In this document: one piece after another, positions 1 to 64,000 of the stretch
How the letters are laid out: each line of letters begins with the position of its first letter
Position numbering within the stretch: position 1 is the first letter of the stretch
NCBI RefSeq assembly: GCF_000332095.2
Contig: NZ_KI913951.1
Span: 1-64,000 of the forward strand
DNA: 64,000 nucleotides
Reading direction: 5' to 3'
DNA from: Leptolyngbya sp. PCC 6406
GTDB lineage: Bacteria; Cyanobacteriota; Cyanobacteriia; Phormidesmidales; Phormidesmidaceae
The notes under the pieces: generated by a model
What the model saw: the letters and a program-made list of their open reading frames with translations, nothing else
Told to the model about the DNA's origin: nothing
Database searches by the model: none
Translations under genes and position numbers: made by a program

Positions 1-480
1 ATACTATTCTTGTCCTTGCTTGTCTACCCTTCCTTTTCTGTGTACTTTCTTAACTATTTGAATATCTTATCTTTCCTGTTTATTTTTGTTTCTTGTCGTG
101 TAGAAAAGATAGGAATGGGCGGGGATCGCTGTTGTTATTGTTGGGGTGGAAAAGTTTCTGTATGCTGAAAGCCTTGCTATGCATGGGTTTCAGCCTTTTT
201 GATCGATGACTGGATTTTTGCGTTCTTGACTTTTGGCATTCTTCCTTTCCTGGAATGCTGGGGATCATCTCAAAATGATAATGATAGATAGTATATTCTT
301 ATTCATTTAACTTTACTGTTGTTTTTGTTCATCCTTGTCTTGACGTTTTGAGTCTTTGTTATTAGGTGTTTTTGTTGTTTTATGGGCATTTCAGCTTTTC
401 TTTTTATCTTGATTATATGGTTTGCTATCTTGACTATTAGATAAGGATTTGTTAGAATGTAGTCAAGAAAGGATGTTGGG
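1..480. other. AT-rich stretch without a convincing gene
   Basis: This stretch is clearly richer in A and T than the rest of the window and is full of short pyrimidine runs. Open frames exist on the minus strand, but their translations are low-complexity, lysine- and asparagine-rich and resemble no family I know. I see no RNA gene or clear hairpin. It could be a regulatory or decayed region preceding the small frame that starts at 481. Confidence 0.4.
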
Positions 481-621
481 ATGATTGGGTTTGATCGCAT
501 CGAGATTCAACGGCACTTGGAGGCGGGGTTGGATATTCGTGTTCAAGATCTCGTTCGGATGCAGCCGGTAAAGCCGCCAGAAGCGGTCTGGTGCGATGGC
601 AGGCTCATCAGCATTGAATGA
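481..621 (+). CDS. Small hypothetical protein (46 aa)
   Basis: An ATG-initiated frame of 46 codons begins MIGFDRIEIQRHLEAGLDI and ends in TGA. Its composition is that of a normal soluble protein, unlike the low-complexity frames just upstream, and it lies in the same orientation as the LPD29-type gene that follows. I recognise no domain. It could be a small partner of the next gene or a remnant of a larger one. Support rests only on coding-like composition. Confidence 0.3.
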   Translation: MIGFDRIEIQRHLEAGLDIRVQDLVRMQPVKPPEAVWCDGRLISIE

Positions 622-678
622 CCCTTGGCGTCTCTAGGAAGCGTTTGATGGCTCTACATCTCTTCTCTCTCTTCCGAT

Positions 679-1528
679 TTGCAGTTGTTTAGGTTTCTCT
701 TTATGGCACGTCGAATGCTCTCGTCTGTGGCTCAGCAGGCTAAGGCTTTAAGACAACAATTGAAGGCTGTTTTCCCGCTTTGCCAGTTCAGGGTGAGGTC
801 GTCTAACTACAGCTTGGGTTCTTCTATTCGGGTGTGCTGGATCGATGGCCCTATGGTCTCTGAGGTGGAGGTGATCGCTAATTAGGTATGTATCTGTCCG
901 ACGTGATGAAGGGTCGGGAGAAATCCTCTCTGGGGGGAATCGCTATGTCCACTGTGATAGACGGTTCTCGATCTCGGTCTTTGAGTCGGCGGTGATGACG
1001 GTTTGTCGGGATTGGGGGGTGGTGCCTGTGCCTCCAGTGGTCTGTGGGCAATCGGAGTATTCCTCGCCTCATATTCCCCATGAGGCTAATCCTCAATGTG
1101 TTGGCGGGGGTGTGAAGGATCTTCAGTGGTTGGTGATGGATGTTCTCGCTGAAACGTCTTTCTATCCGGTTCAGGTGGCTAATGAGGTTAGCGTTGGCGA
1201 TCGCGGGGGCGTAGCTGCTCTAGAGGAGCATCGCTCTGGTGCTGGTGAGGCGGTGGGGGGTGTTTTGAAGCTGGGGTCGCATTGGAATGCGGCGGCGACT
1301 CATCCTACGGTGGCTGACCTGCAATCCGTGGAGGTGGTGGAGAATCACGCCAAGAATGGCTTTGAACTCTTTTTTCCGGGTAAGCCGGATCTGGCTACTC
1401 GGCAATTGCTCAGGGCTTGTGGCTTTCGACCTAGCAAGAAAAAGGCAGGGGTGCGCTACGGAAGGTGGTTCTGGTACGCCAAGCGAACAGAAGGGACTTA
1501 CGAGTTTGTTATGGGACTTACTGGGTAG
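679..1528 (+). pseudogene. LPD29-domain protein, frameshifted
   Basis: The first frame, best started at the ATG at 703, contains AKALRQQLKAVFPLCQFRV and a WIDGPMV motif, as in the LPD29 domain of plasmid and phage polyvalent proteins. It stops at 883-885. The next frame (+1) continues the same domain from about 887 with GNRYVHCDRRFSISVFES and runs to 1528. Its C-terminal part, FELFFPGKPDLATRQLL followed by a WYAKRTE motif, resembles a small module common on large plasmid proteins. The shift therefore lies between about 872 and 886. A programmed shift or a base-call error are alternatives to a true pseudogene. I infer a plasmid or phage origin. Confidence 0.6.
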
Positions 1529-1694
1529 GAAAGTAAAGAAAGATAAGATAAGTAAGGGTGGTCGTCGGATGAGCGGTGTGTCGAAAGCGCGAAGGCGATT
1601 GCAGCCTTTCTAGAGGAGCCCGGTAGGGTACCTCAAAAGGTGCATCGTTCTGGATAGGGTTGCCGCTAATGCTGCTCAACGACATGTATTCAGA

Positions 1695-2228
1695 TCAGAC
1701 TGAACTGGTTTGAACCGAGTGAAGTCGCTCTAATTGACTGACACCGGCATAAATTTCTTGAGCCGCGATCGCGGCCAGTTGTTGCCAATCGTCGGTCGTG
1801 AAAACCTGACGGAACCAACTAATGGTTTGAGCCCGAACTGAGGCTTGCTCTGAGGGGATTTTCTGCTCGATTTCGCTCAAGAGGGCGTGCAGCCAAACCG
1901 ATTGCTCTTCGGTCGCGCTTTGCAGATGATGTCGCACGATCTGACGGGCCTGAGTGTACGTTTTTTCAAAGCTCAACCCCATCTGCCAGGTGGACATCCA
2001 CTGATGCAACTCAGCAAACAAAACCGATTGCAGTCGTACCTGCTGGAGCTGGTCTGGGGTTACCGTCGGGGTGCTCATGGCATACTCTCGCAAGAGTAGA
2101 CCCGCTTCCACATAACCCCCGCACTCTTTTTCAATTTGGGCGGTCTCTTCGAGCCAGGTCGGATCTTGGCAAAGGTCCATGATATTGCCGGTCTCAGCCA
2201 ATTGTTTTGCTAATCGGTCTTCATCCAT
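1695..2228 (-). CDS. Unknown helical family protein, copy 1
   Basis: A mostly helical, soluble protein of about 177 residues starting MDEDRLAKQLAETGN. I chose the start at 2228 because this N-terminus aligns with the paralogue at 44473 (MNDEILAQQLAKTGN) and an AGGAG box lies about 10 nt upstream. An earlier ATG at 2261 would overlap the upstream GNAT stop by 4 nt and is an alternative. Conserved blocks are ECGGYVEAGL in the first third and a TTDDWQQLA block near the end. The same family recurs complete at 44473 and as fragments at 46980 and at 51293/53185. Function is unknown; coupling to the GNAT gene suggests a joint role. Confidence 0.7.
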   Translation of the reverse strand: MDEDRLAKQLAETGNIMDLCQDPTWLEETAQIEKECGGYVEAGLLLREYAMSTPTVTPDQLQQVRLQSVLFAELHQWMSTWQMGLSFEKTYTQARQIVRHHLQSATEEQSVWLHALLSEIEQKIPSEQASVRAQTISWFRQVFTTDDWQQLAAIAAQEIYAGVSQLERLHSVQTSSV

Positions 2229-2257
2229 TGGGTCATTGCTCCTGAGAGGAGAATTAC

Positions 2258-2812
2258 TCATCCGGCGATCGCTCCGTACTCAAAGTATACTAAGCCCTCT
2301 TTTTCGAGGTCAGCGTCGTAGTCCGGCATCTGTAAACGACGATAAAAGCCTTCCGCTCCGGGCAATGCATGCAAGCCTACGCGGCCACCGTACCCCAGGG
2401 CGAGACTCCGGCGACGGGCGAACATCAACAACAACCGCCCCACACCGTAGTAAAACGGAGGGCGCTCTAAGGCAAAGCGATTCCAAGGAGCCGAGGACAA
2501 GGCTTCCACGTACACGAGAGGAAACCGCTCTGGTAAATGCGAGCGATGCCATTGCGTTTCCATAAATATCAGTCCTTGAGTCAAAAAATCGGCTTCTAAG
2601 GCATACGCTTCGTAACGGGCCTCGCGCTGGGATTGACGCAGCTTATAGTCCCACATCCAGGCGGCATCCGGCTGGTCGGTCGCCACCAGCATCGACTTCC
2701 AAAGGGTTTGGAAGTCGCGCCAATGGCGTTCTTGCATTGCGCAGATGCAGCCTTCCACGGGCTGACCGTCTCCACTCAGCAAGGTAATCGTTTCGTCCAA
2801 AGGTCTCGACAC
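2258..2812 (-). CDS. GNAT-like acetyltransferase family protein
   Basis: A 184-residue protein. The C-terminal half carries a block like the acetyl-CoA-binding and closing strands of the GNAT fold: GVGRLLLMFARRRSLALGYG, then GRVGLHALPGAEGFYRR and a final YFEYGAIAG. GNAT enzymes transfer an acyl group from acyl-CoA to amines, proteins or tRNA; the substrate here is unknown. Its stop codon is next to the start of the small unknown family gene (4-nt overlap if that gene starts at 2261), so the two are probably co-translated. The pair could be a metabolic acetyltransferase with a partner or a toxin-like GNAT module; nothing here decides between them. Confidence 0.7.
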   Translation of the reverse strand: MSRPLDETITLLSGDGQPVEGCICAMQERHWRDFQTLWKSMLVATDQPDAAWMWDYKLRQSQREARYEAYALEADFLTQGLIFMETQWHRSHLPERFPLVYVEALSSAPWNRFALERPPFYYGVGRLLLMFARRRSLALGYGGRVGLHALPGAEGFYRRLQMPDYDADLEKEGLVYFEYGAIAG

Positions 2813-2942
2813 CAGTCATCTTCGCTATTGAGTATAGGTGTTCTACTCAAGGTTGAGAGTGAGAAACCGATTTGGGAGCAGGCGATGTTCCTCCGGAACG
2901 GCTTCGCCAACGTGAGTCTGGTTGGGTTTGTCGTGTGATTGA

Positions 2943-3253
2943 AGGTTTAGAGAACGACAAATAAAACAGGTAGCGGATGGCGGCAGTGGAGACTTACCGC
3001 GATCGCTCCAGGAGGCGTTACTGAGGGCTGCTGAGGCGGATTTAAGGGCCGCACGGCAGTACGGGGAAGTGAGCATTGCTCAGACGCACCGGGGGCTTCT
3101 CAATCTCAGTTATAAGTGGGAACCAGAGTCTATCTGTTGCAGCGTTTCGATGGCAGTGGGGTGGTGGTGGCTCATGGCCCGAAACGGGTTGTCTTACAGG
3201 CTCTCATTCACAGCTATGTTCTGGTGGTTGAGGCATCGGTCTGGACTCCCTAA
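2943..3253 (+). pseudogene. Possible decayed hypothetical gene
   Basis: A frame with coding-like composition (LQEALLRAAEADLRAARQYG) is open from about 2943 but has no good start. Near 3116 a different frame becomes coding-like (VYLLQRFDGSGVVVAHG) and ends at a TAA at 3251-3253. I read this as one small gene with a frameshift, squeezed between the GNAT gene and the VOC genes. I do not recognise the family, and chance open frames remain possible. Confidence 0.25.
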
Positions 3254-3302
3254 TTCAGGCCCAATGCCTGAGCCCGGAGCAGTAACGGCAGGTCGTGCAG
3301 CG

Positions 3303-3728
3303 CTATGTGGAGGGGTTGAGATACTGAGCCTGAATCAGGGCCATATCCCAGTAGGCAGCTTCGATCTTGTGGCCATCGAGATCGCGCACGAAACAGCCGT
3401 AGTAGGGTTCACCATAGTCGGGGCGGGGGCCTGGTGGCCCTTCGTCTTGGGCACCAGCCACTAAGGCCACTTCGTAAAAGGCATGAACCGCTTCTTTGGT
3501 AGGGGCGATGAACCCCACATGGGTGCCGTTGCCTACGGTGGCGGGTTGGCCATTGATGGGAGTCTGAATCCAGAACTCCGGCAGTTGCTTGCCGTAGGCG
3601 ATCGCCCCTGGTTCTCGCATGATGCACTGGTAGCCAAGGGTAGGCAGGATGAGATCGTAAAAGGCTACTGCCCGCTCAAAGTCATTGGTGCCTAGGGAGA
3701 GGTGGGAAATAATGCTGGTATTTTCCAT
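3303..3728 (-). CDS. VOC family protein (glyoxalase/bleomycin-resistance fold)
   Basis: A 141-residue protein with the vicinal-oxygen-chelate layout: an opening strand and helix (SHLSLGTNDFERAVAFYD), a middle strand (GTHVGFIAPT) and the closing motif FVRDLDGHKIEAAYWD, which supplies the usual metal-ligand glutamate. Members include glyoxalases, dioxygenases and antibiotic-binding proteins, so no substrate can be named. It is the last of three VOC genes in a row on this strand (gaps of 36 and 14 nt), which look like one transcription unit. Confidence 0.85.
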   Translation of the reverse strand: MENTSIISHLSLGTNDFERAVAFYDLILPTLGYQCIMREPGAIAYGKQLPEFWIQTPINGQPATVGNGTHVGFIAPTKEAVHAFYEVALVAGAQDEGPPGPRPDYGEPYYGCFVRDLDGHKIEAAYWDMALIQAQYLNPST

Positions 3729-3742
3729 AGTTGATTTACCGT

Positions 3743-4129
3743 TTACTCAACTTTGGTGGCAATCCACCAGGTGGTGCCGCCCGGATCGCTTACACCCCCT
3801 CGTTTATCGTCATCATCTTTCTTTGTCGGAGCTTGTACTGAAGTTGCCCCCCACTCAAGGGCTTTTTGGTAAGTGGCATCAACATCCGGCACATAGATGT
3901 GGACATGGGCAGGACGAGCAGGCCAGTCTTCAACCTGATCCCCTAGCATGATCACCCCATCGTCCAGACGCACTTCAGCATGGATCACCTGGCCCTGGGG
4001 ATTGCAGAAGCGGCGCAGTTCGGTGGCCAAAAAGACATCGGTGAGGAACTGAATAGTGCGATCGGCACCGTCCACCACCAAATAAGGGGACATGGTGGGA
4101 TAGTTGTCAGGTTTATACTCAGAAGCCAT
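3743..4129 (-). CDS. VOC family protein (PhnB-like)
   Basis: A 128-residue VOC protein opening with YPTMSPYLVVDGADRTIQFL, as in PhnB-type glyoxalase-fold proteins. It has HAEVRLDDGVIMLGD in the middle and DPGGTTWWIATK at the end. The acidic-basic insert KKDDDDKRGG is unusual and may be a surface loop. It sits between two other VOC genes and is probably co-transcribed with them. A catalytic or a binding role (small electrophile or antibiotic) are both possible. Confidence 0.85.
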   Translation of the reverse strand: MASEYKPDNYPTMSPYLVVDGADRTIQFLTDVFLATELRRFCNPQGQVIHAEVRLDDGVIMLGDQVEDWPARPAHVHIYVPDVDATYQKALEWGATSVQAPTKKDDDDKRGGVSDPGGTTWWIATKVE

Positions 4130-4165
4130 GGTGATAATAAATTGCTGAATCAGCAGGAAACTCCA

Positions 4166-4627
4166 TTAAGCCATTAGGGTCTGAAACCGCTGTTCAATCT
4201 CGTCCATGGATAGATCTTCCCGGTGAGAAGCAATCATCCACAGATGGCCAAAGGGATCTTGGACTTTGCCACTGCGATCGCCATAGAACTGGTCACTGAC
4301 GGGCCGTAGCAGCGTTGCCCCTGCGGCGACAGCTTGGGCAACGACGGCATCCACATTCTCTACATACAGGTGGATGATCACAGTGGAGCCCTTGAGGCTT
4401 TGGGGGCTAGTATTCTCGCTGGGATATTCATCCGCAAGCATGATTTTGGCAGCACCGATTGTTAACTCAGCATGGGCAATTTTTCCGTCTGCCTCACTCA
4501 GGCGCGAAAGCTCTGTAGCGCCGAAGGCTTTTTGGTAAAACTCAATTGCCTCGGCAGCATTGTGTAAGGCCAGCATGGGGATGGCGGCCTCATAGCCAGC
4601 AGGGATTGGAGATAGTTGAGTACTCAT
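4166..4627 (-). CDS. VOC family protein (PhnB-like)
   Basis: A 153-residue PhnB-like VOC protein. Visible are AIPMLALHNAAEAIEFYQKAF, IAHAELTIGAAKIMLADE and the closing block GKVQDPFGHLWMIASH, followed by a short helical tail. It is the first gene of the three-gene VOC run. The tandem run suggests duplication from a common ancestor, but the three proteins have diverged strongly. Substrates cannot be assigned from sequence alone. Confidence 0.87.
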   Translation of the reverse strand: MSTQLSPIPAGYEAAIPMLALHNAAEAIEFYQKAFGATELSRLSEADGKIAHAELTIGAAKIMLADEYPSENTSPQSLKGSTVIIHLYVENVDAVVAQAVAAGATLLRPVSDQFYGDRSGKVQDPFGHLWMIASHREDLSMDEIEQRFQTLMA

Positions 4628-4846
4628 ATTCCTCTCTTATGGCGGCAGGTGGGCGGCGGTTTAGGCTTGCCCATGACGATAATATAGTACAAGTAAACTA
4701 TTTAATCGGGTGGGCATGGGGAATGATCGAGGGACGCGAAGGGCAATGCCCGCAGAATAGGCGCTTTTTGTCGCTAACGTTTTGTTACTAGCAGTCAATG
4801 GCAGAAACAGTACTCCGATTGGAGGACGGTGAAAGCCTTGATGAGT

Positions 4847-5764
4847 TTAAGATTCCTTGGTATGCGGTTCCGCACTGAGCATCTGTCTGGCCATCACTTT
4901 GAAGTCGTCCAGCCCGGATCGCTCGGCAAACTCAGCGACTTCCACCCCAAAGACGCTGTTGTACTCCACAATGTGGTCGGCCATGGCGGGCCAGAGGGTG
5001 CCGCCACTCTGCCCGTAGTGGTGCAGCAACGTTTCTAGGGAATTGCGGCCAAAGATTCGGTAGTGGGCGGCAAAGTCTGAGGCCGGATCTGTCACTCGCG
5101 CTTCAGTCCAGTCAATCAGTCCCGTGACCTGCCCCTGACCGTCAATCAAGATATGGCCGGGGTGCAGATCGCCATGGATCAGGGCCGTATTTTCGGGCCA
5201 GAGAGCTTCGTTATCTAGCCAGCGCTGCCAGCGGTTCCAGAGTTGTGGGTTCACCGAGTAAGCTGCTTTGACCCTGACCATCCGTTCTGACCAGGCGGCT
5301 CTGATGGCTGCGATCGCGGGAGTTTCTAACCCGGCCTCAGCGACGATCGGGTGCTGGATGCCGTGGAGGGCAGCTAGGGCATGGCCTAGGGACTGCAAGT
5401 AGGCAGTGGGCAGATTTTGGGCATCAATTTCCCAGCGGTAGGCTTGCAACTCTGGGTCTATGGTGCCAGCGGGTTGGCCGGGAAGTAGGGGATAGGCAAT
5501 CATCTCGTCGGTATGAATCTGCCAATCGGGCACCGGCACTGGCAGGTGGGGCTGCGCCAGGGTGAGGACGGTCTGCTCTCGCTGGGCCGAGGCCAGCACA
5601 TCGGGCCGTCGAGGAATTCTCAGCAGCCACGAGGCTCCATCATTGGAGCGGACGATGGCAACCTGGAAATCTAGCCCTGACTCGTTGATCTGCAATGAGT
5701 CAAGGGCTAAGGCCAACCCATGGCGGCTGGCCAGGGCCAGAATAGCTTCCTGGGATAAAGACAT
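4847..5764 (-). CDS. Macrolide 2'-phosphotransferase-like kinase (APH family)
   Basis: A 305-residue protein of the aminoglycoside-phosphotransferase/protein-kinase-like fold. An N-lobe with WLLRIPRRPD precedes the catalytic loop ALIHGDLHPGHILID and the metal-binding TGLIDWTEARVTDPASDFA. The wording of that loop, including HPGHILID, is characteristic of the Mph macrolide phosphotransferases, which inactivate macrolides by phosphorylating the desosamine 2'-OH. Length matches the Mph family (about 290-305 aa). It stands alone in the operon sense and has no neighbouring resistance genes. Chromosomal Mph-like kinases of environmental bacteria need not give resistance, so the substrate is inferred. 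Confidence 0.8.
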   Translation of the reverse strand: MSLSQEAILALASRHGLALALDSLQINESGLDFQVAIVRSNDGASWLLRIPRRPDVLASAQREQTVLTLAQPHLPVPVPDWQIHTDEMIAYPLLPGQPAGTIDPELQAYRWEIDAQNLPTAYLQSLGHALAALHGIQHPIVAEAGLETPAIAAIRAAWSERMVRVKAAYSVNPQLWNRWQRWLDNEALWPENTALIHGDLHPGHILIDGQGQVTGLIDWTEARVTDPASDFAAHYRIFGRNSLETLLHHYGQSGGTLWPAMADHIVEYNSVFGVEVAEFAERSGLDDFKVMARQMLSAEPHTKES

Positions 5765-5812
5765 CGGAGTAGTGCTACCGTGGATAATCTTTTGTCTGCG
5801 TTAGACACTGTC

Positions 5813-6397
5813 TCAGGCGTTTAGACGGTTAATTACTTCTTGGCCTCTGGGTGACAGCCGATAACCGCCCTTGGCAATACTTTCGGTCAGACCCAGCGCT
5901 TTGAGCTTGCGCACATTGGCTTTGAGGGTTGCTGTCTCTAGCTGGGCAAGAGCTGCCAATTCGGCTGCTCGGGTTTCTGGGTGAGTTTGGATCAGATTCA
6001 AAACTGTCATTGTCCAGGATCCATGTTTACTCTGGGCATCCCACTGGGTCAACTTCTGGCGCACCTGTTCCAGATCAGCAGATGAAAGTCCAGTTTGCTC
6101 TCGCAACACCACCCGTGGATCAGGACCAGCCCAGTGCAGTTGAATCCGGTAAAGTTGTCCCTGGTCGGTTTGCCCTAGCTCATCTATCAAAGCCTGTTGC
6201 GAGGCATACCCGGCCTGCTGGGCATCAACATCGGTCACTTGGTGGAGGGTGATCACATCAACGGCATCAATGGCCAAGATCCCAACGGCGGTTTGCAGTT
6301 GGCCACCGGCACGAACAGTAGGGCGTTGCCAGCAGCGAAAGGCTAAGCTGACGCTGCCTTGGGCAATCTGTTCTAAAATCTGCTGCTTGATTAGCAT
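5813..6397 (-). CDS. ASCH/PUA-like domain plus winged-helix protein
   Basis: Started at the ATG at 6397 (MLIKQQILEQIAQG), the product has 194 residues; an upstream ATG at 6460 would run into the small frame above it. The N-terminal half has the pattern of an ASCH/PUA-like RNA-binding barrel: QGSVSLAFRCWQRPTVRAGG, then a strand ending in VDVITLHQV. The C-terminal third looks like a winged helix (ETRAAELAALAQLETATLKA, then LGLTES and GYRLSPRGQE). A role in nucleic-acid binding is inferred. Similar two-domain proteins are usually annotated only as ASCH-containing. Confidence 0.6.
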   Translation of the reverse strand: MLIKQQILEQIAQGSVSLAFRCWQRPTVRAGGQLQTAVGILAIDAVDVITLHQVTDVDAQQAGYASQQALIDELGQTDQGQLYRIQLHWAGPDPRVVLREQTGLSSADLEQVRQKLTQWDAQSKHGSWTMTVLNLIQTHPETRAAELAALAQLETATLKANVRKLKALGLTESIAKGGYRLSPRGQEVINRLNA

Positions 6398-6408
6398 GGT
6401 GTGTGAGG

Positions 6409-6669
6409 CTACTGGACTCGTGCCATCCACTGGGCTAGCCGCAGGCCATACCGTTCGCAACTAAGGCGATCTCCCGGATGTAGCTCTGGGTCACGCTCAA
6501 AGTCCATCGGGCTTTGTCCCATCACCCCCAGATACGACCCCATGCGGTTGACCCCGTCGTCTGATTCTCTCGCAGTTTGGCCAAGGCACGGAATACGCTT
6601 TACGCCATCGTAAAACTCGCTAGAACAACCATCGGGGGAGATACGGATTTCCAAAAAAACTGTCATCAA
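6409..6669 (-). pseudogene. Possible flavodoxin/FMN-reductase C-terminal remnant
   Basis: An 86-codon frame fits exactly between the MarR gene and the ASCH-like gene. Its C-terminal part, NRMGSYLGVMGQSPMDFERD followed by PGDRLSCERYGLRLAQW, resembles the end of NADPH-dependent FMN reductase/flavodoxin-like proteins (NxxxGxYLGVMAQS, then a terminal helix). The preceding flavodoxin fold is missing. I therefore regard it as a remnant, or a small protein of unknown function. The family call is tentative. Confidence 0.35.
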
Positions 6670-6674
6670 GGGTT

Positions 6675-7169
6675 TCAGGAGGTTTCTGCTGACGGTGGAT
6701 CTGTGCTCAGCTTTGTGGTTTCCGCTTGCAGCACAGCAATGCTGCGACTGACAAAATCTTGAATGATCGCCAGCTCTTGTTCGCTGTAGCTGGAGAGTAA
6801 CCCCTCCATTTGCTGCCCCATTGAGGCAAACAGAGGCGCGATTTCCGCCTCCATCTTTTCTAGAACGGGATGAATCACCACTTTGCGGCGATCGCTGGCA
6901 TCGCGATCGCGCCTGACAAACCCCGCCTTTTCTAAGCGATCCACCAGCCCCGTGATTGCCCCAGTGGTGAGCCCGGTCAGCGCTGCCAGTTGGCCAGCGG
7001 TAAGGGCTCCGGCACGGCTGAGCAAATCCAGGGCTTTGTGTTCTGTTGCGCTCAGGCCGACGCGATCGCTGACGGCGGCGTGGAACATCAGGGTGCGGGC
7101 GCTGAGTTCGCGACCCAGTTGAAGATTGGCCTGTAACAGAGCATTGCGATCTGAAGCTTCATTTGACAA
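6675..7169 (-). CDS. MarR family transcriptional regulator
   Basis: A 164-residue MarR-type winged-helix repressor. The helix-turn-helix and wing are visible as GALTAGQLAALTGLTTGAIT, GLVDRLEKAGFVRR and DRDASDRRKVVIHP, with a C-terminal dimerisation helix. MarR proteins bind small phenolic or oxidising ligands and release DNA. The gene is divergent from the two membrane-protein genes at 7287 and 7841, and an inverted repeat lies between them. Repression of itself and of those genes is therefore the simplest model. Confidence 0.88.
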   Translation of the reverse strand: MSNEASDRNALLQANLQLGRELSARTLMFHAAVSDRVGLSATEHKALDLLSRAGALTAGQLAALTGLTTGAITGLVDRLEKAGFVRRDRDASDRRKVVIHPVLEKMEAEIAPLFASMGQQMEGLLSSYSEQELAIIQDFVSRSIAVLQAETTKLSTDPPSAETS

Positions 7170-7286
7170 TCCCCCACACTCCTCTTAGCATCTGATTATC
7201 TTAGAAGCTAAGAAGTATAGCCTCCAAGATTTACTCAAGTTTAGCGCTAGCGCTGAACACCTCACCGTGCACTCAGGAGAACTCCC
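7170..7286. promoter_or_regulatory. Divergent promoter region with candidate MarR operator
   Basis: This gap separates the MarR gene from the divergently transcribed membrane-protein pair. It contains the inverted repeat CTTAG-AAG-CTAAG at 7200-7212, with a related half-site TTAGC at about 7185, placed where a MarR dimer would block both promoters. The operator call is an inference from position and symmetry. Confidence 0.5.
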
Positions 7287-7841
7287 ATGAATCCACAGAT
7301 CCACCCGTTGTCGATGACCCGTCGGCAGGGCAGGCCCAGCGCTATTCTCATAGCTCAACTACTGCTGTGGCTATGGGTGATTAATCTCGGCATTGCCCTA
7401 GGGGCAGGGCTTTATGAATCAGTGATTGTCTTTCCCCAGTGGCTGGTGATGGGGCCTGACGGGGGCTATCAGTGGCTGGCGGCAGCGGCTCGTGATGCTA
7501 ATACTGGGCTGCGGTTTTGGGTTTATGTAACGACGGTGCCGCTGACGGTGTTGACGGTGGCGAATGCAGTTGTGGCTTGGCCTCACCGGGGCAAGCTCCG
7601 CCGCTGGTGGCTTGGGGCTGTGGGGCTAGCTCTGGTTGAGCGCCTGTTCACCTTTGGCTATTTTGTCCCGACAATGCTGCACCTGATGGGGGATAATCCA
7701 TCGGCATCAGAGGCGGTGACCACGGCACTACACTGGAGCCATCTCAACCACCTGCGGCATTTGCTGTTGCTAGTGGCCTGGTTAGCCGCCTTGAAAACTT
7801 TTGCCCTGCTGTATCAGCAATTCACTGCGAGGAAGCGTTGA
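7287..7841 (+). CDS. Integral membrane protein, DUF1772-partner type
   Basis: A 184-residue protein with a short basic N-terminus and about four hydrophobic segments (near residues 21-45, 80-98, 112-130 and 152-172). The first carries IALGAGLYESVIVFPQWL, a layout common in DUF1772/anthrone-oxygenase-like membrane proteins. Its TGA overlaps the ATG of the next gene (TGATG), so the two are translationally coupled. Divergence from a MarR regulator suggests induction by a small aromatic or toxic compound. The biochemical role is unknown. Confidence 0.7.
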   Translation: MNPQIHPLSMTRRQGRPSAILIAQLLLWLWVINLGIALGAGLYESVIVFPQWLVMGPDGGYQWLAAAARDANTGLRFWVYVTTVPLTVLTVANAVVAWPHRGKLRRWWLGAVGLALVERLFTFGYFVPTMLHLMGDNPSASEAVTTALHWSHLNHLRHLLLLVAWLAALKTFALLYQQFTARKR

Positions 7842-8332
7842 TGGCGATCGCTGAACCGGCATTTTTTACCCTCAAACTCTGCACTGCCTTGGGGTGTGGG
7901 CTGGTTGCTGGAACTTTCTTGGCGTTCTCTACGTTTGTGATGAAAGCCTTGGGTCAGCAGCCACCGGCTCAGGGGATCGCGACTATGCAGTCGATCAATA
8001 TCACTGTCATCAACCCCTGGTTTATGGGGACGCTGTTTGGAACCGCAGGGGGGTGCTTAGCCTTAGTTGTTGCCTCCTTTCTCCAAGAATTTCAACCCGA
8101 CACGCCCTATGTTCTCCTTGGCAGTGCCGTCTACCTCCTGGGTACTATCCTGGTCACGATTGCCGCTAATGTCCCCCTCAACAATGCGCTGGCGGCGGTT
8201 CCCCCAGATAGTCCTGCGAGCCATGGGCTCTGGGCTAAGTACCTTAGGAATTGGACACGGTGGAACCATTTGCGTATGGTGGCTGCCCTAGTCGCTGCTA
8301 CTCTGTTGACTCTGGCGATTGGCTCCAGCTAG
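7841..8332 (+). CDS. DUF1772 (anthrone oxygenase-like) membrane protein
   Basis: Started at the ATG at 7841, which overlaps the previous stop; a TTG at 7838 is a weaker alternative. The product has about 163 residues and four hydrophobic segments. GTFLAFSTFVMKALG, NVPLNNALA and a final RWNHLRMVAALVAA match the DUF1772 family, whose N-x-P-L-N and W-x-x-W-N-x-x-R motifs are shared with anthrone oxygenase. The substrate is unknown. Confidence 0.82.
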   Translation: MAIAEPAFFTLKLCTALGCGLVAGTFLAFSTFVMKALGQQPPAQGIATMQSINITVINPWFMGTLFGTAGGCLALVVASFLQEFQPDTPYVLLGSAVYLLGTILVTIAANVPLNNALAAVPPDSPASHGLWAKYLRNWTRWNHLRMVAALVAATLLTLAIGSS

Positions 8333-8542
8333 CGGTTGACCCTACTCCATGGCCATAATTCTCCATACCGCTTTGGGGACGGTTTGCGGGGTAGGTTACT
8401 CTGGCGACCTGGGTGAATCGGGGGCTCTCTGTTGCTGGGGCGGAAGTTGCAACGGCAACCTAGTTGCAATAAGACGGGGTTGTTGCAACAAGATCGGCCA
8501 TGTTATCACAGCTATGACCGGCTCAATGAGGGGGATGTGACC

Positions 8543-8749
8543 ATGGCGACGACGACTTTTGCTTTGACTCCACAGCAACGACGGTTGCGGGGAGTGGTGA
8601 AACAGTTGGTGATTGAATTGGCCCATGTGGAGGCTTTCTTGGCTCAGGGGGGTGAGGATAAACGCTTGATCTCCGCTGCCCAAGGCATGGATGGGGCGAT
8701 CGATGCGCTCAATGATTATCTGGACATTCTTCAGGTGCAAGCGGCTTAG
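8543..8749 (+). CDS. Small helical hypothetical protein (68 aa)
   Basis: I chose the ATG at 8543 (MATTTFALTPQQRRLRGVV) because a purine-rich GAGGGGG box lies about 10 nt upstream; the longer upstream reading is low quality. The product is predicted to be two helices (KQLVIELAHVEAFLAQ and AIDALNDYLDILQ) without membrane segments. I do not recognise a family. It is followed by about 190 bases without a gene. Confidence 0.5.
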   Translation: MATTTFALTPQQRRLRGVVKQLVIELAHVEAFLAQGGEDKRLISAAQGMDGAIDALNDYLDILQVQAA

Positions 8750-8944
8750 GGGTGACCAGGCTAGCCGGAAGCTAGGGAGCCTTTGTGCGCGATCGCGCCC
8801 TAAGACTCCCTAACCGGGCAATGACCTTATCCCCTGCAAAGCGATAGCTGAAACCCTGGCAGGATGCTTTAACTGAAATGGACTGTCCCTGGCTCGCCCT
8901 AGTCTTGAGTCCGTTTCAACGGATGTTTGCTGTGAGCCAGGGAA

Positions 8945-9955
8945 TCAATTCCCTAGTTTCCACCCGGTGAACCCTCCCCCCATCACCCCTCCCCCCATCA
9001 CCCCGAAGGTCAGAGCCTCCCCATCCCCTATGGTCTGCCCCGTGCCTGCTAACATCACCCCTCCCCCCATCACCCCGAAGGTCAGAGCATTGGGGGCCGT
9101 AGCTTGCTTCCGCAGAGCGGTACAAACAACCCGAAAACCGTAGCTGCTGTAGCGGTCGCCGGGATTGCTGCTGCCACGACACGCGGACCGGCCATACCTC
9201 GGACCGTTGCCCCAGGAGCCGCCGCGTAGAACGCGCTGGGATGAGTTGCTACCTTGAATCCAGGCACTGCCATCAGTGGGGGCACCATCGTAGTTCTGAT
9301 GCCAGTAGTCAGCGCACCACTCCCAGACGTTGCCATGCATATCACAGAGGCCAAAGGCATTGGCAATGCCGAAGTGATCGACGGTCGTGGTTGCCTCTCG
9401 ATATTTGCCTTTGGGACCATCACCGTAGGAGCCTGACCCACCCAGCGATTCATCATCAGTGCCTCGGTAGTTGGCGATGTCGGTGGTGAGCGTCTCGCCG
9501 AAGTGGAAAGGAGTTGTTGTGCCTGCACGGCAGGCGTATTCCCATTCGGCTTCGGAGGGCAGGCGGTACTGGCGGTTGGTGTGGACCGTTAGCCTGTCGC
9601 AAAACTCTACTGCGTCCTCCCAAGACACCTGCTCTACTGGTCGCAGATCGCCTTTGAATTGAGAGGGATCGGGATTAAGTTTGCGGTTTACCTTCTCCAT
9701 GGCAGCGACGATGCGCCACTGGGCCTGCGTCACTGGATATTTAGCCATGAAGAACTGAGAAATCGTAACTTCATGTTGAGGGCTTTCTCGCTCTGCATGG
9801 CGTTCTGGCTCATCTTTGGGAGAGCCCATGAGAAATGTGCCCGCTGGAATCTGCATCATCCGTAGCGGCAAGACGCCCTCAGCTAGCGCTTCGTCGTAGC
9901 ACTGGTTGCGCCCTGAACGCTCTTTAAGAATGACTTGAAGTGCAGTTGATGGCAT
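8945..9955 (-). CDS. FGE-sulfatase/CLec domain protein, diversified copy 1
   Basis: Started at 9955 (MPSTALQVILKERSG) the product has 336 residues; the longer reading from 10036 begins in low-complexity sequence. It is a formylglycine-generating-enzyme-like C-type-lectin fold: IPAGTFLMGSPKDEPER, PVTQAQWR, RLPSEAEWEYACRAGTTT, MHGNVWEWCADYW and GFRVVC are all present. The segment between GGSW and GFRVVC is the hypervariable block (9140-9211). After the fold there is an unusual tail in which ALTFGVMGGGVM occurs twice, encoded by a 36-bp direct repeat. FGE-CLec proteins of this type are known DGR targets and ligand-binding modules in conflict systems. Enzyme activity is unlikely to be the role here. 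Confidence 0.85.
   Translation of the reverse strand: MPSTALQVILKERSGRNQCYDEALAEGVLPLRMMQIPAGTFLMGSPKDEPERHAERESPQHEVTISQFFMAKYPVTQAQWRIVAAMEKVNRKLNPDPSQFKGDLRPVEQVSWEDAVEFCDRLTVHTNRQYRLPSEAEWEYACRAGTTTPFHFGETLTTDIANYRGTDDESLGGSGSYGDGPKGKYREATTTVDHFGIANAFGLCDMHGNVWEWCADYWHQNYDGAPTDGSAWIQGSNSSQRVLRGGSWGNGPRYGRSACRGSSNPGDRYSSYGFRVVCTALRKQATAPNALTFGVMGGGVMLAGTGQTIGDGEALTFGVMGGGVMGGGFTGWKLGN
8981..9088. repeat. 36-bp direct repeat in the tail of FGE copy 1
   Basis: Two identical 36-bp units lie at 8981-9016 and 9053-9088, separated by 36 bases. On the minus strand they encode the duplicated ALTFGVMGGGVM peptide. They lie immediately 3' of the variable fold. Confidence 0.75.
9140..9211 (-). other. 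Hypervariable block (putative DGR VR) of FGE copy 1
   Basis: These 72 nt lie between the Trp codon of GGSW and the Gly-Phe codons of GFRVVC. The codons are GGC AAC GGT, AGG TAT GGC, TGT, GGC AGC AGC, GGC GAC and TAC AGC AGC TAC around fixed P, RSA and R positions. Most variable codons end in C, as expected if template AAC codons were mutated at their adenines. Role inferred from comparison of the four copies. Confidence 0.65.
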
Positions 9956-10056
9956 TTTCTTTGAAGAAGGAAAAAGGGGAGAAGGGCAGAGGGCAAAAAG
10001 CCTGCCCTGAGCGAGTCGTTGGCGGAGCCTTGCCAAAGGTAAAAGGGAGCAAAGGA

Positions 10057-10965
10057 CTAGGTCAGAGCCCTGGGGGCCGTAGCTTGCTTCCGCAGGTTGA
10101 TTGTCGCTCTGTGCTGGCCCTGAACCCCAGCCAAGGTCAGAGCCCTAGGGGCCGTAGTTTGCTTCCGCAGAGCGGTACAGACAACACGAAAACCGTTGTC
10201 GAAGATGCGGAAGCGGGGATTGAGGTCGTCACGACACGCGGAGCGGCACCCCCCCGGATCCCTGTACCAGGAGCCGCCGCGTCGAACGCGCAGGGACGAA
10301 TCACCGCCTTCGATCCAGGCACTGCCATCAGTGGGAGCATCGTTGTAGTTCCCATGCCAGTGGTCAGCACACCACTCCCAAACGTTACCGTGCATCTCAC
10401 TGAGGCCAAAGGCGTTAGCGATGCCGAAGAAATCGACGGGCGTGGTCTCGTTTCGGTATTCGCCTTTGGCTCCATCACCATAGGGGTAGTTACCGTCGTA
10501 ATTAGCCACCTCGGTAGTCAGGGTTTTACCCAAGGAAAAGGGCGTGGTGGTGCCTGCGCGACAAGCGTGTTCCCATTCGGCTTCGGAGGGCAGGCGGTAA
10601 GCCCGTTCTGTCAGTTCAGACAGCCGTTGACAGAACGCGATCGCATCATCCCAACTGACGCCAATCACCGGCTTGTTAAGTCCCACGAAGAGATCAGTGT
10701 CGTATTGCGTGGCGGGATTGGCCTCCATGACACGCTCATATTGCGCCTGCGTAATGGGATAACGCCCCATAAAAAACATCGGCACTGTCACATCATGCTG
10801 AGGGCCTTCGCGCTCCTTTCGTTCAGGTTCATCCTTTGGAGAGCCCATTGTGAAGGTGCCGCCCGGTATCCGTACCATGTGGAGGGGAATGGCTTCGCCC
10901 ACATCGAGTAGTGGCTCGATAAAGCCTCGGCCTGTGCGGGGGGTGCGGCGAACTGTGAGGGGCAT
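10057..10965 (-). CDS. FGE-sulfatase/CLec domain protein, diversified copy 2
   Basis: A 302-residue protein with the same fold as its neighbour: VRIPGGTFTMGSPKDEPERK, YPITQAQYERVM, YRLPSEAEWEHACRAGTTT, MHGNVWEWCADHW, then RRGGSW, a variable block at 10195-10266 and GFRVVC. The N-terminal extension is only about 30 residues, so it is a nearly pure lectin-fold protein. The tail repeats LRKQ-TTAPRALT and LRKQATAPRALT, an internal direct duplication shared in part with copy 1. A 100-bp gap separates it from copy 1 on the same strand, so the two are probably tandem duplicates. Confidence 0.85.
   Translation of the reverse strand: MPLTVRRTPRTGRGFIEPLLDVGEAIPLHMVRIPGGTFTMGSPKDEPERKEREGPQHDVTVPMFFMGRYPITQAQYERVMEANPATQYDTDLFVGLNKPVIGVSWDDAIAFCQRLSELTERAYRLPSEAEWEHACRAGTTTPFSLGKTLTTEVANYDGNYPYGDGAKGEYRNETTPVDFFGIANAFGLSEMHGNVWEWCADHWHGNYNDAPTDGSAWIEGGDSSLRVRRGGSWYRDPGGCRSACRDDLNPRFRIFDNGFRVVCTALRKQTTAPRALTLAGVQGQHRATINLRKQATAPRALT
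10195..10266 (-). other. Hypervariable block (putative DGR VR) of FGE copy 2
   Basis: A 72-nt segment between the Trp codon and the GF codons. Variable codons read TAC AGG GAT, GGG GGG TGC, TGT, GAC GAC CTC, CGC TTC and ATC TTC GAC AAC. The length equals that of the other three copies while almost every variable residue differs. Confidence 0.65.
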
Positions 10966-10969
10966 GGGG

Positions 10970-11046
10970 GAAGAAGGTGGAGGGTGGAGGGTGAGGGGTG
11001 AGGGGTGAGGGGTGGAAGGTGAAGGGTGAAGGGTGAAGGGTGAGAA
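10970..11046. repeat. G-rich low-complexity tandem tract
   Basis: Degenerate tandem units of GGGTGAGG and GGGTGAAG type fill this stretch upstream of FGE copy 2. A C-rich tract of the same kind lies at 58862-58945. Such tracts occur between genes in many filamentous cyanobacteria. They may be slippage products or form G-quadruplexes. Confidence 0.7.
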
Positions 11047-11075
11047 GGAATCAGGGTCAGTGGGTGGGAGAAAAC

Positions 11076-11263
11076 TCAGAGGGATAGCTGGAACCCTGGC
11101 AGGATGGTTTCACCGGAGAGGGTGGCGGGTAGGGCGATGATTTCAGGTTCGCGGCTGGGACGATAAATTTCTACTTGTTGAGCTTGGGGATTGATCAGCC
11201 AGCCGAGCTGGAGGCCACTGTCGAGGTATTCCTGCATTTTGGCTTGCAGAGGTGGCAGGCGAT
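11076..11263 (-). pseudogene. Uma2 family gene, 3' fragment cut off by IS110
   Basis: This encodes the C-terminal third of a Uma2-type PD-(D/E)XK protein: LPPLQAKMQEYLDSGLQLGW, LINPQAQQVEIYRPSREPE and the family ending ILPGFQLSL. Joined to the fragment at 12882-13257 it restores a continuous 188-codon frame (564 nt). The target lies in a GCGATCGC site, of which GCGAT remains here and CGATCGC on the other side. Uma2 proteins are very abundant in cyanobacteria and carry a restriction-endonuclease-like fold; their role is unresolved. Confidence 0.85.
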
Positions 11264-12877
11264 TCTCCTTCGGAGCACCAGACCCAACCCAAAATGTTGG
11301 GTAATGCACGGAAGAAACAGGGGGATGGGTCTATCGTAATCGTAAGCTCTAACAGTTAAGGCCGCAGCGCCACTGGTGCCTCAGTGCCCGTTACGGAGCA
11401 TGGTCCTGGGATATATGGTGATGACACTGGTGAAGCCCTAGCTATCCCGTTTAGAAGACTCTCTAACAACCGTCCCAGGTTAGAGCCCCTTATCTTCTCC
11501 TAGAATTGCCATGACTCAGCCATCTACCAAGAGTTCGGTGCATCAGCTCTGTCCTAACGCCGCCGGAATTGACATTGGTGCAGATACCCACTGGGTCAGT
11601 GTGCCGCCTGAGCGAGATCGGCAGCCCGTCCGCCCGTTTGGGTGCTTTACCAATGATCTCCATGGGTTAGCGGACTGGCTGCAACAATGTGGTATCACCA
11701 GCGTCGCGATGGAATCGACCGGAGTCTATTGGATACCGGTGTTTCAAATCCTAGAAATCCGAGGGTTTGAGGTCTGCTTGGTCAACGCGCATCATCTGAA
11801 AACGGTACCGGGACGAAAGAGTGATGTCTTAGATTGCCAGTGGTTGCGGCAGTTGCATAGTTATGGCCTACTGGCAGCGTCGTTTCGTCCCGACGATGCC
11901 ATCTGCGTCTTACGAAGCTATATCCGGCAGCGCGAGCGGCTGACCGAGTGTGCCAGCGTTCATATTCAACGGATGCAAAAGGCGTTGACGGAAATGAATC
12001 TGCAGCTACCTCGGGTGGTCAGCGACATTACGGGGGTAACTGGCATGAAGATTATTCGCGCCATTGTGGCGGGTCAACGAGACCCGCTCCAGTTAGCGGC
12101 GATGCGAGACCCACGCACCAAACGCAGTACGGACGAGATTGCGGCAGCTTTAGAGGGGGACTACCGGGGGGAACACGTGTTTGTGCTGGAGCAAGAATTG
12201 CTGTTATATGACACCTACCTTCAGCAAATTGCCCGGTGCGACGACCAGATTCAAGCCTGTCTGGAGACCTTTGAGGATAAGAGTGCTCCGGATGCGCCGT
12301 TGCCGCCAAGACCTAAAGGTCGAAAGCCCAGTCGCAATGCGCCCCAGTTTGACCTGCGCTCCCATCTCTATCGCCTCTGTGGCATTGACTTCACCCAGAT
12401 TGATGGTCTCGAAGTGCTAACCGTGCAAACGATTCTCTCCGAAGTCGGACTTGATCCCAGGCGCTTTCCGTCGGTGAAACACTTCGCCTCTTGGTTAGGG
12501 CTCTGTCCCGGTAGCCGAGTCAGTGGGGGTAAAGTCTTGAGCTCCAAAACCCGTAAAGTTGTCAACCGAGCGGCAAAGGCGTTTCGGATAGCGGCACAAT
12601 CGTTGGCTCATAGTCAGACTGCTATGGGCGCGTTCTATCGACGGATTCGCAATCGCCTTGGGGCACCGAAAGCCGTTACCGCAACTGCGCACAAACTGGC
12701 ATGCCTCTTCTATCGGTTATGGTCAACTGGCGAGGCTTATGTCGATATTGGAGCTGATGCTTATGAACAGCAGTATCAGCAACGAGTGCTTAAGCACCTT
12801 AAACAGCGAGCCCAGCAGATGGGGTTCGAGCTTGTCCCTAAACCCCCGCTCCCGGAAGTTTCTTAGAAGACGTTACA
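11264..12877 (+). mobile_element. IS110-family insertion sequence
   Basis: About 1.6 kb between the two halves of the Uma2 gene, carrying one transposase. Ends are defined by restoring the Uma2 frame; the tetramer CGAT is present at both junctions, so the boundaries are uncertain by 4 bp. No long terminal inverted repeats are visible, which is normal for IS110. The target is a HIP1 octamer. Confidence 0.8.
11511..12866 (+). CDS. IS110 family transposase
   Basis: A full-length 451-residue transposase. The N-terminal DEDD (RuvC-like) domain begins AAGIDIGADTHWVSV and contains VAMESTGVYWIPVF and VPGRKSDVLDCQWLR. The C-terminal Transposase_20 domain has GLEVLTVQTILSEVG, HFASWLGLCPG and the serine-bearing SGGKVLSSKTRK. 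The long untranslated 5' part of the element (about 250 bp) is where IS110 elements encode their bridge RNA, so a structured RNA is expected there; I did not identify it directly. The gene looks intact. Confidence 0.92.
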   Translation: MTQPSTKSSVHQLCPNAAGIDIGADTHWVSVPPERDRQPVRPFGCFTNDLHGLADWLQQCGITSVAMESTGVYWIPVFQILEIRGFEVCLVNAHHLKTVPGRKSDVLDCQWLRQLHSYGLLAASFRPDDAICVLRSYIRQRERLTECASVHIQRMQKALTEMNLQLPRVVSDITGVTGMKIIRAIVAGQRDPLQLAAMRDPRTKRSTDEIAAALEGDYRGEHVFVLEQELLLYDTYLQQIARCDDQIQACLETFEDKSAPDAPLPPRPKGRKPSRNAPQFDLRSHLYRLCGIDFTQIDGLEVLTVQTILSEVGLDPRRFPSVKHFASWLGLCPGSRVSGGKVLSSKTRKVVNRAAKAFRIAAQSLAHSQTAMGAFYRRIRNRLGAPKAVTATAHKLACLFYRLWSTGEAYVDIGADAYEQQYQQRVLKHLKQRAQQMGFELVPKPPLPEVS

Positions 12878-12881
12878 CGAT

Positions 12882-13257
12882 CGCTGCGGGAGCGTAGCTC
12901 AATCACAAAATCGGGGCAGATCGGCGGAAAGGCTTCGCGGGCTTCAGGGCTGAGTGTTTCCCAGCGATCTTTGGCGATCCAAGCCACATCAGGAGAGCGA
13001 TCGCCCCCTTGCGGCAGGCTGAAGATCGTGGAGGAACTAAAGACATAGCCCAGTTGGGTCTGCTCGTTCCAGATGCCGACTTTGGTGATCAGGGTTGCTT
13101 CTTGGTTGCCACTTTCTCCCCCGACGGGACTCATGAGGATCAATTCTCCTTGGGGCGATCGCTCTAGCTGCACATCGGAATTGCTTTGGCAGAGGTGCTT
13201 GAACTGCGATCGGGTCAGGGTGTGGGTGAGGGGTTCCAGGTTAATGATCGTCGTCAT
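12882..13257 (-). pseudogene. Uma2 family gene, 5' fragment cut off by IS110
   Basis: The N-terminal two thirds of a Uma2 protein: SNSDVQLERSPQGELILMSP, NEQTQLGYVFSSSTIFSLP, SPDVAWIAKDRW and CPDFVIELRSRSDR. It contains the catalytic-type residues of the family (PDVAW and the E of VIEL). Beyond the last Arg the frame enters IS110 sequence. The rest of the gene is at 11076-11263. Confidence 0.87.
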
Positions 13258-13283
13258 AGCACCTTTTTCAGTTTTTTGAATTC

Positions 13284-13343
13284 AATCAAAGGGGTCAGCT
13301 AGGTCTTCGGTTGCCCTACCAAAATAGCTGACCCGGTTTGATT
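13284..13343. repeat. Inverted repeat between Uma2 and the vWA-FGE gene
   Basis: Arms of about 17-18 bp (AATCAAAGGGGTCAGCTA and its near complement) flank a 23-nt loop. The core arms GGGTCAGCTA and TAGCTGACCC at 13292-13301 and 13325-13334 are perfect. It lies downstream of the vWA-FGE stop on the minus strand and may act as its terminator or be a small palindromic repeat. Confidence 0.5.
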
Positions 13344-13506
13344 TGGTGAAACGGGGGTATGGGGATAATCCGGCCCGTTGGCGATATTCGAGCGATCGCA
13401 ACTATGTGGGGGGCGCGGGGCTGTTGGCGGTGACGTTGCTGTAGTTGAGGCGGAGCCTCGGTGGGGGCGTCCAGGCGGAGCCTGAGCAACAGGCAGGAGC
13501 AAAGGG

Positions 13507-16461
13507 CTAAGAAGACCTGGGGGAAGAACAGACCACCCGAAAACCGATGAGGAGGTCAATGAGGTTGGGCGTATTCCTGTCCCGATACGCGGAACGGCAG
13601 TACCTAGGATTGAAGCCCCAGGAGCCGCCACGACGAACGCGATAAGACGAATCACCACCTTCTATCCAGGCACTGCCATCCGTCGGAGCACCCTCGTAGT
13701 TGTCGTGCCAGTGGTCAGCGCACCATTCCAAAACGTTGCCGTGCATGTCGCAGAGGCCGAAAGCATTAGCGATACCGAAGTGATCAACGGGCGTGGTCTC
13801 CTGCCGATATTCGCCCTTGGGGCCATTGGCATAGGTGTATTTGCCGTCGTAATTAGCCACGTTGGTAGTAACCATGTCACCAAAGTGGAAGGGCGTTGTG
13901 GTGTCCGCACGGCAGGCATATTCCCATTCCGCTTCGGAGGGGAGGCGGTAGGTGCGATCAGTATGGGCGGAGAGGCGGGCGCAGAACTCCACCGCATCTT
14001 CCCAGGACACTCGCTCAACGGGGCGGTTGTCGCCTTTGAAGCGTGATGGGTCAGCACCACGGAGATTGCGATTGACCTGGGGCAAGCTGGCGACGGCGCG
14101 CCACTGGGCTTGGGTGATGGGGTAGCGTCCCATAAAGAAGGGAGAAACGCTAGCGTCGTGCTGGGGGCTTTCGCGATCGGCATCCCGCTCTGGCTCATCT
14201 TCGGGGGAGCCCATGCGGAAGGTGCCGCCGGGGATGGACACCATTTCCAAGGTGATGTCATCGGGCAGGATTTCAATGTAGCGATCAGCCCGCTCCTGGC
14301 GACGCAGAATCAGCCATTCGGCATCCCCGCCTAGCTGGCGACGGGTGATGTCGTCGGGACCGGGAACTGGCGGAGGCGGGTCAGGCAATGGACGGGAACG
14401 AAAATCACGCCCAGACGGCGGTGGCCCTGGGACTGGTGGGGGTGGGTCAGGCAATGGACGGGGACGCAAATCAGACGGGGAATCAGCCTGGGAAGTGAGG
14501 TCAGCGGCGTCCTGGCGATTGACGACGGTCGCGACGGTAAAGTCAAAAGACTCTAGCTGCGGGTCGTTGGAGATTAGCTCAACGGTGACAACCTTGAAGT
14601 CATCAGTCTGAAGAGGAGGGGGAAAGTCGGCGTCTTCTTCAACCAGTTCGGCTTCGGTAAAGTCGAAGTCGGTGATGGCGGGGAAGTCGAGGTATTCGGC
14701 GACTTCGTAGGTGAGGGGTTGGAGGTCGAAGTCGGCGAGCCAGTCATCCCCGATCCTTTCAGGATCAATTTCAGGATCCTTCGGTGCCGATGTTCCCTCT
14801 AGCTGATCAACCAAGTCCTCAAAACCACCCACCCTCCTGAGGATTTGGGCAGTCATGGTGGCAAATGATCGCAATCCATAGAGATCGGCCTCATCTTTTA
14901 GATCAGGCGACAGCAACAGCGCTCGGAAATCGGCCAGAGTAAAGTTTAGGAGTGCTGCCACATACCTGGAGACTGCCTCAATTACGTCAATGGCATCCAC
15001 TTTCGGCAGGATATCTAGCAGGCGATCGCGCACCTCATGGGGGAAGGTGTACTGCACCTGTTCAGGATTGGTTGTTACAGGTTGGTCAGGGGCTTTTTGC
15101 AGCAGCCCTCCCAAAAACACCTCGGCGATGGGTAAGGGAGAAGACCCTGGTAAAAGCTCATCAGAGGCGCGAATTAAGCGCATCACGGGCAACGTGATGA
15201 CCGGGGCGGCTGAGAGTAAAGCCGCCAAACGTCGGGCATCCGGGGTCGCTTTGACCCGAAAGTTCTCTAGCAGCTCATCAGTCCCGTTCTCCGCTGGCGC
15301 GTCTGTTGTTGATGGGGGGTCTGTCGGCTTCCAGCCCGTCGTCGGCAAAATAAAGCCTGGGGTAGAGTAGCGGCGATCGCCTGCCAGCATCTGACTCCAC
15401 GCGCCCAGCGACTTCCCTTCACTGGTCACAACAGGAATACAAATCGGTGCCGATGCCAGCGATGACGGAGCCGCGCCAGTTTCTGAATAAGCCGACTGAC
15501 GGCCACGCCGCGCTGATGACCGCAAGGAAAGAAATATCGGGTTGAGCTGAGGATTGGTAGCGCCGGGAAGGTGGTTGCGAACGGCAACATATTCGCCAAT
15601 TCCTAAAGCGGTGCGTTTCCACATCCAGTCGGGCAACACTTGCCACACCGCCGTCGGCGTAGACCTTCCCCACAGCGCCAAGGCAGGCTGTAGTGAACCA
15701 TCCCACCAATAATCGGCGGTGCAATCACTGAAGACTAAAATTAAACGACGGGCATCGGGGGGCAGCAAGGCTCTGGGCGATCGCGTCACTGCTTCTGCCT
15801 CTGGCGCGGCACAAATACCCACCTCACCATTGATCGCAGTGAGTCGCCACACCCGGAAGTCACGAAAGGAGCCGTAGCACCGCAGAAACCGCTGAATATC
15901 TTGAATCAGCCGTTGCCAAAGGCCCATCGCCGGACTACCATCAATCACAAGCGCAACATCAAACCAGGGTTCCTGGTCAGCGTTTAAAACAGGCGACCAG
16001 ATATCCGTTTCGGCAATGCGCTCAACCGTCTCTACTTCATTGACCGTGCCCAAAATCTGGGACTCAATCTGCTTGAGTAGCGGCTTCATCGCCCTTACCA
16101 AGGGCAAAGTATCGTCCAGAATACCAGGGTCTGGAATTGAAATCGGTGCAGCCCTCTGAGGCAATGTTCCTGCGGGCAGTTCTGGGGCAATCCCAAAAAA
16201 ACGGTCGTCATTTTCCTCGGATTCAGGGTCAGTTCCATCATCCTGATCGATGGGGATTGGGTCTATGCCCGCACCTTGATCATTAGCATCCTGATTAGTT
16301 TCCGCATTACCACCAGTCCCATCCTGATCACTAGCGTCCGAGTCAGTGCTTGCTGCCACTTCCGGCAAGGGCTGATGCAAAGCCAGCCAAAGAATCTCAG
16401 CAATCTCCGTCGGATCAAGCTGATATTCTGTCAGCGCGGCCACGAACTGCTCGGTACTCAT
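13507..16461 (-). CDS. vWA-like (SAV_2336-type) protein fused to a diversified FGE-CLec domain
   Basis: A 984-residue fusion. Residues about 1-125 are acidic linker. A vWA-like domain follows with WFDVALVIDGSPAMGLW (degenerate MIDAS), RDFRVWRL, RRLILVFSDCTADYWWDG and TAVWQVLPDWMWKRT, as in the SAV_2336 family. A helical region (about 390-560) contains YTFPHEVRDRLLDILPK. Two proline-rich repeats (RPLPDPPPPVPGP) lead to the C-terminal FGE-CLec domain with IPGGTFRMGSPEDEPERD, RLPSEAEWEYACRAD and MHGNVLEWCADHW, a variable block and GFRVVC. Its ATG overlaps the MoxR stop (TAATG), so the two are coupled. MoxR-vWA pairs act as chaperone-like NTPase switches; the lectin end is the probable ligand-sensing part. 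Confidence 0.85.
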   Translation of the reverse strand: MSTEQFVAALTEYQLDPTEIAEILWLALHQPLPEVAASTDSDASDQDGTGGNAETNQDANDQGAGIDPIPIDQDDGTDPESEENDDRFFGIAPELPAGTLPQRAAPISIPDPGILDDTLPLVRAMKPLLKQIESQILGTVNEVETVERIAETDIWSPVLNADQEPWFDVALVIDGSPAMGLWQRLIQDIQRFLRCYGSFRDFRVWRLTAINGEVGICAAPEAEAVTRSPRALLPPDARRLILVFSDCTADYWWDGSLQPALALWGRSTPTAVWQVLPDWMWKRTALGIGEYVAVRNHLPGATNPQLNPIFLSLRSSARRGRQSAYSETGAAPSSLASAPICIPVVTSEGKSLGAWSQMLAGDRRYSTPGFILPTTGWKPTDPPSTTDAPAENGTDELLENFRVKATPDARRLAALLSAAPVITLPVMRLIRASDELLPGSSPLPIAEVFLGGLLQKAPDQPVTTNPEQVQYTFPHEVRDRLLDILPKVDAIDVIEAVSRYVAALLNFTLADFRALLLSPDLKDEADLYGLRSFATMTAQILRRVGGFEDLVDQLEGTSAPKDPEIDPERIGDDWLADFDLQPLTYEVAEYLDFPAITDFDFTEAELVEEDADFPPPLQTDDFKVVTVELISNDPQLESFDFTVATVVNRQDAADLTSQADSPSDLRPRPLPDPPPPVPGPPPSGRDFRSRPLPDPPPPVPGPDDITRRQLGGDAEWLILRRQERADRYIEILPDDITLEMVSIPGGTFRMGSPEDEPERDADRESPQHDASVSPFFMGRYPITQAQWRAVASLPQVNRNLRGADPSRFKGDNRPVERVSWEDAVEFCARLSAHTDRTYRLPSEAEWEYACRADTTTPFHFGDMVTTNVANYDGKYTYANGPKGEYRQETTPVDHFGIANAFGLCDMHGNVLEWCADHWHDNYEGAPTDGSAWIEGGDSSYRVRRGGSWGFNPRYCRSAYRDRNTPNLIDLLIGFRVVCSSPRSS
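13546..13617 (-). other. Hypervariable block (putative DGR VR) of the vWA-FGE protein
   Basis: A 72-nt segment between the Trp and GF codons. The codons are GGC TTC AAT, AGG TAC TGC, TAT, GAC AGG AAT ACG, AAC CTC ATT and GAC CTC CTC ATC. Unlike the other copies, the Arg after the second Pro block is replaced by Ile. Confidence 0.65.
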
Positions 16462-17654
16462 TAACGGCTGGCCTCGTTGGTCAAACGTCGCAGCAAGATC
16501 TGCTTGAGCTTGTTCAGCTCCTCATTTTTCTCATCACCCAAATCCGAATCCATGAGTTGAGACTGCCGCACCATGTAAATCAGATTCAGAAGCTGATCCG
16601 TTGCAAGAGACGACGGTTTAGTTTTCAAGTCCTCGGCAAACTTCTCGATCAAGATGGCCACTTTAGGCCCAACTTCCGACCAGGGTTGTTCCGTAGGCTG
16701 GCGATCGCTCCGGTCAAAGTGAGAGCCAACGATATTCGTCAGGATCGTACTGTCTGTGGGATCGGGCATCTTGATCCGCAAGCAACGTCGCAAAAAGGCA
16801 GGCGGAAAATCGCGCTCACCGTTGCTGGTCATGATGACTAAGGGAAATTCGTAACAGGTGACCTTACCCTTCTCAATCTCTGCATCGAGATCGTCATCTT
16901 CAGTCCGCACGGAAACGGGTGCATCGCTCTTTTGTCGTGCCAGTTCGGAAATCTCGTAACGACCTTCTTCAAACAAATTCAGCAAATCGTTGGGCAGGTT
17001 CAGATCGCTTTTATCGATTTCGTCAATCAGCAAGACCCGTGGCAAATGGGACGGTAAAAATGCCGTGCCCACAGGGCCAAGCTGAATGTAGTCTCCTAAA
17101 CTGCGGCCTTTTTTTAATTCATCGATTTGGGCGCGGTCGGGATCTTGATTCTCCGCCTTTGCCAGCAGAATTTGCAGCTCTAACTCTGACTTATCGAACT
17201 GGGTGTCTTGCAGACGCGCGATCGCGTCATAGCGGTATAGGGCATCGGTGAGTTTTGAGCGCGTCGTGATCGGCCACAACAATACTGGTCCTAGCTTCAG
17301 TTCATAGGCGATCGCATAGGCAAGGGAGGTCTTGCCAGAACCTGGATTCCCGGTAATGAGCAGCGGACGACGCAGCGCTAGGGCAGAATTCACCGCAGTA
17401 ATAATTTCCGACTGCTCACCCTCAACCTGACGAATCCGAAAACTTGCTCCCCTTTCTACAGAACGGGCATCAAGACGCTTTTCCTTCCGTAGTGCTTCCC
17501 AGCGATCCTCACTCGCCTGCTGCCATTTCTGCTCAAAATCCGTCTGAGACATGAATTGTCGCCAAGCTGGACGGGCCGAGATCGGCTCTAATTCCTGCTG
17601 CCGTGGAGTCCCATCTGGGTTGGGTTGAGCCGTAAAAAATTTCCAGTCAGACAT
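16461..17654 (-). CDS. MoxR-type AAA+ ATPase of a ternary conflict cassette
   Basis: A 397-residue AAA+ ATPase. Walker A is LLITGNPGSGKTSLAYAI, Walker B is RVLLIDEIDKSDLNLPN, and the sensor/arginine-finger region reads IMTSNGERDFPPAFLRRCLRI. The N-terminal 60 residues are specific to this system. MoxR ATPases work with vWA proteins as chaperones that remodel or activate partners. Here the gene lies between the nucleosidase-VMAP gene (23-nt gap) and the coupled vWA-FGE gene, which is the arrangement of the MoxR-vWA-VMAP ternary systems. All catalytic motifs look intact, although its effector partner is disrupted. Confidence 0.88.
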   Translation of the reverse strand: MSDWKFFTAQPNPDGTPRQQELEPISARPAWRQFMSQTDFEQKWQQASEDRWEALRKEKRLDARSVERGASFRIRQVEGEQSEIITAVNSALALRRPLLITGNPGSGKTSLAYAIAYELKLGPVLLWPITTRSKLTDALYRYDAIARLQDTQFDKSELELQILLAKAENQDPDRAQIDELKKGRSLGDYIQLGPVGTAFLPSHLPRVLLIDEIDKSDLNLPNDLLNLFEEGRYEISELARQKSDAPVSVRTEDDDLDAEIEKGKVTCYEFPLVIMTSNGERDFPPAFLRRCLRIKMPDPTDSTILTNIVGSHFDRSDRQPTEQPWSEVGPKVAILIEKFAEDLKTKPSSLATDQLLNLIYMVRQSQLMDSDLGDEKNEELNKLKQILLRRLTNEASR

Positions 17655-17677
17655 AGGAATACGTATAAAGTCAGAGG

Positions 17678-19427
17678 TTAGGCAGCGGGCTGCCGCAAAC
17701 GGCCTGATGCATCAACCGCTAGAGTGGGCAAGCGGGGAATGCGGGTATGACAGTCAAATAATAGCCCGAGTTCTCGCAAGTCTTGACGCTGATTGAGAAT
17801 CGCCTGCGCCAGCAAGGCCGAATCCTTTAAGTTATCCGGCGTTAATAACCTATCCACACGGGTAAAAAACTCTATAGCATCTGGAGGTTGTTGATAGGCC
17901 CAAACCCAAACAGGAACCTTTTGCTCAATTACTTCAAAGAGCAACTTGGCTAAATCTAATTTATCCTCCGGTAAAGCAGTCCAGAACTTAAAAATGAGTT
18001 TCTGGCACAGTGCCCCGTTCATCAGATCATCACTGAAAGATTGCGTACAGAAAACATGACTAGTACAAATCTCTTTTAGAGACTGTAGTTGCTGAAGTCT
18101 AGCCTTCAAATCTTCAATCCATTCCTCAGACCATTCCGGATCTTGCAAACGGTCTAAAGAACGCACTACTGTATTACGAGAAAGTTCCCAAAGCCTTTTA
18201 AAATTAGTAACTGGTCCTCGACTCCTTGATTGGATCTGCCAATTATGCACTGGCTCTCCCCAATGCTGCCAAGACAGGAAAATCTCTACTATCTTCACCT
18301 TCCCTGCACGGGGAACCACCTTAGATAGAAACTTACCTACCTCGTCTATAGAACATTGAGTATCAGGTTCAAAATAATCGGTTCTCGGAGTCTCACCAGG
18401 CAAGTGAAGTTCCACCATCAACCTGACATTATCAGCCTCCTTACCGTCTTCAACTACTCCCGAAGCAGCGACTGGTTCCAAAGTGACCAACAGATATCCT
18501 CGCGGCGATGAACTGGGCTCAACGCCTAGTTCTGATGCAGTTTCGGGAGGCTTATGCACCTCATACCAGGTCTGTAGCGCCGAGGTCACGATGAAATCGG
18601 CTTCCTCTTCTGAAACCTGATTAGCCTTGTCGATGAGACGCTTCACCCAAGCCAACGCCAGATCTTGATCATCTTGCCTCACCAGAAATGTCCTCAAAGC
18701 TTCTAGCGTTGCGATCAGCCCAAGCAAATCCCGTTTATCGGCAATTAGAACATCCTCTAAAGCCACTTTTAGAAAGGCTAATTCAGGCTCCTGAAAACAG
18801 GCGAAAAGCCCATCCCAGAACCTAGTTTCAATTTGCGGGGCGATTTTTTTAGCACCTAGGATACTGGGATTGGGATCAAACTTAGCCAGAATTTGGAAAG
18901 CAAAGGCGCTGGCGTGCGCCGAAGCTTGTCGGTGACGGTCAGGCTCAGGCCCATACTTAGCGGCATCATTTTTGCCATCAATGAGATCCGAGATCCCCCG
19001 AATCACGATAGAAGAGACCTTTGGGCTCGCATAGACAGCTCTAGAGAAACCATATCCTTCCATCTCAACTGCAATCGCATCGCTGAAGTCTGTTTCCAGA
19101 AGCTTAAAAGTAGATGATTGTGTAGAGGCAACCACCTTTTCTCCAGCCGCGATCGGTTGCACCCAAACTTCTGGAACTGGCTCAGGTTGTTCTGTTAGTC
19201 GCTCCAGCCAATCAGGTTTACGGGCTTCTGCCCGAGCCCGCGACACTAGCGCATAAGAACTTTGGGCTTCATTTCGCCGAGTCTTAAATTCTTGGGCATC
19301 AACCTTACCAGACTCGTATCCACACACTTTAGTCGCTGCCACGACATGACCAATATCGACGTCCTTGATGCCACCTGCAATGCCTACAAACAAAACTACT
19401 TGAGGCTGAAAATGGTCGATAGCGTAA
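17678..19427 (-). pseudogene. Nucleoside phosphorylase-VMAP effector, 3' part (interrupted by ISL3)
   Basis: The fragment starts inside a nucleoside-phosphorylase (PNP/UDP) domain: DHFQPQVVLFVGIAGGIKD, then AVEMEGYGFSRAVY and the active-site-type VIRGISDLIDGKNDAAK. A helical linker of about 90 residues follows, then a VMAP-C-type region with VKIVEIFLSWQHWGEP, VHNWQIQ, NTVVRSLDRLQ and a C-terminal catalytic-like or sensor segment ending in PAA. Joined to 20837-21048 across the ISL3 element, the frame is restored exactly (1962 nt, 653 aa). In such systems the PNP-like domain is the proposed effector or nucleotide sensor. As it stands the protein cannot be made whole. Confidence 0.85.
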
Positions 19428-19435
19428 CTAGTTTC

Positions 19436-20836
19436 GGCTCTTCCGGTCTGGCTATGGTGTTTCAAAAGGAAATACCCACGGCAACAAAGCTCTTAACTTG
19501 AAATTGTCAAAATTGCCAAAGCCATAACCTAATCTCTTGATCAACTTAAGCTTGTTATTTATTCCCTCCACAACCCCATTAGTTATTCTCAGTTCAAAGT
19601 ATGATGTCACCTCATCAAACCATCGTTTAATCGTGCCACAACTCTGATTGAAAAATGTCGATGAATCCGCCATCCAGTCCAGTAACTTTAACGTCCCTTC
19701 TGCCCAATTCTCGAAGGATTCAAAGATTTCTCTGAACTCTTCTTTCAATCGATGCATCGTTGCTAATTTAGGGGATACTTCGCTCACTTCTATGAGCTTC
19801 TTCTTCTGTTTCTCATTCAAATTCCCTTCGTTCTTTAGTAACGCATACTTACTGCCATTAAGACCCTCTATGACGCGCTCCCTCTCAGCCTTTTTTGCGA
19901 TCTTCTTGGCCGCTCTCTTCTCCGCTTTCCGTTCGTTATCTAACTCCTCATTGACGAGTTTGGTGACATGGAATCTATCCGCGACAATGGTCGCATTCGG
20001 CATCATCTCTTTTACCAAACTTTGGTAGGGCTTCCACAGGTCTATGCTCACCCCTTCAATCCCCTCAAGCACCTCTGGTCCCCATTGGCTAAGGACTTGG
20101 CGCAATCCCTCTTGTGTTCGTGAGGGTAGAAGGGTGATCGGCTGGTGCGTCTCTAGGTTCACTAGCACCCCATAATAGTTACCCTGACCTTTGACGACCG
20201 CTATCTCGTCTATCCCGAGATATCTAATCGGTTCTGGGCTCTCGGGTAAATACGCCTTTCCGGCATCCTTTATCATCGTCTCAATCTGCTCGTCACTCAG
20301 CCCTGTCCGAGCCGCCACACTGTGAATGCTACTCCCTAACACTTGGCCGACAATCTGCTTCGCTAGCCGCTGCGTATACAACCGCCTTTTCTTAACAAAG
20401 GCCAGTTCTTCGCTAAACACTTGTCCACATTCCTGGCACCAAAACTGGCGGCGATTGACTCGCAACACTACGGGCTGTTGATTCCACGGCAAATCCTCAA
20501 TGTTATACCGATGATTCTCATGCAAATGACGACTTCGCTTCCCACACCGGGGACACTCTGCATCTCGGCGGGTGGGGCTAATTACAAAAAATAGCCCCAC
20601 CCCATCTATCATTGTCATATCCTCTACTTTTGTCTCAGGAAGACCCAGTAGCTCTGTCAATTGCCTCGCGTCAGATTCTGTGATCATGGCGCTCACCCAT
20701 ATATGGCGACTTTCTCTCACCCTTTAATTCTAGCCAATCCCTTGTATATCAAACACTTCACGCCTTTCTAGCGTTTATTTCTCTCTCCATTTCCCCTGCT
20801 CAGTAGCCCTTTGTCCATAGCCAGACCGGAAGAGCC
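19436..20836 (-). mobile_element. ISL3-family insertion sequence, complete
   Basis: A 1401-bp element with perfect 22-bp terminal inverted repeats (outer part GGCTCTTCCGGTCTGGC) and a perfect 8-bp target duplication CTAGTTTC at 19428-19435 and 20837-20844. The 8-bp duplication is the ISL3 norm. Perfect ends and an undecayed host frame point to a recent insertion. Confidence 0.95.
19452..20720 (-). CDS. ISL3 family transposase
   Basis: A 422-residue transposase. Two zinc-binding knuckles (CPRCGKRSRHLHENH and FWCQECGQVFSEE) precede the helix-turn-helix and the DDE catalytic core, where the first Asp lies in YLGIDEIAVVKGQGNYYGV. The C-terminus has the family motif TNGVVEGINNKLKLIKR. It appears intact. 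Start at 20720; a later ATG at MITESDAR is also possible. Confidence 0.93.
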   Translation of the reverse strand: MRESRHIWVSAMITESDARQLTELLGLPETKVEDMTMIDGVGLFFVISPTRRDAECPRCGKRSRHLHENHRYNIEDLPWNQQPVVLRVNRRQFWCQECGQVFSEELAFVKKRRLYTQRLAKQIVGQVLGSSIHSVAARTGLSDEQIETMIKDAGKAYLPESPEPIRYLGIDEIAVVKGQGNYYGVLVNLETHQPITLLPSRTQEGLRQVLSQWGPEVLEGIEGVSIDLWKPYQSLVKEMMPNATIVADRFHVTKLVNEELDNERKAEKRAAKKIAKKAERERVIEGLNGSKYALLKNEGNLNEKQKKKLIEVSEVSPKLATMHRLKEEFREIFESFENWAEGTLKLLDWMADSSTFFNQSCGTIKRWFDEVTSYFELRITNGVVEGINNKLKLIKRLGYGFGNFDNFKLRALLPWVFPFETP

Positions 20837-21048
20837 CTAGTTTCTATCGCAGCATCAACATTCCCAGCACCAATCTCCACGATCCCGACTTCCCATGTCC
20901 GACCATTAGCGGTAAACTCACCACGCTCATACACTGTTTGACGGACTGGATGAATCACCTCTTCACAATTACTCAAAAAGGCACGAACAGCCTCATACTC
21001 GACTCGCAATGCAGTGAGAATTACCGCCTTTAGGGTTTCCTGAGCCAT
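20837..21048 (-). pseudogene. Nucleoside phosphorylase-VMAP effector, 5' part
   Basis: This is the N-terminus of the interrupted gene: MAQETLKAVILTALRVEYEA is the first strand and helix of a nucleoside-phosphorylase fold, and WEVGIVEIGAGNVDAAIET is the second glycine-rich strand. After that point the frame enters ISL3 sequence. The codons of the 8-bp target duplication join in frame to the part at 17678-19427. The start faces the divergent membrane-protein gene at 21191. Confidence 0.85.
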
Positions 21049-21190
21049 AGATTCAGTCGATCAATTTTTGACATGGGTTCACAGTCGCTACATTTTACTC
21101 TGCCCCAATTCAGGACATTTTCATGATGTTTGATGCGAATATGCAGTAGACAGGCAAAATAGAGCTGTGGTTTCGCCACCATTAAGGATA

Positions 21191-21745
21191 ATGGATCCAA
21201 AAGAGCAGACATTACAAATTTTGTTGGAAGAATATCGGGTCTTGAAGGCCGAGCAGGCCAGCCGAATTGGCTTTCGGGATAATCTACTGTACGTCACGCT
21301 TGGCCTGTTTGGGGCGATCTCCTCCTTTGCCCTCTCCAACAGTAGCGGCCACCACGCTTTTCTGGTCATTCCCTGGGTGTGCATTGTCATGGGTTGGACC
21401 TATGTAGTGAACGACGAGAAGATTTCCGCGATCGGTGCTCATATCCGCTACACCCTGGAGGGAAGGATCTCCGCTCTTGTCGGCGGCTCGGCAGATAACC
21501 AACATCTATTCAGTTGGGAAGCTTCTCACCGCAGCGATCCTCGTCGCAAAAGCCGCAAGTATCTTCAACTCTTCGTTGATGAGGTAGCCTTCGTTTTTTC
21601 TGGTTTAACCGCGTTAGTTGTCTTTTGGCTCTTCTCAACTCAAGTCTCGACATTTGCAATTTTGCTGTCTGCGATCGAAGCCAGTTTGCTCATTGGCTTA
21701 GGCATCAAAATCGCCATCTATGCCGACCTTACTGAGGGGCACTGA
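21191..21745 (+). CDS. Membrane protein of unknown function next to conflict genes
   Basis: Started at MDPKEQTLQILLEEYRVLKA (21191) it has 184 residues. An N-terminal helix is followed by two close membrane segments (LLYVTLGLFGAISSFALS and FLVIPWVCIVMGWTYVV), a soluble loop with a conserved-looking HSDPRRKSRK-type stretch, and two C-terminal membrane segments. Proteins of this type recur beside cyanobacterial conflict and caspase genes, but I know of no assigned function. It is divergent from the effector gene and could be its membrane anchor or immunity partner (inference). Confidence 0.6.
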   Translation: MDPKEQTLQILLEEYRVLKAEQASRIGFRDNLLYVTLGLFGAISSFALSNSSGHHAFLVIPWVCIVMGWTYVVNDEKISAIGAHIRYTLEGRISALVGGSADNQHLFSWEASHRSDPRRKSRKYLQLFVDEVAFVFSGLTALVVFWLFSTQVSTFAILLSAIEASLLIGLGIKIAIYADLTEGH

Positions 21746-21922
21746 GTCAAGTATTAAGAAGCTAAAACCTCCTTCAAAATTTGATCGCCTGACGGCGATG
21801 AGGAAACGGCAACCTGGTACCCCCGTAAAAAATCGCCAGAGGGCTCTAGCGAAGCGGCACGAAGTGCTAGGAAAAAGGGAGAAAGAGCTATTTAGTCCAC
21901 CTTGCGGGAAGCCGCAAAGCGT

Positions 21923-22744
21923 CTACGGGGCAACACAGACAACTCGAAAACTGAGAAAGGAGTCGCGGTCATCGGGACCGTAGTTGCCGCGATAGGCAGA
22001 ACGGCAAAGCCTCGGAAGGCCGACCCAGGAACCGCCGCGTAGAACGCGCCTAGATGAGTTATCATCTTCAATCCAGATACTGCCATCGGTAGGGGCATCG
22101 TTGTAATTACCGTGCCATTGATCAGCACACCACTCCCAGACATTACCGTGCATGTCGTGGAGTCCCCAACGGTTAGGGGGATAATTCCCTACAGATGTCG
22201 TTTGATTCACCTGTCTGCCATAGTTCGCCAATTCCGCTGTGAGCTGTGGCCCAAAGTGATAAGCCGTCGTCGTCTCAGCTCGGCAGGCATATTCCCATTG
22301 GGCTTCGCTGGGCAGGTGATAATGCTTCCCCGTGCGCTTGGAGAGGCGCTGGCAAAACTCCGTAGCCTGCTCGCAACTCACCTGCTCCACGGGCAGGTCA
22401 TCCCCTTTGAATTTAGATGGGTCAGGATCTAGATCTACCGCCTCCCGCTCGTATCCTGCCACCACTCGCCACTGAGCCTGGGTCACGGGATAGCGTCCCA
22501 TCAAAAACGCCGACACTTTGACTAAATGTCGGGGACGTTCATTATCTTCGCCATCTAGCTCATCCGCTGGTGCCCCCATCGTGAACTCGCCAGCGGGAAT
22601 CAGCATCAGCGTCAGCGTGACACTATCCCCCAGGTCTTGGGTATGGCTCTGGTTGGTGCAGGGGTAGCGATGCAGGGTGAGATTTTCGGCAGCGGTAGCC
22701 ACAGCATTCCCTTTGAACGACTCATGACTTCGAGGGTAGCCCAC
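21923..22744 (-). CDS. FGE-sulfatase/CLec domain protein, diversified copy 4
   Basis: A 273-residue protein with LMLIPAGEFTMGAPADELDG, GRYPVTQAQWRVVAGYE, YHLPSEAQWEYACRAETTT and MHGNVWEWCADQWHGNYND, then RRVLRGGSW, a variable block at 21953-22024 and SFRVVCVAP. It lacks the tail seen in copies 1 and 2 and differs from them elsewhere in the fold, so it is an older duplicate. The position corresponding to Gly in GFRVVC is Ser. The N-terminal 40 residues are unique and could be a short linker from a lost fusion partner. Confidence 0.84.
   Translation of the reverse strand: MGYPRSHESFKGNAVATAAENLTLHRYPCTNQSHTQDLGDSVTLTLMLIPAGEFTMGAPADELDGEDNERPRHLVKVSAFLMGRYPVTQAQWRVVAGYEREAVDLDPDPSKFKGDDLPVEQVSCEQATEFCQRLSKRTGKHYHLPSEAQWEYACRAETTTAYHFGPQLTAELANYGRQVNQTTSVGNYPPNRWGLHDMHGNVWEWCADQWHGNYNDAPTDGSIWIEDDNSSRRVLRGGSWVGLPRLCRSAYRGNYGPDDRDSFLSFRVVCVAP
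21953..22024 (-). other. Hypervariable block (putative DGR VR) of FGE copy 4
   Basis: A 72-nt segment between the Trp codon and the SF codons. Variable codons are GTC GGC CTT, AGG CTT TGC, TAT, GGC AAC TAC GGT, GAT GAC and GAC TCC TTT CTC. The length is identical to the other three blocks. Confidence 0.62.
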
Positions 22745-22855
22745 TCAGACCTGATGCTCAACTTTGGCATGGTGAGCGATCGCATCAACCTAGATCAAGT
22801 GCGGTGGTTGGTAGCCAGACACTCATCCCTCTCTCAGTCGGGTATCAACGTAAGG

Positions 22856-23242
22856 TCACCAAGGCAACCAACGCCGAGTATTTTTAGAAACTTGTCTGAC
22901 TGATGTAACAATCCGATCATTGACATCATCTTGGCTTTCACCGCCAATTGTGCCGACCTGTCGTTCCAATTCGTTGGCCGCCAAACTCTCATTCACCATG
23001 TAGGCTTCCTGCGCCGCTTGGGGCAGCGTCTCCCGACACCCCTTCTTAGCCCCGGTTTCGCGATATAGATCGTTGACAGTACAGTCAAACAATTCCCGCG
23101 TCTCTTCAACGACCGAGCGCTGAAAAACGTCCCCAGCGCCACCGTTATCCCAGATCGACTGGGTGAATCGCTTATTGACGATAGCCCCATCAACTCGCTT
23201 ACGCTGCGGGGCTAGTGCTTGGGAGTCGCCGATCAAGTCCAA
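22856..23242 (-). CDS. Hypothetical protein (128 aa), accessory-genome type
   Basis: A soluble 128-residue protein with FQRSVVEETRELFDCTVNDL, a basic turn (ETGAKKGCRETLPQ) and a helical segment AAQEAYMVNESLAANELER, ending in NTRRWLPW. I recall similar uncharacterised proteins on cyanobacterial plasmids but cannot name a domain. It is divergent from the protelomerase-like gene, with about 170 bases of A-rich sequence between them, so it may be part of the same replicon-maintenance region. Confidence 0.55.
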   Translation of the reverse strand: MDLIGDSQALAPQRKRVDGAIVNKRFTQSIWDNGGAGDVFQRSVVEETRELFDCTVNDLYRETGAKKGCRETLPQAAQEAYMVNESLAANELERQVGTIGGESQDDVNDRIVTSVRQVSKNTRRWLPW

Positions 23243-23413
23243 TTGGGAGGCAGTCTCTTCCTGGTTGCTGGCTTCGCTCTTCCACTAGTTCAAAAACCCC
23301 ATCCGCTTCCTCTCTTTCTGGGGGGGCAAATAAGGGTTCAAATATCTTCAATTCTATCTTGACTAAAGAAAAGAAAGTTATATAATCAAGAAACGCAAGA
23401 CAGGAAAGATAAG

Positions 23414-25489
23414 ATGCCAACATCTCAAATACTGGCAGAACACTGGCTCCAGTCTGCTGAAAACTGCGGCTCTACCCAATGGCTGAAGCAGTTCATTCGC
23501 TGCTATGTGGCGGAACTCCAGGGGGGACAACTCGGTGCTGAAGGGTTTGCCGAAGCGTTGGAGCAGGAATTCGCCAGCCGGATGCTCACGACCCCGGCCC
23601 AACAGAAGAACTATCGCTCTAACGTGGTTCAGGCGATCAAGGTCTTTGACCCTGACCACCCCGCGATCGCATTAGTCTCCCTCTCGACAGAGCAATACCG
23701 CATCCTCAACGACCAGCAGCGGGAACGCCTTGCCGATCGCGAAACTCGATTCATCACCAGTGCCGAGGCTGAGGCCATCGTAGACCGGGGAACACAGCTC
23801 ATTCATCGGGCGGAATGGTCAGAGGTGGGGGCTGGACTCGCTGTCCTTATCGGGCGGCGCATCAGTGAAATTGTGCTCTCAACTTTTTCGCTGAAATCAC
23901 CCTGGAGCTTGCAGTTTAGCCAGATGGCGAAGAAGCAGGGGACTCAGAACATCGCCATTGAGATTCCCACCCTGGCACCGGCCCAGACGGTGCTGGCTGC
24001 CATCGAGCGCCTACAGCAGGGACTCGGAACTGAGGCATTGAGGCTCCAGGGGTTGGCAGAGCGACAGGCAAAGCAGAAGGTGAATCAGCTCTACAGTGGG
24101 GCGATCGCTGATAAGTGCAACGAGCATTTCAGTGACCTGGTACCGGCCAGAACCGATAAGGAAAATCTCTACACCCACATCTTTAGGGCAGTTTATGCCA
24201 CGATTGCCGCCCACTGGTACTGTCCGCCCTCAGTACCGGAACATCAGTTTAAGGCGGAGATTCAGGGCCATTTCACGATCACTCAGGAAGGCAAAAAGCT
24301 GCCGAACTATGCGGCCCGATCCAATTACGACGACTATGCCATTGGCGATGGTCAAGGTAATCGCGATGGGCGATTAGGCATCAAGTTAGGCCAGGTCTCG
24401 AATCTGGACATCATTGAGGCATTCCGCCATCCAAAAGACTCCCCCGATCAGCCTGCGGTGGTTGAGGAGCAGATAGAGACTGAAATCGCCCCAGAGATCA
24501 CCTCAGAGGTCACCTCAGCACTGGCCCCAGAGCACCCGGATGAGACGAACCCGAATGAATCGCCCACAGCACTGAACCCCCAGGAAGCACCCCCCATGAC
24601 TGAAGCCGATGCCACGAAGCCGACGACCAAGCGCCCCAGTGTCTATGCGGACGATTTGGAGCGCATCACCGACCTGATGGCCCACCAAGGGATTACGGGC
24701 ACCACGGCGGATGTGATCCATGCCCTGGTGGCGGAGGTTGAAACCCAGAGAGCCCAGGCGGAACGACAGGACGTGCAAACGGCGGGGGAGTTTGCCCAGG
24801 CCATTAACTGGTTTACCCAGGAAATTGAAACGCTGCGGCGGCAGTATCACACCCTGGAGCAGGAGCACCGGACATTAGCGTCGCAGCCAGCGGACGGGGA
24901 GGAGGTCACGGCCTTGAAGACCCGTAATGCCCAGCTAGAGGCCCGCAATACGGAACTAGCGGCTGATCTGGAGGAAACGCGATCGCAACTCAATGCCATC
25001 CAAAATTTACTGGGGGGGATTCGCAGCGACACCCGTTCCCAGCCGGAAAAGCCGTCCGCACCTGCCCCAGAACAGTCCGCCCCCAAACCGACACCTGCGC
25101 CCCCAGACCAGCCGGTGACCCGTCACTCCCCCCCACCCAAAACCGAGGGGGTTTCCCGCCACTCCGATCGCGCCGACTCGACAGACAAGATTGCCGATGT
25201 CATTGATGCCATTATCAAGTGGAATACGGCCCAGGAGCGCCCAGAGCAGCGCTTACGCATCTCGTTTCCTTCAATCCGCAGTCTGGCAGTCTTGGTGGGG
25301 GCCAGTTACCTCCCCGCCATCAAGGAGGTGATCGCTGAGAAGCAGGCCGAGATTGATGAAATCCACGAGCGCTATATGATTGGCAGTCGGCATAATCGCA
25401 GTGTGCCGGACAAAGATGCGGTGCTTCAGGCGATCGCCTGCGATTACCTTGGGATTCCCAACTGGCAAGAGGCAACTTACGTTAATTAA
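23414..25489 (+). CDS. Protelomerase/telomere-resolvase-like tyrosine recombinase
   Basis: A 691-residue protein. Residues about 1-330 carry a core with the residue order of tyrosine recombinases: Arg in LIGRRISEIVLST (about 149), a Lys-rich turn FSQMAKKQG (about 173), HIFRAVYATIA (His255/Arg258), GH at about 285 and tyrosines in NYAARSNYDDYAIGDG. This layout matches protelomerase-family proteins annotated on cyanobacterial plasmids. Protelomerases cut palindromic sites and seal hairpin ends of linear replicons. The rest is an acidic/Pro-rich linker, a coiled coil (about 420-540) and a C-terminal helical domain. I saw no long palindrome next to it, so a plain site-specific recombinase remains possible. 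Confidence 0.6.
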   Translation: MPTSQILAEHWLQSAENCGSTQWLKQFIRCYVAELQGGQLGAEGFAEALEQEFASRMLTTPAQQKNYRSNVVQAIKVFDPDHPAIALVSLSTEQYRILNDQQRERLADRETRFITSAEAEAIVDRGTQLIHRAEWSEVGAGLAVLIGRRISEIVLSTFSLKSPWSLQFSQMAKKQGTQNIAIEIPTLAPAQTVLAAIERLQQGLGTEALRLQGLAERQAKQKVNQLYSGAIADKCNEHFSDLVPARTDKENLYTHIFRAVYATIAAHWYCPPSVPEHQFKAEIQGHFTITQEGKKLPNYAARSNYDDYAIGDGQGNRDGRLGIKLGQVSNLDIIEAFRHPKDSPDQPAVVEEQIETEIAPEITSEVTSALAPEHPDETNPNESPTALNPQEAPPMTEADATKPTTKRPSVYADDLERITDLMAHQGITGTTADVIHALVAEVETQRAQAERQDVQTAGEFAQAINWFTQEIETLRRQYHTLEQEHRTLASQPADGEEVTALKTRNAQLEARNTELAADLEETRSQLNAIQNLLGGIRSDTRSQPEKPSAPAPEQSAPKPTPAPPDQPVTRHSPPPKTEGVSRHSDRADSTDKIADVIDAIIKWNTAQERPEQRLRISFPSIRSLAVLVGASYLPAIKEVIAEKQAEIDEIHERYMIGSRHNRSVPDKDAVLQAIACDYLGIPNWQEATYVN

Positions 25490-25499
25490 CGGAATTATC

Positions 25500-26080
25500 A
25501 TGGCTGAGGTCTTACAAACATTTACCCCAGATTGGATATCACCCCCTGGTGACACCATTGCTGACTTAATTGAGGAATGGGAATGGAGCCAAGTTGATCT
25601 GGCAAAGCGACTAGGCTTTACGCCCAAGCATGTGAGCCTACTGATCAACGGCAAGGCTTCGATCACCGAGGAAACAGCGCTCAAGCTTGAAAGTGTCTTG
25701 GGGGGGAGTGCAAGCTTCTGGCTTAGGCGGGAAGCGCAGTACCGCGCCAAAATCGCAGAGCAAGAAGCGGAAACGAACTGGCAACAGCCGATCCCTGGGC
25801 GAGTGAATTCTTGATTCCCTCTGAATATGAAGCTGAATTGCCTAGCCTCAAATCAAAGCAATCGGTTAGTGAGTTCGCTGATAGGTTGGGAATCCATCCA
25901 GCAATTGCGGTCGGGCGATTACAGCATGATGAGGTAACTCCGATGAAGTGGATGAATGACTTCAAAGTACGGTGCGATGGGGTCTTTGTTCCGTTGAACC
26001 AGCAGCCTATCGATGATTTTGACCAAGCTGTAACTCATGTGCTGGATAAAAACCATGAGCTGTATGAGCACCTGTCCTGA
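25500..26080 (+). pseudogene. HTH-ImmA/IrrE antitoxin-like gene with internal deletion
   Basis: From the ATG at 25500 the product begins like the HigA/ImmA-IrrE addiction antitoxins: TFTPDWISPPGDTIADLIEE, DLAKRLGFTPKHVSLLING, SITEETALKLE. After about 98 residues the frame ends in a TGA near 25814. In a shifted frame the far C-terminus of the same family appears (WASEFLIPSEYEAELP, then LGIHPAIAVGRLQHDE). The central metallopeptidase domain with HExxH, normally about 230 residues, is missing. The last part (DDFDQAVTHVLDKNHELYEH) looks like the end of a Phd-type antitoxin instead. I read this as a deletion that fused two antitoxin genes. Confidence 0.7.
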
Positions 26081-26184
26081 TGCGGTATTTGACGGTCAAG
26101 AAAGTGCTGATTTTGCACAACCGCGTAATTCAACAAACAGGAGGGGGTTCTGGAGCAACCTGCATTCCGCGAATTGACAAATAA
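26080..26184 (+). pseudogene. Doc (death-on-curing) toxin, truncated
   Basis: The ATG overlaps the preceding stop (ATGA type). The start MRYLTVKKVLILHNRVIQQT followed by GGGSG is the typical Doc/Fic-like toxin N-terminus. The expected continuation with the catalytic HPFxDGN motif is absent; from about 26159 the sequence is a transposon-derived element. Only 34 codons remain, so no active toxin is made. Confidence 0.7.
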
Positions 26185-26395
26185 TCTTGAATGTGTATTG
26201 TGTCCCGGCTGTCCGAAAGTATTGAGGAATAGCGATCTCAGTTTTCAGAACCTGTCGTCCGAATGTTTACGAAATGTAAAGTCGCAACTTAGCTCGGCGA
26301 ATCACTGGTTTCTGAAATCCTCTGTCAGAGAGGCTTTCAGCTATCGACCAAGATGATTCACAAAAATAAATAATCGTCAACCTGCGGAACGTAGG
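26159..26395. mobile_element. Short non-autonomous element related to the IS1634 copy
   Basis: The outer ends (CCTGCATTCCGCGAATTGACA and, inverted, GTCAACCTGCGGAACGTAGG) match the terminal repeats of the IS1634-family element at 51466-53184 with a few mismatches. Only about 237 bp lie between the outer ends and no transposase is present, as in a MITE or an internally deleted copy. It interrupts doc. A clean target duplication is not visible. Confidence 0.55.
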
Positions 26396-26535
26396 CTCAA
26401 CAGGGAGAGAATGGCATTGACCACCTCGTAGAGGTTGACGGTGCGGAGTCGTCCAGTGGTTTTAGGGGCTGGCAACAGCGTTGAGAGCAGTTTCCACTGG
26501 TCAACAGTGAGATTGCTAGCGTAATCTAAAGTCAT
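26396..26535 (-). pseudogene. IS5-family transposase N-terminal fragment
   Basis: Reading from the ATG at 26535, MTLDYASNLTVDQWKLLSTL, LPAPKTTGRLRTVNLYEVVN and AILSLLS match the DUF4096-type N-terminal domain of IS5-family transposases. The frame ends where the short element at 26159-26395 begins. The catalytic domain is missing. Confidence 0.65.
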
Positions 26536-26787
26536 AGCTTCCTAGGGGATGAAGAGGTTTTATTGTCTGCGCCTAATACTTAGGGAGCTTTTTCCGTATA
26601 CGAGTATCTGTTGATACTTTCCAAATATCCTCTAAGTATGGTATCAAAAACCAAGAAGCTCTGGAAACATTGCCTGGAACGTTTTCTGGCAACTTCGTCA
26701 GGCTTTTAGCATATTGAATCCTGTAGAGCCAAACTTTTCCCCATTAAATTCTTTTTTTCACCTACAACAAAGCCTAGAGAAACAAAT

Positions 26788-28191
26788 ATGGCTAAACGAA
26801 ACGAGTTACCTCTCCTTGTTGCATCCTTACTCATAACGGCTATACTCCTGGGTGGTGGAGTATTACTATTCAAAGACAATATTTTTCGTTCAGCAGGGAA
26901 CGGAGATGAGAACAACACAATAACCAATCTTAATCTTGACGGAGCAGATGGAAGCTCTGGCACTTCCGTACTAGGAGGAGGAGTGCCTATCAACAAACAG
27001 AATGGACTGAAAGCACTTGCAGATGGGGATTATCTAACTGCCAAAAGAGAATTTGAGGCAGCCCTACGGGAAGAACCTAACGACCCAGAAGCGCTCATTT
27101 ACTTAAATAATTCCAAGATTGGGAATTCGGCATCTCATACAATCGCTCTTATTGTGCCAGGAGCAGAAGATGCAACAAAACTTGGGACAACACAGGAACT
27201 TATGCGAGGTGCTGCCCAAGCTCAAACAGAAATCAACACTTCCGGAGGCATTAATGAAACTTCCTTAAAACTGCTCATCATTGATGACAATGATAATCCT
27301 GAAACCGCAGCAGTAATTGCAGCTAATCTGGTCACTGAAGAAAATGTACTAGGAGTCATTGGCCATTTTTCAAGTGGGACAACTTTAGCAACAACAGGGA
27401 TCTATGAGACAGGACAGTTAACACTAGTGTCTCCTACAAGTACGTCAGTAGATATTTCCCAAGCCGGAAACTACATATTTCGAACAGTTTCGAGTGATCG
27501 CCTCGCAGCCTCCGTACTAGCCGAACATGCATTAGAGACTCTAAATAGTACAAAAGTAGCGATTTTTTACAACGAAAATAGTAATTACAGTAAGTCACTC
27601 AAATCAGAGTTCGAGACTGAATTTATACTTGGTTATGGTGAAATAGTTGAGGTCTTTGATATCAGTGATTCTAGCTTCAGAGCTACGACCTCAATACAAA
27701 TTGCCCAAGAAGAAGCTGACGTTTTGATGTTAGCCCTGTCACTGGATCCCCTCGATCCGTTAATACAGATACTCGCTTCTAATAAGGGAATACTTCCTAT
27801 GTTGGGAAGTGACTCTTTGTATAAATACCGGGTTTTGAGCTTAGGCAACGACAATGCAGCAGGACTGACCGTAGCAGTGCCGTGGCATATTCTTAACTAT
27901 GAAGAAAGTCCTTTTGTCAAGGAATCACGACAATTATGGGGTGAGGTAGATGTAAACTGGCGCACAGTAACCACTTACGATGCGGTAATTACGCTTGCAA
28001 CAGGCATTGAAGTAGATTCTACTCGTGATGGTGTAGCTACAGCACTGTCAGATCCAAACTTTCAAGCTGAAGGAGCAACAAGTGTAGTGCGTTTTTTGCC
28101 AAATGGAGATCGAAATCAACCTTTTCAACTGGTAAAAGTAGTTCCAGGAAATCGATCTGGAACTGGCTATGATTTTGTGCCAGTAGACTAG
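26788..28191 (+). CDS. Membrane-anchored TPR plus periplasmic-binding-fold sensor
   Basis: A 467-residue protein. Residues about 8-28 form one hydrophobic anchor (LPLLVASLLITAILLGGGVL). A short TPR-like helix pair follows (LKALADGDYLTAKREFEAAL, about 75-100), then a type-I periplasmic-binding fold of the branched-chain-amino-acid-receptor class (about 115-440): SHTIALIVPGAED, LLIIDDNDNPETAA, LGVIGHFSSGTTLATTGIYE and SPTSTSVD. No lipobox is present. It opens the five-gene run that continues with caspase, dynamins and a Pepco-like protein, so a role as extracytoplasmic or membrane sensor of that system is inferred. Confidence 0.75.
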   Translation: MAKRNELPLLVASLLITAILLGGGVLLFKDNIFRSAGNGDENNTITNLNLDGADGSSGTSVLGGGVPINKQNGLKALADGDYLTAKREFEAALREEPNDPEALIYLNNSKIGNSASHTIALIVPGAEDATKLGTTQELMRGAAQAQTEINTSGGINETSLKLLIIDDNDNPETAAVIAANLVTEENVLGVIGHFSSGTTLATTGIYETGQLTLVSPTSTSVDISQAGNYIFRTVSSDRLAASVLAEHALETLNSTKVAIFYNENSNYSKSLKSEFETEFILGYGEIVEVFDISDSSFRATTSIQIAQEEADVLMLALSLDPLDPLIQILASNKGILPMLGSDSLYKYRVLSLGNDNAAGLTVAVPWHILNYEESPFVKESRQLWGEVDVNWRTVTTYDAVITLATGIEVDSTRDGVATALSDPNFQAEGATSVVRFLPNGDRNQPFQLVKVVPGNRSGTGYDFVPVD

Positions 28192-28328
28192 GAAAAAATC
28201 GATCAAAATATTGATATCAATAAATTTGTCAAAGCCAAATTTTTAAGATGTTTCTGAATAAATCCATCGCAAAGACTAAGGCAACAACACATATCGTCCA
28301 AAGAGTCGTTATCATTTATCCTTGACTT

Positions 28329-29855
28329 ATGTCCAAAAACTGGGCAATCATTATTGGCATCAATGGTTACGTGCACCTAAAACAGCTAAATTATGCTGTT
28401 AAAGATGCTGATATAATTTGCAGTCTTTTTGACAAAGAATTTAAGTTTCATAAAGTCTATCACTTTACTGACACAAGCCCCTCTATCGAAGCAGACTATG
28501 GCAAATCTTTCGATTCAAACCCAACCTTTACTAACCTAAAATTGTTTTTCGATAAACGTTTTAATCAACCATTTATTGATGCTAGCGACAACCTCTGGTT
28601 TTTCTTTGCTGGGCATGGCGCTCGAAGGAACGAGCAAGACTACTTAATTCCCATAGATGGATATTCGGGTAATTTGCAGGATACAGCCATTCCAGTACGA
28701 TACGTCAGTGATTGCTTACGTCGAAGTGGTGCTGGTAATATCATTCTGCTTATAGATGCCTGCCGTAGTTCTGAGGGAAGCCGCGACAGTCTAAGCATTG
28801 GACAAGAGAAACAACACGGAGTCATTACAATATTTGCCTGTAGTCCAGAGGAGAATTCCTATGAGATTGAGGAGTTAAAGCAAGGAGCCTTCACCTATGC
28901 TCTACTTCAATGCCTACAACTAACAGGGCAAGAGAATTGCGCTACGGTCGAGCGCCTAGACAGACAACTACGCTTAACAGTTCCTGAAATCGTTATACGT
29001 TACAAGCAAAGATCCCAAACACCTTACACCGCCATAGAACCACTATACAAAAAAGATTTGATTTTACTGCCCCACTTAGCAACATCTACTGATCTTACTA
29101 AATTGTCACAGCTTGCTTGGAAAGCAGAAGCATTACATAAATTGGAAGAAGCTAAACAGCTTTGGACTCGGGTTTTATCTGCTTCATCTATTGAGCCAAA
29201 TGTCAGATCAGATGCTATAGAAGGAATTAGCAGAATCTCTAGGAATAAGAGTCAACCTAGAGCAGACTCAACAAAAAGTGAATTCAAGATCGAGACTGAT
29301 AGAGAACAGAGTGCTCCACACTCTGTTCAGGGTATCAACAGTGTAAATCCGCTTGAAACTTCAGCTCCCTCATCAAAAAGAAGACATAGTACATCAAAAT
29401 CTTTGCTAATTCAAACTTTGGAGTCTGATCGTGGAATTGATTATGAAAATTTAAGCAATTTATTACAGGAGCAGAGCTGGCAAACAGCTAATCAAGAGAC
29501 TGAATACTTAATGCTAAAAATTGCTCGAAGAGTATGTGAAGGTTGGCTTACTCACAAAGCAATTAAACAGTTCTCACAAACTGATCTAGAGAATATTGAT
29601 AGGCTCTGGCGATACTACAGTAATGACCGTTTTGGGTTTACTATACAACGACAGATCTTCATCAGCGTCTGCAAGCAGGAACAAGAGTTCATAGCAAAGG
29701 TTGCATGGAAAGGGGCATCTCTTCATGGTGGTTTAATCTTTTCAAGTGAAGCAACAAATGAATTGCAATACACAATAGATGCACCAGAAGGACATCTTCC
29801 CTTTATTTTCTGTGGAGAACATGCTTGGATATTTGAGCGATTAAGTAATAGCTAA
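28329..29855 (+). CDS. Caspase-like peptidase (C14) fused to a GUN4 domain
   Basis: A 508-residue protein. Residues 1-250 are a metacaspase/orthocaspase domain starting WAIIIGINGY. The catalytic His is in FFFAGHGARR (His96) and the Cys in LIDACRSSEG (Cys145). After a linker, residues about 371-445 are a GUN4-like domain: YENLSNLLQEQSWQTANQET, DLENIDRLWRYYSNDRFGF, TIQRQIF. GUN4 domains bind tetrapyrroles in chlorophyll synthesis; in fusions with signalling domains they may act as ligand sensors. Caspase proteolysis triggered by a bound pigment or lipid is an inference. The dynamin gene follows after 18 nt, so they are co-transcribed. Confidence 0.85.
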   Translation: MSKNWAIIIGINGYVHLKQLNYAVKDADIICSLFDKEFKFHKVYHFTDTSPSIEADYGKSFDSNPTFTNLKLFFDKRFNQPFIDASDNLWFFFAGHGARRNEQDYLIPIDGYSGNLQDTAIPVRYVSDCLRRSGAGNIILLIDACRSSEGSRDSLSIGQEKQHGVITIFACSPEENSYEIEELKQGAFTYALLQCLQLTGQENCATVERLDRQLRLTVPEIVIRYKQRSQTPYTAIEPLYKKDLILLPHLATSTDLTKLSQLAWKAEALHKLEEAKQLWTRVLSASSIEPNVRSDAIEGISRISRNKSQPRADSTKSEFKIETDREQSAPHSVQGINSVNPLETSAPSSKRRHSTSKSLLIQTLESDRGIDYENLSNLLQEQSWQTANQETEYLMLKIARRVCEGWLTHKAIKQFSQTDLENIDRLWRYYSNDRFGFTIQRQIFISVCKQEQEFIAKVAWKGASLHGGLIFSSEATNELQYTIDAPEGHLPFIFCGEHAWIFERLSNS

Positions 29856-29873
29856 AACTTCAAAGTATAAAAC

Positions 29874-31700
29874 ATGGATGCCAACCTCTCTTCTAACTCA
29901 TCATTGTTAGAATATCGAAAAGTCATCTTCATGCTTTCAGCTTGGCTTAGAAAGCTAATTGAAATTGCGGATAAGCTAAATCTACACAATATTTCACTGA
30001 CCTCAAAGGAAGTACTAAGTAAAGTGGAAAGCAACAATTTCTCAATTGCAGTAGTAGGGGAGTTTAAGCGCGGGAAGAGTTCTCTTATTAATGCTCTCCT
30101 AGGCCAAAACATTCTCCCGACAAATATTCTCCCAACAACAGCCACTTTGAACCGAATTAAATACGGTATTGAACCACGAATTCAAATAAAATTTAAAGAC
30201 GGAAAAACAGAGGATATTGAATCGGATAAACTATCTCAATATGTAACCAAGCTCACACCCGAGTCAACAAGAATTGCCGCCAGTGTTAAAGAAGCTACCA
30301 TCTACTATCCCATTTCTTACTGTCGAAATGATGTAGATATTATAGATACGCCAGGACTAGAAGATGAAGCTGCTATGACAGCAGTTACTCTCTCAACCTT
30401 ACCTAAAGTTGATGCGGCAATTTTTGTCACCATGGCTCTTGCACCATTATCTAAGTCAGAAGAAGTATTTTTGTCAGAAAAATTATTGAGGCAAAGCATA
30501 AGTCGTATTTTATTTGTCGTCACTGGAATTGACCGCTGCCAGAGTATCGAGGATGCAGATAAAGCCATTCAACGAACAAAGGACAAGATAAAGCAAATCA
30601 TTGGACTAGAAGTACAGAAAGAGTTTGACCCTGCCTATAGTCATTACAAAAAACAACTAAATCTAGTAAAGCAATTCGAAGTAATCGGTGTATCCGCATA
30701 CCAAGCCTTGCAGGCAAAGAAAAATGGTGACTCCAGCCTTCTAGATCAAAGTCGATTTTCTGAACTTGAAGCAGCTCTAGAAAGACTGATAGAGGAAAAA
30801 GGAAAGCTTTTACTAAATTTTTCTATAGATAAGGTTATAACTTTGAGCGAAAGCATATTACATGCAATTTCAACACAGAAGTTATCGCTTGAGAAAAAGC
30901 GAACTATCTTGACCAATAATTACAATCTAGTCGACTCTTCGCTTAATAATGAAGAAAGCGCCAAGGCAGCAGAGTACTTCGCGCAATATAAGGATCTTAT
31001 AAACGATATTCAACGTCAGATGGCTATTCTTCTAGAACAGTTAGAAAATAACCTTAAGGAAGCTGTAACCGAAGTACTTGATAAGATTTCATCAGCACTT
31101 TTTATAGGTGAGCATTCTCAAATTATCGAAAGACTAAAACGCCTAGATAACAAAATCATCGAAGTTTTAGAAAACCGCAGTCGCAGATGGGCAGGAAAAA
31201 TACAAGTCACCATTAGGCGTAATGTTTTAGAGACCCCAGAAATATGTCGTCCAGAGCCAGAACAGACATTACAATGGATGAATTCAGTTGGAAAATACGC
31301 AGTTGACCTTGGAAGCTCTCTCAAACAGCAATTATCACAGTCTTGCTTAGCCTCTAAGCTATACGGGATAACAGAAAGGGGGGCGACTGAGAAAAGCTTC
31401 TTAGAGCATTTTAGACATACGTATATAAGTCATCTTGAGACAATTATTATTCAGCATATTGAAAGCAGCAAAAGCTCTCGACAAGGACTAGAGGCTCAGA
31501 TATCCCAGGTCTTTAGTACATCAGCTCCAGGATTGATGCCACCCAAAGAAAAGGAACAATGGCTGGTTGAAAAGCGGTTAAGCATTGCTCGTGAAGAAAC
31601 CCGAATTGAACTTGCTCTACAAGAGCTTCAAGAGATACAAAAAGAAACGCAAGAAATCCAAGAAAATGCATACATTATCAAAGAACAGATCACTGACTAA
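29874..31700 (+). CDS. Dynamin-like GTPase A
   Basis: A 608-residue bacterial dynamin-like protein. The G domain has P-loop VVGEFKRGKSSLINALLG (G1, residues 60-77), the conserved Thr region LPTTATLN, DIIDTPGLEDEA (G3, 156-167) and VVTGIDRCQS (G4-like). The remaining 300 residues are long helices typical of the dynamin stalk. No clear membrane helix is seen, unlike its partner B. Dynamin pairs remodel membranes and several act in phage defence; the adjacent caspase and Pepco-like genes support a conflict role (inference). Confidence 0.85.
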   Translation: MDANLSSNSSLLEYRKVIFMLSAWLRKLIEIADKLNLHNISLTSKEVLSKVESNNFSIAVVGEFKRGKSSLINALLGQNILPTNILPTTATLNRIKYGIEPRIQIKFKDGKTEDIESDKLSQYVTKLTPESTRIAASVKEATIYYPISYCRNDVDIIDTPGLEDEAAMTAVTLSTLPKVDAAIFVTMALAPLSKSEEVFLSEKLLRQSISRILFVVTGIDRCQSIEDADKAIQRTKDKIKQIIGLEVQKEFDPAYSHYKKQLNLVKQFEVIGVSAYQALQAKKNGDSSLLDQSRFSELEAALERLIEEKGKLLLNFSIDKVITLSESILHAISTQKLSLEKKRTILTNNYNLVDSSLNNEESAKAAEYFAQYKDLINDIQRQMAILLEQLENNLKEAVTEVLDKISSALFIGEHSQIIERLKRLDNKIIEVLENRSRRWAGKIQVTIRRNVLETPEICRPEPEQTLQWMNSVGKYAVDLGSSLKQQLSQSCLASKLYGITERGATEKSFLEHFRHTYISHLETIIIQHIESSKSSRQGLEAQISQVFSTSAPGLMPPKEKEQWLVEKRLSIAREETRIELALQELQEIQKETQEIQENAYIIKEQITD

Positions 31701-31728
31701 CTATCTATCTAATCCTAATGAGACAAGC

Positions 31729-31884
31729 TCAAAACAAAGAATGACCACAGCTGGTACAAAAACGATCTCGCTCTAAAACTCTATACCCACATGACGGACA
31801 AAAGAGGAATGAAATATTTTGTTGTTTACTATATATAACTTCACGTTTTGGACAATCTTCTTCAGGAACAGACTCTTTTGTCAT
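31729..31884 (-). CDS. Small zinc-ribbon protein, probably 5'-truncated
   Basis: The minus-strand frame from the ATG at 31884 gives 51 residues with two knuckles, FLFCPSCGYRVLE and FCTSCGHSLF, a classic zinc ribbon. Upstream of this ATG the same frame stays open and encodes a hydrophobic stretch (NLYILDAIILTLGVLTVTT), as of a membrane anchor, but no start is found before the ISAs1 remnant. The original gene was probably longer and lost its 5' end to that insertion. It is antisense to the dynamin operon and lies just after dynamin A. Confidence 0.5.
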   Translation of the reverse strand: MTKESVPEEDCPKREVIYSKQQNISFLFCPSCGYRVLERDRFCTSCGHSLF

Positions 31885-31954
31885 TGTAGTAACAGTTAGT
31901 ACACCTAAAGTCAGGATAATCGCATCTAAAATGTATAAATTGTACTTGACAAAA

Positions 31955-32435
31955 GCGCAGTCATCCAGGTTCGCATAAAATCTGTGGCCCAGTAGTGCCA
32001 GAGAAGCTGAAGTCGTTACCCTAAGGGTATTCCAGCAGTTCAGTCTCAGTTAGTTAGCATCATGGCAAAAGAATTTGGCCCGCCGATTCTTTCTGCTCAG
32101 CAGCAGGAAGAAGAAGCTAAGCTCCTCAACAAAAACGTCCTTCAGCATTTTCAGACCTTGAAGGATCCTCGTGTGAAGGAAAGCCCCCATCCCTTGCTCT
32201 CTATTGTCACAATTGCCTCTTGGCGGTGCTGGCGGGTACCGATGGATATGTGGCCCTAGGGACCTATGGCAAAGCCAAGCAAGACTGGTTAGAAACGTTC
32301 CTCCAGTTGCCCCACGGAGTTCCCTCCCACGATACCTTTGGCCAGGTCATGAGTGCTCTGGAGCCAGAAGAGCTAGAGCGGGGTTTCTTGGCTTGGATTA
32401 GCCAACTGAACAATCATGAAGCCATGATATATTAA
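31955..32435 (+). mobile_element. ISAs1-family remnant (truncated, frameshifted transposase)
   Basis: A transposase start at 32062 (MAKEFGPPILSAQQQ) leads into LLNKNVLQHFQTLKDPR and HPLLSIVTIA, the N-terminal domain of ISAs1-family transposases. Around 32215 one base is missing, and the protein continues in another frame as LAVLAGTDGYVALGTYGKAK and VPSHDTFGQVMSALEPEELE. All homology stops near 32430, before the catalytic core. The left boundary of about 31955 is approximate. Confidence 0.75.
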
Positions 32436-32561
32436 TCAAGATAATAATCAAAGCAAAAAGCCATCCAAAGATTTAAGACCATACATTAAACAGAAAAATC
32501 ATAAAATAATCCGACTTCTAAAGCAACTCTTCTTGTTACTCTCAACTCCAGGAGAAATACC

Positions 32562-32747
32562 ATGACTACTGGTTTTACACCTTCATCAAATCAAATTCCA
32601 GGCACCTTTGCAAATTACAATAAGACCAAACTGGCTTTAATAAATGATTTAGAAAAGTTAAGAAGTTTTAGTAAAAAAATAGAGCTAAAAAATTCCGTAT
32701 CTCTAATTGAAAAAATCTTAGATAGAGTACACGATGAAACATTCTCT
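32562..32747 (+). pseudogene. Dynamin-like GTPase B, 5' part (interrupted by IS66)
   Basis: Sixty-two codons starting MTTGFTPSSNQIPGTFANYN and ending DETFS, just before the GTPase P-loop. A box AGGAGAAATACC precedes the ATG. The last 8 nt (CATTCTCT) are the left copy of the IS66 target duplication. Joined to 34335-36188 the frame restores a 679-residue protein. Confidence 0.85.
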
Positions 32748-34326
32748 GTAATTAGTCACCGCAACAAGAGGGGGCTATTGCGAATGAGGGGAAAATCGGT
32801 AAAGTAAGAGTCATGACGATTCAGCCGCCCTCAGACCTGAACCTGCCGGAGATCGCCCCCGAAGAGCAAGGGGCGAGGTATTGGTATGAGCGCTACTGCG
32901 AGCAATGCTCAGAGACTGAGCGCCTCAAGCAACGGGTGAAAGAGCTAGAGGAACAGTTCGAGACGTTGGGCGAGAAGCTCAAGAAAGTGACCGGGCGCAC
33001 CAGTGAAACGAGCTCTCAGCCGCCCTCTGCTGATGGCCCAAAGAAACCGAACCGGGATAAACGCAAGCCCCAACGCAAACGAGGCCCCAAATACAACCAC
33101 CCCGGTACGACGCGCAATGGCTTTGGTTGGATTGATCACACCATATTGCTCGACGTGGAGAAATGCCCTGTCTGCGGCGGTGCCGTCGAGCGCCAACCCC
33201 AGGGGACAAAACGCCAGCAAGTAGCTGAACTGGTGCCAGACCTCGTCGAGATTTGGGATTACGAGCGCCCGTTGTATCGGTGTCCGGCCTGCGGGTGGCA
33301 AGGCCACCAGGAGTTGCCTCTGGGGTGCCGGGAGGGGTTTAGCTATGGCGGACGGTTGAGTAGTGTGGTGGGCTGGTTGGGGTATGGGGGCAACCTATCC
33401 TGGTCAAAACAGCGTTATGTCGTCGAGAGCATCTTCGGTGTTCCGATGTCTCAGGGGAGTTTAGCAAAGCTGCATCAGTGGTTTTGTGAGGCTCTGCAAC
33501 CTGCCTATGAGCAATGGTGGAGCTGGATTCAACAACCGGGGGTGCGCTGTGTCGATGAGACCAGCTATCGCTTGAACGGGGTGAACCATTGGATTTGGAT
33601 CGCCACCGCCCCGGAGTGCTGCGCCCTGTTCTTTGCCCCGACCCGCAGTTCAGCCGAAGTCAAGACACTTTTGGGCGAGGACTTCGCAGGCATTCTCAGC
33701 AGCGATTGCTGGTCGGCCTATGGGCCGCAATCTGCGGTCGCCAAACAGAAATGCTGGGCTCACCTGGAGCGGGAGCTAAAGGCGTTAACCACATCTCGGT
33801 TCTCAGAAAACCGGGAATTCGCCCACCGGATCTTCCCCATTATCTACACCGCTCGCCAAGCCCACCGGGACTATCATCAGGGGCAGCTCAGTCGGGCTGA
33901 ACTCCAGGCTCTGCGGCCCATCATTGAGGCGGAGTTAGCCTATGTCCTAGAGCATCCTCTCCACGGACGCTGGGCTGCGGATGCCCAAGGGTTGGCGAAT
34001 CGGTTTCGGCGGCATTGGGCAGACTGGTTCACATTTCTTTCCCAGCCTGAGGTCAAACCGGACAACAATGATGCAGAACGGGGTCTACGGCCCGTGGTGA
34101 TTCATCGCAAAGTCAGTGGCGGTGCCCGCAGTGATTGGGGCGCTCAGTTAGTGGCGATGATGTTCAGTTTTCTTGAATCCATGCGTCGTCAGGGTAAAAA
34201 CGCCGTAGACCACCTCTTTGAGCTCATCGCCTCATCGGGGTGCTCCCCTCCTGCTCTCTTACCGGGATAATCCTGGGTCTCTGGAGGCTTTCTCATTAAG
34301 CCTCTCCTATTGCGGTGACTAATTAC
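32748..34326 (+). mobile_element. IS66-family insertion sequence (ISBst12-like), complete
   Basis: A 1579-bp element with perfect 17-bp terminal inverted repeats (GTAATTAGTCACCGCAA) and a perfect 8-bp target duplication CATTCTCT at 32740-32747 and 34327-34334. It carries only the large transposase and not tnpA/tnpB, as in the ISBst12 subgroup. Perfect ends suggest a recent insertion. Confidence 0.93.
32813..34270 (+). CDS. IS66 family transposase
   Basis: A 485-residue transposase. An N-terminal coiled coil (SETERLKQRVKELEEQ) and a basic, Pro-rich linker lead to zinc knuckles (KCPVCGGAVE, RCPACGWQG). The DDE core shows VRCVDETSYRLNG, ILSSDCWSAYGP and the final PDNNDAERGLRPVVIHRKVS. It appears intact. 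Confidence 0.94.
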   Translation: MTIQPPSDLNLPEIAPEEQGARYWYERYCEQCSETERLKQRVKELEEQFETLGEKLKKVTGRTSETSSQPPSADGPKKPNRDKRKPQRKRGPKYNHPGTTRNGFGWIDHTILLDVEKCPVCGGAVERQPQGTKRQQVAELVPDLVEIWDYERPLYRCPACGWQGHQELPLGCREGFSYGGRLSSVVGWLGYGGNLSWSKQRYVVESIFGVPMSQGSLAKLHQWFCEALQPAYEQWWSWIQQPGVRCVDETSYRLNGVNHWIWIATAPECCALFFAPTRSSAEVKTLLGEDFAGILSSDCWSAYGPQSAVAKQKCWAHLERELKALTTSRFSENREFAHRIFPIIYTARQAHRDYHQGQLSRAELQALRPIIEAELAYVLEHPLHGRWAADAQGLANRFRRHWADWFTFLSQPEVKPDNNDAERGLRPVVIHRKVSGGARSDWGAQLVAMMFSFLESMRRQGKNAVDHLFELIASSGCSPPALLPG

Positions 34327-34334
34327 CATTCTCT

Positions 34335-36188
34335 GTTGCTGTTGTAGGCGAATTTAATAGAGGCAAGAGCACTTTCATAAACGCATTGCTTGGGAAAGAA
34401 GTTTTGCCCTCAGATATCATGCCTTGCTCTGCGACTTTGAATCGCGTTACTTATGGAATGAAACCAAAAGTTGAAATTTCCTTCCTAGACGGTCGTAAAA
34501 GAGAAATTGATATCGATGCGCTGTCTGATTATGTTACTAAGCTGACACCAGAATCAAAAGAAAAAGCAGTTAATATTAGAGAAGCTGTGGTGTACTATCC
34601 AGTCCCATACTGCCAGAATGGCGTAGACATCATTGATACTCCAGGGCTAAATGATGAAGAAAGCATGACCACTGTTACTCAATCAGTACTGCCAAAGGTG
34701 GACGCGGCCATCATGGTCATGTTCGCACAGGCAGCTTTTGCTGAAACAGAGCGCAGGTTTTTGGAGGAAAAGTTGTTGGATACTGATATGGGGCGAATTA
34801 TCTTCGTTCTAACAGGTATTGATCGCTGCAAGAGTGACGAGGAAATTGACCAAGTTATCCAATACTCTAAAAATCGAATTGAGCATATGATTCTCAGCCA
34901 AGCACGAGAACGATATGGCGCAGATTCTCCTGAATATGAAGTATATCGGAAGAAAATTGGTAAGCCTAGAATATATGGTCTTTCAGCCTATGAGGCACTA
35001 GAGGCTAAGCTGTCTGGCAATAATCCTAAACTTCTAGCCAAGAGTCGTTTCCCTGAATTTGAGGCTGCTTTAGAGAAATTTCTAACAGAAGAACGTGGTG
35101 CGACTTTCCTTCAAGTTCCTCTTAACCGTCTTATTGCATCTGCAACTGAAATCATCAAAACTCTAAACATGCGCGAAAGCGCTCTAACTATGGATCAGAA
35201 CGAGTTTCGATCCACATATGAAAGATCGATAACTGAAATTCAAAAACTACGAGACCTTAATGCCAAAGAAATCCAAAAAATTGACGAGGCTTTAGCTAAA
35301 GTAAAAGCCAAGATAGATCCTTTAATTACTCAACTAGAGCCTACGCTTAAGCAAGCGGCAATTGAAATAGTAGATGGCACTGAAATCAAACCTGCTGAAC
35401 TAAGAAACCAGAAATCAGTTGCTAAAAAATTAGGCACTCAAGTTTCTCAAGTAGTAGAAAAGACTGCCAAAAAAATTGCTGAGGAAATTCAAGAAGAAAT
35501 CAATCAGGGGTTGCTGGAAGAAGTTAACCGTTTGCAGGACTTGGCAAATTCAGTGGACGCGGTCCTACACCGGATCGAAATGGAGTTTTCTACAGTTCAG
35601 GCAGATACACACTCTAAAGCTCGTGCTGATAACGAAACTGTAAGAGCAGCCATGAGCGCAGTCCCCATTCTTGGAGGAGCCTGGGTAGGTTATCGAGAAG
35701 CAGGTATCAAAGGAGCAGCTGTTGGTGCCCTTGGAACTTATGGAACGGCTTTTGTTGCCTTATTGCTAGGATTTCCAGTTTCAGCGCCAGCTATTGCCAT
35801 TCTAGGTGTTCTCTCTGCTTTTTCAGGAGGATGGTTAACCAAGGTTATATTTCGCTCAGAGCAGGTTAGTAACTTCAAGGAAAACTACAAAGAAGAAGTT
35901 TGTATTGCTATTCAAAATCAACTCCGAGACGCTCGCGTAAATCAAAAAGTTGATGCGCAGGTGGTCAATATATTTAGGATGCTGAAAGAGAAAGTACGTC
36001 TAGATGTAAATTCTCTACTAGATGATACACAACGTACCCTTACAGACTTAGATAAAGAGTTGCAGCGGAATGAGTTAATGACAGAGCATAAACGGCAAGA
36101 ATTTGAGAGCATAAGACGTGAAACAAATCGAATATTAGGAAACGCTCAACGGATGTCTGAGCAGTTGCTTCAGGAAGTCAACATGTAA
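34335..36188 (+). pseudogene. Dynamin-like GTPase B, 3' part (main body)
   Basis: The frame resumes right after the IS66 duplication with SVAVVGEFNRGKSTFINALL (P-loop), then DIIDTPGLNDEESMT and VLTGIDRCKSDEE. An internal ATG at 34386 lies downstream of the P-loop, so a product started there could not bind GTP normally. The C-terminal half has long helices and a hydrophobic paddle of two membrane segments (GAAVGALGTYGTAFVALLLG and PAIAILGVLSAFSGGW). Together A and B make a tandem dynamin pair in which B carries the membrane insertion. Confidence 0.85.
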
Positions 36189-36441
36189 ACTTTTACTTTC
36201 GATAAGTAGGTCGGGCTAATTAAACCGAGGCACATAAACGCATACTTGATCGCCTGAAATAGTTCGCACGCAAGGGCTTAGGGCTGTTTGATTTTCTTGA
36301 TGCACCTCGAATTTTATACGTCGACCTACTTAACACTCTTATGGCAATACTGTTTGATTTTGGAATGAAAGTGTCTCATTCGTCATAGATTTCAGGCTCC
36401 ATTCTTTTCAGTAATCACGTCAGATCCGTATAGCTTATCCC

Positions 36442-36861
36442 ATGATCTTTGTCCCTGATAACTCTCAGCCTAAAATGATTGAAGAAAACATACTTTGGGT
36501 CGTTGCGGAAACTGAAGTGGCGAAAGAAACACTTGAAGTTGATGGTCGCCGCTCTGGAGAAGATGTAACTGGTGGATTCGACTCTACTAAAGAAGCATTT
36601 GAAGCCTTTCAAACAATTATTAAGCGTAAGCGTATTTCTCTTGATGCAAAGGCACTAAAAACTCAGATGGAAAACATGGTATCTATTGTTAATAGTATCT
36701 TCGATCAAGCAACTTCTCAAACTAGCTTGCAACTTAATGAAGTTGAGCTTTCAGTCGAAATCAATGCTGAAGGACAATTAAGCCTTATCGGTAACGGCGG
36801 CAAACTGGGAAACAAGGGAGGCATCACATTAAAGTTCATCCGGCCTAATGATAATCATTAG
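36442..36861 (+). CDS. Pepco-like (peptidase co-occurring) domain protein
   Basis: A 139-residue protein. The second half (LQLNEVELSVEINAEGQLSL, then GGKLGNKGGITLKFIR) matches my knowledge of the Pepco family, small proteins encoded beside caspase or trypsin-like peptidases in bacterial conflict systems, often with a central helical part as here (ALKTQMENMVSIVNSIFDQA). It lies 253 bp after dynamin B in the same orientation. Its proposed role is to link sensing to the peptidase. Confidence 0.65.
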   Translation: MIFVPDNSQPKMIEENILWVVAETEVAKETLEVDGRRSGEDVTGGFDSTKEAFEAFQTIIKRKRISLDAKALKTQMENMVSIVNSIFDQATSQTSLQLNEVELSVEINAEGQLSLIGNGGKLGNKGGITLKFIRPNDNH

Positions 36862-36983
36862 TACCTCGAAAAACCTAGATTTTTCTGGGAGTGACAACGT
36901 AATTAAAATGATTGCAGCCTAACCAGAAATGCCACATCAGATGCTGGAGCAAGGTCGGCTAATGAAATTTCTTTGCTGATTTA

Positions 36984-38051
36984 TCAACCCCCCTCTTTAG
37001 ACTCTCCTTCTAACTGCCGTACCGCATTTTCCAGCTCCGATTCCAGTTGTTCAGCACTGGGTAAGGCATCGGGGGGCACCTCCGGCCAGCGATGTTCCGC
37101 TACGGCGATGGGATTGCGCAGATTGCTCAAGGCGTACTCCGCGATCGCCTTCTGGCGGGTCTGACACAGAATGATACCGATCGTCGGCTGGTCATGCTCC
37201 TTGCGGTTCTGGTCATCAATGGCAGCGATGTAGAAGTTCATCATGCCCGAATACTCGGGCTTGAAGTCCCCCATCTCCAACTCAATGACGACAAAGCAGC
37301 GCAGCTCCAGGTGGTAGAACAGCAGGTCAATCTGGAAGTCCTGGTCGCCAACGGTAATCGCGTAGTTATGACCGATGAAGGCAAACCCCACCCCGAGTTC
37401 GAGCAGGAAGTCACGCATGTGCTTCACTAACGCCCGCTTCAGATCCTGCTCCTCAACGTCCTTAGACAGGGTTAAAAAGTCAAAGGTGTAGGGATCGCGA
37501 ACAATCTGCTTGGCCAGATCCGACTGCGGTGCAGGCAGGGTCTTGGCAAAGTTATTGACGGCCCCACCTTCCCGTTGATACAGACGGGTTTTGATTTGTG
37601 CTACCAGCACATTCCGACTCCAGCCATTGGCAAGGGTTTCTCGCGCATACCAGAGGCGCTCTTGGGGGTCTTTTAGCTTCTCTAGCAGCGCAATGTTGTG
37701 GTACCAGGTAATTTGGCCAAGCACCGCTTGGCCAATTCCCTCTGGCCAAGCTTCAGCAAAGGCCCGCATGTACTTCAGATTGGAGCGCGAAAAGCCCTTC
37801 ATATCGGGAAACTCTCGCTTCAAATCTTGGGCCAAGCGATCTAAGACCTTAGTCCCCCACGCCTCCGCTTGCTGCCGCGCCAAAATCTCACACCCAATCT
37901 GCCAATACAGCAGCAGCAGCTCACGATTGACCGCCAGCGCCGCTTTGACCTGCGCTGAACGAATTCGGGTCTTGAGATCATCAAGAAAGGCACTGTAACT
38001 GCCTTCATCGGGCATCAAGCTAGATTTTGACAACCTGGATTTTGACAACAA
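36984..38051 (-). CDS. PDDEXK nuclease of the YhcG/DUF1016 family
   Basis: A 355-residue protein. The N-terminal DUF1016 domain has ALAVNRELLLLYWQIG, GFSRSNLKYMRAFAE and SWYHNIALLEK-like ITWYHNIALLEKL. The C-terminal nuclease fold has GVGFAFIGHNYAITVGDQDF, QIDLLFYHLELRCFVVIELE (the D and E-x-E/K catalytic pair) and QPTIGIILC. Length matches YhcG. Members act with restriction or DNA-repair systems or as stand-alone defence nucleases. Start may instead be at MPDEGSYSAFLDDL. It is preceded by about 170 bp with a short direct repeat of GGATTTTGACAAC type. Confidence 0.88.
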   Translation of the reverse strand: MLSKSRLSKSSLMPDEGSYSAFLDDLKTRIRSAQVKAALAVNRELLLLYWQIGCEILARQQAEAWGTKVLDRLAQDLKREFPDMKGFSRSNLKYMRAFAEAWPEGIGQAVLGQITWYHNIALLEKLKDPQERLWYARETLANGWSRNVLVAQIKTRLYQREGGAVNNFAKTLPAPQSDLAKQIVRDPYTFDFLTLSKDVEEQDLKRALVKHMRDFLLELGVGFAFIGHNYAITVGDQDFQIDLLFYHLELRCFVVIELEMGDFKPEYSGMMNFYIAAIDDQNRKEHDQPTIGIILCQTRQKAIAEYALSNLRNPIAVAEHRWPEVPPDALPSAEQLESELENAVRQLEGESKEGG

Positions 38052-38224
38052 TGCCTCCCTGGCATCACAACTACAGGATGAGAGTTATCGGGTGCGCCAT
38101 CACCTTGCGTGACGCACCAAAGGCTACCACCCCTGCCCAAGGAATGGGCACCATTCCCCAGATCCCACCCCAGAACTCAACCTCAATCGTGCGTTATACA
38201 CCCTTCACCCCCCACCTTGCGGCA

Positions 38225-41200
38225 CTACCCACACGCCCTCCTCAAGACAGCCAAAGGTTGAAAAATAGAGCTATTACCGGGAGTACCGGCACGGCTCAAT
38301 TGGGCCACGGCCCCCTCGATCGCGTCAATCACCCAGGCTCCGATGGTTTGCTCGATTTGCACCCAGTCCCCAATTTGCCACCCGTGTTCCTGCTGGGTGG
38401 CCCCTTGGTCTGGGGGGTTGCTGGCCCCCGTGTCCACGATCTCTTGATTAAGGACTTGATCTTGATTAGAGATCGTGGACACCGAGTCCGACAGCTTTTG
38501 CCGAATGGCCTGCAACAGCTTGAGACGAATCGGATTGTCCAGGTCAGTGGCGGCATACAGGCGTGCCCGCGTTTGAGCACGGCGGCCAGGGCGACCGATC
38601 GCGGCCACATTGAGTCCTAAGCGCTTCACGAGTTTATTGGCGATTTCACAGGGGGTCTGGTCGGGGTTGATATTGAGGTTCAACCAGTAGCGCACTTCAT
38701 CCATAAACCGGAGGGCGGTCTGCTTGATGGCGATCGCCCGGTTATCGGTATTGGTCCATGGTTTTCCGTCCAGCAGGTTCAGCACCCCCAGTTTGGCCAT
38801 CATGGCGGCTTTCACATAGTTGCGCGGCAGCCGGTGTGGGGCGCGGATGGAGCTGGCGAGAATCGACTCTACGACATCGCGATCGCACGCTTTGATCGCC
38901 TCCAGGTTCTCCGCTCGGCCTTGGAGCAGCACCCCCCGCCGCAGAGAGCCATAGTCTTTGCAGAGCACTTCGTAGCAGTCCTCAGCATCGTCAAAGTCGA
39001 TGCCGGGAAACTCGTCGCGGCACAGGACTTTATAGGCAATCAACCGGGCCTCACGGCTACTCTCCAGGCTGTCGAGGGTGCGATGAGCCCAGTCCAGGGT
39101 GTGGGCCGCTTCCGGTTCTGCTGCCGCAATCTCCACGGCTTCTTCTAGCCAGATCTGTTCCTGGGTGAGCTGCCAGAGTTCGGCTGTGGCCTTATCCGCC
39201 TGTAAGGTGTCAGTGGTAACGGTGTGGCCAGCTCCTTCAAGTCGATCAATTAACGCTTCCTGGGCGATCGCTTTCTGGCTACCACTGACGGTGCGAGCGG
39301 TGGTCAGGTAGTCCACGATGGCGGATTCGACACCCATCAGGTCGTGATCACCGGTGCCCAGGTCAAAGAGGCGGGCCAGCGTGGTCAGGTTTTGGGTCAG
39401 GCGTTGTTTGATGGCACGGGGATTACCCAGGGCTTCATCGGCAGTGCCGGTGATAAAGGGCGGGATGAAGATCCGGCGTGGCACCGTAGGGCGATAGCGG
39501 CCTAGCATCTGGAGATGGGTATCGGTGCTGAGGGCCGGGAAGTAGGCCCACACTTCATCAAAGTAGGCGTCTTCAACCGCCATGCCACCTTCGATGCTGA
39601 TCCCGGATTTGGCACTGGGGGAGAGAATTAGCACGTCAGGCCGATGGACCTGAAGCCAGTGATCTGGGTCTTTGAAAAAGAGATTAAAGGCTCCGCCTTC
39701 GTTGGTTTCCGAATCAATCCGGGTCGAGGAAAGGCCCCGGCTTTGTAAGATCCGGTCCAGCCGCTTCGCTTCCCGCTGGGAGCTGGTAACAAAGAGGAGG
39801 CGCTTACCCTGCTCAAGGTGGTGCAGCAGGCGTTGGCGAAACCCGGAGGCTTTGCCAGAAAAGACCTGACAGTCCCAGGGCAGACCCTGTTTCCGATGGC
39901 GGAAACAGCGCACCGCCAGGGTGCCGCTGAGGGTCTGCCAGTAGCGCACAGCGCGATCGGGAATGCCGTCTTCAGAGAGCACGATCGCTCCACCGGATGC
40001 GATCGCATGTTTGGCAGCACTAGCAATGCGTTCCAGGATGGTGCCATAGCGGCTCTTGAGGGTATCCCCCTGGCAGATGTGCTCGGTGACTTGATTACCC
40101 TCATCCACAATCAAGACCACGGGTTTGGTCCAGAACCACTCGGGCAGCTTGCCGATGGAGTCTGGGCACAGGACAATGCCGGGGCGCTGGCGGGCCGCTT
40201 CCCAGAATTCCCGCTGGTTTTGACCCGTCGCCCCCTGGTCATGGATATGGAGAATGTCCCAGTCTTTGGCGGTTTGCTGGCCCAGGGAATTCAACGGTGA
40301 GAGCACCAGGACGTGTTTGTCTTCTTGCAGAGCCGTCTGCACCCAGTCGCGTCCAATGCGGTAGGTCTTCCCCGTATTCATGGTGGCGTCTACCACATGA
40401 ATGACGCTGGGGGTGAGTTTTGGCAGGGGGGGCAGGTAGTTCCCCTCCGTGGTGCGCTCAATGGGAAAGGTGAGGGCATTGTGCCGATGAATCGCATTTA
40501 GGGCAGCGGCAATTCGCCCATCACGCTTGTACTGCTTCAGCGTCAGGGCAGTGTTGAGAATCTCCTCCAGGCGCTCGGTGCCCGTCAGGTGGAGGGGATT
40601 GTCGGGCAGCAGGGAGTCATTTTGGGTACCCCGGCGCTGGCGCGATGGGCAAAGCCCGGTCGGAGACCATCGCGGAGCAGCGCTGAATCCTCGGCTCGCT
40701 TCGGCGGGGGGCTCCGGTGGATTGGCCTCAAAGGTCTGGCAAATTCCCGCTGCTTTGGCGGCATCGGTGTAGCGATAGAGCACGTCATCGATGCCTTTGC
40801 CCTCCTGGGGATGCCAGATGGGGCAGCGCACCTCACAACCTTTCTCCGCCAAAATCGTGCCGAGCTGCTTCACCTGGCGGTGAACGTTGGCAATGGTCTT
40901 GGGTTTACTGTCCTGGTCGAACACGATAAAGATCTGTCTGCCCTTGGTGGCAAAGCGTTCAATGACGGTGTGCAGTTCCAGACTGCCTTTGACATGCCAC
41001 TGGGTAATGCCCCGCACTGCGATCGCGGGGAGGCCGTGGGCGATCAGTGAGAGCGCCTTCTTTAAGCCTTCCGTGATGGCAACGGGGAGGTTGTAGAGTG
41101 CCACCACCTCCCAGAAGCTTTGCCCTGGTAAAGGTTCAATGCCGTAACGCCCATAGACAACCGCCGCTGTCTCATCATCCACTAGGGGCAAAATGGGCTC

Positions 41201-41575
41201 AGCGATGGCCCCTGGTGGCGTTTCATATTTAATGTGTTTCCCCAGTTTGTGGGGATCGGGCCGGGGATTGATCGCTTTGGCATAGGGAACGCCTGCGAGC
41301 GTACACCAGATGCCATCCCTGAGGGGTTCGTAAACCGTCAGCAGCCGCTGCACCCCGACGGTGATATAGCTGGTGACCTTCTGGGACTGGGCAATTTTAT
41401 CCTCCAAGATCTCTTGGATCGCCGCATCCCCGGAGAGCACTTGGACATTGGTCGTCGTCAATCGGTCTGGGATGGCAGATCGCCGGAAGTCCGCCAGCAT
41501 CCATTCTTCTAAAGACTGCCATGCCCCGTATCCGCCGCGATCTCCAGTATCGCGGGGTGTGAGAGTTGATTCCAT
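38225..41575 (-). CDS. CyRepA1-family plasmid replication protein (DUF3854 plus helicase)
   Basis: An 1116-residue protein. Residues about 120-290 are a TOPRIM-like DUF3854 domain with VAITEGLKKALSLIAHG (Glu169) and IFIVFDQDSKPKT (Asp219/221). A helicase part follows: Walker A VVDATMNTGKTYRIGRDWV (about 397-404), LVLSPLNSLGQQTA, Walker B VVLIVDEGNQ and a second RecA-like half with RLLFVTSSQREAKRLDRIL and MLGRYRPTVPRR. This architecture (primase-like plus helicase) is that of large CyRepA1 proteins that start replication of cyanobacterial plasmids. It indicates that this DNA is, or once was, a plasmid. No frameshift is seen. Confidence 0.85.
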   Translation of the reverse strand: MESTLTPRDTGDRGGYGAWQSLEEWMLADFRRSAIPDRLTTTNVQVLSGDAAIQEILEDKIAQSQKVTSYITVGVQRLLTVYEPLRDGIWCTLAGVPYAKAINPRPDPHKLGKHIKYETPPGAIAEPILPLVDDETAAVVYGRYGIEPLPGQSFWEVVALYNLPVAITEGLKKALSLIAHGLPAIAVRGITQWHVKGSLELHTVIERFATKGRQIFIVFDQDSKPKTIANVHRQVKQLGTILAEKGCEVRCPIWHPQEGKGIDDVLYRYTDAAKAAGICQTFEANPPEPPAEASRGFSAAPRWSPTGLCPSRQRRGTQNDSLLPDNPLHLTGTERLEEILNTALTLKQYKRDGRIAAALNAIHRHNALTFPIERTTEGNYLPPLPKLTPSVIHVVDATMNTGKTYRIGRDWVQTALQEDKHVLVLSPLNSLGQQTAKDWDILHIHDQGATGQNQREFWEAARQRPGIVLCPDSIGKLPEWFWTKPVVLIVDEGNQVTEHICQGDTLKSRYGTILERIASAAKHAIASGGAIVLSEDGIPDRAVRYWQTLSGTLAVRCFRHRKQGLPWDCQVFSGKASGFRQRLLHHLEQGKRLLFVTSSQREAKRLDRILQSRGLSSTRIDSETNEGGAFNLFFKDPDHWLQVHRPDVLILSPSAKSGISIEGGMAVEDAYFDEVWAYFPALSTDTHLQMLGRYRPTVPRRIFIPPFITGTADEALGNPRAIKQRLTQNLTTLARLFDLGTGDHDLMGVESAIVDYLTTARTVSGSQKAIAQEALIDRLEGAGHTVTTDTLQADKATAELWQLTQEQIWLEEAVEIAAAEPEAAHTLDWAHRTLDSLESSREARLIAYKVLCRDEFPGIDFDDAEDCYEVLCKDYGSLRRGVLLQGRAENLEAIKACDRDVVESILASSIRAPHRLPRNYVKAAMMAKLGVLNLLDGKPWTNTDNRAIAIKQTALRFMDEVRYWLNLNINPDQTPCEIANKLVKRLGLNVAAIGRPGRRAQTRARLYAATDLDNPIRLKLLQAIRQKLSDSVSTISNQDQVLNQEIVDTGASNPPDQGATQQEHGWQIGDWVQIEQTIGAWVIDAIEGAVAQLSRAGTPGNSSIFQPLAVLRRACG

Positions 41576-42219
41576 GGTGTTCTATTCCTTTGGTGTTGCG
41601 CAGGAATAGACCGTTTCAGAGCATCACAAACTATCACCTCCGGAAAAGTGTTGCCATTCCCCAAAGGCGTGATAATATAGACACAGTGATCTTGTGAGTC
41701 ATTCAAGGTTCCTTTTCCCTTGGTCTTGAATGTCCCTCGCCGGTCTATTCCTTTCCTTTCCGAACAATTTGTTGCCGCTTTGGCGAAAGTTTTGAACTCT
41801 GGTTGTTCCCGCAGCCAGAGTTTTTAACTTTGTCGCCTTATCAATACCTCCCTTGCTAGAGATCGCATAATCGCCTTAGATCAACGCGAGATGGGCTGTG
41901 GGCAATAGCGTTCAGCCCCTTGCCACCCTGCTCAAGCAGGGGTGCAGCGGCAGCGATCGCCATTGCTCGACCCGATCTTACTGCAAGTTTCCGATACAGG
42001 TTAGAAAAAAGAAGAAATCTGTTATCGCGATCTCTCGTTTGTCGATTTTTGGCAAAATGGCCTGTGGGGTTGTGAAGCCTTTCTACCCACCTGTAATGCA
42101 TCTCTGCGGGCGGGGGACTATAACATAGGGGCGACGTTGCTGTAGTCGAGAACCAAAGGATTCCCCTATAAATACCTCCTCATCGTCCACATTCGAGCGC
42201 TTTACGAGGCTGTTATCCC
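41576..42219. promoter_or_regulatory. Upstream region of the replication gene, candidate origin
   Basis: These 644 bases between the replication gene and the divergent HTH gene hold no convincing protein gene. The motif GGTCTATTCCT occurs inverted at 41602-41612 and direct at 41742-41752, with a further CTATTCCT at 41582. A strong hairpin with a T-run lies at 41795-41825. HIP1 sites occur further right. I see no clear DnaA-box cluster. Origin function is inferred from position only. Confidence 0.4.
41795..41825 (+). terminator. Rho-independent terminator-like hairpin
   Basis: The 8-bp arms AACTCTGG and CCAGAGTT enclose a 12-nt loop and are followed by TTTTT on the plus strand. No protein gene ends here, so it may end a short antisense or counter-transcript opposite the replication gene leader (inference). 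Confidence 0.45.
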
Positions 42220-42813
42220 ATGGTTGCCAACCATTCCTTGATGATCGATCCTGCTGAACCTCTCCAATCTAGGGATCTCTCTTCTGTAAACGGGGGATGC
42301 CTATCCCGTCGTGTTCGTATCAAGGATGCTGTCTTTGCCGCGATCGATGAAGCTGAAGGCTATAGGGCAACTCAATTGGCGGAAGCCGCTGGGGTGACGG
42401 ATGCCACCCTTTCTTCCATGCGACATCAGGGGCGGGATATCCGCATGTCTACCTTGCAGCGCTTGCTGGATGCGATGCCGACGGATGTCTATCTGCGCTT
42501 CTATCAAAATCTGGGGGCGGGTTTGGCTCACGAGGCCCTCACCGATCAAGAAGCCTCCCCAGACAAAATTATTTCAGCCCTGCTTCAGCTCTGTGATGAC
42601 CAGAGCTTGATCGGCCTGGTGCGAGAACTCGGAGCCCTGTCTAAGCAGCGCCATCAGCAAGGGAGCAAGGTGCTCTCGATCATGGCCCTGCTCATGGCGC
42701 TGATGCAGTATTGCGAACTGGATGATATGCCTGAACTCATCGGTAAAGTGGGCAAATATACCTCGACCGCCATCAATCGTGCTGCGGAAAATCTATCGGA
42801 AGAGCGGCGGTGA
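42220..42813 (+). CDS. Helix-turn-helix protein divergent from the replication gene
   Basis: A 197-residue protein. Residues about 40-90 look like an XRE/Cro-type HTH: EGYRATQLAEAAGVTDATLS, SMRHQGRDIRMSTLQRLLDA, MPTDVYLRFYQNL. The C-terminal half is helical (QSLIGLVRELGALSKQRHQQ). Divergence from the replication gene across a putative origin makes it a candidate copy-control or replication regulator, but it could be an ordinary accessory repressor. Confidence 0.65.
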   Translation: MVANHSLMIDPAEPLQSRDLSSVNGGCLSRRVRIKDAVFAAIDEAEGYRATQLAEAAGVTDATLSSMRHQGRDIRMSTLQRLLDAMPTDVYLRFYQNLGAGLAHEALTDQEASPDKIISALLQLCDDQSLIGLVRELGALSKQRHQQGSKVLSIMALLMALMQYCELDDMPELIGKVGKYTSTAINRAAENLSEERR

Positions 42814-42973
42814 TTGCTGGGATGAGAAAAGGGGGTGACCTAGCTGAGGATAGATGTGTTTGCTCTGTTGTGTCAGTACTCTTATGGGTAACGTGGATAG
42901 CTCTGTAGTTCCAGTAGCATGACTCGGTCTAGGAGTGGTCGTCTTTTGCAAACCAAGCGGAATATAGCTGCTT

Positions 42974-43177
42974 ATGCAATTCGACCCATCAAGGTCTTCT
43001 GTGGACTCTGCCGAAGTTGCAGCAGTTGATGACTTGCTGTACCGGTTTGATGATCTCGCAGAAGCAGATCAGGGTGCATTCATTGAGGCGTTGATTAGAA
43101 AAGAAAAGATTCAACGCATCATGGATCTTGTCGCCAAGTGTGCGCAAGCCAGGATCGAGGGAATTCGTGATCCGTGA
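42974..43177 (+). CDS. Small hypothetical protein (67 aa)
   Basis: Starts MQFDPSRSSVDSAEVAAVDD and is mainly helical (DDLAEADQGAFIEALIRKEK). Acidic, soluble and unlike any domain I know. A strong terminator hairpin follows at 43204, which supports a real transcript ending here. Confidence 0.5.
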   Translation: MQFDPSRSSVDSAEVAAVDDLLYRFDDLAEADQGAFIEALIRKEKIQRIMDLVAKCAQARIEGIRDP

Positions 43178-43203
43178 TGAATGCGCTATTTTTCAAGGAA
43201 AAG

Positions 43204-43242
43204 CTCAAAAGCCCCTAGACTGGCCAGTCAGGGGCTTTTGAG
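43204..43242 (+). terminator. Strong hairpin terminator
   Basis: Arms CTCAAAAGCCCCT and AGGGGCTTTTGAG (13 bp, perfect) enclose the inner palindrome GACTGGCCAGTC. The A- and T-rich bases at both arm ends make it a bidirectional terminator: it ends the small gene at 42974 and faces the toxin remnant on the other strand. Confidence 0.75.
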
Positions 43243-43272
43243 TAGGTTATCTGTCATCACGTGTGCTATCCC

Positions 43273-43410
43273 CTAATCAGATATGGACTCGTTGGCAGTG
43301 GTCAAAACCTCTAGATAAAGCTGACGACTGACGCGAAATCTGGCCACTGTTACGAGGTCATCCAGTAGCGGGCGCACGGCTGGAACTAGGCCGCGCCGTT
43401 TGGCTGCTGT
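43273..43410 (-). pseudogene. DUF3368 (PIN-like) toxin, C-terminal remnant
   Basis: Minus-strand reading gives AAKRRGLVPAVRPLLDDLV and ARFRVSRQLYLEVLTTAN, the typical end of DUF3368 PIN-like toxins. The N-terminal catalytic part is missing. It follows directly on the UPF0175 gene, the usual partner, so this is a broken UPF0175-DUF3368 module. Confidence 0.65.
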
Positions 43411-43414
43411 ATGA

Positions 43415-43660
43415 TCACAACCAACCCTTCTGGTTCAGGTGCTGCACATCTTCTCGAAATTCAGCTACGTCGTAATGGACGCAGATTTCTCGCTCATCTA
43501 GTAAGTGCTGGAATCGCATTTGAGTCATGCCTAGGATCTCGCTGGCTTTACCCAGGCTGAGCTTTTCTTTCTGAAACAACAAAAGGATGATTTCTAGCAA
43601 GAGGTCTGGCTCTGATAAGCCACTGGCTCGAAGGATATCGTCCGAAATGACTAGGCTCAT
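43415..43660 (-). CDS. UPF0175 family antitoxin-like protein
   Basis: An 81-residue protein with ASGLSEPDLLLEIILLLFQK, EKLSLGKASEILGMTQMRFQ and LLDEREICVHYDVAEFREDV, matching UPF0175 throughout. The middle motif is an HTH-like helix pair. These proteins pair with DUF3368 PIN-like toxins; the remnant of that toxin follows at 43273-43410. The antitoxin itself looks intact. Confidence 0.85.
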   Translation of the reverse strand: MSLVISDDILRASGLSEPDLLLEIILLLFQKEKLSLGKASEILGMTQMRFQHLLDEREICVHYDVAEFREDVQHLNQKGWL

Positions 43661-43681
43661 CGTTCTTAATCTCTGAGGTTT

Positions 43682-43815
43682 CTAGCGCGTTGAAGTCTTT
43701 TTGGGTGCGGGGCTGGGGTTGAGATGGTGGCCATAGTGGGTACACAGGAAGCGCACGCATTCGGGGGCTAGGTCGATCTCGATTTCATTGTAGGCTCCGG
43801 TGTCTGGGGTGGCTT
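43682..43815 (-). pseudogene. Unrecognised C-terminal coding remnant
   Basis: The minus-strand frame ends EIDLAPECVRFLCTHYGHHL and NPSPAPKKTSTR with a stop at 43682-43684. It reads as coding but has no start and overlaps, in another frame, the end of the truncated DUF5615 gene. It probably belongs to a gene cut by the same deletion. Confidence 0.25.
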
Positions 43816-43914
43816 ACTATCAGGCAAATCACGGGTATGCAGGGTGTCGTACCCAGCGTTCTGAAGAAGCTGAGCTAACCGCCGGGGCAGTTGGGTATCA
43901 ACCAAAAATTTCAT
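43768..43914 (-). pseudogene. DUF5615 PIN-like toxin, truncated
   Basis: Starts MKFLVDTQLPRRLAQLLQNA and GYDTLHTRDLPDS, the first third of DUF5615 PIN-like proteins. After the RDLPDS motif the homology ends abruptly and a short unrelated tail runs to a stop. Its ATG overlaps the DUF433 stop (ATGA), the normal coupling of this toxin-antitoxin pair. The later catalytic aspartates are lost. Confidence 0.75.
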
Positions 43915-44144
43915 GAGGCCAGCTTAAAGACGCTTTTGACTTGGCTGAGTCGGGTGGCAAACACTAAGGCCGAGACGATGTCCGCCTCTTCTAAGTCGTC
44001 ATAGTCTTCCAGAATTTCGGCCTGGGTCATGCCGGAACTGAGCAGCTCTAGCAACAGCTCGACGGGGTAGCGCAGCCCACGAATACAGGGTTTACCGTGG
44101 CAGATGTCGGGGTTGATGGTGATGCGATCTAGGAAGGAATTCAT
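43911..44144 (-). CDS. DUF433 antitoxin-like protein
   Basis: I chose the ATG at 44144 (MNSFLDRITINPDICHGKPC), because DUF433 proteins begin there and the longer reading upstream runs through repeats. The product has 77 residues with IRGLRYPVELLLELLSSGMT and AEILEDYDDLEEADIVSALV, the full DUF433 pattern with its HTH. It is coupled to the truncated DUF5615 toxin. The antitoxin is intact. Confidence 0.87.
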   Translation of the reverse strand: MNSFLDRITINPDICHGKPCIRGLRYPVELLLELLSSGMTQAEILEDYDDLEEADIVSALVFATRLSQVKSVFKLAS

Positions 44145-44170
44145 GGCAGGCTCTCCAGAATTAAATCCAT

Positions 44171-44305
44171 CGTTCCCAAGCTGAGCGCGGCTCATCGTTC
44201 CTATGCTCCAGCGTGGGAACATCTCCCCAGACGCTCCCGCGTCCCGCGTCCCCATCCCAGGGCTCAGGAGCGCCGGGTGTAGCGTTCCCAAGCTGAGCGT
44301 GGGAA
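44171..44305. repeat. REP-like palindromic repeats
   Basis: Imperfect copies of a CGTTCCCAAGCTGAGCGTGGGAA-type palindrome lie at 44171-44187, 44196-44220 and 44283-44305 between the DUF433 gene and the next gene. Such GTTCCC-GGGAAC palindromes are common in cyanobacterial intergenic DNA. Confidence 0.5.
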
Positions 44306-44472
44306 AGATGGAATGGCCCGACTGAGCTAGCCAGCTAGGGGCTAGTTAAAGTTCCCAGGGTATGAGATGTATCGATATTACAGCCTCCATGACTCGCCCC
44401 GTTTCGCTCCAAAAACCGCCCAATGAAACAGTAACCGCTACCTTTTGTTCCCTAACAACGTTAGGTGTCCCC

Positions 44473-45033
44473 ATGAATGACGAGATTTTGGCTCAGCAAC
44501 TGGCAAAAACGGGCAACTTGTTGGACTTGCTCAACGATGAAGCCTGGGTGCGAGAAACTGAGGCCATTGAAGCGGAGTGCGGCGGGCAGGTTGAAGCCGG
44601 TCTGGGCCTAAAAGCTTACGTTGAACAGTTAGCCACTGTGCCCTCAGCCGCCTTTCGTCAGCAGCGCCGCCAAGTGCAACTGCTATCGATTTTGTTGCCA
44701 GAGCTGAAAGCATGGCTACAATCCTGGGAATTGGGTCGGATCTTCGAGGCCGTCTACATCGAAGCGCAACGACAACTGTTTGAGCATCTTCAGCGGCCCA
44801 CACCCGAACAAGTCATCTGGCTGGATTCTCTACTGGCAGAAGATTCCCGACAGATATCTCCTGAGCAGAAAACTGTGAGATCGCAAGCGATCGTGATGCT
44901 GGTGCAAATGTTCACTGAGGATGATTGGCAAGCGCTAGCCCAAACAGCGGCTGAAGAGACAGCGAGAGGTATTTTGCAAGTTCGGCACCGGCAACTCCAC
45001 CAACAAGCTCGACAAACCCAGCGACCTGGCTAA
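44473..45033 (+). CDS. Unknown helical family protein, copy 2
   Basis: Started at 44473 (MNDEILAQQLAKTGNLLDLL) the product has 186 residues and aligns along its length with the gene at 1695-2228: EAECGGQVEAGLGLKAYVEQ, RQLFEHLQRPTPEQVIWLDS and MFTEDDWQALAQTAAEETAR. The longer upstream reading (from 44362) lacks this similarity. Function unknown; no GNAT partner is present here. A pentapeptide-repeat gene follows, and beyond that a second partial copy of the end of this gene. Confidence 0.75.
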   Translation: MNDEILAQQLAKTGNLLDLLNDEAWVRETEAIEAECGGQVEAGLGLKAYVEQLATVPSAAFRQQRRQVQLLSILLPELKAWLQSWELGRIFEAVYIEAQRQLFEHLQRPTPEQVIWLDSLLAEDSRQISPEQKTVRSQAIVMLVQMFTEDDWQALAQTAAEETARGILQVRHRQLHQQARQTQRPG

Positions 45034-45093
45034 ATACCTAGCTAAATACCTGGCTAAGCGCTGGCTATAGATTCCCTATCCACGAGTCAACCA

Positions 45094-46971
45094 ATGAAGT
45101 GGCAAATACTATTGCTAGGACTAGAACCCATCACGGCGGAAGAGCTATTAAGGCAATATGACAAGGGCAAAAGAAAATTTAGAAGTATTTATCTTGCAAA
45201 TCAATCCCTACGGGGTAAGGAACTGTCTGGCATTAATTTTCTCCATTCAACTATTCAGGGCTGCGACTTTCAAGATACTAATCTAGAGAATTCCACCTTT
45301 ACAAAAAGCAATATTGGAATCAGCCCTAGGCAACATCTATTGATGACCGTTTATACCCATATAGAAATTGATGATATACCCTTCTCTGATGCAGATTTTC
45401 TTCTGTCTCTGCCTTTTCCTATTGTATGGACGATGGGGTTACTGCTTATTTTTATTGCGATCTCTATTCCAATTGCAGAGGGAGCAGTGTCTATATTGGG
45501 GGGCTTCTTGTCTGGTGTAATAGGTATTTTGATAATATCAACACTGCTCATAATGGATATCAGGAGAACCATACTTGAGTATAAAAAGAGAAGAAGAAAA
45601 TCAACGTGCAATAATTTTATAAGGTCAAACTTAAATAATGCTTGCTTTGAAGAATCTCATATAGAAAATTGTGACTTTAGTTACACAAAGTCAAGTTCTA
45701 TCTCTATAAATAGGTGCTCTGTTAGACATAGTAAATTCCTTGATTTTAGCTTTAAGGAAATTTCCTTGAGACATAGTCTCCTGTCCTTTGTAGAATTCCC
45801 AATCTCAATCTCGGAAAAGGCTCTCCGATTGCTAACTACTTTAGATGGCAGAAATGAGGATTACCAAGGTTATAATCTGAGTGGCTTTAACCTTGCTGAC
45901 GCAAAATTGCAAGGCGCTGACTTGAGTAATGCAAAATTAGTCTCTGCTAATTTAGAAAAGGCTAGTTTGCATTCTTCAAAGTTAAATAACTGTGATATGA
46001 GAAATGCTAACCTGAATTTTGCACAACTCGAAGGTGCTGATTTATTCGCTGCTGACTTATCTGCGGCTAGCTTAGTTGGTGCCAACCTTGAGCGGGCAAA
46101 CCTGGCTGCATCTAGAGTAATTGGAGTTAATTTTTCAGACGCAAATCTCTCTGGGGCTTGTATATCAGATTGGCAAATGTCGAATGCAAACTTCAAAAAT
46201 ATAAAATGCAATCATATATATTTGGAATTCTCCTATCGAGACCAGCAGTATATGACGAGAGTTCCTGCTAATGAAAATGACTATTTAAAAGACAAAGAAT
46301 TTGAAGATAATATTTCTCAAGTTTATAGTATGATGGCGCAGGTTTTGCAGTATGGTTCTGAATATGCTAGTGAAATTAAAAGAGAATTGCAGTTGATTGA
46401 GGATCTATCTCCAAACAAGCAGGGATTTCAAGTAAGCCTAGACAGATTAAAGATTCTAGTCGATTCATTCGACAAAAAAATCAGTAATTTGCCTGGAAAT
46501 CCCATTGTGATCCAACAACTCTTGAATAACATAGGAGGAAATTTCAGTATGCCTGGTAACTTCGTCAAGAATAGCGGTGATAATAGTCACGACAACATCA
46601 TTCAAGCAGATACTATTTCAGGCAATGCCAGGGTTAATCAAAGCACATCTGCATCTTGGTCGCCCCAAGAGGAGAATACAAAGGGAGATATTCTTAAGTC
46701 CCTTGATCAAATACTAGGGCTGATTGCTACTTCTGATCTAGCAGAGGCAGAGAAAAAGGAAGCTGCATCCTATATTGAGGCGGCCAAGCAGGAAACTCAA
46801 AAAGAAACTCCGAAACAGGAACGGATCGCAGGCAATCTAAAATGGTTTAAAGAGACATTAGAGTCTCTCGATACTGCAACAGATTCTGCAAAAAACTTGA
46901 TGGGGAAACTCAAGGGTCCCTGGTCAGTTTTAGTAAAAGCGGCTGGTCTAACAATTCCCTTTCTTCCCTAG
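45094..46971 (+). CDS. Pentapeptide-repeat membrane protein with coiled C-terminus
   Basis: A 625-residue protein. A short N-terminal pentapeptide block (LRGKELSGINFLHSTIQGCD) is followed by two adjacent membrane helices (about 109-130 and 137-155), a second weak block, and a long right-handed pentapeptide helix at about 265-370 (LADAKLQGADLSNAKLVSAN and similar). After it come helices, a Gly/Asn-rich stretch with GDNSHDNIIQADT, and an amphipathic C-terminal domain ending in KLKGPWSVLVKAAGLTIPFL. Comparable domains end several cyanobacterial effector-type proteins. The lower GC content than its neighbours suggests transfer. Confidence 0.75.
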   Translation: MKWQILLLGLEPITAEELLRQYDKGKRKFRSIYLANQSLRGKELSGINFLHSTIQGCDFQDTNLENSTFTKSNIGISPRQHLLMTVYTHIEIDDIPFSDADFLLSLPFPIVWTMGLLLIFIAISIPIAEGAVSILGGFLSGVIGILIISTLLIMDIRRTILEYKKRRRKSTCNNFIRSNLNNACFEESHIENCDFSYTKSSSISINRCSVRHSKFLDFSFKEISLRHSLLSFVEFPISISEKALRLLTTLDGRNEDYQGYNLSGFNLADAKLQGADLSNAKLVSANLEKASLHSSKLNNCDMRNANLNFAQLEGADLFAADLSAASLVGANLERANLAASRVIGVNFSDANLSGACISDWQMSNANFKNIKCNHIYLEFSYRDQQYMTRVPANENDYLKDKEFEDNISQVYSMMAQVLQYGSEYASEIKRELQLIEDLSPNKQGFQVSLDRLKILVDSFDKKISNLPGNPIVIQQLLNNIGGNFSMPGNFVKNSGDNSHDNIIQADTISGNARVNQSTSASWSPQEENTKGDILKSLDQILGLIATSDLAEAEKKEAASYIEAAKQETQKETPKQERIAGNLKWFKETLESLDTATDSAKNLMGKLKGPWSVLVKAAGLTIPFLP

Positions 46972-46979
46972 ACACTAGG

Positions 46980-47096
46980 CAAATATTCACTGAGGATGAC
47001 TGGCAAGCGCTAGCCCAAACAGCGGCTGAAGAGACTGCAAAAGGCATTTTCCATATTCGGCAACGAGAGGTGATTCAAGCTGCTGTGGTAAGGTAG
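46980..47096 (+). pseudogene. C-terminal fragment of the unknown helical family
   Basis: Thirty-eight codons, QIFTEDDWQALAQTAAEETA followed by KGIFHIRQREVIQAAVVR, are almost identical to the end of the gene at 44473-45033 at DNA level. The rest of the gene is missing. It lies just after the pentapeptide gene, so the pentapeptide gene is bracketed by related sequences. Confidence 0.75.
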
Positions 47097-47211
47097 TCGC
47101 CCGCTATCTGTTCGAGGTCGGCTTTGCCTAACTGGGTCATGAGTGTGGTAAACATTGATGGCCGCTAGTATGACCCAGTTACAGCCTCTATGGGGCTTAA
47201 AAAATAGGAAT

Positions 47212-48171
47212 TTATTGGCCTGATGGCATGGGCGGGTGATTGGCAAAGTAGGGCAGTTGTGGCGAGATCGGGGGTAGGGTTTTGAGCATTAAGGTGATCC
47301 AGGGTAGGCCGATCCCAATATAGAGGCTGCCCAGCAGCCAAAAGCCCCGAATGTCGCTGAGGTTGTATTGCGTTAGGTGGGTACTGGCAATGGTGAGCAA
47401 GCCGCCGAATAGCAATAAGAGGCCGTAGCTGAAGAGGCTGCCCACAGCCAGGTATAGGTAAACCGCTAGTAGCGATCGCAGTTTGAAATAAATCCAAATT
47501 GCCAGACCGAAATTCAGCACAGCTCCTAGAAGAAATTCGGGTTGTTGCAGGTTGAGTACGATGGCTAGGCCCATCATGCCAACGATGGCGGTGCGTAAAT
47601 TCCATTTAGTCGCCCATCGATGCAGCAATAGACCCAAAACCAAAAATCCTGAAAGGGCTGCTCCCCACAGGTTGGTGATCAGGTAGGTGAGGTGAAACAA
47701 GAGCGGAGATTGGGCTTGCTGGAGTTGAGTGACCACCACGTTGGCTTGGGTGTTGACGTTGGTTTCTGTCCAGGTGGGAGCCAGTTCCGCTAGGCCGCTA
47801 TAGCTCAGGCGACAGAGCCCCATGTAGACAAAATGAGTTGCGATCGCAAGTAAAATCAGTTGACCGATTTGCTTACCATTAGGGGGTGGGCCGATCAGCG
47901 ATCGCAGATCTAACCCCTGTTTACGGCAGGCCAGCCAAACGCAGTACAGTCCCCCAGTAATTGTAGCCGTCAGGTATATCTGGCTCAGGGTCGGAGCGAT
48001 GGCCTGCAACTGATCGACGTTCAGCAAGTCTATGTCAAAAGGACGCCCCAGCCCAAGGCTAAAAATGGGCCATAACACCAACATCACGATTAAGATTCCC
48101 AGCATTAGCCGGAGAAATATATACCGCGTTTTTAGCCGTAAAAAAGGATTGGGGACAGTAGAGGGCGACAT
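47212..48171 (-). CDS. Multi-pass membrane protein (CPBP-protease-like)
   Basis: A 319-residue protein with about eight hydrophobic segments (for example ILIVMLVLWPIFSLGLG, IGQLILLAIATHFVYMGL and LGLLLHRWATKWNLRTAIVG). The layout of a late W-x-x-x-x-x-G-F-L-x-L-x-L-L-x-x-W motif resembles CPBP intramembrane proteases, but the Glu-Glu-x-x-x-Arg catalytic motif is not visible. It is therefore a distant or inactive relative, or a different membrane family. A monocistronic gene by position. Confidence 0.6.
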   Translation of the reverse strand: MSPSTVPNPFLRLKTRYIFLRLMLGILIVMLVLWPIFSLGLGRPFDIDLLNVDQLQAIAPTLSQIYLTATITGGLYCVWLACRKQGLDLRSLIGPPPNGKQIGQLILLAIATHFVYMGLCRLSYSGLAELAPTWTETNVNTQANVVVTQLQQAQSPLLFHLTYLITNLWGAALSGFLVLGLLLHRWATKWNLRTAIVGMMGLAIVLNLQQPEFLLGAVLNFGLAIWIYFKLRSLLAVYLYLAVGSLFSYGLLLLFGGLLTIASTHLTQYNLSDIRGFWLLGSLYIGIGLPWITLMLKTLPPISPQLPYFANHPPMPSGQ

Positions 48172-48769
48172 AACTACAATCTAAATTCCGGGCTATGGTT
48201 CATTAAAATCTAACCGACCGATCAAAAACTTATAGCGTTTTGCGCGATCGGTGTTCATCCGAGCTTGATTAACCAGTAGAAACGGCATCTAGCAGTTTGT
48301 GTGAGACGGGGCAGGTCTCTAAAGCTGCTGAAGAAAACAGCCAAGCCATAGGGTGGACAGTGTCCACCATTATCCTCCGTCCCCAATCAAGCACCCCCCC
48401 CCAAAAAAACTAAACCATTCTGCATTAGTCCTGTTCTGCTGCATCGCCAGATCTGTGGTCTTGCCGCTCAGTCTTGACCCGCGACGACGAAGGGCTTGAT
48501 CGCCTCGACGGCACATGATGCTGATCTCCATCAGCGAAAACACCTGCCGCATCGAGAAAACGGCTGGCAATGAGCTGCTGACTGAGGAGTCCAGTGGAGC
48601 AGCAAGTCCCCGCTCATGGCACTCTCTGGATTGTTCAGTCCGGTTACGAGCGTAAAACCTAGCTCAAAATAAATTCTTGGTTTTTGTCGAAATGGCGCTC
48701 GCTCGCTCGTCATATCAGTAGAGGCATAAAGACCCTTATGCTTTTACGTCATCTAAAACGAGTACATCC
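48172..48769. other. Intergenic stretch with gene remnants
   Basis: About 600 bases without an intact gene. They include a C9 run followed by A7 at about 48390-48410, a 60-bp segment repeated at 55667-55726, and no clear hairpin. The minus-strand reading of the repeated part (LSGKTTDLAMQQNRTNAEWF) looks protein-coding, so this is probably the end of a decayed gene. Confidence 0.45.
48412..48471 (-). repeat. 60-bp coding-like repeat, copy 1
   Basis: Matches 55667-55726 at 54 of 60 positions, all differences being transitions. On the minus strand both read LSGKTTDLA-x-QQ-x-R-x-NAEWF. I do not recognise the parent gene. Confidence 0.6.
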
Positions 48770-49111
48770 ATGAGATATGCCATTCTGGTTTACGAGACCG
48801 AGCAAGACTTCTCAGATCGGGAAAACCACATGCCTGCCTATAGCGCCTATTCTCAAGCCTTAGCGGAGGCAGGCGTGGCAGCAGGTGGTGCAGCTCTCCA
48901 TCCCGGTCATACGGCTACAACGCTCCGTTTGCGCAATGGGCAGCGGAACGTTCAAGATGGCCCCTATGCGGATACCAAAGAACAATTGGGAGGCTTTTTC
49001 ATCATTGATGTTGCCGATCTGGATACAGCCCTAGACTGGGCATCTCGCTGTCCTGCCGCTAGCAATTGTGCTGTGGAAGTCCGGCCTTTGTTACCCATGA
49101 ACCAGGCATAG
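48770..49111 (+). CDS. YCII/DGPF-family protein
   Basis: A 113-residue protein of the YCII-related family: MRYAILVYETEQDF, TTLRLRNGQRNVQDGPYADT and the DGPF-like motif QDGPYADTKEQLGGFFIID. It is followed after 11 nt by a glutathione S-transferase gene and then an ECF sigma factor. YCII/DGPF proteins are the regular neighbours of ECF42-type sigma factors, whose activity they may influence. Confidence 0.88.
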   Translation: MRYAILVYETEQDFSDRENHMPAYSAYSQALAEAGVAAGGAALHPGHTATTLRLRNGQRNVQDGPYADTKEQLGGFFIIDVADLDTALDWASRCPAASNCAVEVRPLLPMNQA

Positions 49112-49122
49112 GAGATAGTGGC

Positions 49123-49740
49123 ATGAAACTTTACTACTTTCCCGCTTCCCCTAATAGCCGTAAAGCCCATGCGGTGGCAATTCATCTTGACCTTCCCTTA
49201 GATCTAAGACTAATAGATCTGCAAAAAGGAGAACAACGAACTCCAGAGTTCATGCAGTTGAACCCCACCGGACGAACCCCTGTGCTGCAAGATGGCGAGT
49301 TTGTGCTGTGGGAGTCTACGGCGATTATGCAGTATTTAGCCAGCCAGGGTCCTAATTCCCTTTGGCCAGAAAGCGTCCAAAGTCGAGCAGATATTATGCG
49401 CTGGCAGAGTTGGCAACAAGCTCACTGGCAACGGGCCTGTCAGCCTTTGCAATTTGAGCGGGTGGTTAAACAAGTTTTGCAACTGGGAGATCCTGACCCT
49501 CAGGTTGTGGAACAGGCCACTCAACAGTTTCATCAAGAGGCCGCTGTCCTGAATCAACATCTGGCCGAGCGTACGTACCTGGTTGATGAAACCCTGACGT
49601 TAGCTGACTTTTCGGTGGCTAGTGACTTGACCTATGCTGGCCCTGGACAGTTTCCCCTTGAGCGCTATTCCCATATTCAAGCTTGGTATGCTCGGATAGA
49701 GCCCTTACCGGCTTGGCAAAAGACCACCCCAAGAGGTTAA
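49123..49740 (+). CDS. Glutathione S-transferase
   Basis: Started at 49123 (MKLYYFPASPNSRKAHAVAI) the product has 205 residues. The thioredoxin-like N-domain has the Ser/Asn-type active-site region YFPASPNSRK, the cis-Pro region GRTPVLQDGEFVLWESTAIM and the helical C-domain with YLVDETLTLADFSVASDL. GSTs detoxify electrophiles with glutathione. It lies between the YCII and sigma factor genes and is probably co-transcribed. Confidence 0.88.
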   Translation: MKLYYFPASPNSRKAHAVAIHLDLPLDLRLIDLQKGEQRTPEFMQLNPTGRTPVLQDGEFVLWESTAIMQYLASQGPNSLWPESVQSRADIMRWQSWQQAHWQRACQPLQFERVVKQVLQLGDPDPQVVEQATQQFHQEAAVLNQHLAERTYLVDETLTLADFSVASDLTYAGPGQFPLERYSHIQAWYARIEPLPAWQKTTPRG

Positions 49741-49746
49741 CCGCCC

Positions 49747-50997
49747 ATGGATGCACGTCGAGCGGCAGAAATGGCCGTCCGCAGTTCCTATGGACGGTTG
49801 GTTGCTTATTTGGCCTCTCGAACCAGGGATCTGGCGGCTGCCGAAGATGCCCTCGGCGATGCGTTCCTCTCAGCGCTGAAAACCTGGCCAGAGACTGGTG
49901 TTCCCAAAAACCCTGAGTCCTGGTTAGTGGTGGCAGCCCGAAATCGGTTGATCGATGGGGCACGACGCAATCGTGTTCAAGAAAATGTCCTGGAAACGCT
50001 TAAACTGAGTAGCCTGCGAACTGACGGGTCAGCGCTGGCGCGATCGCAACCCGAATCGCCCGATAATCCAGAGTTCTTTCCTGACGATCGCCTTAAATTA
50101 CTCTTTATTTGTGCCCACCCAGCCATTGACGCAACGATTCACACCCCATTGATGCTGCAAACGGTGCTAGGGCTGAATGCGGCACAGATTGCCTCAGCGT
50201 TTCTGGTTGCCCCCGCTACCATGAGCCAGCGCCTGGTGAGAGCCAAGGCCAAAATTCGAGATGCGGGCATTGCTTTTGAATTACCTCAAGTAGATGAATT
50301 GCCAGGTCGTTTAGCGGCTGTGCTAGAAGCCATTTACGCCGCTTACACCCATGCTTGGGAAATGGTAGATGGAGGTGATCCCCGGCATCGCGGATTGGCT
50401 GAAGATGGGATCTGGCTGGCTCGTTTATGTGTTCAGCTAGTGCCGCAAGCCCCTGAAGCCCGTGGGTTACTGGCGCTCATGCTTTACTGTGAAGCCCGCC
50501 GCGATGCTCGTCGCAGTGCAGAGGGTGCCTACATCCCGTTAGCCCAGCAAGATACTCGGCTTTGGGCGCGGCCCATGCTTGATGAAGCCGAACGGGAACT
50601 CACCCACGCTGCGACCTTGAAGCAATTGGGACGATTTCAACTGGAAGCAGCGATTCAATCACTCCACGCCCAACGCGCCGTCACGCAGCAGGTCGATTGG
50701 GAAACACTGGCGTTGTTATATGCAGGCTTGATTCAGCTTTCGCCCACCCTTGGTGCGAGGGTCAGTTATGCAGCTGCGATCGCGGAAGCCAAAGGATTAG
50801 AGCAGGGCTTGGTCTATCTCAAGACCTTGCCCAGCGAAGTCGTGAGAAACTACCAACCCTATTGGGCATTGAAGGCTCATCTATTGCAGCAGCTAGAGCA
50901 TAAATCTGAAGCTCAGCAGGCTTATTCACGAGCAATTGGATTAACGGAAGATGTTAAAGTTCGCGAATTTCTTCTCCATCAGTTGCATGAGTTTTAG
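49747..50997 (+). CDS. ECF sigma factor with C-terminal extension (ECF42/SigJ-like)
   Basis: A 416-residue sigma factor. Region 2 has AAEDALGDAFLSALKTWPET and NPESWLVVAARNRLIDGARR; region 4 has LLQTVLGLNAAQIASAFLVA and PATMSQRLVRAKAKIRDAGI. A 230-residue TPR-like domain (DUF6596) follows with EDGIWLARLCVQLVPQAPEA and LMLYCEARRDARRSAEGAY. This size and extension are typical of ECF42 factors, which lack an anti-sigma factor and are linked to DGPF proteins, as here. It starts 6 nt after the GST stop. Confidence 0.9.
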   Translation: MDARRAAEMAVRSSYGRLVAYLASRTRDLAAAEDALGDAFLSALKTWPETGVPKNPESWLVVAARNRLIDGARRNRVQENVLETLKLSSLRTDGSALARSQPESPDNPEFFPDDRLKLLFICAHPAIDATIHTPLMLQTVLGLNAAQIASAFLVAPATMSQRLVRAKAKIRDAGIAFELPQVDELPGRLAAVLEAIYAAYTHAWEMVDGGDPRHRGLAEDGIWLARLCVQLVPQAPEARGLLALMLYCEARRDARRSAEGAYIPLAQQDTRLWARPMLDEAERELTHAATLKQLGRFQLEAAIQSLHAQRAVTQQVDWETLALLYAGLIQLSPTLGARVSYAAAIAEAKGLEQGLVYLKTLPSEVVRNYQPYWALKAHLLQQLEHKSEAQQAYSRAIGLTEDVKVREFLLHQLHEF

Positions 50998-51096
50998 CTT
51001 CTCTGCGGTGCATTGCTTCGCGTTTCGCAAGCGACATAAAAGGCGAAGCCGCGCCTTAGCGCTATGCACTTTACTAACTGGCAGACTTTAGCAAAT

Positions 51097-51254
51097 TGAC
51101 GATTCATGCTGCCCTTTACCGCTAAAGGCGGCTGCACTATGCCCAGCAGCACACTCATGATGTCCTGCACGCGGTCAATGTAGTAATCTTTCTGGTCAAC
51201 AAAGGCGGTATTGCCCTGAAGACTCAAAAATTTCCATTGGTTGCCCGTTGTCAC
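51097..51254 (-). pseudogene. C-terminal remnant of an unrecognised protein
   Basis: Minus-strand reading TTGNQWKFLSLQGNTAFVDQ, KDYYIDRVQDIMSVLLGIV looks like the end of the PD-(D/E)XK-type proteins common in cyanobacteria (W-x-F-x-x-L, then a helix with I-L-G-I-L). Only about 50 codons are left, and the frame then runs into non-coding-like sequence. The family call is tentative. Confidence 0.3.
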
Positions 51255-51292
51255 GGCCCCATAGACAGGGTCAAGGACCTGCCCCTCCCGTT

Positions 51293-51465
51293 CGTCTGTT
51301 TGAGCATCTTCAGCCGCCTACGTCAGAGCAGGCAATCTGGCTGGAGGCTCTACTGGCAGAAGATGGCGAACAGGTAGCCCCTGAGGAGAAAACCGTTCGC
51401 CAGCAAGCGATCGCCATGCTGGCGAAAATGCTCACTGAGGATGATTGGCAAGCCTTCGCTACAAT
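51293..51465 (+). pseudogene. Unknown helical family, copy 3, 5' part before IS1634
   Basis: RLFEHLQPPTSEQAIWLEAL, LAEDGEQVAPEEKTVRQQ and MLTEDDWQAFATI align with the second half of the genes at 1695 and 44473. The first half of the gene is missing. The frame continues after the insertion at 53185-53263, where the TACAAT duplication joins ATI to AAEETAKG in frame. Confidence 0.75.
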
Positions 51466-53184
51466 CCTACATTCCGCAGGTTGACAAACAATTAAGATAA
51501 TGCATAGTAGTAGCGCTCAATTGGTGGTCCGAGAAGTTGAATAATGAGTCGTCGCTGGTCATTCAGGTTGCTGATTTGCCACTGGCCCTGTATCCACACC
51601 CAGTGAATGCCCTGAAAAGCTTGCATAATCCAGCGAAAAGTGGGCTTAGCCGTAGGCCGCTTGCGTTGGTTGAGGACTGTCTGCTGCTGGACGGCGAGAG
51701 CCTGCCTCAGTTTGCGTTCGGCCAGGGTGTACACCAGCAGCGTCAAAGCCATCACTAGCGCCAACGCCTCGACTCGTTGTGGCTTTTTGACAAAGACACT
51801 GCTGGCAAAGAATAACGGGTCTTTGAGAAAGCGGAAGCCGCGTTCCACCTTTTGCTGATTCTTATATTCACTCAAGACCTTGTCGGCGGGCCAAAGGGCT
51901 GTATCGAGTTGATTGGTCGCCAGGATAAAGCGGCTTTGTTGACGTTTGACTTGCTCAAGGGCATTCTCACTCCTCTCCAGTTGGGCCTCGATGCAATACC
52001 CTGCTCCCGAGGAGGAGGCATGGGTTGGGCTGGTTCGTTTACGACCCCGTTTGGGAACGGGTGGGGCGACTCGAACCTGAGCCAAGTGGTGCAAGGTTAA
52101 GGTGTCTTGAAAGGCCATCACCGCTTCAATAGCCTCAGCCTTAGAAGCAAAGGTTTGCTGGCTGAGGGCTTTGAGCTGCCGATGGAGTATCTTTTCCTGT
52201 TTCGCCAGGGTCGCTTCGGCTCGTTGCCCATCTCCTTGGCGGGATTGGCATTCCACCAAAATCCAGCGTTGGGCCACCCCACCATAGTCTTGGGGCATCT
52301 CCCACAGGCGATAGTCGGCTTGCTCACACTCCAGTTCATTTAAGTGAGCTGTCTCCCCTTGAATCAGCGCCTTAGCCGCACTTAAGGTTTGAGGAACACG
52401 GCTAATCCAGCCCAGGTTCCCAACGGCCTTGAGATTCGGCGCGCTGTAGAAGGCAGCATCCATGACAAAGACGCCCTCGCTTGTCCAGTTCTGCTGAAAT
52501 GACGTCATGACTGTGGCAAACTGCTGACTATCACTGGCGTTGCCGCTAGCGACTTGCAGCCACAGGGGGACTCCCCCATCAGCACTACAGGCCAAAGTCA
52601 TCAGAAATTGCTTTAAGTCAGGGCGGTGGTCTCGGGAATAGCCTCGGGTGAGAGTAATGGAAATCGGCTCTGAAGCCTCTGAGGAGGCTTCAGAGGGATA
52701 CTCTCCTGACACTGAGATCGAGGTGCTGTCCAGGTGCCGTTGCTGGATATCAATCCCAAAGCGCTCTACCGCTTGCAGCGCTACCTTGAGAAAAAATGGA
52801 GTGATGCCCACTGCGTAGAGAGCATCTAAACCCCGTCCGAGACGGTCATCGTTGAGGTGTTTCGCCTCTACACCTGCTCCCAGTAAGTGGCTCACCGCTT
52901 TGCTTTCAAAAAACTCGCTGAAGAGGTACAGCGGGGCACTCAGGAAGCCCATGGCGTTCAAAATCATCGCCTTCACTACTTGCCCGGTGCTGACGTGCTC
53001 CAAGCTGTGGGGGGCGATCTCTTTATCGGTTAAATCCTCTAAGCCCAGTTCGTCGATGATGCCAGCCACCAAACCTAGATGGTCAATATTCTCGATACGC
53101 ACGCTTTCTATCCTGTCCTAAGGGCCGCTTGCCTAGCTTGCACACAACATGACTTCTATTCTCTGTCAACCTGCGGAATGTAGG
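51466..53184 (-). mobile_element. IS1634-family insertion sequence (IS4 group), complete
   Basis: A 1719-bp element with perfect 21-bp terminal inverted repeats (outer part CCTACATTCCGCAGG) and a 6-bp target duplication TACAAT at 51460-51465 and 53185-53190. Both are within IS1634 norms. The short element at 26159-26395 shares these ends. Confidence 0.93.
51492..53102 (-). CDS. IS1634 family transposase
   Basis: A 536-residue transposase. The N-terminal DUF4277 domain begins MRIENIDHLGLVAGIIDELG. The DDE core shows HLDSTSISVSGEY, GVFVMDAAFYSAPNL and, near the end, SEYKNQQKVERGFRFLKDP (the Y-x-x-R-x-x-x-E-like motif). It appears intact. Confidence 0.93.
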   Translation of the reverse strand: MRIENIDHLGLVAGIIDELGLEDLTDKEIAPHSLEHVSTGQVVKAMILNAMGFLSAPLYLFSEFFESKAVSHLLGAGVEAKHLNDDRLGRGLDALYAVGITPFFLKVALQAVERFGIDIQQRHLDSTSISVSGEYPSEASSEASEPISITLTRGYSRDHRPDLKQFLMTLACSADGGVPLWLQVASGNASDSQQFATVMTSFQQNWTSEGVFVMDAAFYSAPNLKAVGNLGWISRVPQTLSAAKALIQGETAHLNELECEQADYRLWEMPQDYGGVAQRWILVECQSRQGDGQRAEATLAKQEKILHRQLKALSQQTFASKAEAIEAVMAFQDTLTLHHLAQVRVAPPVPKRGRKRTSPTHASSSGAGYCIEAQLERSENALEQVKRQQSRFILATNQLDTALWPADKVLSEYKNQQKVERGFRFLKDPLFFASSVFVKKPQRVEALALVMALTLLVYTLAERKLRQALAVQQQTVLNQRKRPTAKPTFRWIMQAFQGIHWVWIQGQWQISNLNDQRRLIIQLLGPPIERYYYALS

Positions 53185-53263
53185 TACAATAGCAGCCGAA
53201 GAGACTGCGAAAGGTATTTTGCATGTTCGGCAGCAAGAGGTGGTTCAGGTTGCTGTGGTGTAG
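53185..53263 (+). pseudogene. Unknown helical family, copy 3, 3' part after IS1634
   Basis: After the right-hand TACAAT the frame reads AAEETAKGILHVRQQEVVQV and stops at 53261-53263. It is the direct continuation of 51293-51465 and closely resembles the fragment at 46980-47096. Confidence 0.75.
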
Positions 53264-53290
53264 AGGGTACGCATAATATTAGTCTGTTGG

Positions 53291-53531
53291 AATTTCCGCC
53301 AAGGCGATCGCCCTGCGCGATCTGCACGTCCGTTACCGCGACTACGACCTGGACAATCCGCCCCTGTTGCACCAGAAGGAGCAGGACTATCTGGGTTATA
53401 CCAAGTTCGCCAAGCTCAGCCAGTAAGAGCGCAAATGGGGGTTGCTGTCTGATCCGAAAGCCCTCTTTGACCGTAGAGACTGGGAGCAGTGCTTAGCTGA
53501 GTGTGGTGCAAATTGCGGGGCCATCGAGTAG
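53291..53531 (+). pseudogene. Unrecognised coding remnant with internal stop
   Basis: One frame reads AKAIALRDLHVRYRDYDLDN, PPLLHQKEQDYLGYTKFAKL, then a TAA in place of a sense codon, then ERKWGLLSDPKALFDRRDWE. It has no start codon. It looks like the end of a gene that has picked up a nonsense mutation. I do not recognise the family. Confidence 0.4.
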
Positions 53532-53685
53532 TCTGGTGTAAAGATGCTAACCTGTACCGAGTGAAGTTGGTGCGTTCCCTGATTCAGGCTAAGTAGACAG
53601 AGCGCAAGGGCGACTAGCTGTTAGTACAGTTTAATATCAACTACTAAGAGAACAGTTGTAAGATCCTTGAAAGAGGCTTAGTAGT

Positions 53686-55557
53686 TTAACCAGAACTTCC
53701 ATCTACTAAATTCTCCTCAGTGTTCTCCTGAAACCAACGACGATAGCTCTCTACAGAACTTGTACATTTGAGGCGTATATCAACTTTTTCTACACCTGAA
53801 TCTCTGGCTTCAATAAAAGCTGCTCTGATTGATTCTGAGTCGTCCATTAGAGAAACATTTTCAAGCGTTATATCAGTTTCTCCCATATCTATTTTTTGGT
53901 CTAGAAAAGAGTATTCTATTTCAGTGGTCATAGTGAGTTTAAAATTTCCATCTTTTTCAAAAATGTTTAAAATTTCTAAAGCCTGTTCAGGTGTGTAGGA
54001 CAAAGAAACTGTGCCACCAGTGCGTTTAATTTTCCCTTTTCTTATAGAATTCAGTATTGAATCTGCTTGTTCCTCAATTTCGGCAGAAATATTTTCTGGA
54101 TATAAAAGCTTGAGATTGAAAGCTTGATTAATTTTGTCCAATTTTTCAAGAAATCTAATTGCATTTTCAAACTCTTCCTTGTTAAAATTACTACTTGCAT
54201 CGTTGGCTTCTATGGGTTTGATTAGAACAGCTTCATCTTCCAGCGAAATTACCCTTACTTTTCCATGTCTATAGAGAGATAGCATTAGCTCTATAGATGA
54301 TTTGGCTTGTTTTACTGGAATAGAATACAGACTAAGCCCTTTATAAGTGAGCAGAGTGTTGTCTCTTTCAAAAGAAGAGACAAATAGCAATTCTCCTTGC
54401 AACTGTCCACCGCTTATACAAAATTCTATTTCTTTTGTGCCGATTCTCAAAATACGAAAGTAAGCAAAGGGAACTCTAGAAACGACTTTATTATCTTGCA
54501 AAACCTCAAGCATGCAAGGAATTTGATACTCAGGAACATTAGGGATTAACTTAAGCGTTGTTATCCTAAAAGGGGATGAACCTATTTCAGGTAAGTTGAT
54601 ATTCCATCTCCAATTGTATTCATCCGGTTCTAGCTCAACCTGTCTACCTTCTTCTACTAATAATCTAAACTTTTCTAAACCTTGATTGCCCGCTTCGGTT
54701 TCTGGAAAAATCAAGTTCCCAAACTGAGCTGATCCAGCAGACGGTTCGGCAGATACACTAATTGTAGTAATTTGAGAAGTTTGATTAACAGAGAAGAGTA
54801 GTCCTTGATTTTCTGTTTCTGCCTTGCGTAGAGCATTTTGGAGAGCAACCGTAGCATTTGATGCGTCCGGCTGCAAAAATATTGTCTGAGACTTTTGAAT
54901 TTCTTCAAGCTTTGCAAGTATTGGTTCAAGTGCAGTTGTATCAATAACCTTCTTATATCCAAAAAACTCTTCTATCAAGCCTTGATACTTTTTGGCTCTT
55001 TGAGTTAGTTCAACAGCCATTTGTTTAGAGAACTTTGGTCGCCAACTCAAAGCGAACTCAAGAATCCCTTCACTAGGCTGCTCATTCAAATAGCCTCTCA
55101 AAACATCCTCAGCTATTTCCAGCCATTTAGAAGGGTAGTCTATGAGATCCTGAGCGGGTGCAGTTAAATCTGGAACGATATAAAAGGCAACAGAATTTGG
55201 GTTCTCAGGAATTGTTTGCCTGTAACAATTTACGTGTAGCTTTGCGATTTCAGTGCGAATCTCACCAATGCCTACATTGTTTTGATAGCGCTTGCACTGA
55301 ATTAGCTCTATAGAACCATCACTTTTATGCCAGACGATATCTCGACCTGCATCACCTGTCTTTCCGTAGTAATAAATATCATCATGTGGGTTTTCATAGC
55401 GTAATAATAAAAAGCAGAAGATTTCAAACTCATCAGGGTGAAGCAGATGAAAAGGAAGAATATGCTGGTTTTCTAACCAAGGAGGATTTGAGCGTACTTC
55501 CCCTAGCTCTATCCTGGCGTTATCTTCCCTACTAATTTTTGCTCTTGTCTGTGTCAT
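53686..55557 (-). CDS. Mrr-like restriction nuclease with large unknown C-terminal region
   Basis: A 623-residue protein. Residues about 38-160 form an Mrr-type PD-(D/E)XK nuclease: HPDEFEIFCFLLLRY (Glu), YGKTGDAGRDIVWH (Asp72-region) and IELIQCKRYQNNVGIGEI (QxK at 87-89). Mrr nucleases cut modified or foreign DNA. A helical linker follows, then about 350 residues of mixed strands and helices without a recognised domain (VELEPDEYNWRWNINLPE, YTPEQALEILNIFEKDG). The C-terminal region may be a sensor or a second effector. It stands alone with 316 bases of non-coding DNA upstream; its AT-rich coding suggests transfer. Confidence 0.7.
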   Translation of the reverse strand: MTQTRAKISREDNARIELGEVRSNPPWLENQHILPFHLLHPDEFEIFCFLLLRYENPHDDIYYYGKTGDAGRDIVWHKSDGSIELIQCKRYQNNVGIGEIRTEIAKLHVNCYRQTIPENPNSVAFYIVPDLTAPAQDLIDYPSKWLEIAEDVLRGYLNEQPSEGILEFALSWRPKFSKQMAVELTQRAKKYQGLIEEFFGYKKVIDTTALEPILAKLEEIQKSQTIFLQPDASNATVALQNALRKAETENQGLLFSVNQTSQITTISVSAEPSAGSAQFGNLIFPETEAGNQGLEKFRLLVEEGRQVELEPDEYNWRWNINLPEIGSSPFRITTLKLIPNVPEYQIPCMLEVLQDNKVVSRVPFAYFRILRIGTKEIEFCISGGQLQGELLFVSSFERDNTLLTYKGLSLYSIPVKQAKSSIELMLSLYRHGKVRVISLEDEAVLIKPIEANDASSNFNKEEFENAIRFLEKLDKINQAFNLKLLYPENISAEIEEQADSILNSIRKGKIKRTGGTVSLSYTPEQALEILNIFEKDGNFKLTMTTEIEYSFLDQKIDMGETDITLENVSLMDDSESIRAAFIEARDSGVEKVDIRLKCTSSVESYRRWFQENTEENLVDGSSG

Positions 55558-55630
55558 AATCTATGAATTTAGTTTATGAAGTAATTGCTTAACTCGACAG
55601 AGTGAATTGATTTAACAGGCTTCTCATATC

Positions 55631-55740
55631 TTAGGTCGCTCTATCCAGCAACCAACGAGAAACTTTAAACCATTCTGCATTGGCCCTACTCTGCTGTACC
55701 GCCAGATCTGTGGTCTTGCCGCTCAGCCCTGGGCCAGTTC
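55631..55740 (-). pseudogene. Decayed gene end containing the 60-bp repeat, copy 2
   Basis: Minus-strand reading LSGKTTDLAVQQSRANAEWF, KVSRWLLDRAT ends in a stop at 55631-55633. The part at 55667-55726 is the 60-bp repeat also found at 48412-48471. The remainder of 55558-55873 holds the start region of the Mrr-like gene on one side and the leader of the antitoxin gene on the other; I see nothing else there. Confidence 0.4.
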
Positions 55741-55873
55741 CTAATACATGTTAGGAGCTGGGCGGAGAAGAGCCACTCAACTGCTTCTAACCTCATCGCC
55801 AAATCAAACCGATAATAGGGAATGGGCAAGATTGCCATGCCCCGCCTAACTGTCGACTTCCCAGCTAGCCACT

Positions 55874-56131
55874 ATGAACAGTCTTCAACTCCGTCAAACC
55901 ATCAATCACTATCTCGATCAGCTCTCTGGCGATCGCCTGCGCCTGGTTGCCGACTTTCTTGACTTTCTGGTTCATACGGAGCATCAAGAGCAAGCTCCAG
56001 CGTCAGAGAGTCCTGCCTTTCGGCCCCCCACCGGAGGCTCCCTACTCAGCCATACCGAAACCTGGGCAGGCGAAGACTTTGAAGACTGCCTGGAGAGGGT
56101 CTATGAAACCCGCTCTCAGCTCCGGGCATAG
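55874..56131 (+). CDS. DUF2281-like antitoxin of a VapBC-type pair
   Basis: An 85-residue protein with MNSLQLRQTINHYLDQLSGD, RLRLVADFLDFLVHTEHQEQ and a C-terminal tail, the pattern of small cyanobacterial antitoxins of DUF2281 type. It is followed after 3 nt by the start of a PIN-domain toxin that is truncated. The antitoxin frame is intact. Confidence 0.7.
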   Translation: MNSLQLRQTINHYLDQLSGDRLRLVADFLDFLVHTEHQEQAPASESPAFRPPTGGSLLSHTETWAGEDFEDCLERVYETRSQLRA

Positions 56132-56134
56132 GCT

Positions 56135-56221
56135 ATGTACTTGCTGGATACCAATCACTTCAGTCGCCTGATTCAAGGTGATTCTGCCGTGCGCCACTTT
56201 CCCCTGGAATCCTGGTTTTAG
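56135..56221 (+). pseudogene. PIN-domain (VapC) toxin, truncated
   Basis: The 28-residue frame MYLLDTNHFSRLIQGDSAVR is the normal VapC opening with the first catalytic Asp. After about 22 codons homology stops and a chance stop follows. The end of the plasmid-type ATPase gene begins 22 bases later on the other strand, so the truncation point may be the edge of that inserted block. Confidence 0.75.
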
Positions 56222-56242
56222 AGATGCCGTCCAGCCCCCTGT

Positions 56243-58819
56243 TCACCGCCGATAGAACGTCTTTCCCCCCATCTGGGAAGTGTGATCTGGGCTGCGGCAG
56301 ACAAACTGCTGCATGCCCTTGTAGGTGTTCCGCCCCTTGCCGTTGGGCTTGAGTGTGTCCCCACAGATTGGGCAGGTGGGCTCTCCCTCGGTTTTGGGCA
56401 GCACCTTAGGATCGACGGCGACAGCGACATTGCCCTGGCTGGGGAGATCTGGGGCATGGCTGCTGGCTAACCCGTTGCTGGCAGCTCCTTGGCCCCCGCT
56501 AGAGGCCAGCAGGGGCAGTAGACTGGTGCGCTCCACCTGCTCCCTAGAGGCCATCAAGAGCGCCTGGTCGAGGCTTCTGGCCCCGGCGTACTCATAGGCG
56601 TTGAAGTCCTCAAAGTCGTAGGGCTGGCTGGGATCGAGCTTGTCAAAGCCAAATTCCCCCAACGGTGGTAGCTCGATCACCTCCCGCTTGCCCTTGTTGA
56701 CGAACAGGGCCGGACGGTACTTGCGGGCCTCGTCGGGGATGGTTTCATTCTCCTTGTCACACCAGTCGTAGACGGCTCGGTAGTCGCTGGCCAGACGGGC
56801 ACTCTTGGTCTGGTCGGTGGAGGCGGCTAGGTAGTCAAACACATTGGCTTCCACCACGATCTGGGCCAGGTTGTTGAAGAAGGCTTTGTCGATCACCTCT
56901 GACTTGCGCAACTGCATGACGTTGGGGGTCTGGGTGCAGAGAATGACGCCGATTTGTAGGTGCTCCCCTTCCTTGACGGCCTTGGCGATCGCGTTAATCA
57001 CCACCTTGGCGGCGGAGATCTCATCGTCCCCTTCCACCACCTTTTCCCCAGCCAAGGTAGACAGGGTGTTGTCCAGCTCATCGATGACGTAGTATACCCA
57101 GTCAAATTCCGCGCCCTGGCGAGCACTCTTTTCCCGCTGCCGTCGCAGGATCAGGCTTTCGATATCCGCTGCCATCTTCAGGGCTTCGCGGTAGGAGCGC
57201 CAGGTGGGAGCTACCCGCCAGTAGTCCTTGCGACTCCCGGCACTGGGGTCATAGCGCCGTAGCTTGAACTTCTCCCCCTCCAGCAGCTTGGCCCCCAGGA
57301 TGTTGCGCACGGTGGGGGATTTAGAGCCGCCTTTGTTGGCGGAGACGCGAAAGGCACAGGCATCCTTGACCAGGGCTTTGAATTTGGATGCCTTCAGCCA
57401 CTTGCGGTCAATTTCATCCCTCGTCAGCCGCTTCTGGAAGAGTTGAATGGCGCAGCGGTAGGTGAGGGACTCGGAATCGTACTCAAACTGCACGGTCTTT
57501 TTAGAATCCAGCTCGTGCTGAAGTTTCAGGGATTGCCCGTTGAGCTGGGCCAAGACTTCGCGGGGGGGTGCAGGGCGGCGGGCGGCAAAGTAGTAGGTTT
57601 CTTGCCCTGCTTCAGTATTGCGGCTGCGGTGGAGGGCATCCAGGAGGATGCCCTGGGCGTGGGCATGGCGAATCAGGAGATTGCCCCGGTGGTGCTCATA
57701 GCCTCCGGGAAACAGTCGCGGGGCTTCTAGATCCGCGATCGCACTTTGGTAATTCTGAATCGTGCGATTTTTCTGCTCGATGGCCCCCTGGAGAGATTCC
57801 ACCTGGGCCTGGAGCGCCTGGTGCAGGTCAGCGTCATGGATCTGCTCCACATCCGCAGCAAGGCCGACAAATTCCTGCTCGTAGTGCTCCAGCTTCTGGA
57901 AGGCGCGATCGCGCTCTGCCGTGACGGTGGCCAGTTCCGCCCGCAGCTCCGCCAGCCACTTGTCCCGATACTTATCGCAGCGCTTCCGCACCGCTTCCGG
58001 AATGGCATTGGCCACCCGCTGAAGGCGGGCCTCGTAGTCTTGCCTGACCGTCGCGACGACTCTCGCCAGAATGGCCTGTTCCTGCTCATCGGCAAGGCGT
58101 TGGAGCTGGGTTTCAAACTCGGTTTCCCATGCCTGGATTTCGGCTTGTGCCGCTGCCAGTGCCGTGGACACCGCCGCAACTTCCTGGGCCATCTGCTGTT
58201 CCATCGCCGCGATCGCCCGCGACTTGTCCGCCTGCACTTGGGCTATGCGGTGTTCAGCGGCGCGGTGCTCGTAGGCGCGACCCCGCTTGAAGTCGGCTTC
58301 CCGATTAACCGCGATCGCGGCTTGGAGAGCCTGCACCCGTGCTTCCGCCTGGTGGAGTTTTGCCATCAAGGAACGCTCAGAGGCAGTTAAGGCCGTGACC
58401 GTAGCTTCCGCCACCCCCAGCCGTTTTTGCGTGGGTTCAAGGGCATCTGCCGCTGCCTGGGCCTGGTGTGTGGTCTCAGTGAGCTGGGTCTGGAGAGTCT
58501 GATTTCGGGTCTCTAGACCCGCCTTGTTGCGTTGGACTTGGGTCAGCTCGTGGTTGAGAATCGTCAGCCGCCTGTGGAGATCACGGGTTGCGAGGCGGTG
58601 ATCTTTAGCGGCTTGGCTACCGTGCAGCGTCGCGATCGTCCCCACCAGCACCGACCCCGTGAGCAGGCCCATGGTGAACCCAGTCCGAGCATGATTGCCC
58701 TGAATCCGCGCCACCAGGTTCGCCCCGACCATAAAGCCCCCGATGGCAACGAGAGCCCAGAGCCAGAGTCGTGGCGTTAGTGCAGCCGCTCCAGAGGAGC
58801 ATCGCCGACCGTGTTTCAT
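56243..58819 (-). CDS. Plasmid-type coiled-coil ATPase (FtsK/HerA-like, degenerate P-loop)
   Basis: Started at 58819 (MKHGRRCSSGAAALTPRLWL) with a perfect GAGGAG box 5 nt upstream, the product has 858 residues. Two membrane helices (about 17-36 and 48-66) precede a very long coiled coil (about 70-400). The C-terminal half has a P-loop-like ANKGGSKSPTVRN (about 490-500; not a canonical GxxGxGKS), Walker B VYYVIDELDN (about 575) and VILCTQTPNVMQL, as in FtsK/HerA/conjugative ATPases. A Cys4 zinc motif (CPICGDTLKPNG, then FVCRSPDHTSQ) ends the protein. A role in DNA transfer or plasmid maintenance at the membrane is inferred. Confidence 0.65.
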   Translation of the reverse strand: MKHGRRCSSGAAALTPRLWLWALVAIGGFMVGANLVARIQGNHARTGFTMGLLTGSVLVGTIATLHGSQAAKDHRLATRDLHRRLTILNHELTQVQRNKAGLETRNQTLQTQLTETTHQAQAAADALEPTQKRLGVAEATVTALTASERSLMAKLHQAEARVQALQAAIAVNREADFKRGRAYEHRAAEHRIAQVQADKSRAIAAMEQQMAQEVAAVSTALAAAQAEIQAWETEFETQLQRLADEQEQAILARVVATVRQDYEARLQRVANAIPEAVRKRCDKYRDKWLAELRAELATVTAERDRAFQKLEHYEQEFVGLAADVEQIHDADLHQALQAQVESLQGAIEQKNRTIQNYQSAIADLEAPRLFPGGYEHHRGNLLIRHAHAQGILLDALHRSRNTEAGQETYYFAARRPAPPREVLAQLNGQSLKLQHELDSKKTVQFEYDSESLTYRCAIQLFQKRLTRDEIDRKWLKASKFKALVKDACAFRVSANKGGSKSPTVRNILGAKLLEGEKFKLRRYDPSAGSRKDYWRVAPTWRSYREALKMAADIESLILRRQREKSARQGAEFDWVYYVIDELDNTLSTLAGEKVVEGDDEISAAKVVINAIAKAVKEGEHLQIGVILCTQTPNVMQLRKSEVIDKAFFNNLAQIVVEANVFDYLAASTDQTKSARLASDYRAVYDWCDKENETIPDEARKYRPALFVNKGKREVIELPPLGEFGFDKLDPSQPYDFEDFNAYEYAGARSLDQALLMASREQVERTSLLPLLASSGGQGAASNGLASSHAPDLPSQGNVAVAVDPKVLPKTEGEPTCPICGDTLKPNGKGRNTYKGMQQFVCRSPDHTSQMGGKTFYRR

Positions 58820-58861
58820 GGTGTCTCCTCGTTTGCCCCTGTATACAAACCTGCCTACAAC

Positions 58862-58945
58862 CTGATTCCACCCTCCACCCTCCACCCTTCACCCTCCACC
58901 CTCCACCCCCCTACTCCCCTACTCCCCCACTCCCCCACCCCCCCA
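58862..58945. repeat. C-rich low-complexity tandem tract
   Basis: Degenerate tandem copies of CCACCCTC and CTACTCCC between two genes of the plasmid-type block. It is the counterpart of the G-rich tract at 10970-11046. Confidence 0.7.
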
Positions 58946-58949
58946 CGCC

Positions 58950-59612
58950 CTAATACTCCGCCCCAATCGGCAAAGGTTCAGCGCTGTCAGCATTAATGTC
59001 CTCATCCAGTAGCTTCGCCGTCTTCCGCTCCAGGCGGGCAATCTGGGCGGCTCGAAAGGCGTTTTCCTGTTGGGCCTTTTGGGTCACCAGTTCCCGCAAG
59101 CCCTCCAGTCCCTCCGCTTCCAGAGCTTTGTGGAGGGTTTTCTCCCGCTCTAGGCGGGTGGTCTCGATTTGGGCTTCATGGCGAGCCACTTCCGCACTCA
59201 CCCCTTCTAGTCCCGTCGCGGCCTTGACGCGGGCGGTCAGCATCCTGGCCAGGTCGCCGCGCAGCCCCTCCACCTCATTACCGAGGAGGGTGTTCTCTCG
59301 CATGATTTTGATGCTGTTGATCTTGTGGCGAATGGCGGCCAGCATCCGATTGAATTCCGGGTCAGTCACCTCTGGGGCATTGCCGGAGACCTGGGTATAG
59401 TCCGTGGGGGACAGGTCAGAGACGTTTTCCAGGTTTTGGATAGGGGGTTTGGAATGCTCATCCCGCACCAGGGCGGCGCTTTGCACCAGGGTTTGGGCCA
59501 CGCTTTCCTGGGCGGTGGGGTTGGCTCCCGTTTGGACGGCCTTAGCAATGCCGGGGGAACGCTTTGCGGCCCGGTCGGTGGCACCTTGGATGTCACGAAT
59601 ACTGCGAGGCAT
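58950..59612 (-). CDS. Coiled-coil accessory protein of the plasmid block
   Basis: A 220-residue soluble protein, mostly helical. The first 70 residues are polar and disordered-looking. The rest is coiled coil (INSIKIMRENTLLGNEVEGL, AEVARHEAQIETTRLEREKT, AAQIARLERKTAKLLDEDIN). Nothing identifies a function. It precedes the ATPase gene on the same strand with the C-rich tract between them, so they may form one transcription unit. Confidence 0.6.
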   Translation of the reverse strand: MPRSIRDIQGATDRAAKRSPGIAKAVQTGANPTAQESVAQTLVQSAALVRDEHSKPPIQNLENVSDLSPTDYTQVSGNAPEVTDPEFNRMLAAIRHKINSIKIMRENTLLGNEVEGLRGDLARMLTARVKAATGLEGVSAEVARHEAQIETTRLEREKTLHKALEAEGLEGLRELVTQKAQQENAFRAAQIARLERKTAKLLDEDINADSAEPLPIGAEY

Positions 59613-59716
59613 GGTATCTCCTTGACTGTTGAGTCTGTGCCTTGTGTTTCAGCTCTCCGGCCCCCCGGCCCCAATACTGGGGGAGCCGGATCTGAAGTCC
59701 CCCGGACTCGGGGGAT

Positions 59717-60151
59717 TTAGGGGGCTAGATCGCGGTGTTGCTGGTAGAGGCGGATGCAGTTAATCGCTACCCCTAGCGCTGCCTGAGTGCTGTTGAGCAG
59801 GATGGTTTTGGTTGACGCACACTGGTTCGTGACTTGGCGTTCTAGGCTGTCGCCCATGGCGGTGAGCTGGTCAGCGATTTCGCTCAGTACGTCCCGATAC
59901 CCAGCCGGGGGTGCCTCCCGCAGCGGCGGGGATACCGGGTCTGCTGAACGCGGGATGGAAACGCAGTCAACCCTATCGGGCTTCTGGCCCAGGGTGGCAG
60001 CAATAACGCGGGTTTTGCCGTACTGGTGGGCCAATGACTCCCCCACAGCACCGATGCCGTGGGTTTCGACCAGGGCTTGCAGTTGCACGTCCAGGTCAGA
60101 GGGGTTGGCGGTGAGTTGGAAAGGGTTGGGTGGGATGGGGAGTGCGGTCAT
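59717..60151 (-). CDS. Hypothetical protein of the plasmid block (144 aa)
   Basis: Starts MTALPIPPNPFQLTANPSDL. Mid-part PRSADPVSPPLREAPPAGYR is Pro-rich; the C-terminal half is helical (YRDVLSEIADQLTAMGDSLE) and ends in HRDLAP. No domain recognised. Its start overlaps a small membrane protein frame upstream, suggesting coupling. Confidence 0.5.
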   Translation of the reverse strand: MTALPIPPNPFQLTANPSDLDVQLQALVETHGIGAVGESLAHQYGKTRVIAATLGQKPDRVDCVSIPRSADPVSPPLREAPPAGYRDVLSEIADQLTAMGDSLERQVTNQCASTKTILLNSTQAALGVAINCIRLYQQHRDLAP

Positions 60152-60227
60152 GGGTTTGCTGGGTGATGAGGATCATCAGAGCGATGGCGATGAGGGTGGC
60201 GATCGCGAGAAGTGCGATCGCGGCCAT
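60096..60227 (-). CDS. Small single-pass membrane protein (43 aa)
   Basis: The frame MAAIALLAIATLIAIALMIL is one continuous hydrophobic helix followed by a short polar, Pro-rich tail. It starts 9 bases after the stop of the upstream gene (60236) and overlaps the next gene start by 56 nt in a different frame. HIP1 sites in the DNA contribute to the AI repeats, so a chance frame is possible. Confidence 0.35.
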   Translation of the reverse strand: MAAIALLAIATLIAIALMILITQQTHDRTPHPTQPFPTHRQPL

Positions 60228-60235
60228 TGGGAGCT

Positions 60236-60850
60236 TTATGGTGCGTTGTTTTTTTGAGGTGGGGCTGGAGACTTTGGGTTGGTAGCTGTAACCCCCATCT
60301 CGGCAAGAGCATTAGCCTTCAGAGCTTCGACGGTGTGTTCGATCTCCGTAAAGGCTTTTTGAACTCGTGCTCTGGCATATTGCGAAAACAGGCCATCCAG
60401 GTTTTCTACTTGGTGGCTGATGTCGTCCTGGATCAGCGCTAGTTCTCCGTCAGCCAGTTCCTGATCAAATTCAGAAAAAGAGCTTGTAATGGCTGTCGAG
60501 CGTCGTTTAACCAGCGATCCTCCTCTCAGAACGCCCGTATAGTCAGTGTTTCCGTTGACTGACTGGGGTTGTCGGCTATGGCCATCCAAGTCAAATTCGA
60601 GATGCGGATTTGCCTGGAAAACAGCTTTTATATAGCCAGTCCGATCTCCTTTTTGGATGAAGTGGGCAGCCTTCCTTAATTGCTCAAGCCCATATCCCGT
60701 AAGGCTTCCATTGGGTTCTGTGACGAGTGACGGCTCTTTTCTGAATGCTTCGAGCACAAGCTTCTTATAAATTTTGATCGAAGATTCAGATTTTCCGAGT
60801 GCTTGGCTAGCTTGCGCGATGCTGTAAGCCTTGTCGTGCAATTGTTCCAT
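60236..60850 (-). CDS. HTH-like DNA-binding protein of the plasmid block
   Basis: A 204-residue protein. The N-terminal part YSIAQASQALGKSESSIKIY, KKLVLEAFRKEPSLV looks like a helix-turn-helix. The C-terminal part is a coiled coil (ARVQKAFTEIEHTVEALKAN) with a Pro-rich end. It is divergent from the gene at 61041 across a repeat-rich region and is probably an autoregulator or partition-type DNA binder. Confidence 0.55.
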   Translation of the reverse strand: MEQLHDKAYSIAQASQALGKSESSIKIYKKLVLEAFRKEPSLVTEPNGSLTGYGLEQLRKAAHFIQKGDRTGYIKAVFQANPHLEFDLDGHSRQPQSVNGNTDYTGVLRGGSLVKRRSTAITSSFSEFDQELADGELALIQDDISHQVENLDGLFSQYARARVQKAFTEIEHTVEALKANALAEMGVTATNPKSPAPPQKNNAP

Positions 60851-60890
60851 TGCTCCACCTGTATCTGAGGTGCTGCCTTTAGTAACAGCT

Positions 60891-60998
60891 TGTCAATGAC
60901 TGGTTAATGCCTAGTCATTACCCTGGCAATGCCTAGTCATTGACGTATCATGCATGACCTGTCATTAATGTGTCAAGGACTGATGCATGACAAAGCAT
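60891..60998. promoter_or_regulatory. Iteron-like repeats between divergent plasmid genes
   Basis: AATGCCTAGTCATT occurs at 60906-60919 and 60928-60941 with a 22-bp period, and a third related TGTCAATGACTGGTTAATG lies just left. Further right are GCATGAC elements around 60950 and 60985 and the palindrome TCATGCATGA. The spacing of two helical turns suits a DNA-binding protein array: an operator, a centromere-like partition site or replication iterons. Confidence 0.6.
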
Positions 60999-61040
60999 GT
61001 AAACTTGACTCAACAGATTGAAAACTGGTGAGTCGCCCCA

Positions 61041-61307
61041 ATGGATTGGAAGAGCATGGAATTGCCAAAACCCAAGAATCCAAGGCCACAGGCTGGCGAG
61101 CTAGGACTCTATGACTACTGGCGGCTTGTTGTGGCATCCAAGTTGGTTAAGAAGTCTGTGGCGGCAATGTTGCAGACTGCTGTCATTACCTACTTGGAGC
61201 GCAACTGGGAGAAGCACGAGACAAGGCTTACCTTAGAAGCCAACGAGCAAGGAATTTCACCAGAAGAGATGTTCTTGCGCTATGTCAACGAAGATAGTGA
61301 CAAATAA
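61041..61307 (+). CDS. Small plasmid-type protein, possible DNA binder
   Basis: An 88-residue basic protein: MDWKSMELPKPKNPRPQAGE, ELGLYDYWRLVVASKLVKKS, AVITYLERNWEKHETRLTLE. The helical mid-part could be a ribbon-helix-helix-like or other small DNA-binding fold, but I cannot assign a family. It lies directly downstream of the iteron-like repeats. Confidence 0.5.
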   Translation: MDWKSMELPKPKNPRPQAGELGLYDYWRLVVASKLVKKSVAAMLQTAVITYLERNWEKHETRLTLEANEQGISPEEMFLRYVNEDSDK

Positions 61308-61352
61308 GCTGGGCTAAGTTGAGTGGATCCATGGCCTTGGCTTGTAACGAGG

Positions 61353-61658
61353 ATGGCTAATTCTGACGACGTTCTACTTACCCTATCGACAAGGCTTGAG
61401 AGCATCGATAATTCTCTTCAGACCGTGGTGGCCTTGCTGGAGTCTATGAACAGCCATGTTGGCGCGATCGCGACCGACACCCGCACCAACACTCAGCAAC
61501 TAGCGACCCTCTCTGAGAATCAAACCCGTACCCATGATGAATTTGCTGAACTCAGGGCCATGATTCGACAACAGCACGAAGTCAGCCAGCAGCAAGCGGC
61601 TACTACAGATAGATTGGTCAGCATTGTTGAAACCCTGATCGGACAGCGGGTCGCCTAA
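61353..61658 (+). CDS. Small coiled-coil protein (paralogue pair, first)
   Basis: Started at MANSDDVLLTLSTRLESIDN, 101 residues, with heptad-like repeats (FAELRAMIRQQHEVSQQQAA) and the ending ETLIGQRVA. The neighbour at 61688 ends ETLIQQRVA and shares the IRQQHE motif, so the two are tandem duplicates. Function unknown. Confidence 0.55.
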   Translation: MANSDDVLLTLSTRLESIDNSLQTVVALLESMNSHVGAIATDTRTNTQQLATLSENQTRTHDEFAELRAMIRQQHEVSQQQAATTDRLVSIVETLIGQRVA

Positions 61659-61687
61659 AGCACAAACTTACATAGCAAGGTGGAGCC

Positions 61688-61906
61688 ATGAATATCGCCC
61701 AGAATGTGGACCAAATCGAAGCCTTCATGGAAGGGCTGGCGCGACTGGAAAACACTGTCAATACTGGCTTTGATAGACTTGAACGGAATCTGACTAACCT
61801 GGAATCCCTAATTCGCCAGCAACACGAAACCACCCAAATGCAGGCTAGACACATTGATCGACTGATAGCCCTGACTGAGACGCTGATTCAACAACGGGTG
61901 GCCTAA
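61688..61906 (+). CDS. Small coiled-coil protein (paralogue pair, second)
   Basis: A 72-residue coiled coil: MNIAQNVDQIEAFMEGLARL, FDRLERNLTNLESLIRQQHE, ETLIQQRVA. It starts with the leader GAGCCATGAATATCGCCCA, which is nearly identical to the start of the next gene at 62022. This suggests duplication of the ribosome-binding and start region. Confidence 0.55.
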   Translation: MNIAQNVDQIEAFMEGLARLENTVNTGFDRLERNLTNLESLIRQQHETTQMQARHIDRLIALTETLIQQRVA

Positions 61907-62021
61907 AGGGCAAGCTCCCACAGTGCTGCGTTGTCCCACGCTGAGTTTGATCCCGAACCTTCAAAGCCAGTCAGCAGCCCCAAACCCGCTATATCTGCCG
62001 ATTCAGGAGCGAGATAGAGCC

Positions 62022-62531
62022 ATGAATATCGCCCAATTAGTCTTTTGTTGGCCCCGTGAGGCAAAATATTCGTGCGAGCCTGAAACCTATGAAGGGTGGG
62101 CTATTGAGCATCACTCCCTGGAGCTGGGAACGACACCCCTGCGGGTAGGTGATATTCGCCACTGGGAGGATCTCGATTGGAAGGTGGCAAAAATTGAAGC
62201 GTATGCGGCTCAAGGGGATACCCACAGTCGTTTCAGCGTTGTCATGCTGACCTTGGATGGGGCAGAGCCTCAACACGATCCCTGGGATGACGATGATCCC
62301 CAACTGATGTCGATTTATATCAGTGGCGAGGATTTTGTATTTGGGTGGCCAGAGCACAGTGAATTTTTACCCAAGCTCGGTGGCTCGGCTCCCCAGTTGG
62401 ATGGCTGGGAAGTCGCAAGCCTTCAAGACTTTGAAGGTCTGCACGTTACTAATAGCTATACTCGTGTGCGGGTCTGCTGGTGTGCGCCCACTAGGGTCAG
62501 TGAACCGGCAGTAGCTATGGCATCCGCATAG
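62022..62531 (+). CDS. Hypothetical protein, accessory (169 aa)
   Basis: Started at the ATG at 62022 (MNIAQLVFCWPREAKYSCEP), following the shared GAGCCATGAATATCGCCCA leader. The body is Trp- and Asp-rich (VGDIRHWEDLDWKVAKIEAY, PQHDPWDDDDPQLMSIYISG) and may be a small beta-sandwich. No family recognised. Confidence 0.5.
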   Translation: MNIAQLVFCWPREAKYSCEPETYEGWAIEHHSLELGTTPLRVGDIRHWEDLDWKVAKIEAYAAQGDTHSRFSVVMLTLDGAEPQHDPWDDDDPQLMSIYISGEDFVFGWPEHSEFLPKLGGSAPQLDGWEVASLQDFEGLHVTNSYTRVRVCWCAPTRVSEPAVAMASA

Positions 62532-62552
62532 GTTAGGCAGCAAGCGCTTTCC

Positions 62553-62690
62553 CTATGGCTCCCAGAGGGGAGCGTCCAACATTGTCTGAATCACTAGCGA
62601 TCGCCGCTCCAGCTCCAGCAAGGCATCCCGCCGCTTAATGTGGTTTTGCCAATCTCGATGCTCAGACGAGCCTACCCGTTTCAACCCCCT
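62553..62690 (-). pseudogene. C-terminal coding remnant
   Basis: Minus-strand reading RVGSSEHRDWQNHIKRRDAL, LELERRSLVIQTMLDAPLWE ends at a stop at 62553-62555. It reads like the C-terminus of a large protein, as seen in some methylase-type accessory proteins. No start is available before the DUF262 gene. Low confidence. Confidence 0.3.
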
Positions 62691-62728
62691 CAACGGAAGT
62701 GGTTTGAACGAACTCAGGAAGATGGCCA

Positions 62729-64000
62729 ATGGCGACCATGAACTTCAACACCACCAACTCCACCTTCCGCCAACTCCTGGGTAATGGCCTCACTTATCAT
62801 GTCCCTCCCTTTCAGCGCGACTATTCCTGGGGCGAAGACGAATGGGATGATCTCTGGCAGGACATCATTGGCCTTTTTGAGGAAGATGGTGAACCCGCCC
62901 ACTATATGGGCTACCTGGTGTTGCAATCGTCCGACAGCAAGCGCTTTGACATCATTGATGGGCAGCAGCGGATGACCACCATCAGCATTATGGTTTTGGC
63001 GGGTCTGTCGTACCTTGACGATCTGGTCGCTGCTGACCTAGATGCTGACAATAACCGTCGCCGCAAAGAGCAACTCCAAAATAGTTACATCGGCTATGTC
63101 GATCCCGTGAGTCTGGTGCCGCGCTCTAAGCTGGAACTCAATCGCCACAACAATCGGTTCTACCAAACTTATCTGGTGCCTCTAGAACGCATTCCCCAAC
63201 GGGGACTCAATGCCTCAGAACACCAACTCCGCAAAGCCTTTGGTTGGTTCAAAGACCGCCTCAAAGCCCGCTTGGGTATGCAGCCCAACAGTGGGCAAAA
63301 CTTTGCGGCCTTTATTGATTCTCTGGTGGACAAACTGTTCTTCACCGTCATTACCGTTACCGATGAGCTAAACGCCTTTAAGGTCTTTGAAACCCTCAAT
63401 GCCCGAGGCGTCCGCCTTTCTGCAACCGACCTACTGAAGAACTACTTGTTCTCTCTAATCAGCACTGGGGAAACCCACGAAACTGAAATCCAGTCCCTGG
63501 AAGAGCGGTGGGAGCGCATTGTGGGCTTGCTGGGGAGTGAAAGCTTTCCAGAGTTTCTGCGGGTATTTTGGAACAGCCGAAATCGGTTGGTGCGTAAGAC
63601 CGACCTGTTTAAGGCCATTCGCCGACATATTACGACCCGTGAGGGGGCGTTTACCCTGGTGCGGGATCTCGACTACTGCGCCGATATTTACTCAGCCCTG
63701 CGAGATTCCCAAGATGCCCGGTGGGATGTAGACGAGCGCCAAGCCCTGAAGCATCTGGTAATGTTTGGTGTGCGCCAGCCGTTGGCAATGCTGCTGGCCT
63801 CTTATCAACGCTTCTTTGATGCTGAACGGGCCTCTTTTACGCGCATTCTTCGGGCCATAGCAGTAATCTCGCTGCGCTATAACGTCATCTGCAACCTGCC
63901 GACCCATGAGCAGGAGACGCTCTACAACGACATTGCCTGGAAAGTCTCTGATGGCACCTATGGGAGCTATCAGGCAGTCCAAGCAGCCCTGCGGCGAGTT
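62729..64000 (+). CDS. DUF262 (GmrSD-like) protein, 3' end outside the window
   Basis: Starts ATG at 62729 with AGGA about 10 nt upstream; a second in-frame ATG is at 62738. The N-terminus FRQLLGNGLTYHVPPFQRDY, SWGEDEWDDLW and GYLVLQSSDSKRFDIIDGQQ, RMTTISIMV is the DUF262 nucleotide-binding domain (the DGQQR motif). FKVFETLNARGVRLSATDLL follows. GmrS/GmrD-type proteins cut glucosylated or otherwise modified phage DNA using NTP; an HNH (DUF1524) domain is expected beyond the window edge. At least 424 residues are encoded here. Confidence 0.88.
   Translation, partial: MATMNFNTTNSTFRQLLGNGLTYHVPPFQRDYSWGEDEWDDLWQDIIGLFEEDGEPAHYMGYLVLQSSDSKRFDIIDGQQRMTTISIMVLAGLSYLDDLVAADLDADNNRRRKEQLQNSYIGYVDPVSLVPRSKLELNRHNNRFYQTYLVPLERIPQRGLNASEHQLRKAFGWFKDRLKARLGMQPNSGQNFAAFIDSLVDKLFFTVITVTDELNAFKVFETLNARGVRLSATDLLKNYLFSLISTGETHETEIQSLEERWERIVGLLGSESFPEFLRVFWNSRNRLVRKTDLFKAIRRHITTREGAFTLVRDLDYCADIYSALRDSQDARWDVDERQALKHLVMFGVRQPLAMLLASYQRFFDAERASFTRILRAIAVISLRYNVICNLPTHEQETLYNDIAWKVSDGTYGSYQAVQAALRRV

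What the first reader, a model, noticed from the sequence alone, without database searches (positions are those of the whole stretch)
26788..36861. Putative conflict operon: TPR/binding-protein sensor, caspase-GUN4, two dynamins and a Pepco-like protein
Five same-strand genes with short gaps (apart from insertions) combine a membrane-anchored type-I binding fold, a caspase with intact His/Cys dyad fused to a tetrapyrrole-binding GUN4 domain, a tandem dynamin pair and a small peptidase-co-occurring protein. Caspases, dynamins and Pepco-like proteins are each linked to bacterial conflict systems; I know of no description of this exact combination. A GUN4-gated caspase could sense pigment or membrane damage caused by cyanophage.
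Basis: partly seen in the sequence, partly recalled or inferred. Interest (0 to 1): 0.85.

Follow-up and report, generated by a model that had tools for sequence, protein, structure and literature searches.

The report
Caspase-GUN4/Pepco pair with stray dynamins
On a probably linear cyanobacterial plasmid, a caspase-like protease and its small partner protein (Pepco), a pair found together in many cyanobacteria and probably a cell-death or defence switch, lie around an unrelated, transposon-broken pair of membrane GTPase genes, so the supposed five-gene system is really a mosaic.

Summary
The gene calls are right, but the five genes are not one system. Conserved unit: caspase (His96/Cys145 intact) plus Pepco. 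Of 47 such caspase places in 386 cyanobacterial genomes, 38 have Pepco within 3 kb, 34 directly upstream on the same strand. The caspase's C-terminal domain is exchangeable: FGE-sulfatase in 41 of 60, GUN4 in 16. Caspase-GUN4 fusions are already published. Pepco looks like a diverged Trypco1-type adaptor (suggestive).

The dynamins and the TPR/binding protein do not travel with it. None of 66 other caspase loci fetched on the caspase or Pepco has a dynamin of this kind; none of 80 dynamin loci has Pepco, GUN4 or the binding protein. The dynamins belong to a dynamin/M48-peptidase cluster found also in Bacillota. Dynamin 2 is cut by an IS66 insertion.

The 'tetrapyrrole-gated' reading fails its residue test: the porphyrin/bilin motif LxNxLR is lost (N211F, L213G, R214E) and no caspase-linked GUN4 examined keeps the Asn; the strain's own GUN4 orthologue keeps it.

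One lead supports caspase-dynamin coupling: a caspase-dynamin fusion in a Nostocaceae MAG. In passing: a telomere resolvase and 1.5-kb terminal inverted repeats.

The parts
28329..29855 (+). caspase (Peptidase_C14, His96/Cys145) with TPR-like linker and C-terminal GUN4-paralogue domain: core of the conserved unit
   Evidence: Pfam; alignment of 60 relatives; dyad; adjacency to Pepco; LxNxLR motif lost
36442..36861 (+). Pepco (PF24393), small soluble partner of the caspase; helix then three-strand C-terminus, weakly related to Trypco1
   Evidence: Pfam E 7.2e-29; phylum and family scans; adjacency; Trypco1 relation; low-confidence fold
29874..31700 (+). dynamin-like GTPase 1 (no hydrophobic paddle), 18 bp after the caspase; not a conserved partner
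   Evidence: Pfam; hydropathy
32562..32747 (+). 5' end of dynamin-like GTPase 2, cut off by the IS66 insertion
   Evidence: frame continuous with 34335 onwards across the 8-bp duplication
34335..36188 (+). rest of dynamin-like GTPase 2 (carries the hydrophobic paddle); groups with Hyella dynamin of the dynamin/M48 cluster (98/99 support)
32748..34326 (+). IS66-family element with DDE transposase (32813-34270), inserted in dynamin 2; 8-bp target duplication CATTCTCT
32060..32433 (+). frameshifted remnant of an ISAs1-type transposase (DDE_Tnp_1_assoc) between the two dynamin genes
   Evidence: E 5.9e-18
26788..28191 (+). membrane-anchored TPR/type-I periplasmic binding protein; extra copy of a chromosomal family, not linked to caspase elsewhere
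   Evidence: family scan

Best explanation
The locus is a mosaic on a plasmid. Its real core is a two-gene caspase-Pepco module of a kind common in cyanobacteria: a caspase with an exchangeable C-terminal sensor-like domain (here a GUN4 paralogue, more often an FGE/C-type-lectin-fold domain) and a small soluble partner, Pepco, probably related to Trypco1. Likely mechanism (inferred, not shown): the C-terminal domain recognises a trigger, which is not a tetrapyrrole bound in the usual way; Pepco, in the manner proposed for Trypco proteins, holds or assembles the caspase; activation cleaves host or partner proteins and ends in growth arrest or death of the cell. The dynamin pair came from a separate dynamin/M48-peptidase cluster, sits between caspase and Pepco only here, and is now broken by IS66. 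The TPR/binding protein is an extra copy of a chromosomal family. Shown: domains, catalytic dyad, caspase-Pepco linkage, domain swapping, lack of linkage for the other genes, motif loss, the IS insertion. Inferred: trigger, adaptor role, death or defence output.
For: Caspase-Pepco: 38 of 47 caspase places have Pepco within 3 kb, 34 directly upstream on the same strand at most 250 bp away; profiles find it in two more (L161, L103). In the window's own family the order caspase-then-Pepco recurs in at least six loci (L088, L121-L124, L127). C-terminal swap: 59/60 caspase, 41 FGE-sulfatase, 16 GUN4. Dynamins absent from all 66 other caspase loci fetched on the caspase or Pepco (L089, the one exception among 67, was fetched for its dynamins); no Pepco, GUN4 or binding protein in 80 dynamin loci. 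Dynamin cluster with M48 peptidase in cyanobacteria and Bacillota. Binding protein in 52 of 65 family genomes, with two chromosomal copies in this strain and none beside a caspase elsewhere. Pepco-Trypco1: Pfam Trypco1 profile touches a Pepco at E 4e-4; profile-profile P 2e-4 over the C-terminal strands. GUN4 ligand motif lost.
Against: The 18-bp gap between caspase stop and dynamin 1 start suggests co-transcription here. A caspase-dynamin fusion exists in one Nostocaceae MAG (L182) and a WD40-caspase lies beside two related dynamin clusters (L089, L182). Pepco is 6.6 kb from the caspase here, so the module may itself be decayed. Pepco-Trypco1 homology is only suggestive (probability 46%). No expression or phenotype data. 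The phylum scan is a sample of 386 genomes.
Confidence: 0.7

Rival explanations
1. The caspase, the dynamin pair and Pepco form one functional system: the caspase, once triggered, cleaves or activates the dynamins to remodel or rupture membranes (with the binding protein as an outside sensor).
For: Same strand, 18 bp between caspase and dynamin 1; a natural fusion of an EACC1-type caspase to a dynamin of the same subfamily inside a dynamin cluster (L182); a WD40-caspase beside dynamin clusters in L089 and L182; periplasmic-binding-protein domains are known fused to caspases (PMC2853523, PMC8283722, PMC7159879).
Against: No other caspase-Pepco locus has the dynamins, and no dynamin locus has Pepco or GUN4. 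The fusion was not found again in 386 genomes, and its caspase is of a different subfamily. Dynamin 2 is interrupted here.
Confidence: 0.12
2. A GUN4-gated caspase that senses free tetrapyrrole or pigment damage during cyanophage infection.
For: GUN4 profile match E 4.9e-33; Kaur et al. 2020 proposed that fused GUN4 domains sense tetrapyrroles (PMC7159879).
Against: Residues shown to bind porphyrin or bilin are replaced: N211F, L213G, R214E, F196L, W192A in Synechocystis numbering. An Arg-to-Glu change at the equivalent of R214 lowers Mg-protoporphyrin affinity about 12-fold in Arabidopsis GUN4 (PMC8967248), and a change of the Asn abolishes bilin binding in Chlamydomonas GUN4 (PMC10156173). 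FGE domains replace GUN4 in most relatives.
Confidence: 0.05
3. The caspase-Pepco module is not for defence but for regulated proteolysis or stress-related cell turnover, as argued for other cyanobacterial orthocaspases.
For: No high-scoring match to a known defence system; orthocaspases have been linked to homeostasis and ageing as well as death (text in PMC7517822).
Against: Patchy distribution (41 of 386 genomes), plasmid carriage, exchangeable sensor-like domains including FGE, which elsewhere serve as hypervariable receptors (PMC10907252), many decayed copies, and neighbouring candidate defence genes.
Confidence: 0.13

Closest known systems
Cyanobacterial caspase-GUN4 orthocaspases (cbMC-beta class, Jiang et al. 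2010, PMC2853523; GUN4 in 29 of 473 orthocaspases in PMC8283722)
   Same: Same two domains in one protein, caspase with GUN4 as accessory domain; in this window and its relatives GUN4 is C-terminal and the catalytic dyad is intact
   Different: Those papers describe single proteins; in the passages I read there is no mention of the neighbouring Pepco gene or of loss of the ligand motif
EACC1-caspase two-gene conflict system (System 4 of Kaur et al. 2020, PMC7159879)
   Same: Two-gene layout: small constant partner upstream, caspase with many alternative C-terminal domains downstream
   Different: Window caspase scores 59.6 bits against a cut-off of 140 for the EACC1-type caspase model; Pepco has no transmembrane helix whereas EACC1 has one
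Trypco1-trypsin pairs of VMAP and related conflict systems (PMC7159879)
   Same: Small partner protein encoded beside an effector peptidase; C-terminal strand pattern alignable with Pepco
   Different: Peptidase is a caspase; similarity of Pepco to Trypco1 is weak and below Pfam's cut-off
Eleos-type dynamin pair (PADLOC LeoA/LeoBC; the name Eleos is from my own knowledge) and bacterial dynamin-like proteins (2J68/BDLP, 5OWV)
   Same: Tandem dynamin-like GTPases, here one with and one without hydrophobic paddle; LeoA/LeoBC models match at 34-55 bits, BDLP at 4.9e-24
   Different: Scores partial; closest relatives form a cluster with an M48 peptidase and a third dynamin; here dynamin 2 is disrupted

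Membership tests
Caspase-Pepco module | Caspase with intact His/Cys dyad | tested here: met
   His96 in FAGHG and Cys145 in DACR
Caspase-Pepco module | Pepco gene as neighbour of the caspase | tested here: inconclusive
   Pepco present on the same strand downstream but 6.6 kb away, separated by the dynamins and insertion elements
EACC1-caspase system | Caspase above the NF047832 cut-off | tested here: not met
   59.6 bits against 140
EACC1-caspase system | Partner protein with one transmembrane helix | tested here: not met
   No hydrophobic stretch in Pepco
Tetrapyrrole-binding GUN4 | GUN4 fold by profile | tested here: met
   PF05419 114.7 bits against cut-off 29.2
Tetrapyrrole-binding GUN4 | LxNxLR porphyrin/bilin motif | tested here: not met
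   FxFxGE in the window; motif intact in the strain's own orthologue L006
Eleos (LeoBC/LeoA) | Strong matches to both LeoA and LeoBC models | tested here: inconclusive
   54.8 and 48.2 bits to LeoA, 33.5 and 40.8 to LeoBC, partial coverage
Trypco1 | Pfam PF19493 over its cut-off | tested here: not met
   Window Pepco not reported as Trypco1; best Pepco relative 23.7 bits against 24.6
Anti-phage defence system | Protection against phage that depends on the genes | not testable with these tools
   needs a plaque assay

The most novel reading that the evidence does not exclude
Caspases and dynamins are functionally coupled in cyanobacteria: a triggered caspase acts on partner dynamins to remodel or open membranes, an arrangement reached at least twice (the tight caspase-dynamin array here and the caspase-dynamin fusion in L182), with Pepco as the caspase's adaptor.
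Probability: 0.12. Interest if true: 0.8.

Novelty: new member of a known kind. Interest (0 to 1): 0.4.

Why it matters
It replaces a five-gene story by a testable two-gene one: caspase plus Pepco, with FGE and GUN4 domains swapping as C-terminal parts. It also argues that GUN4 domains fused to caspases are not pigment sensors but a reused fold with a different ligand, which bears on how such fusions have been interpreted. If Pepco is confirmed as the caspase counterpart of Trypco1, small partner proteins of that family would be a common way of controlling bacterial death proteases.

Tried and rejected
Megablast of the region against plasmids: no match. tblastn of the caspase and of dynamin 1 against plasmids: only partial-domain matches, best an Oscillatoria caspase-SAVED protein at 52% over the caspase domain. 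Pepco in viral contigs: no relative. Pepco profile against solved structures: only chance-level hits. Structure prediction of Pepco from a single sequence: pLDDT 51, too poor for a fold search, so none was run; only the order helix, three strands is noted. Promoter and terminator scans: no more sites than shuffles give. Search for further caspase-dynamin fusions in 386 genomes: none. Papers using the name Pepco for this domain: none found in the held library. The binding protein's long relatives turned out to be fused to kinase-like, TIR and other regions, judged from their N-terminal sequences and not by profile, so it looks like a generic sensor module.

Full report
What is there. The catalytic pair is His96 and Cys145. 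The second dynamin starts at 32562 and is cut by a 1579-bp IS66 element at 32748-34326 with near-identical inverted ends and an 8-bp duplication CATTCTCT; the frame is continuous across the empty site, so the insertion looks recent and nothing else is lost there. A frameshifted ISAs1-type remnant lies between the dynamin genes. Base composition drops to 38-43% G+C between 26 and 32 kb against 46-62% in most of the surrounding window, as expected of acquired DNA.

The conserved unit is caspase plus Pepco. In an even sample of 386 cyanobacterial genomes the caspase has 47 close places and Pepco 49. 38 of the 47 caspases have Pepco within 3 kb; in 34 it lies directly upstream on the same strand within 250 bp, and profile searches add two more (L161 and L103). 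Two of the remaining cases sit at contig ends. In the window's own family the order is often reversed, with Pepco downstream of the caspase by 0.2-2.4 kb (L088, L121, L122, L123, L124, L127), which is the arrangement seen here except for the length of the insert. Of 60 full-length relatives, 59 match Peptidase_C14, 41 carry an FGE-sulfatase domain and 16 a GUN4 domain. So GUN4 is one of several exchangeable ends.

Pepco. It is small and soluble (no hydrophobic stretch). The Pfam Trypco1 profile, run over relatives, touches a Pepco at E 4e-4, just below its cut-off, and a profile-profile comparison aligns the C-terminal strands of the two families with P 2e-4 and probability 46%. I take this as suggestive homology. 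Trypco1 was named for co-occurring with trypsin-like peptidases in conflict systems (PMC7159879). A single-sequence model gives helix plus three strands at low confidence.

The dynamins and the binding protein are not partners elsewhere. Across 67 other loci with a strong caspase match (about 7 kb each side where contigs allow), only L089, which was fetched because of its dynamins, also holds a dynamin. A scan of 84,980 species for the dynamin subfamily gave 80 loci with up to 10-kb flanks: none has Pepco, GUN4 or the binding protein. Those dynamins mostly sit in clusters of two or three dynamins (75 of 80 loci), and the clusters scanned by Pfam also carry an M48 peptidase. Dynamin 2 of the window groups with the Hyella member of that cluster with 98/99 support; dynamin 1 is a long, loosely placed branch. 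The TPR/binding protein has relatives in 52 of 65 family genomes, two of them on this strain's own chromosome, and none found beside the caspase.

The GUN4 domain is not built to bind tetrapyrroles in the known way. Porphyrin and bilin binding need residues of the motif LxNxLR after GHLP, with Asn211 and Arg214 in Synechocystis numbering (PMC10156173, PMC8967248). The window has GHLPFIFCGE there: Asn to Phe, Leu to Gly, Arg to Glu; Trp192 and Phe196 are replaced as well. None of the caspase-linked GUN4 domains examined has the Asn, while the strain's true GUN4 orthologue (L006) reads GHLPLSNQLR. Published work finds the same loss in GUN4 paralogues and links it to loss of bilin binding (PMC10156173). 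The domain therefore more likely recognises something else, or serves structurally.

Mechanism. By analogy with caspase-based and Trypco-based conflict systems (PMC7159879), I propose that the exchangeable C-terminal domain senses a trigger, Pepco holds or assembles the caspase, and the caspase cleaves targets so that the cell stops growing or dies. The linkage, dyad and domain exchange are shown; trigger, adaptor role and outcome are inferred. Whether the outcome is anti-phage is untested.

The best case for more. The caspase stop and dynamin 1 start are 18 bp apart, and a Nostocaceae MAG (L182) encodes a fusion of an EACC1-type caspase (NF047832, 156.7 bits, over its cut-off) to a dynamin of the same subfamily, between two dynamin genes of such a cluster. 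Related dynamin clusters in L089 and L182 also have a WD40-caspase close by. The fusion was not seen again in 386 genomes. I give functional caspase-dynamin coupling about one chance in eight.

Known relatives. Caspase-GUN4 proteins are described (PMC2853523, PMC8283722). The window caspase is not of the EACC1 type (59.6 bits against 140). The dynamin pair resembles Eleos LeoA/LeoBC only partially, and a dynamin does delay phage lysis in Bacillus subtilis (PMC8844932). The verdict is a new member of a known kind, in a mosaic and partly broken locus.

Noticed in passing
window 23414-25489 (+) and contig C3 ends (window 1-1528; L297): A 691-aa protein matches the ResT/TelK telomere resolvase catalytic domain (E 8e-29), and the 107,316-bp contig has terminal inverted repeats of about 1.5 kb (84% identical over 1.33 kb, plus a 34-bp match at the very end). 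The other two contigs lack them. This points to a linear plasmid with hairpin telomeres in a cyanobacterium and deserves its own study.
   Followed up: partly
L182:7422-9647: Fusion of an EACC1-type caspase to a dynamin GTPase domain in a Nostocaceae MAG, inside a dynamin/M48 cluster.
   Followed up: partly
L189:7100-14632: Bacillota version of the dynamin cluster also encodes a DUF2752 protein and a CD225/IFITM-like membrane protein beside an M48 peptidase.
   Followed up: no
window 36984-38051 (-): YhcG/DUF1016 PD-(D/E)XK nuclease, a PADLOC candidate defence gene (PDC-S02, E 1.4e-144), next to the locus.
   Followed up: no
plasmid NC_019763.1 of Oscillatoria nigro-viridis, 213363-214265 (hit H1): Caspase of the same subfamily (52% identity) in a protein annotated as SAVED-domain, suggesting another exchangeable C-terminal sensor.
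   Followed up: no
L140:2817-3335: A 172-aa ORF joins caspase residues 1-98 to the second half of Pepco, a deletion remnant of a caspase-Pepco locus in the same order as the window.
   Followed up: no
window 25380-25814 (+): HTH_3 protein resembling HigA-type antitoxins (resemblance judged from memory) just upstream of the locus.
   Followed up: no
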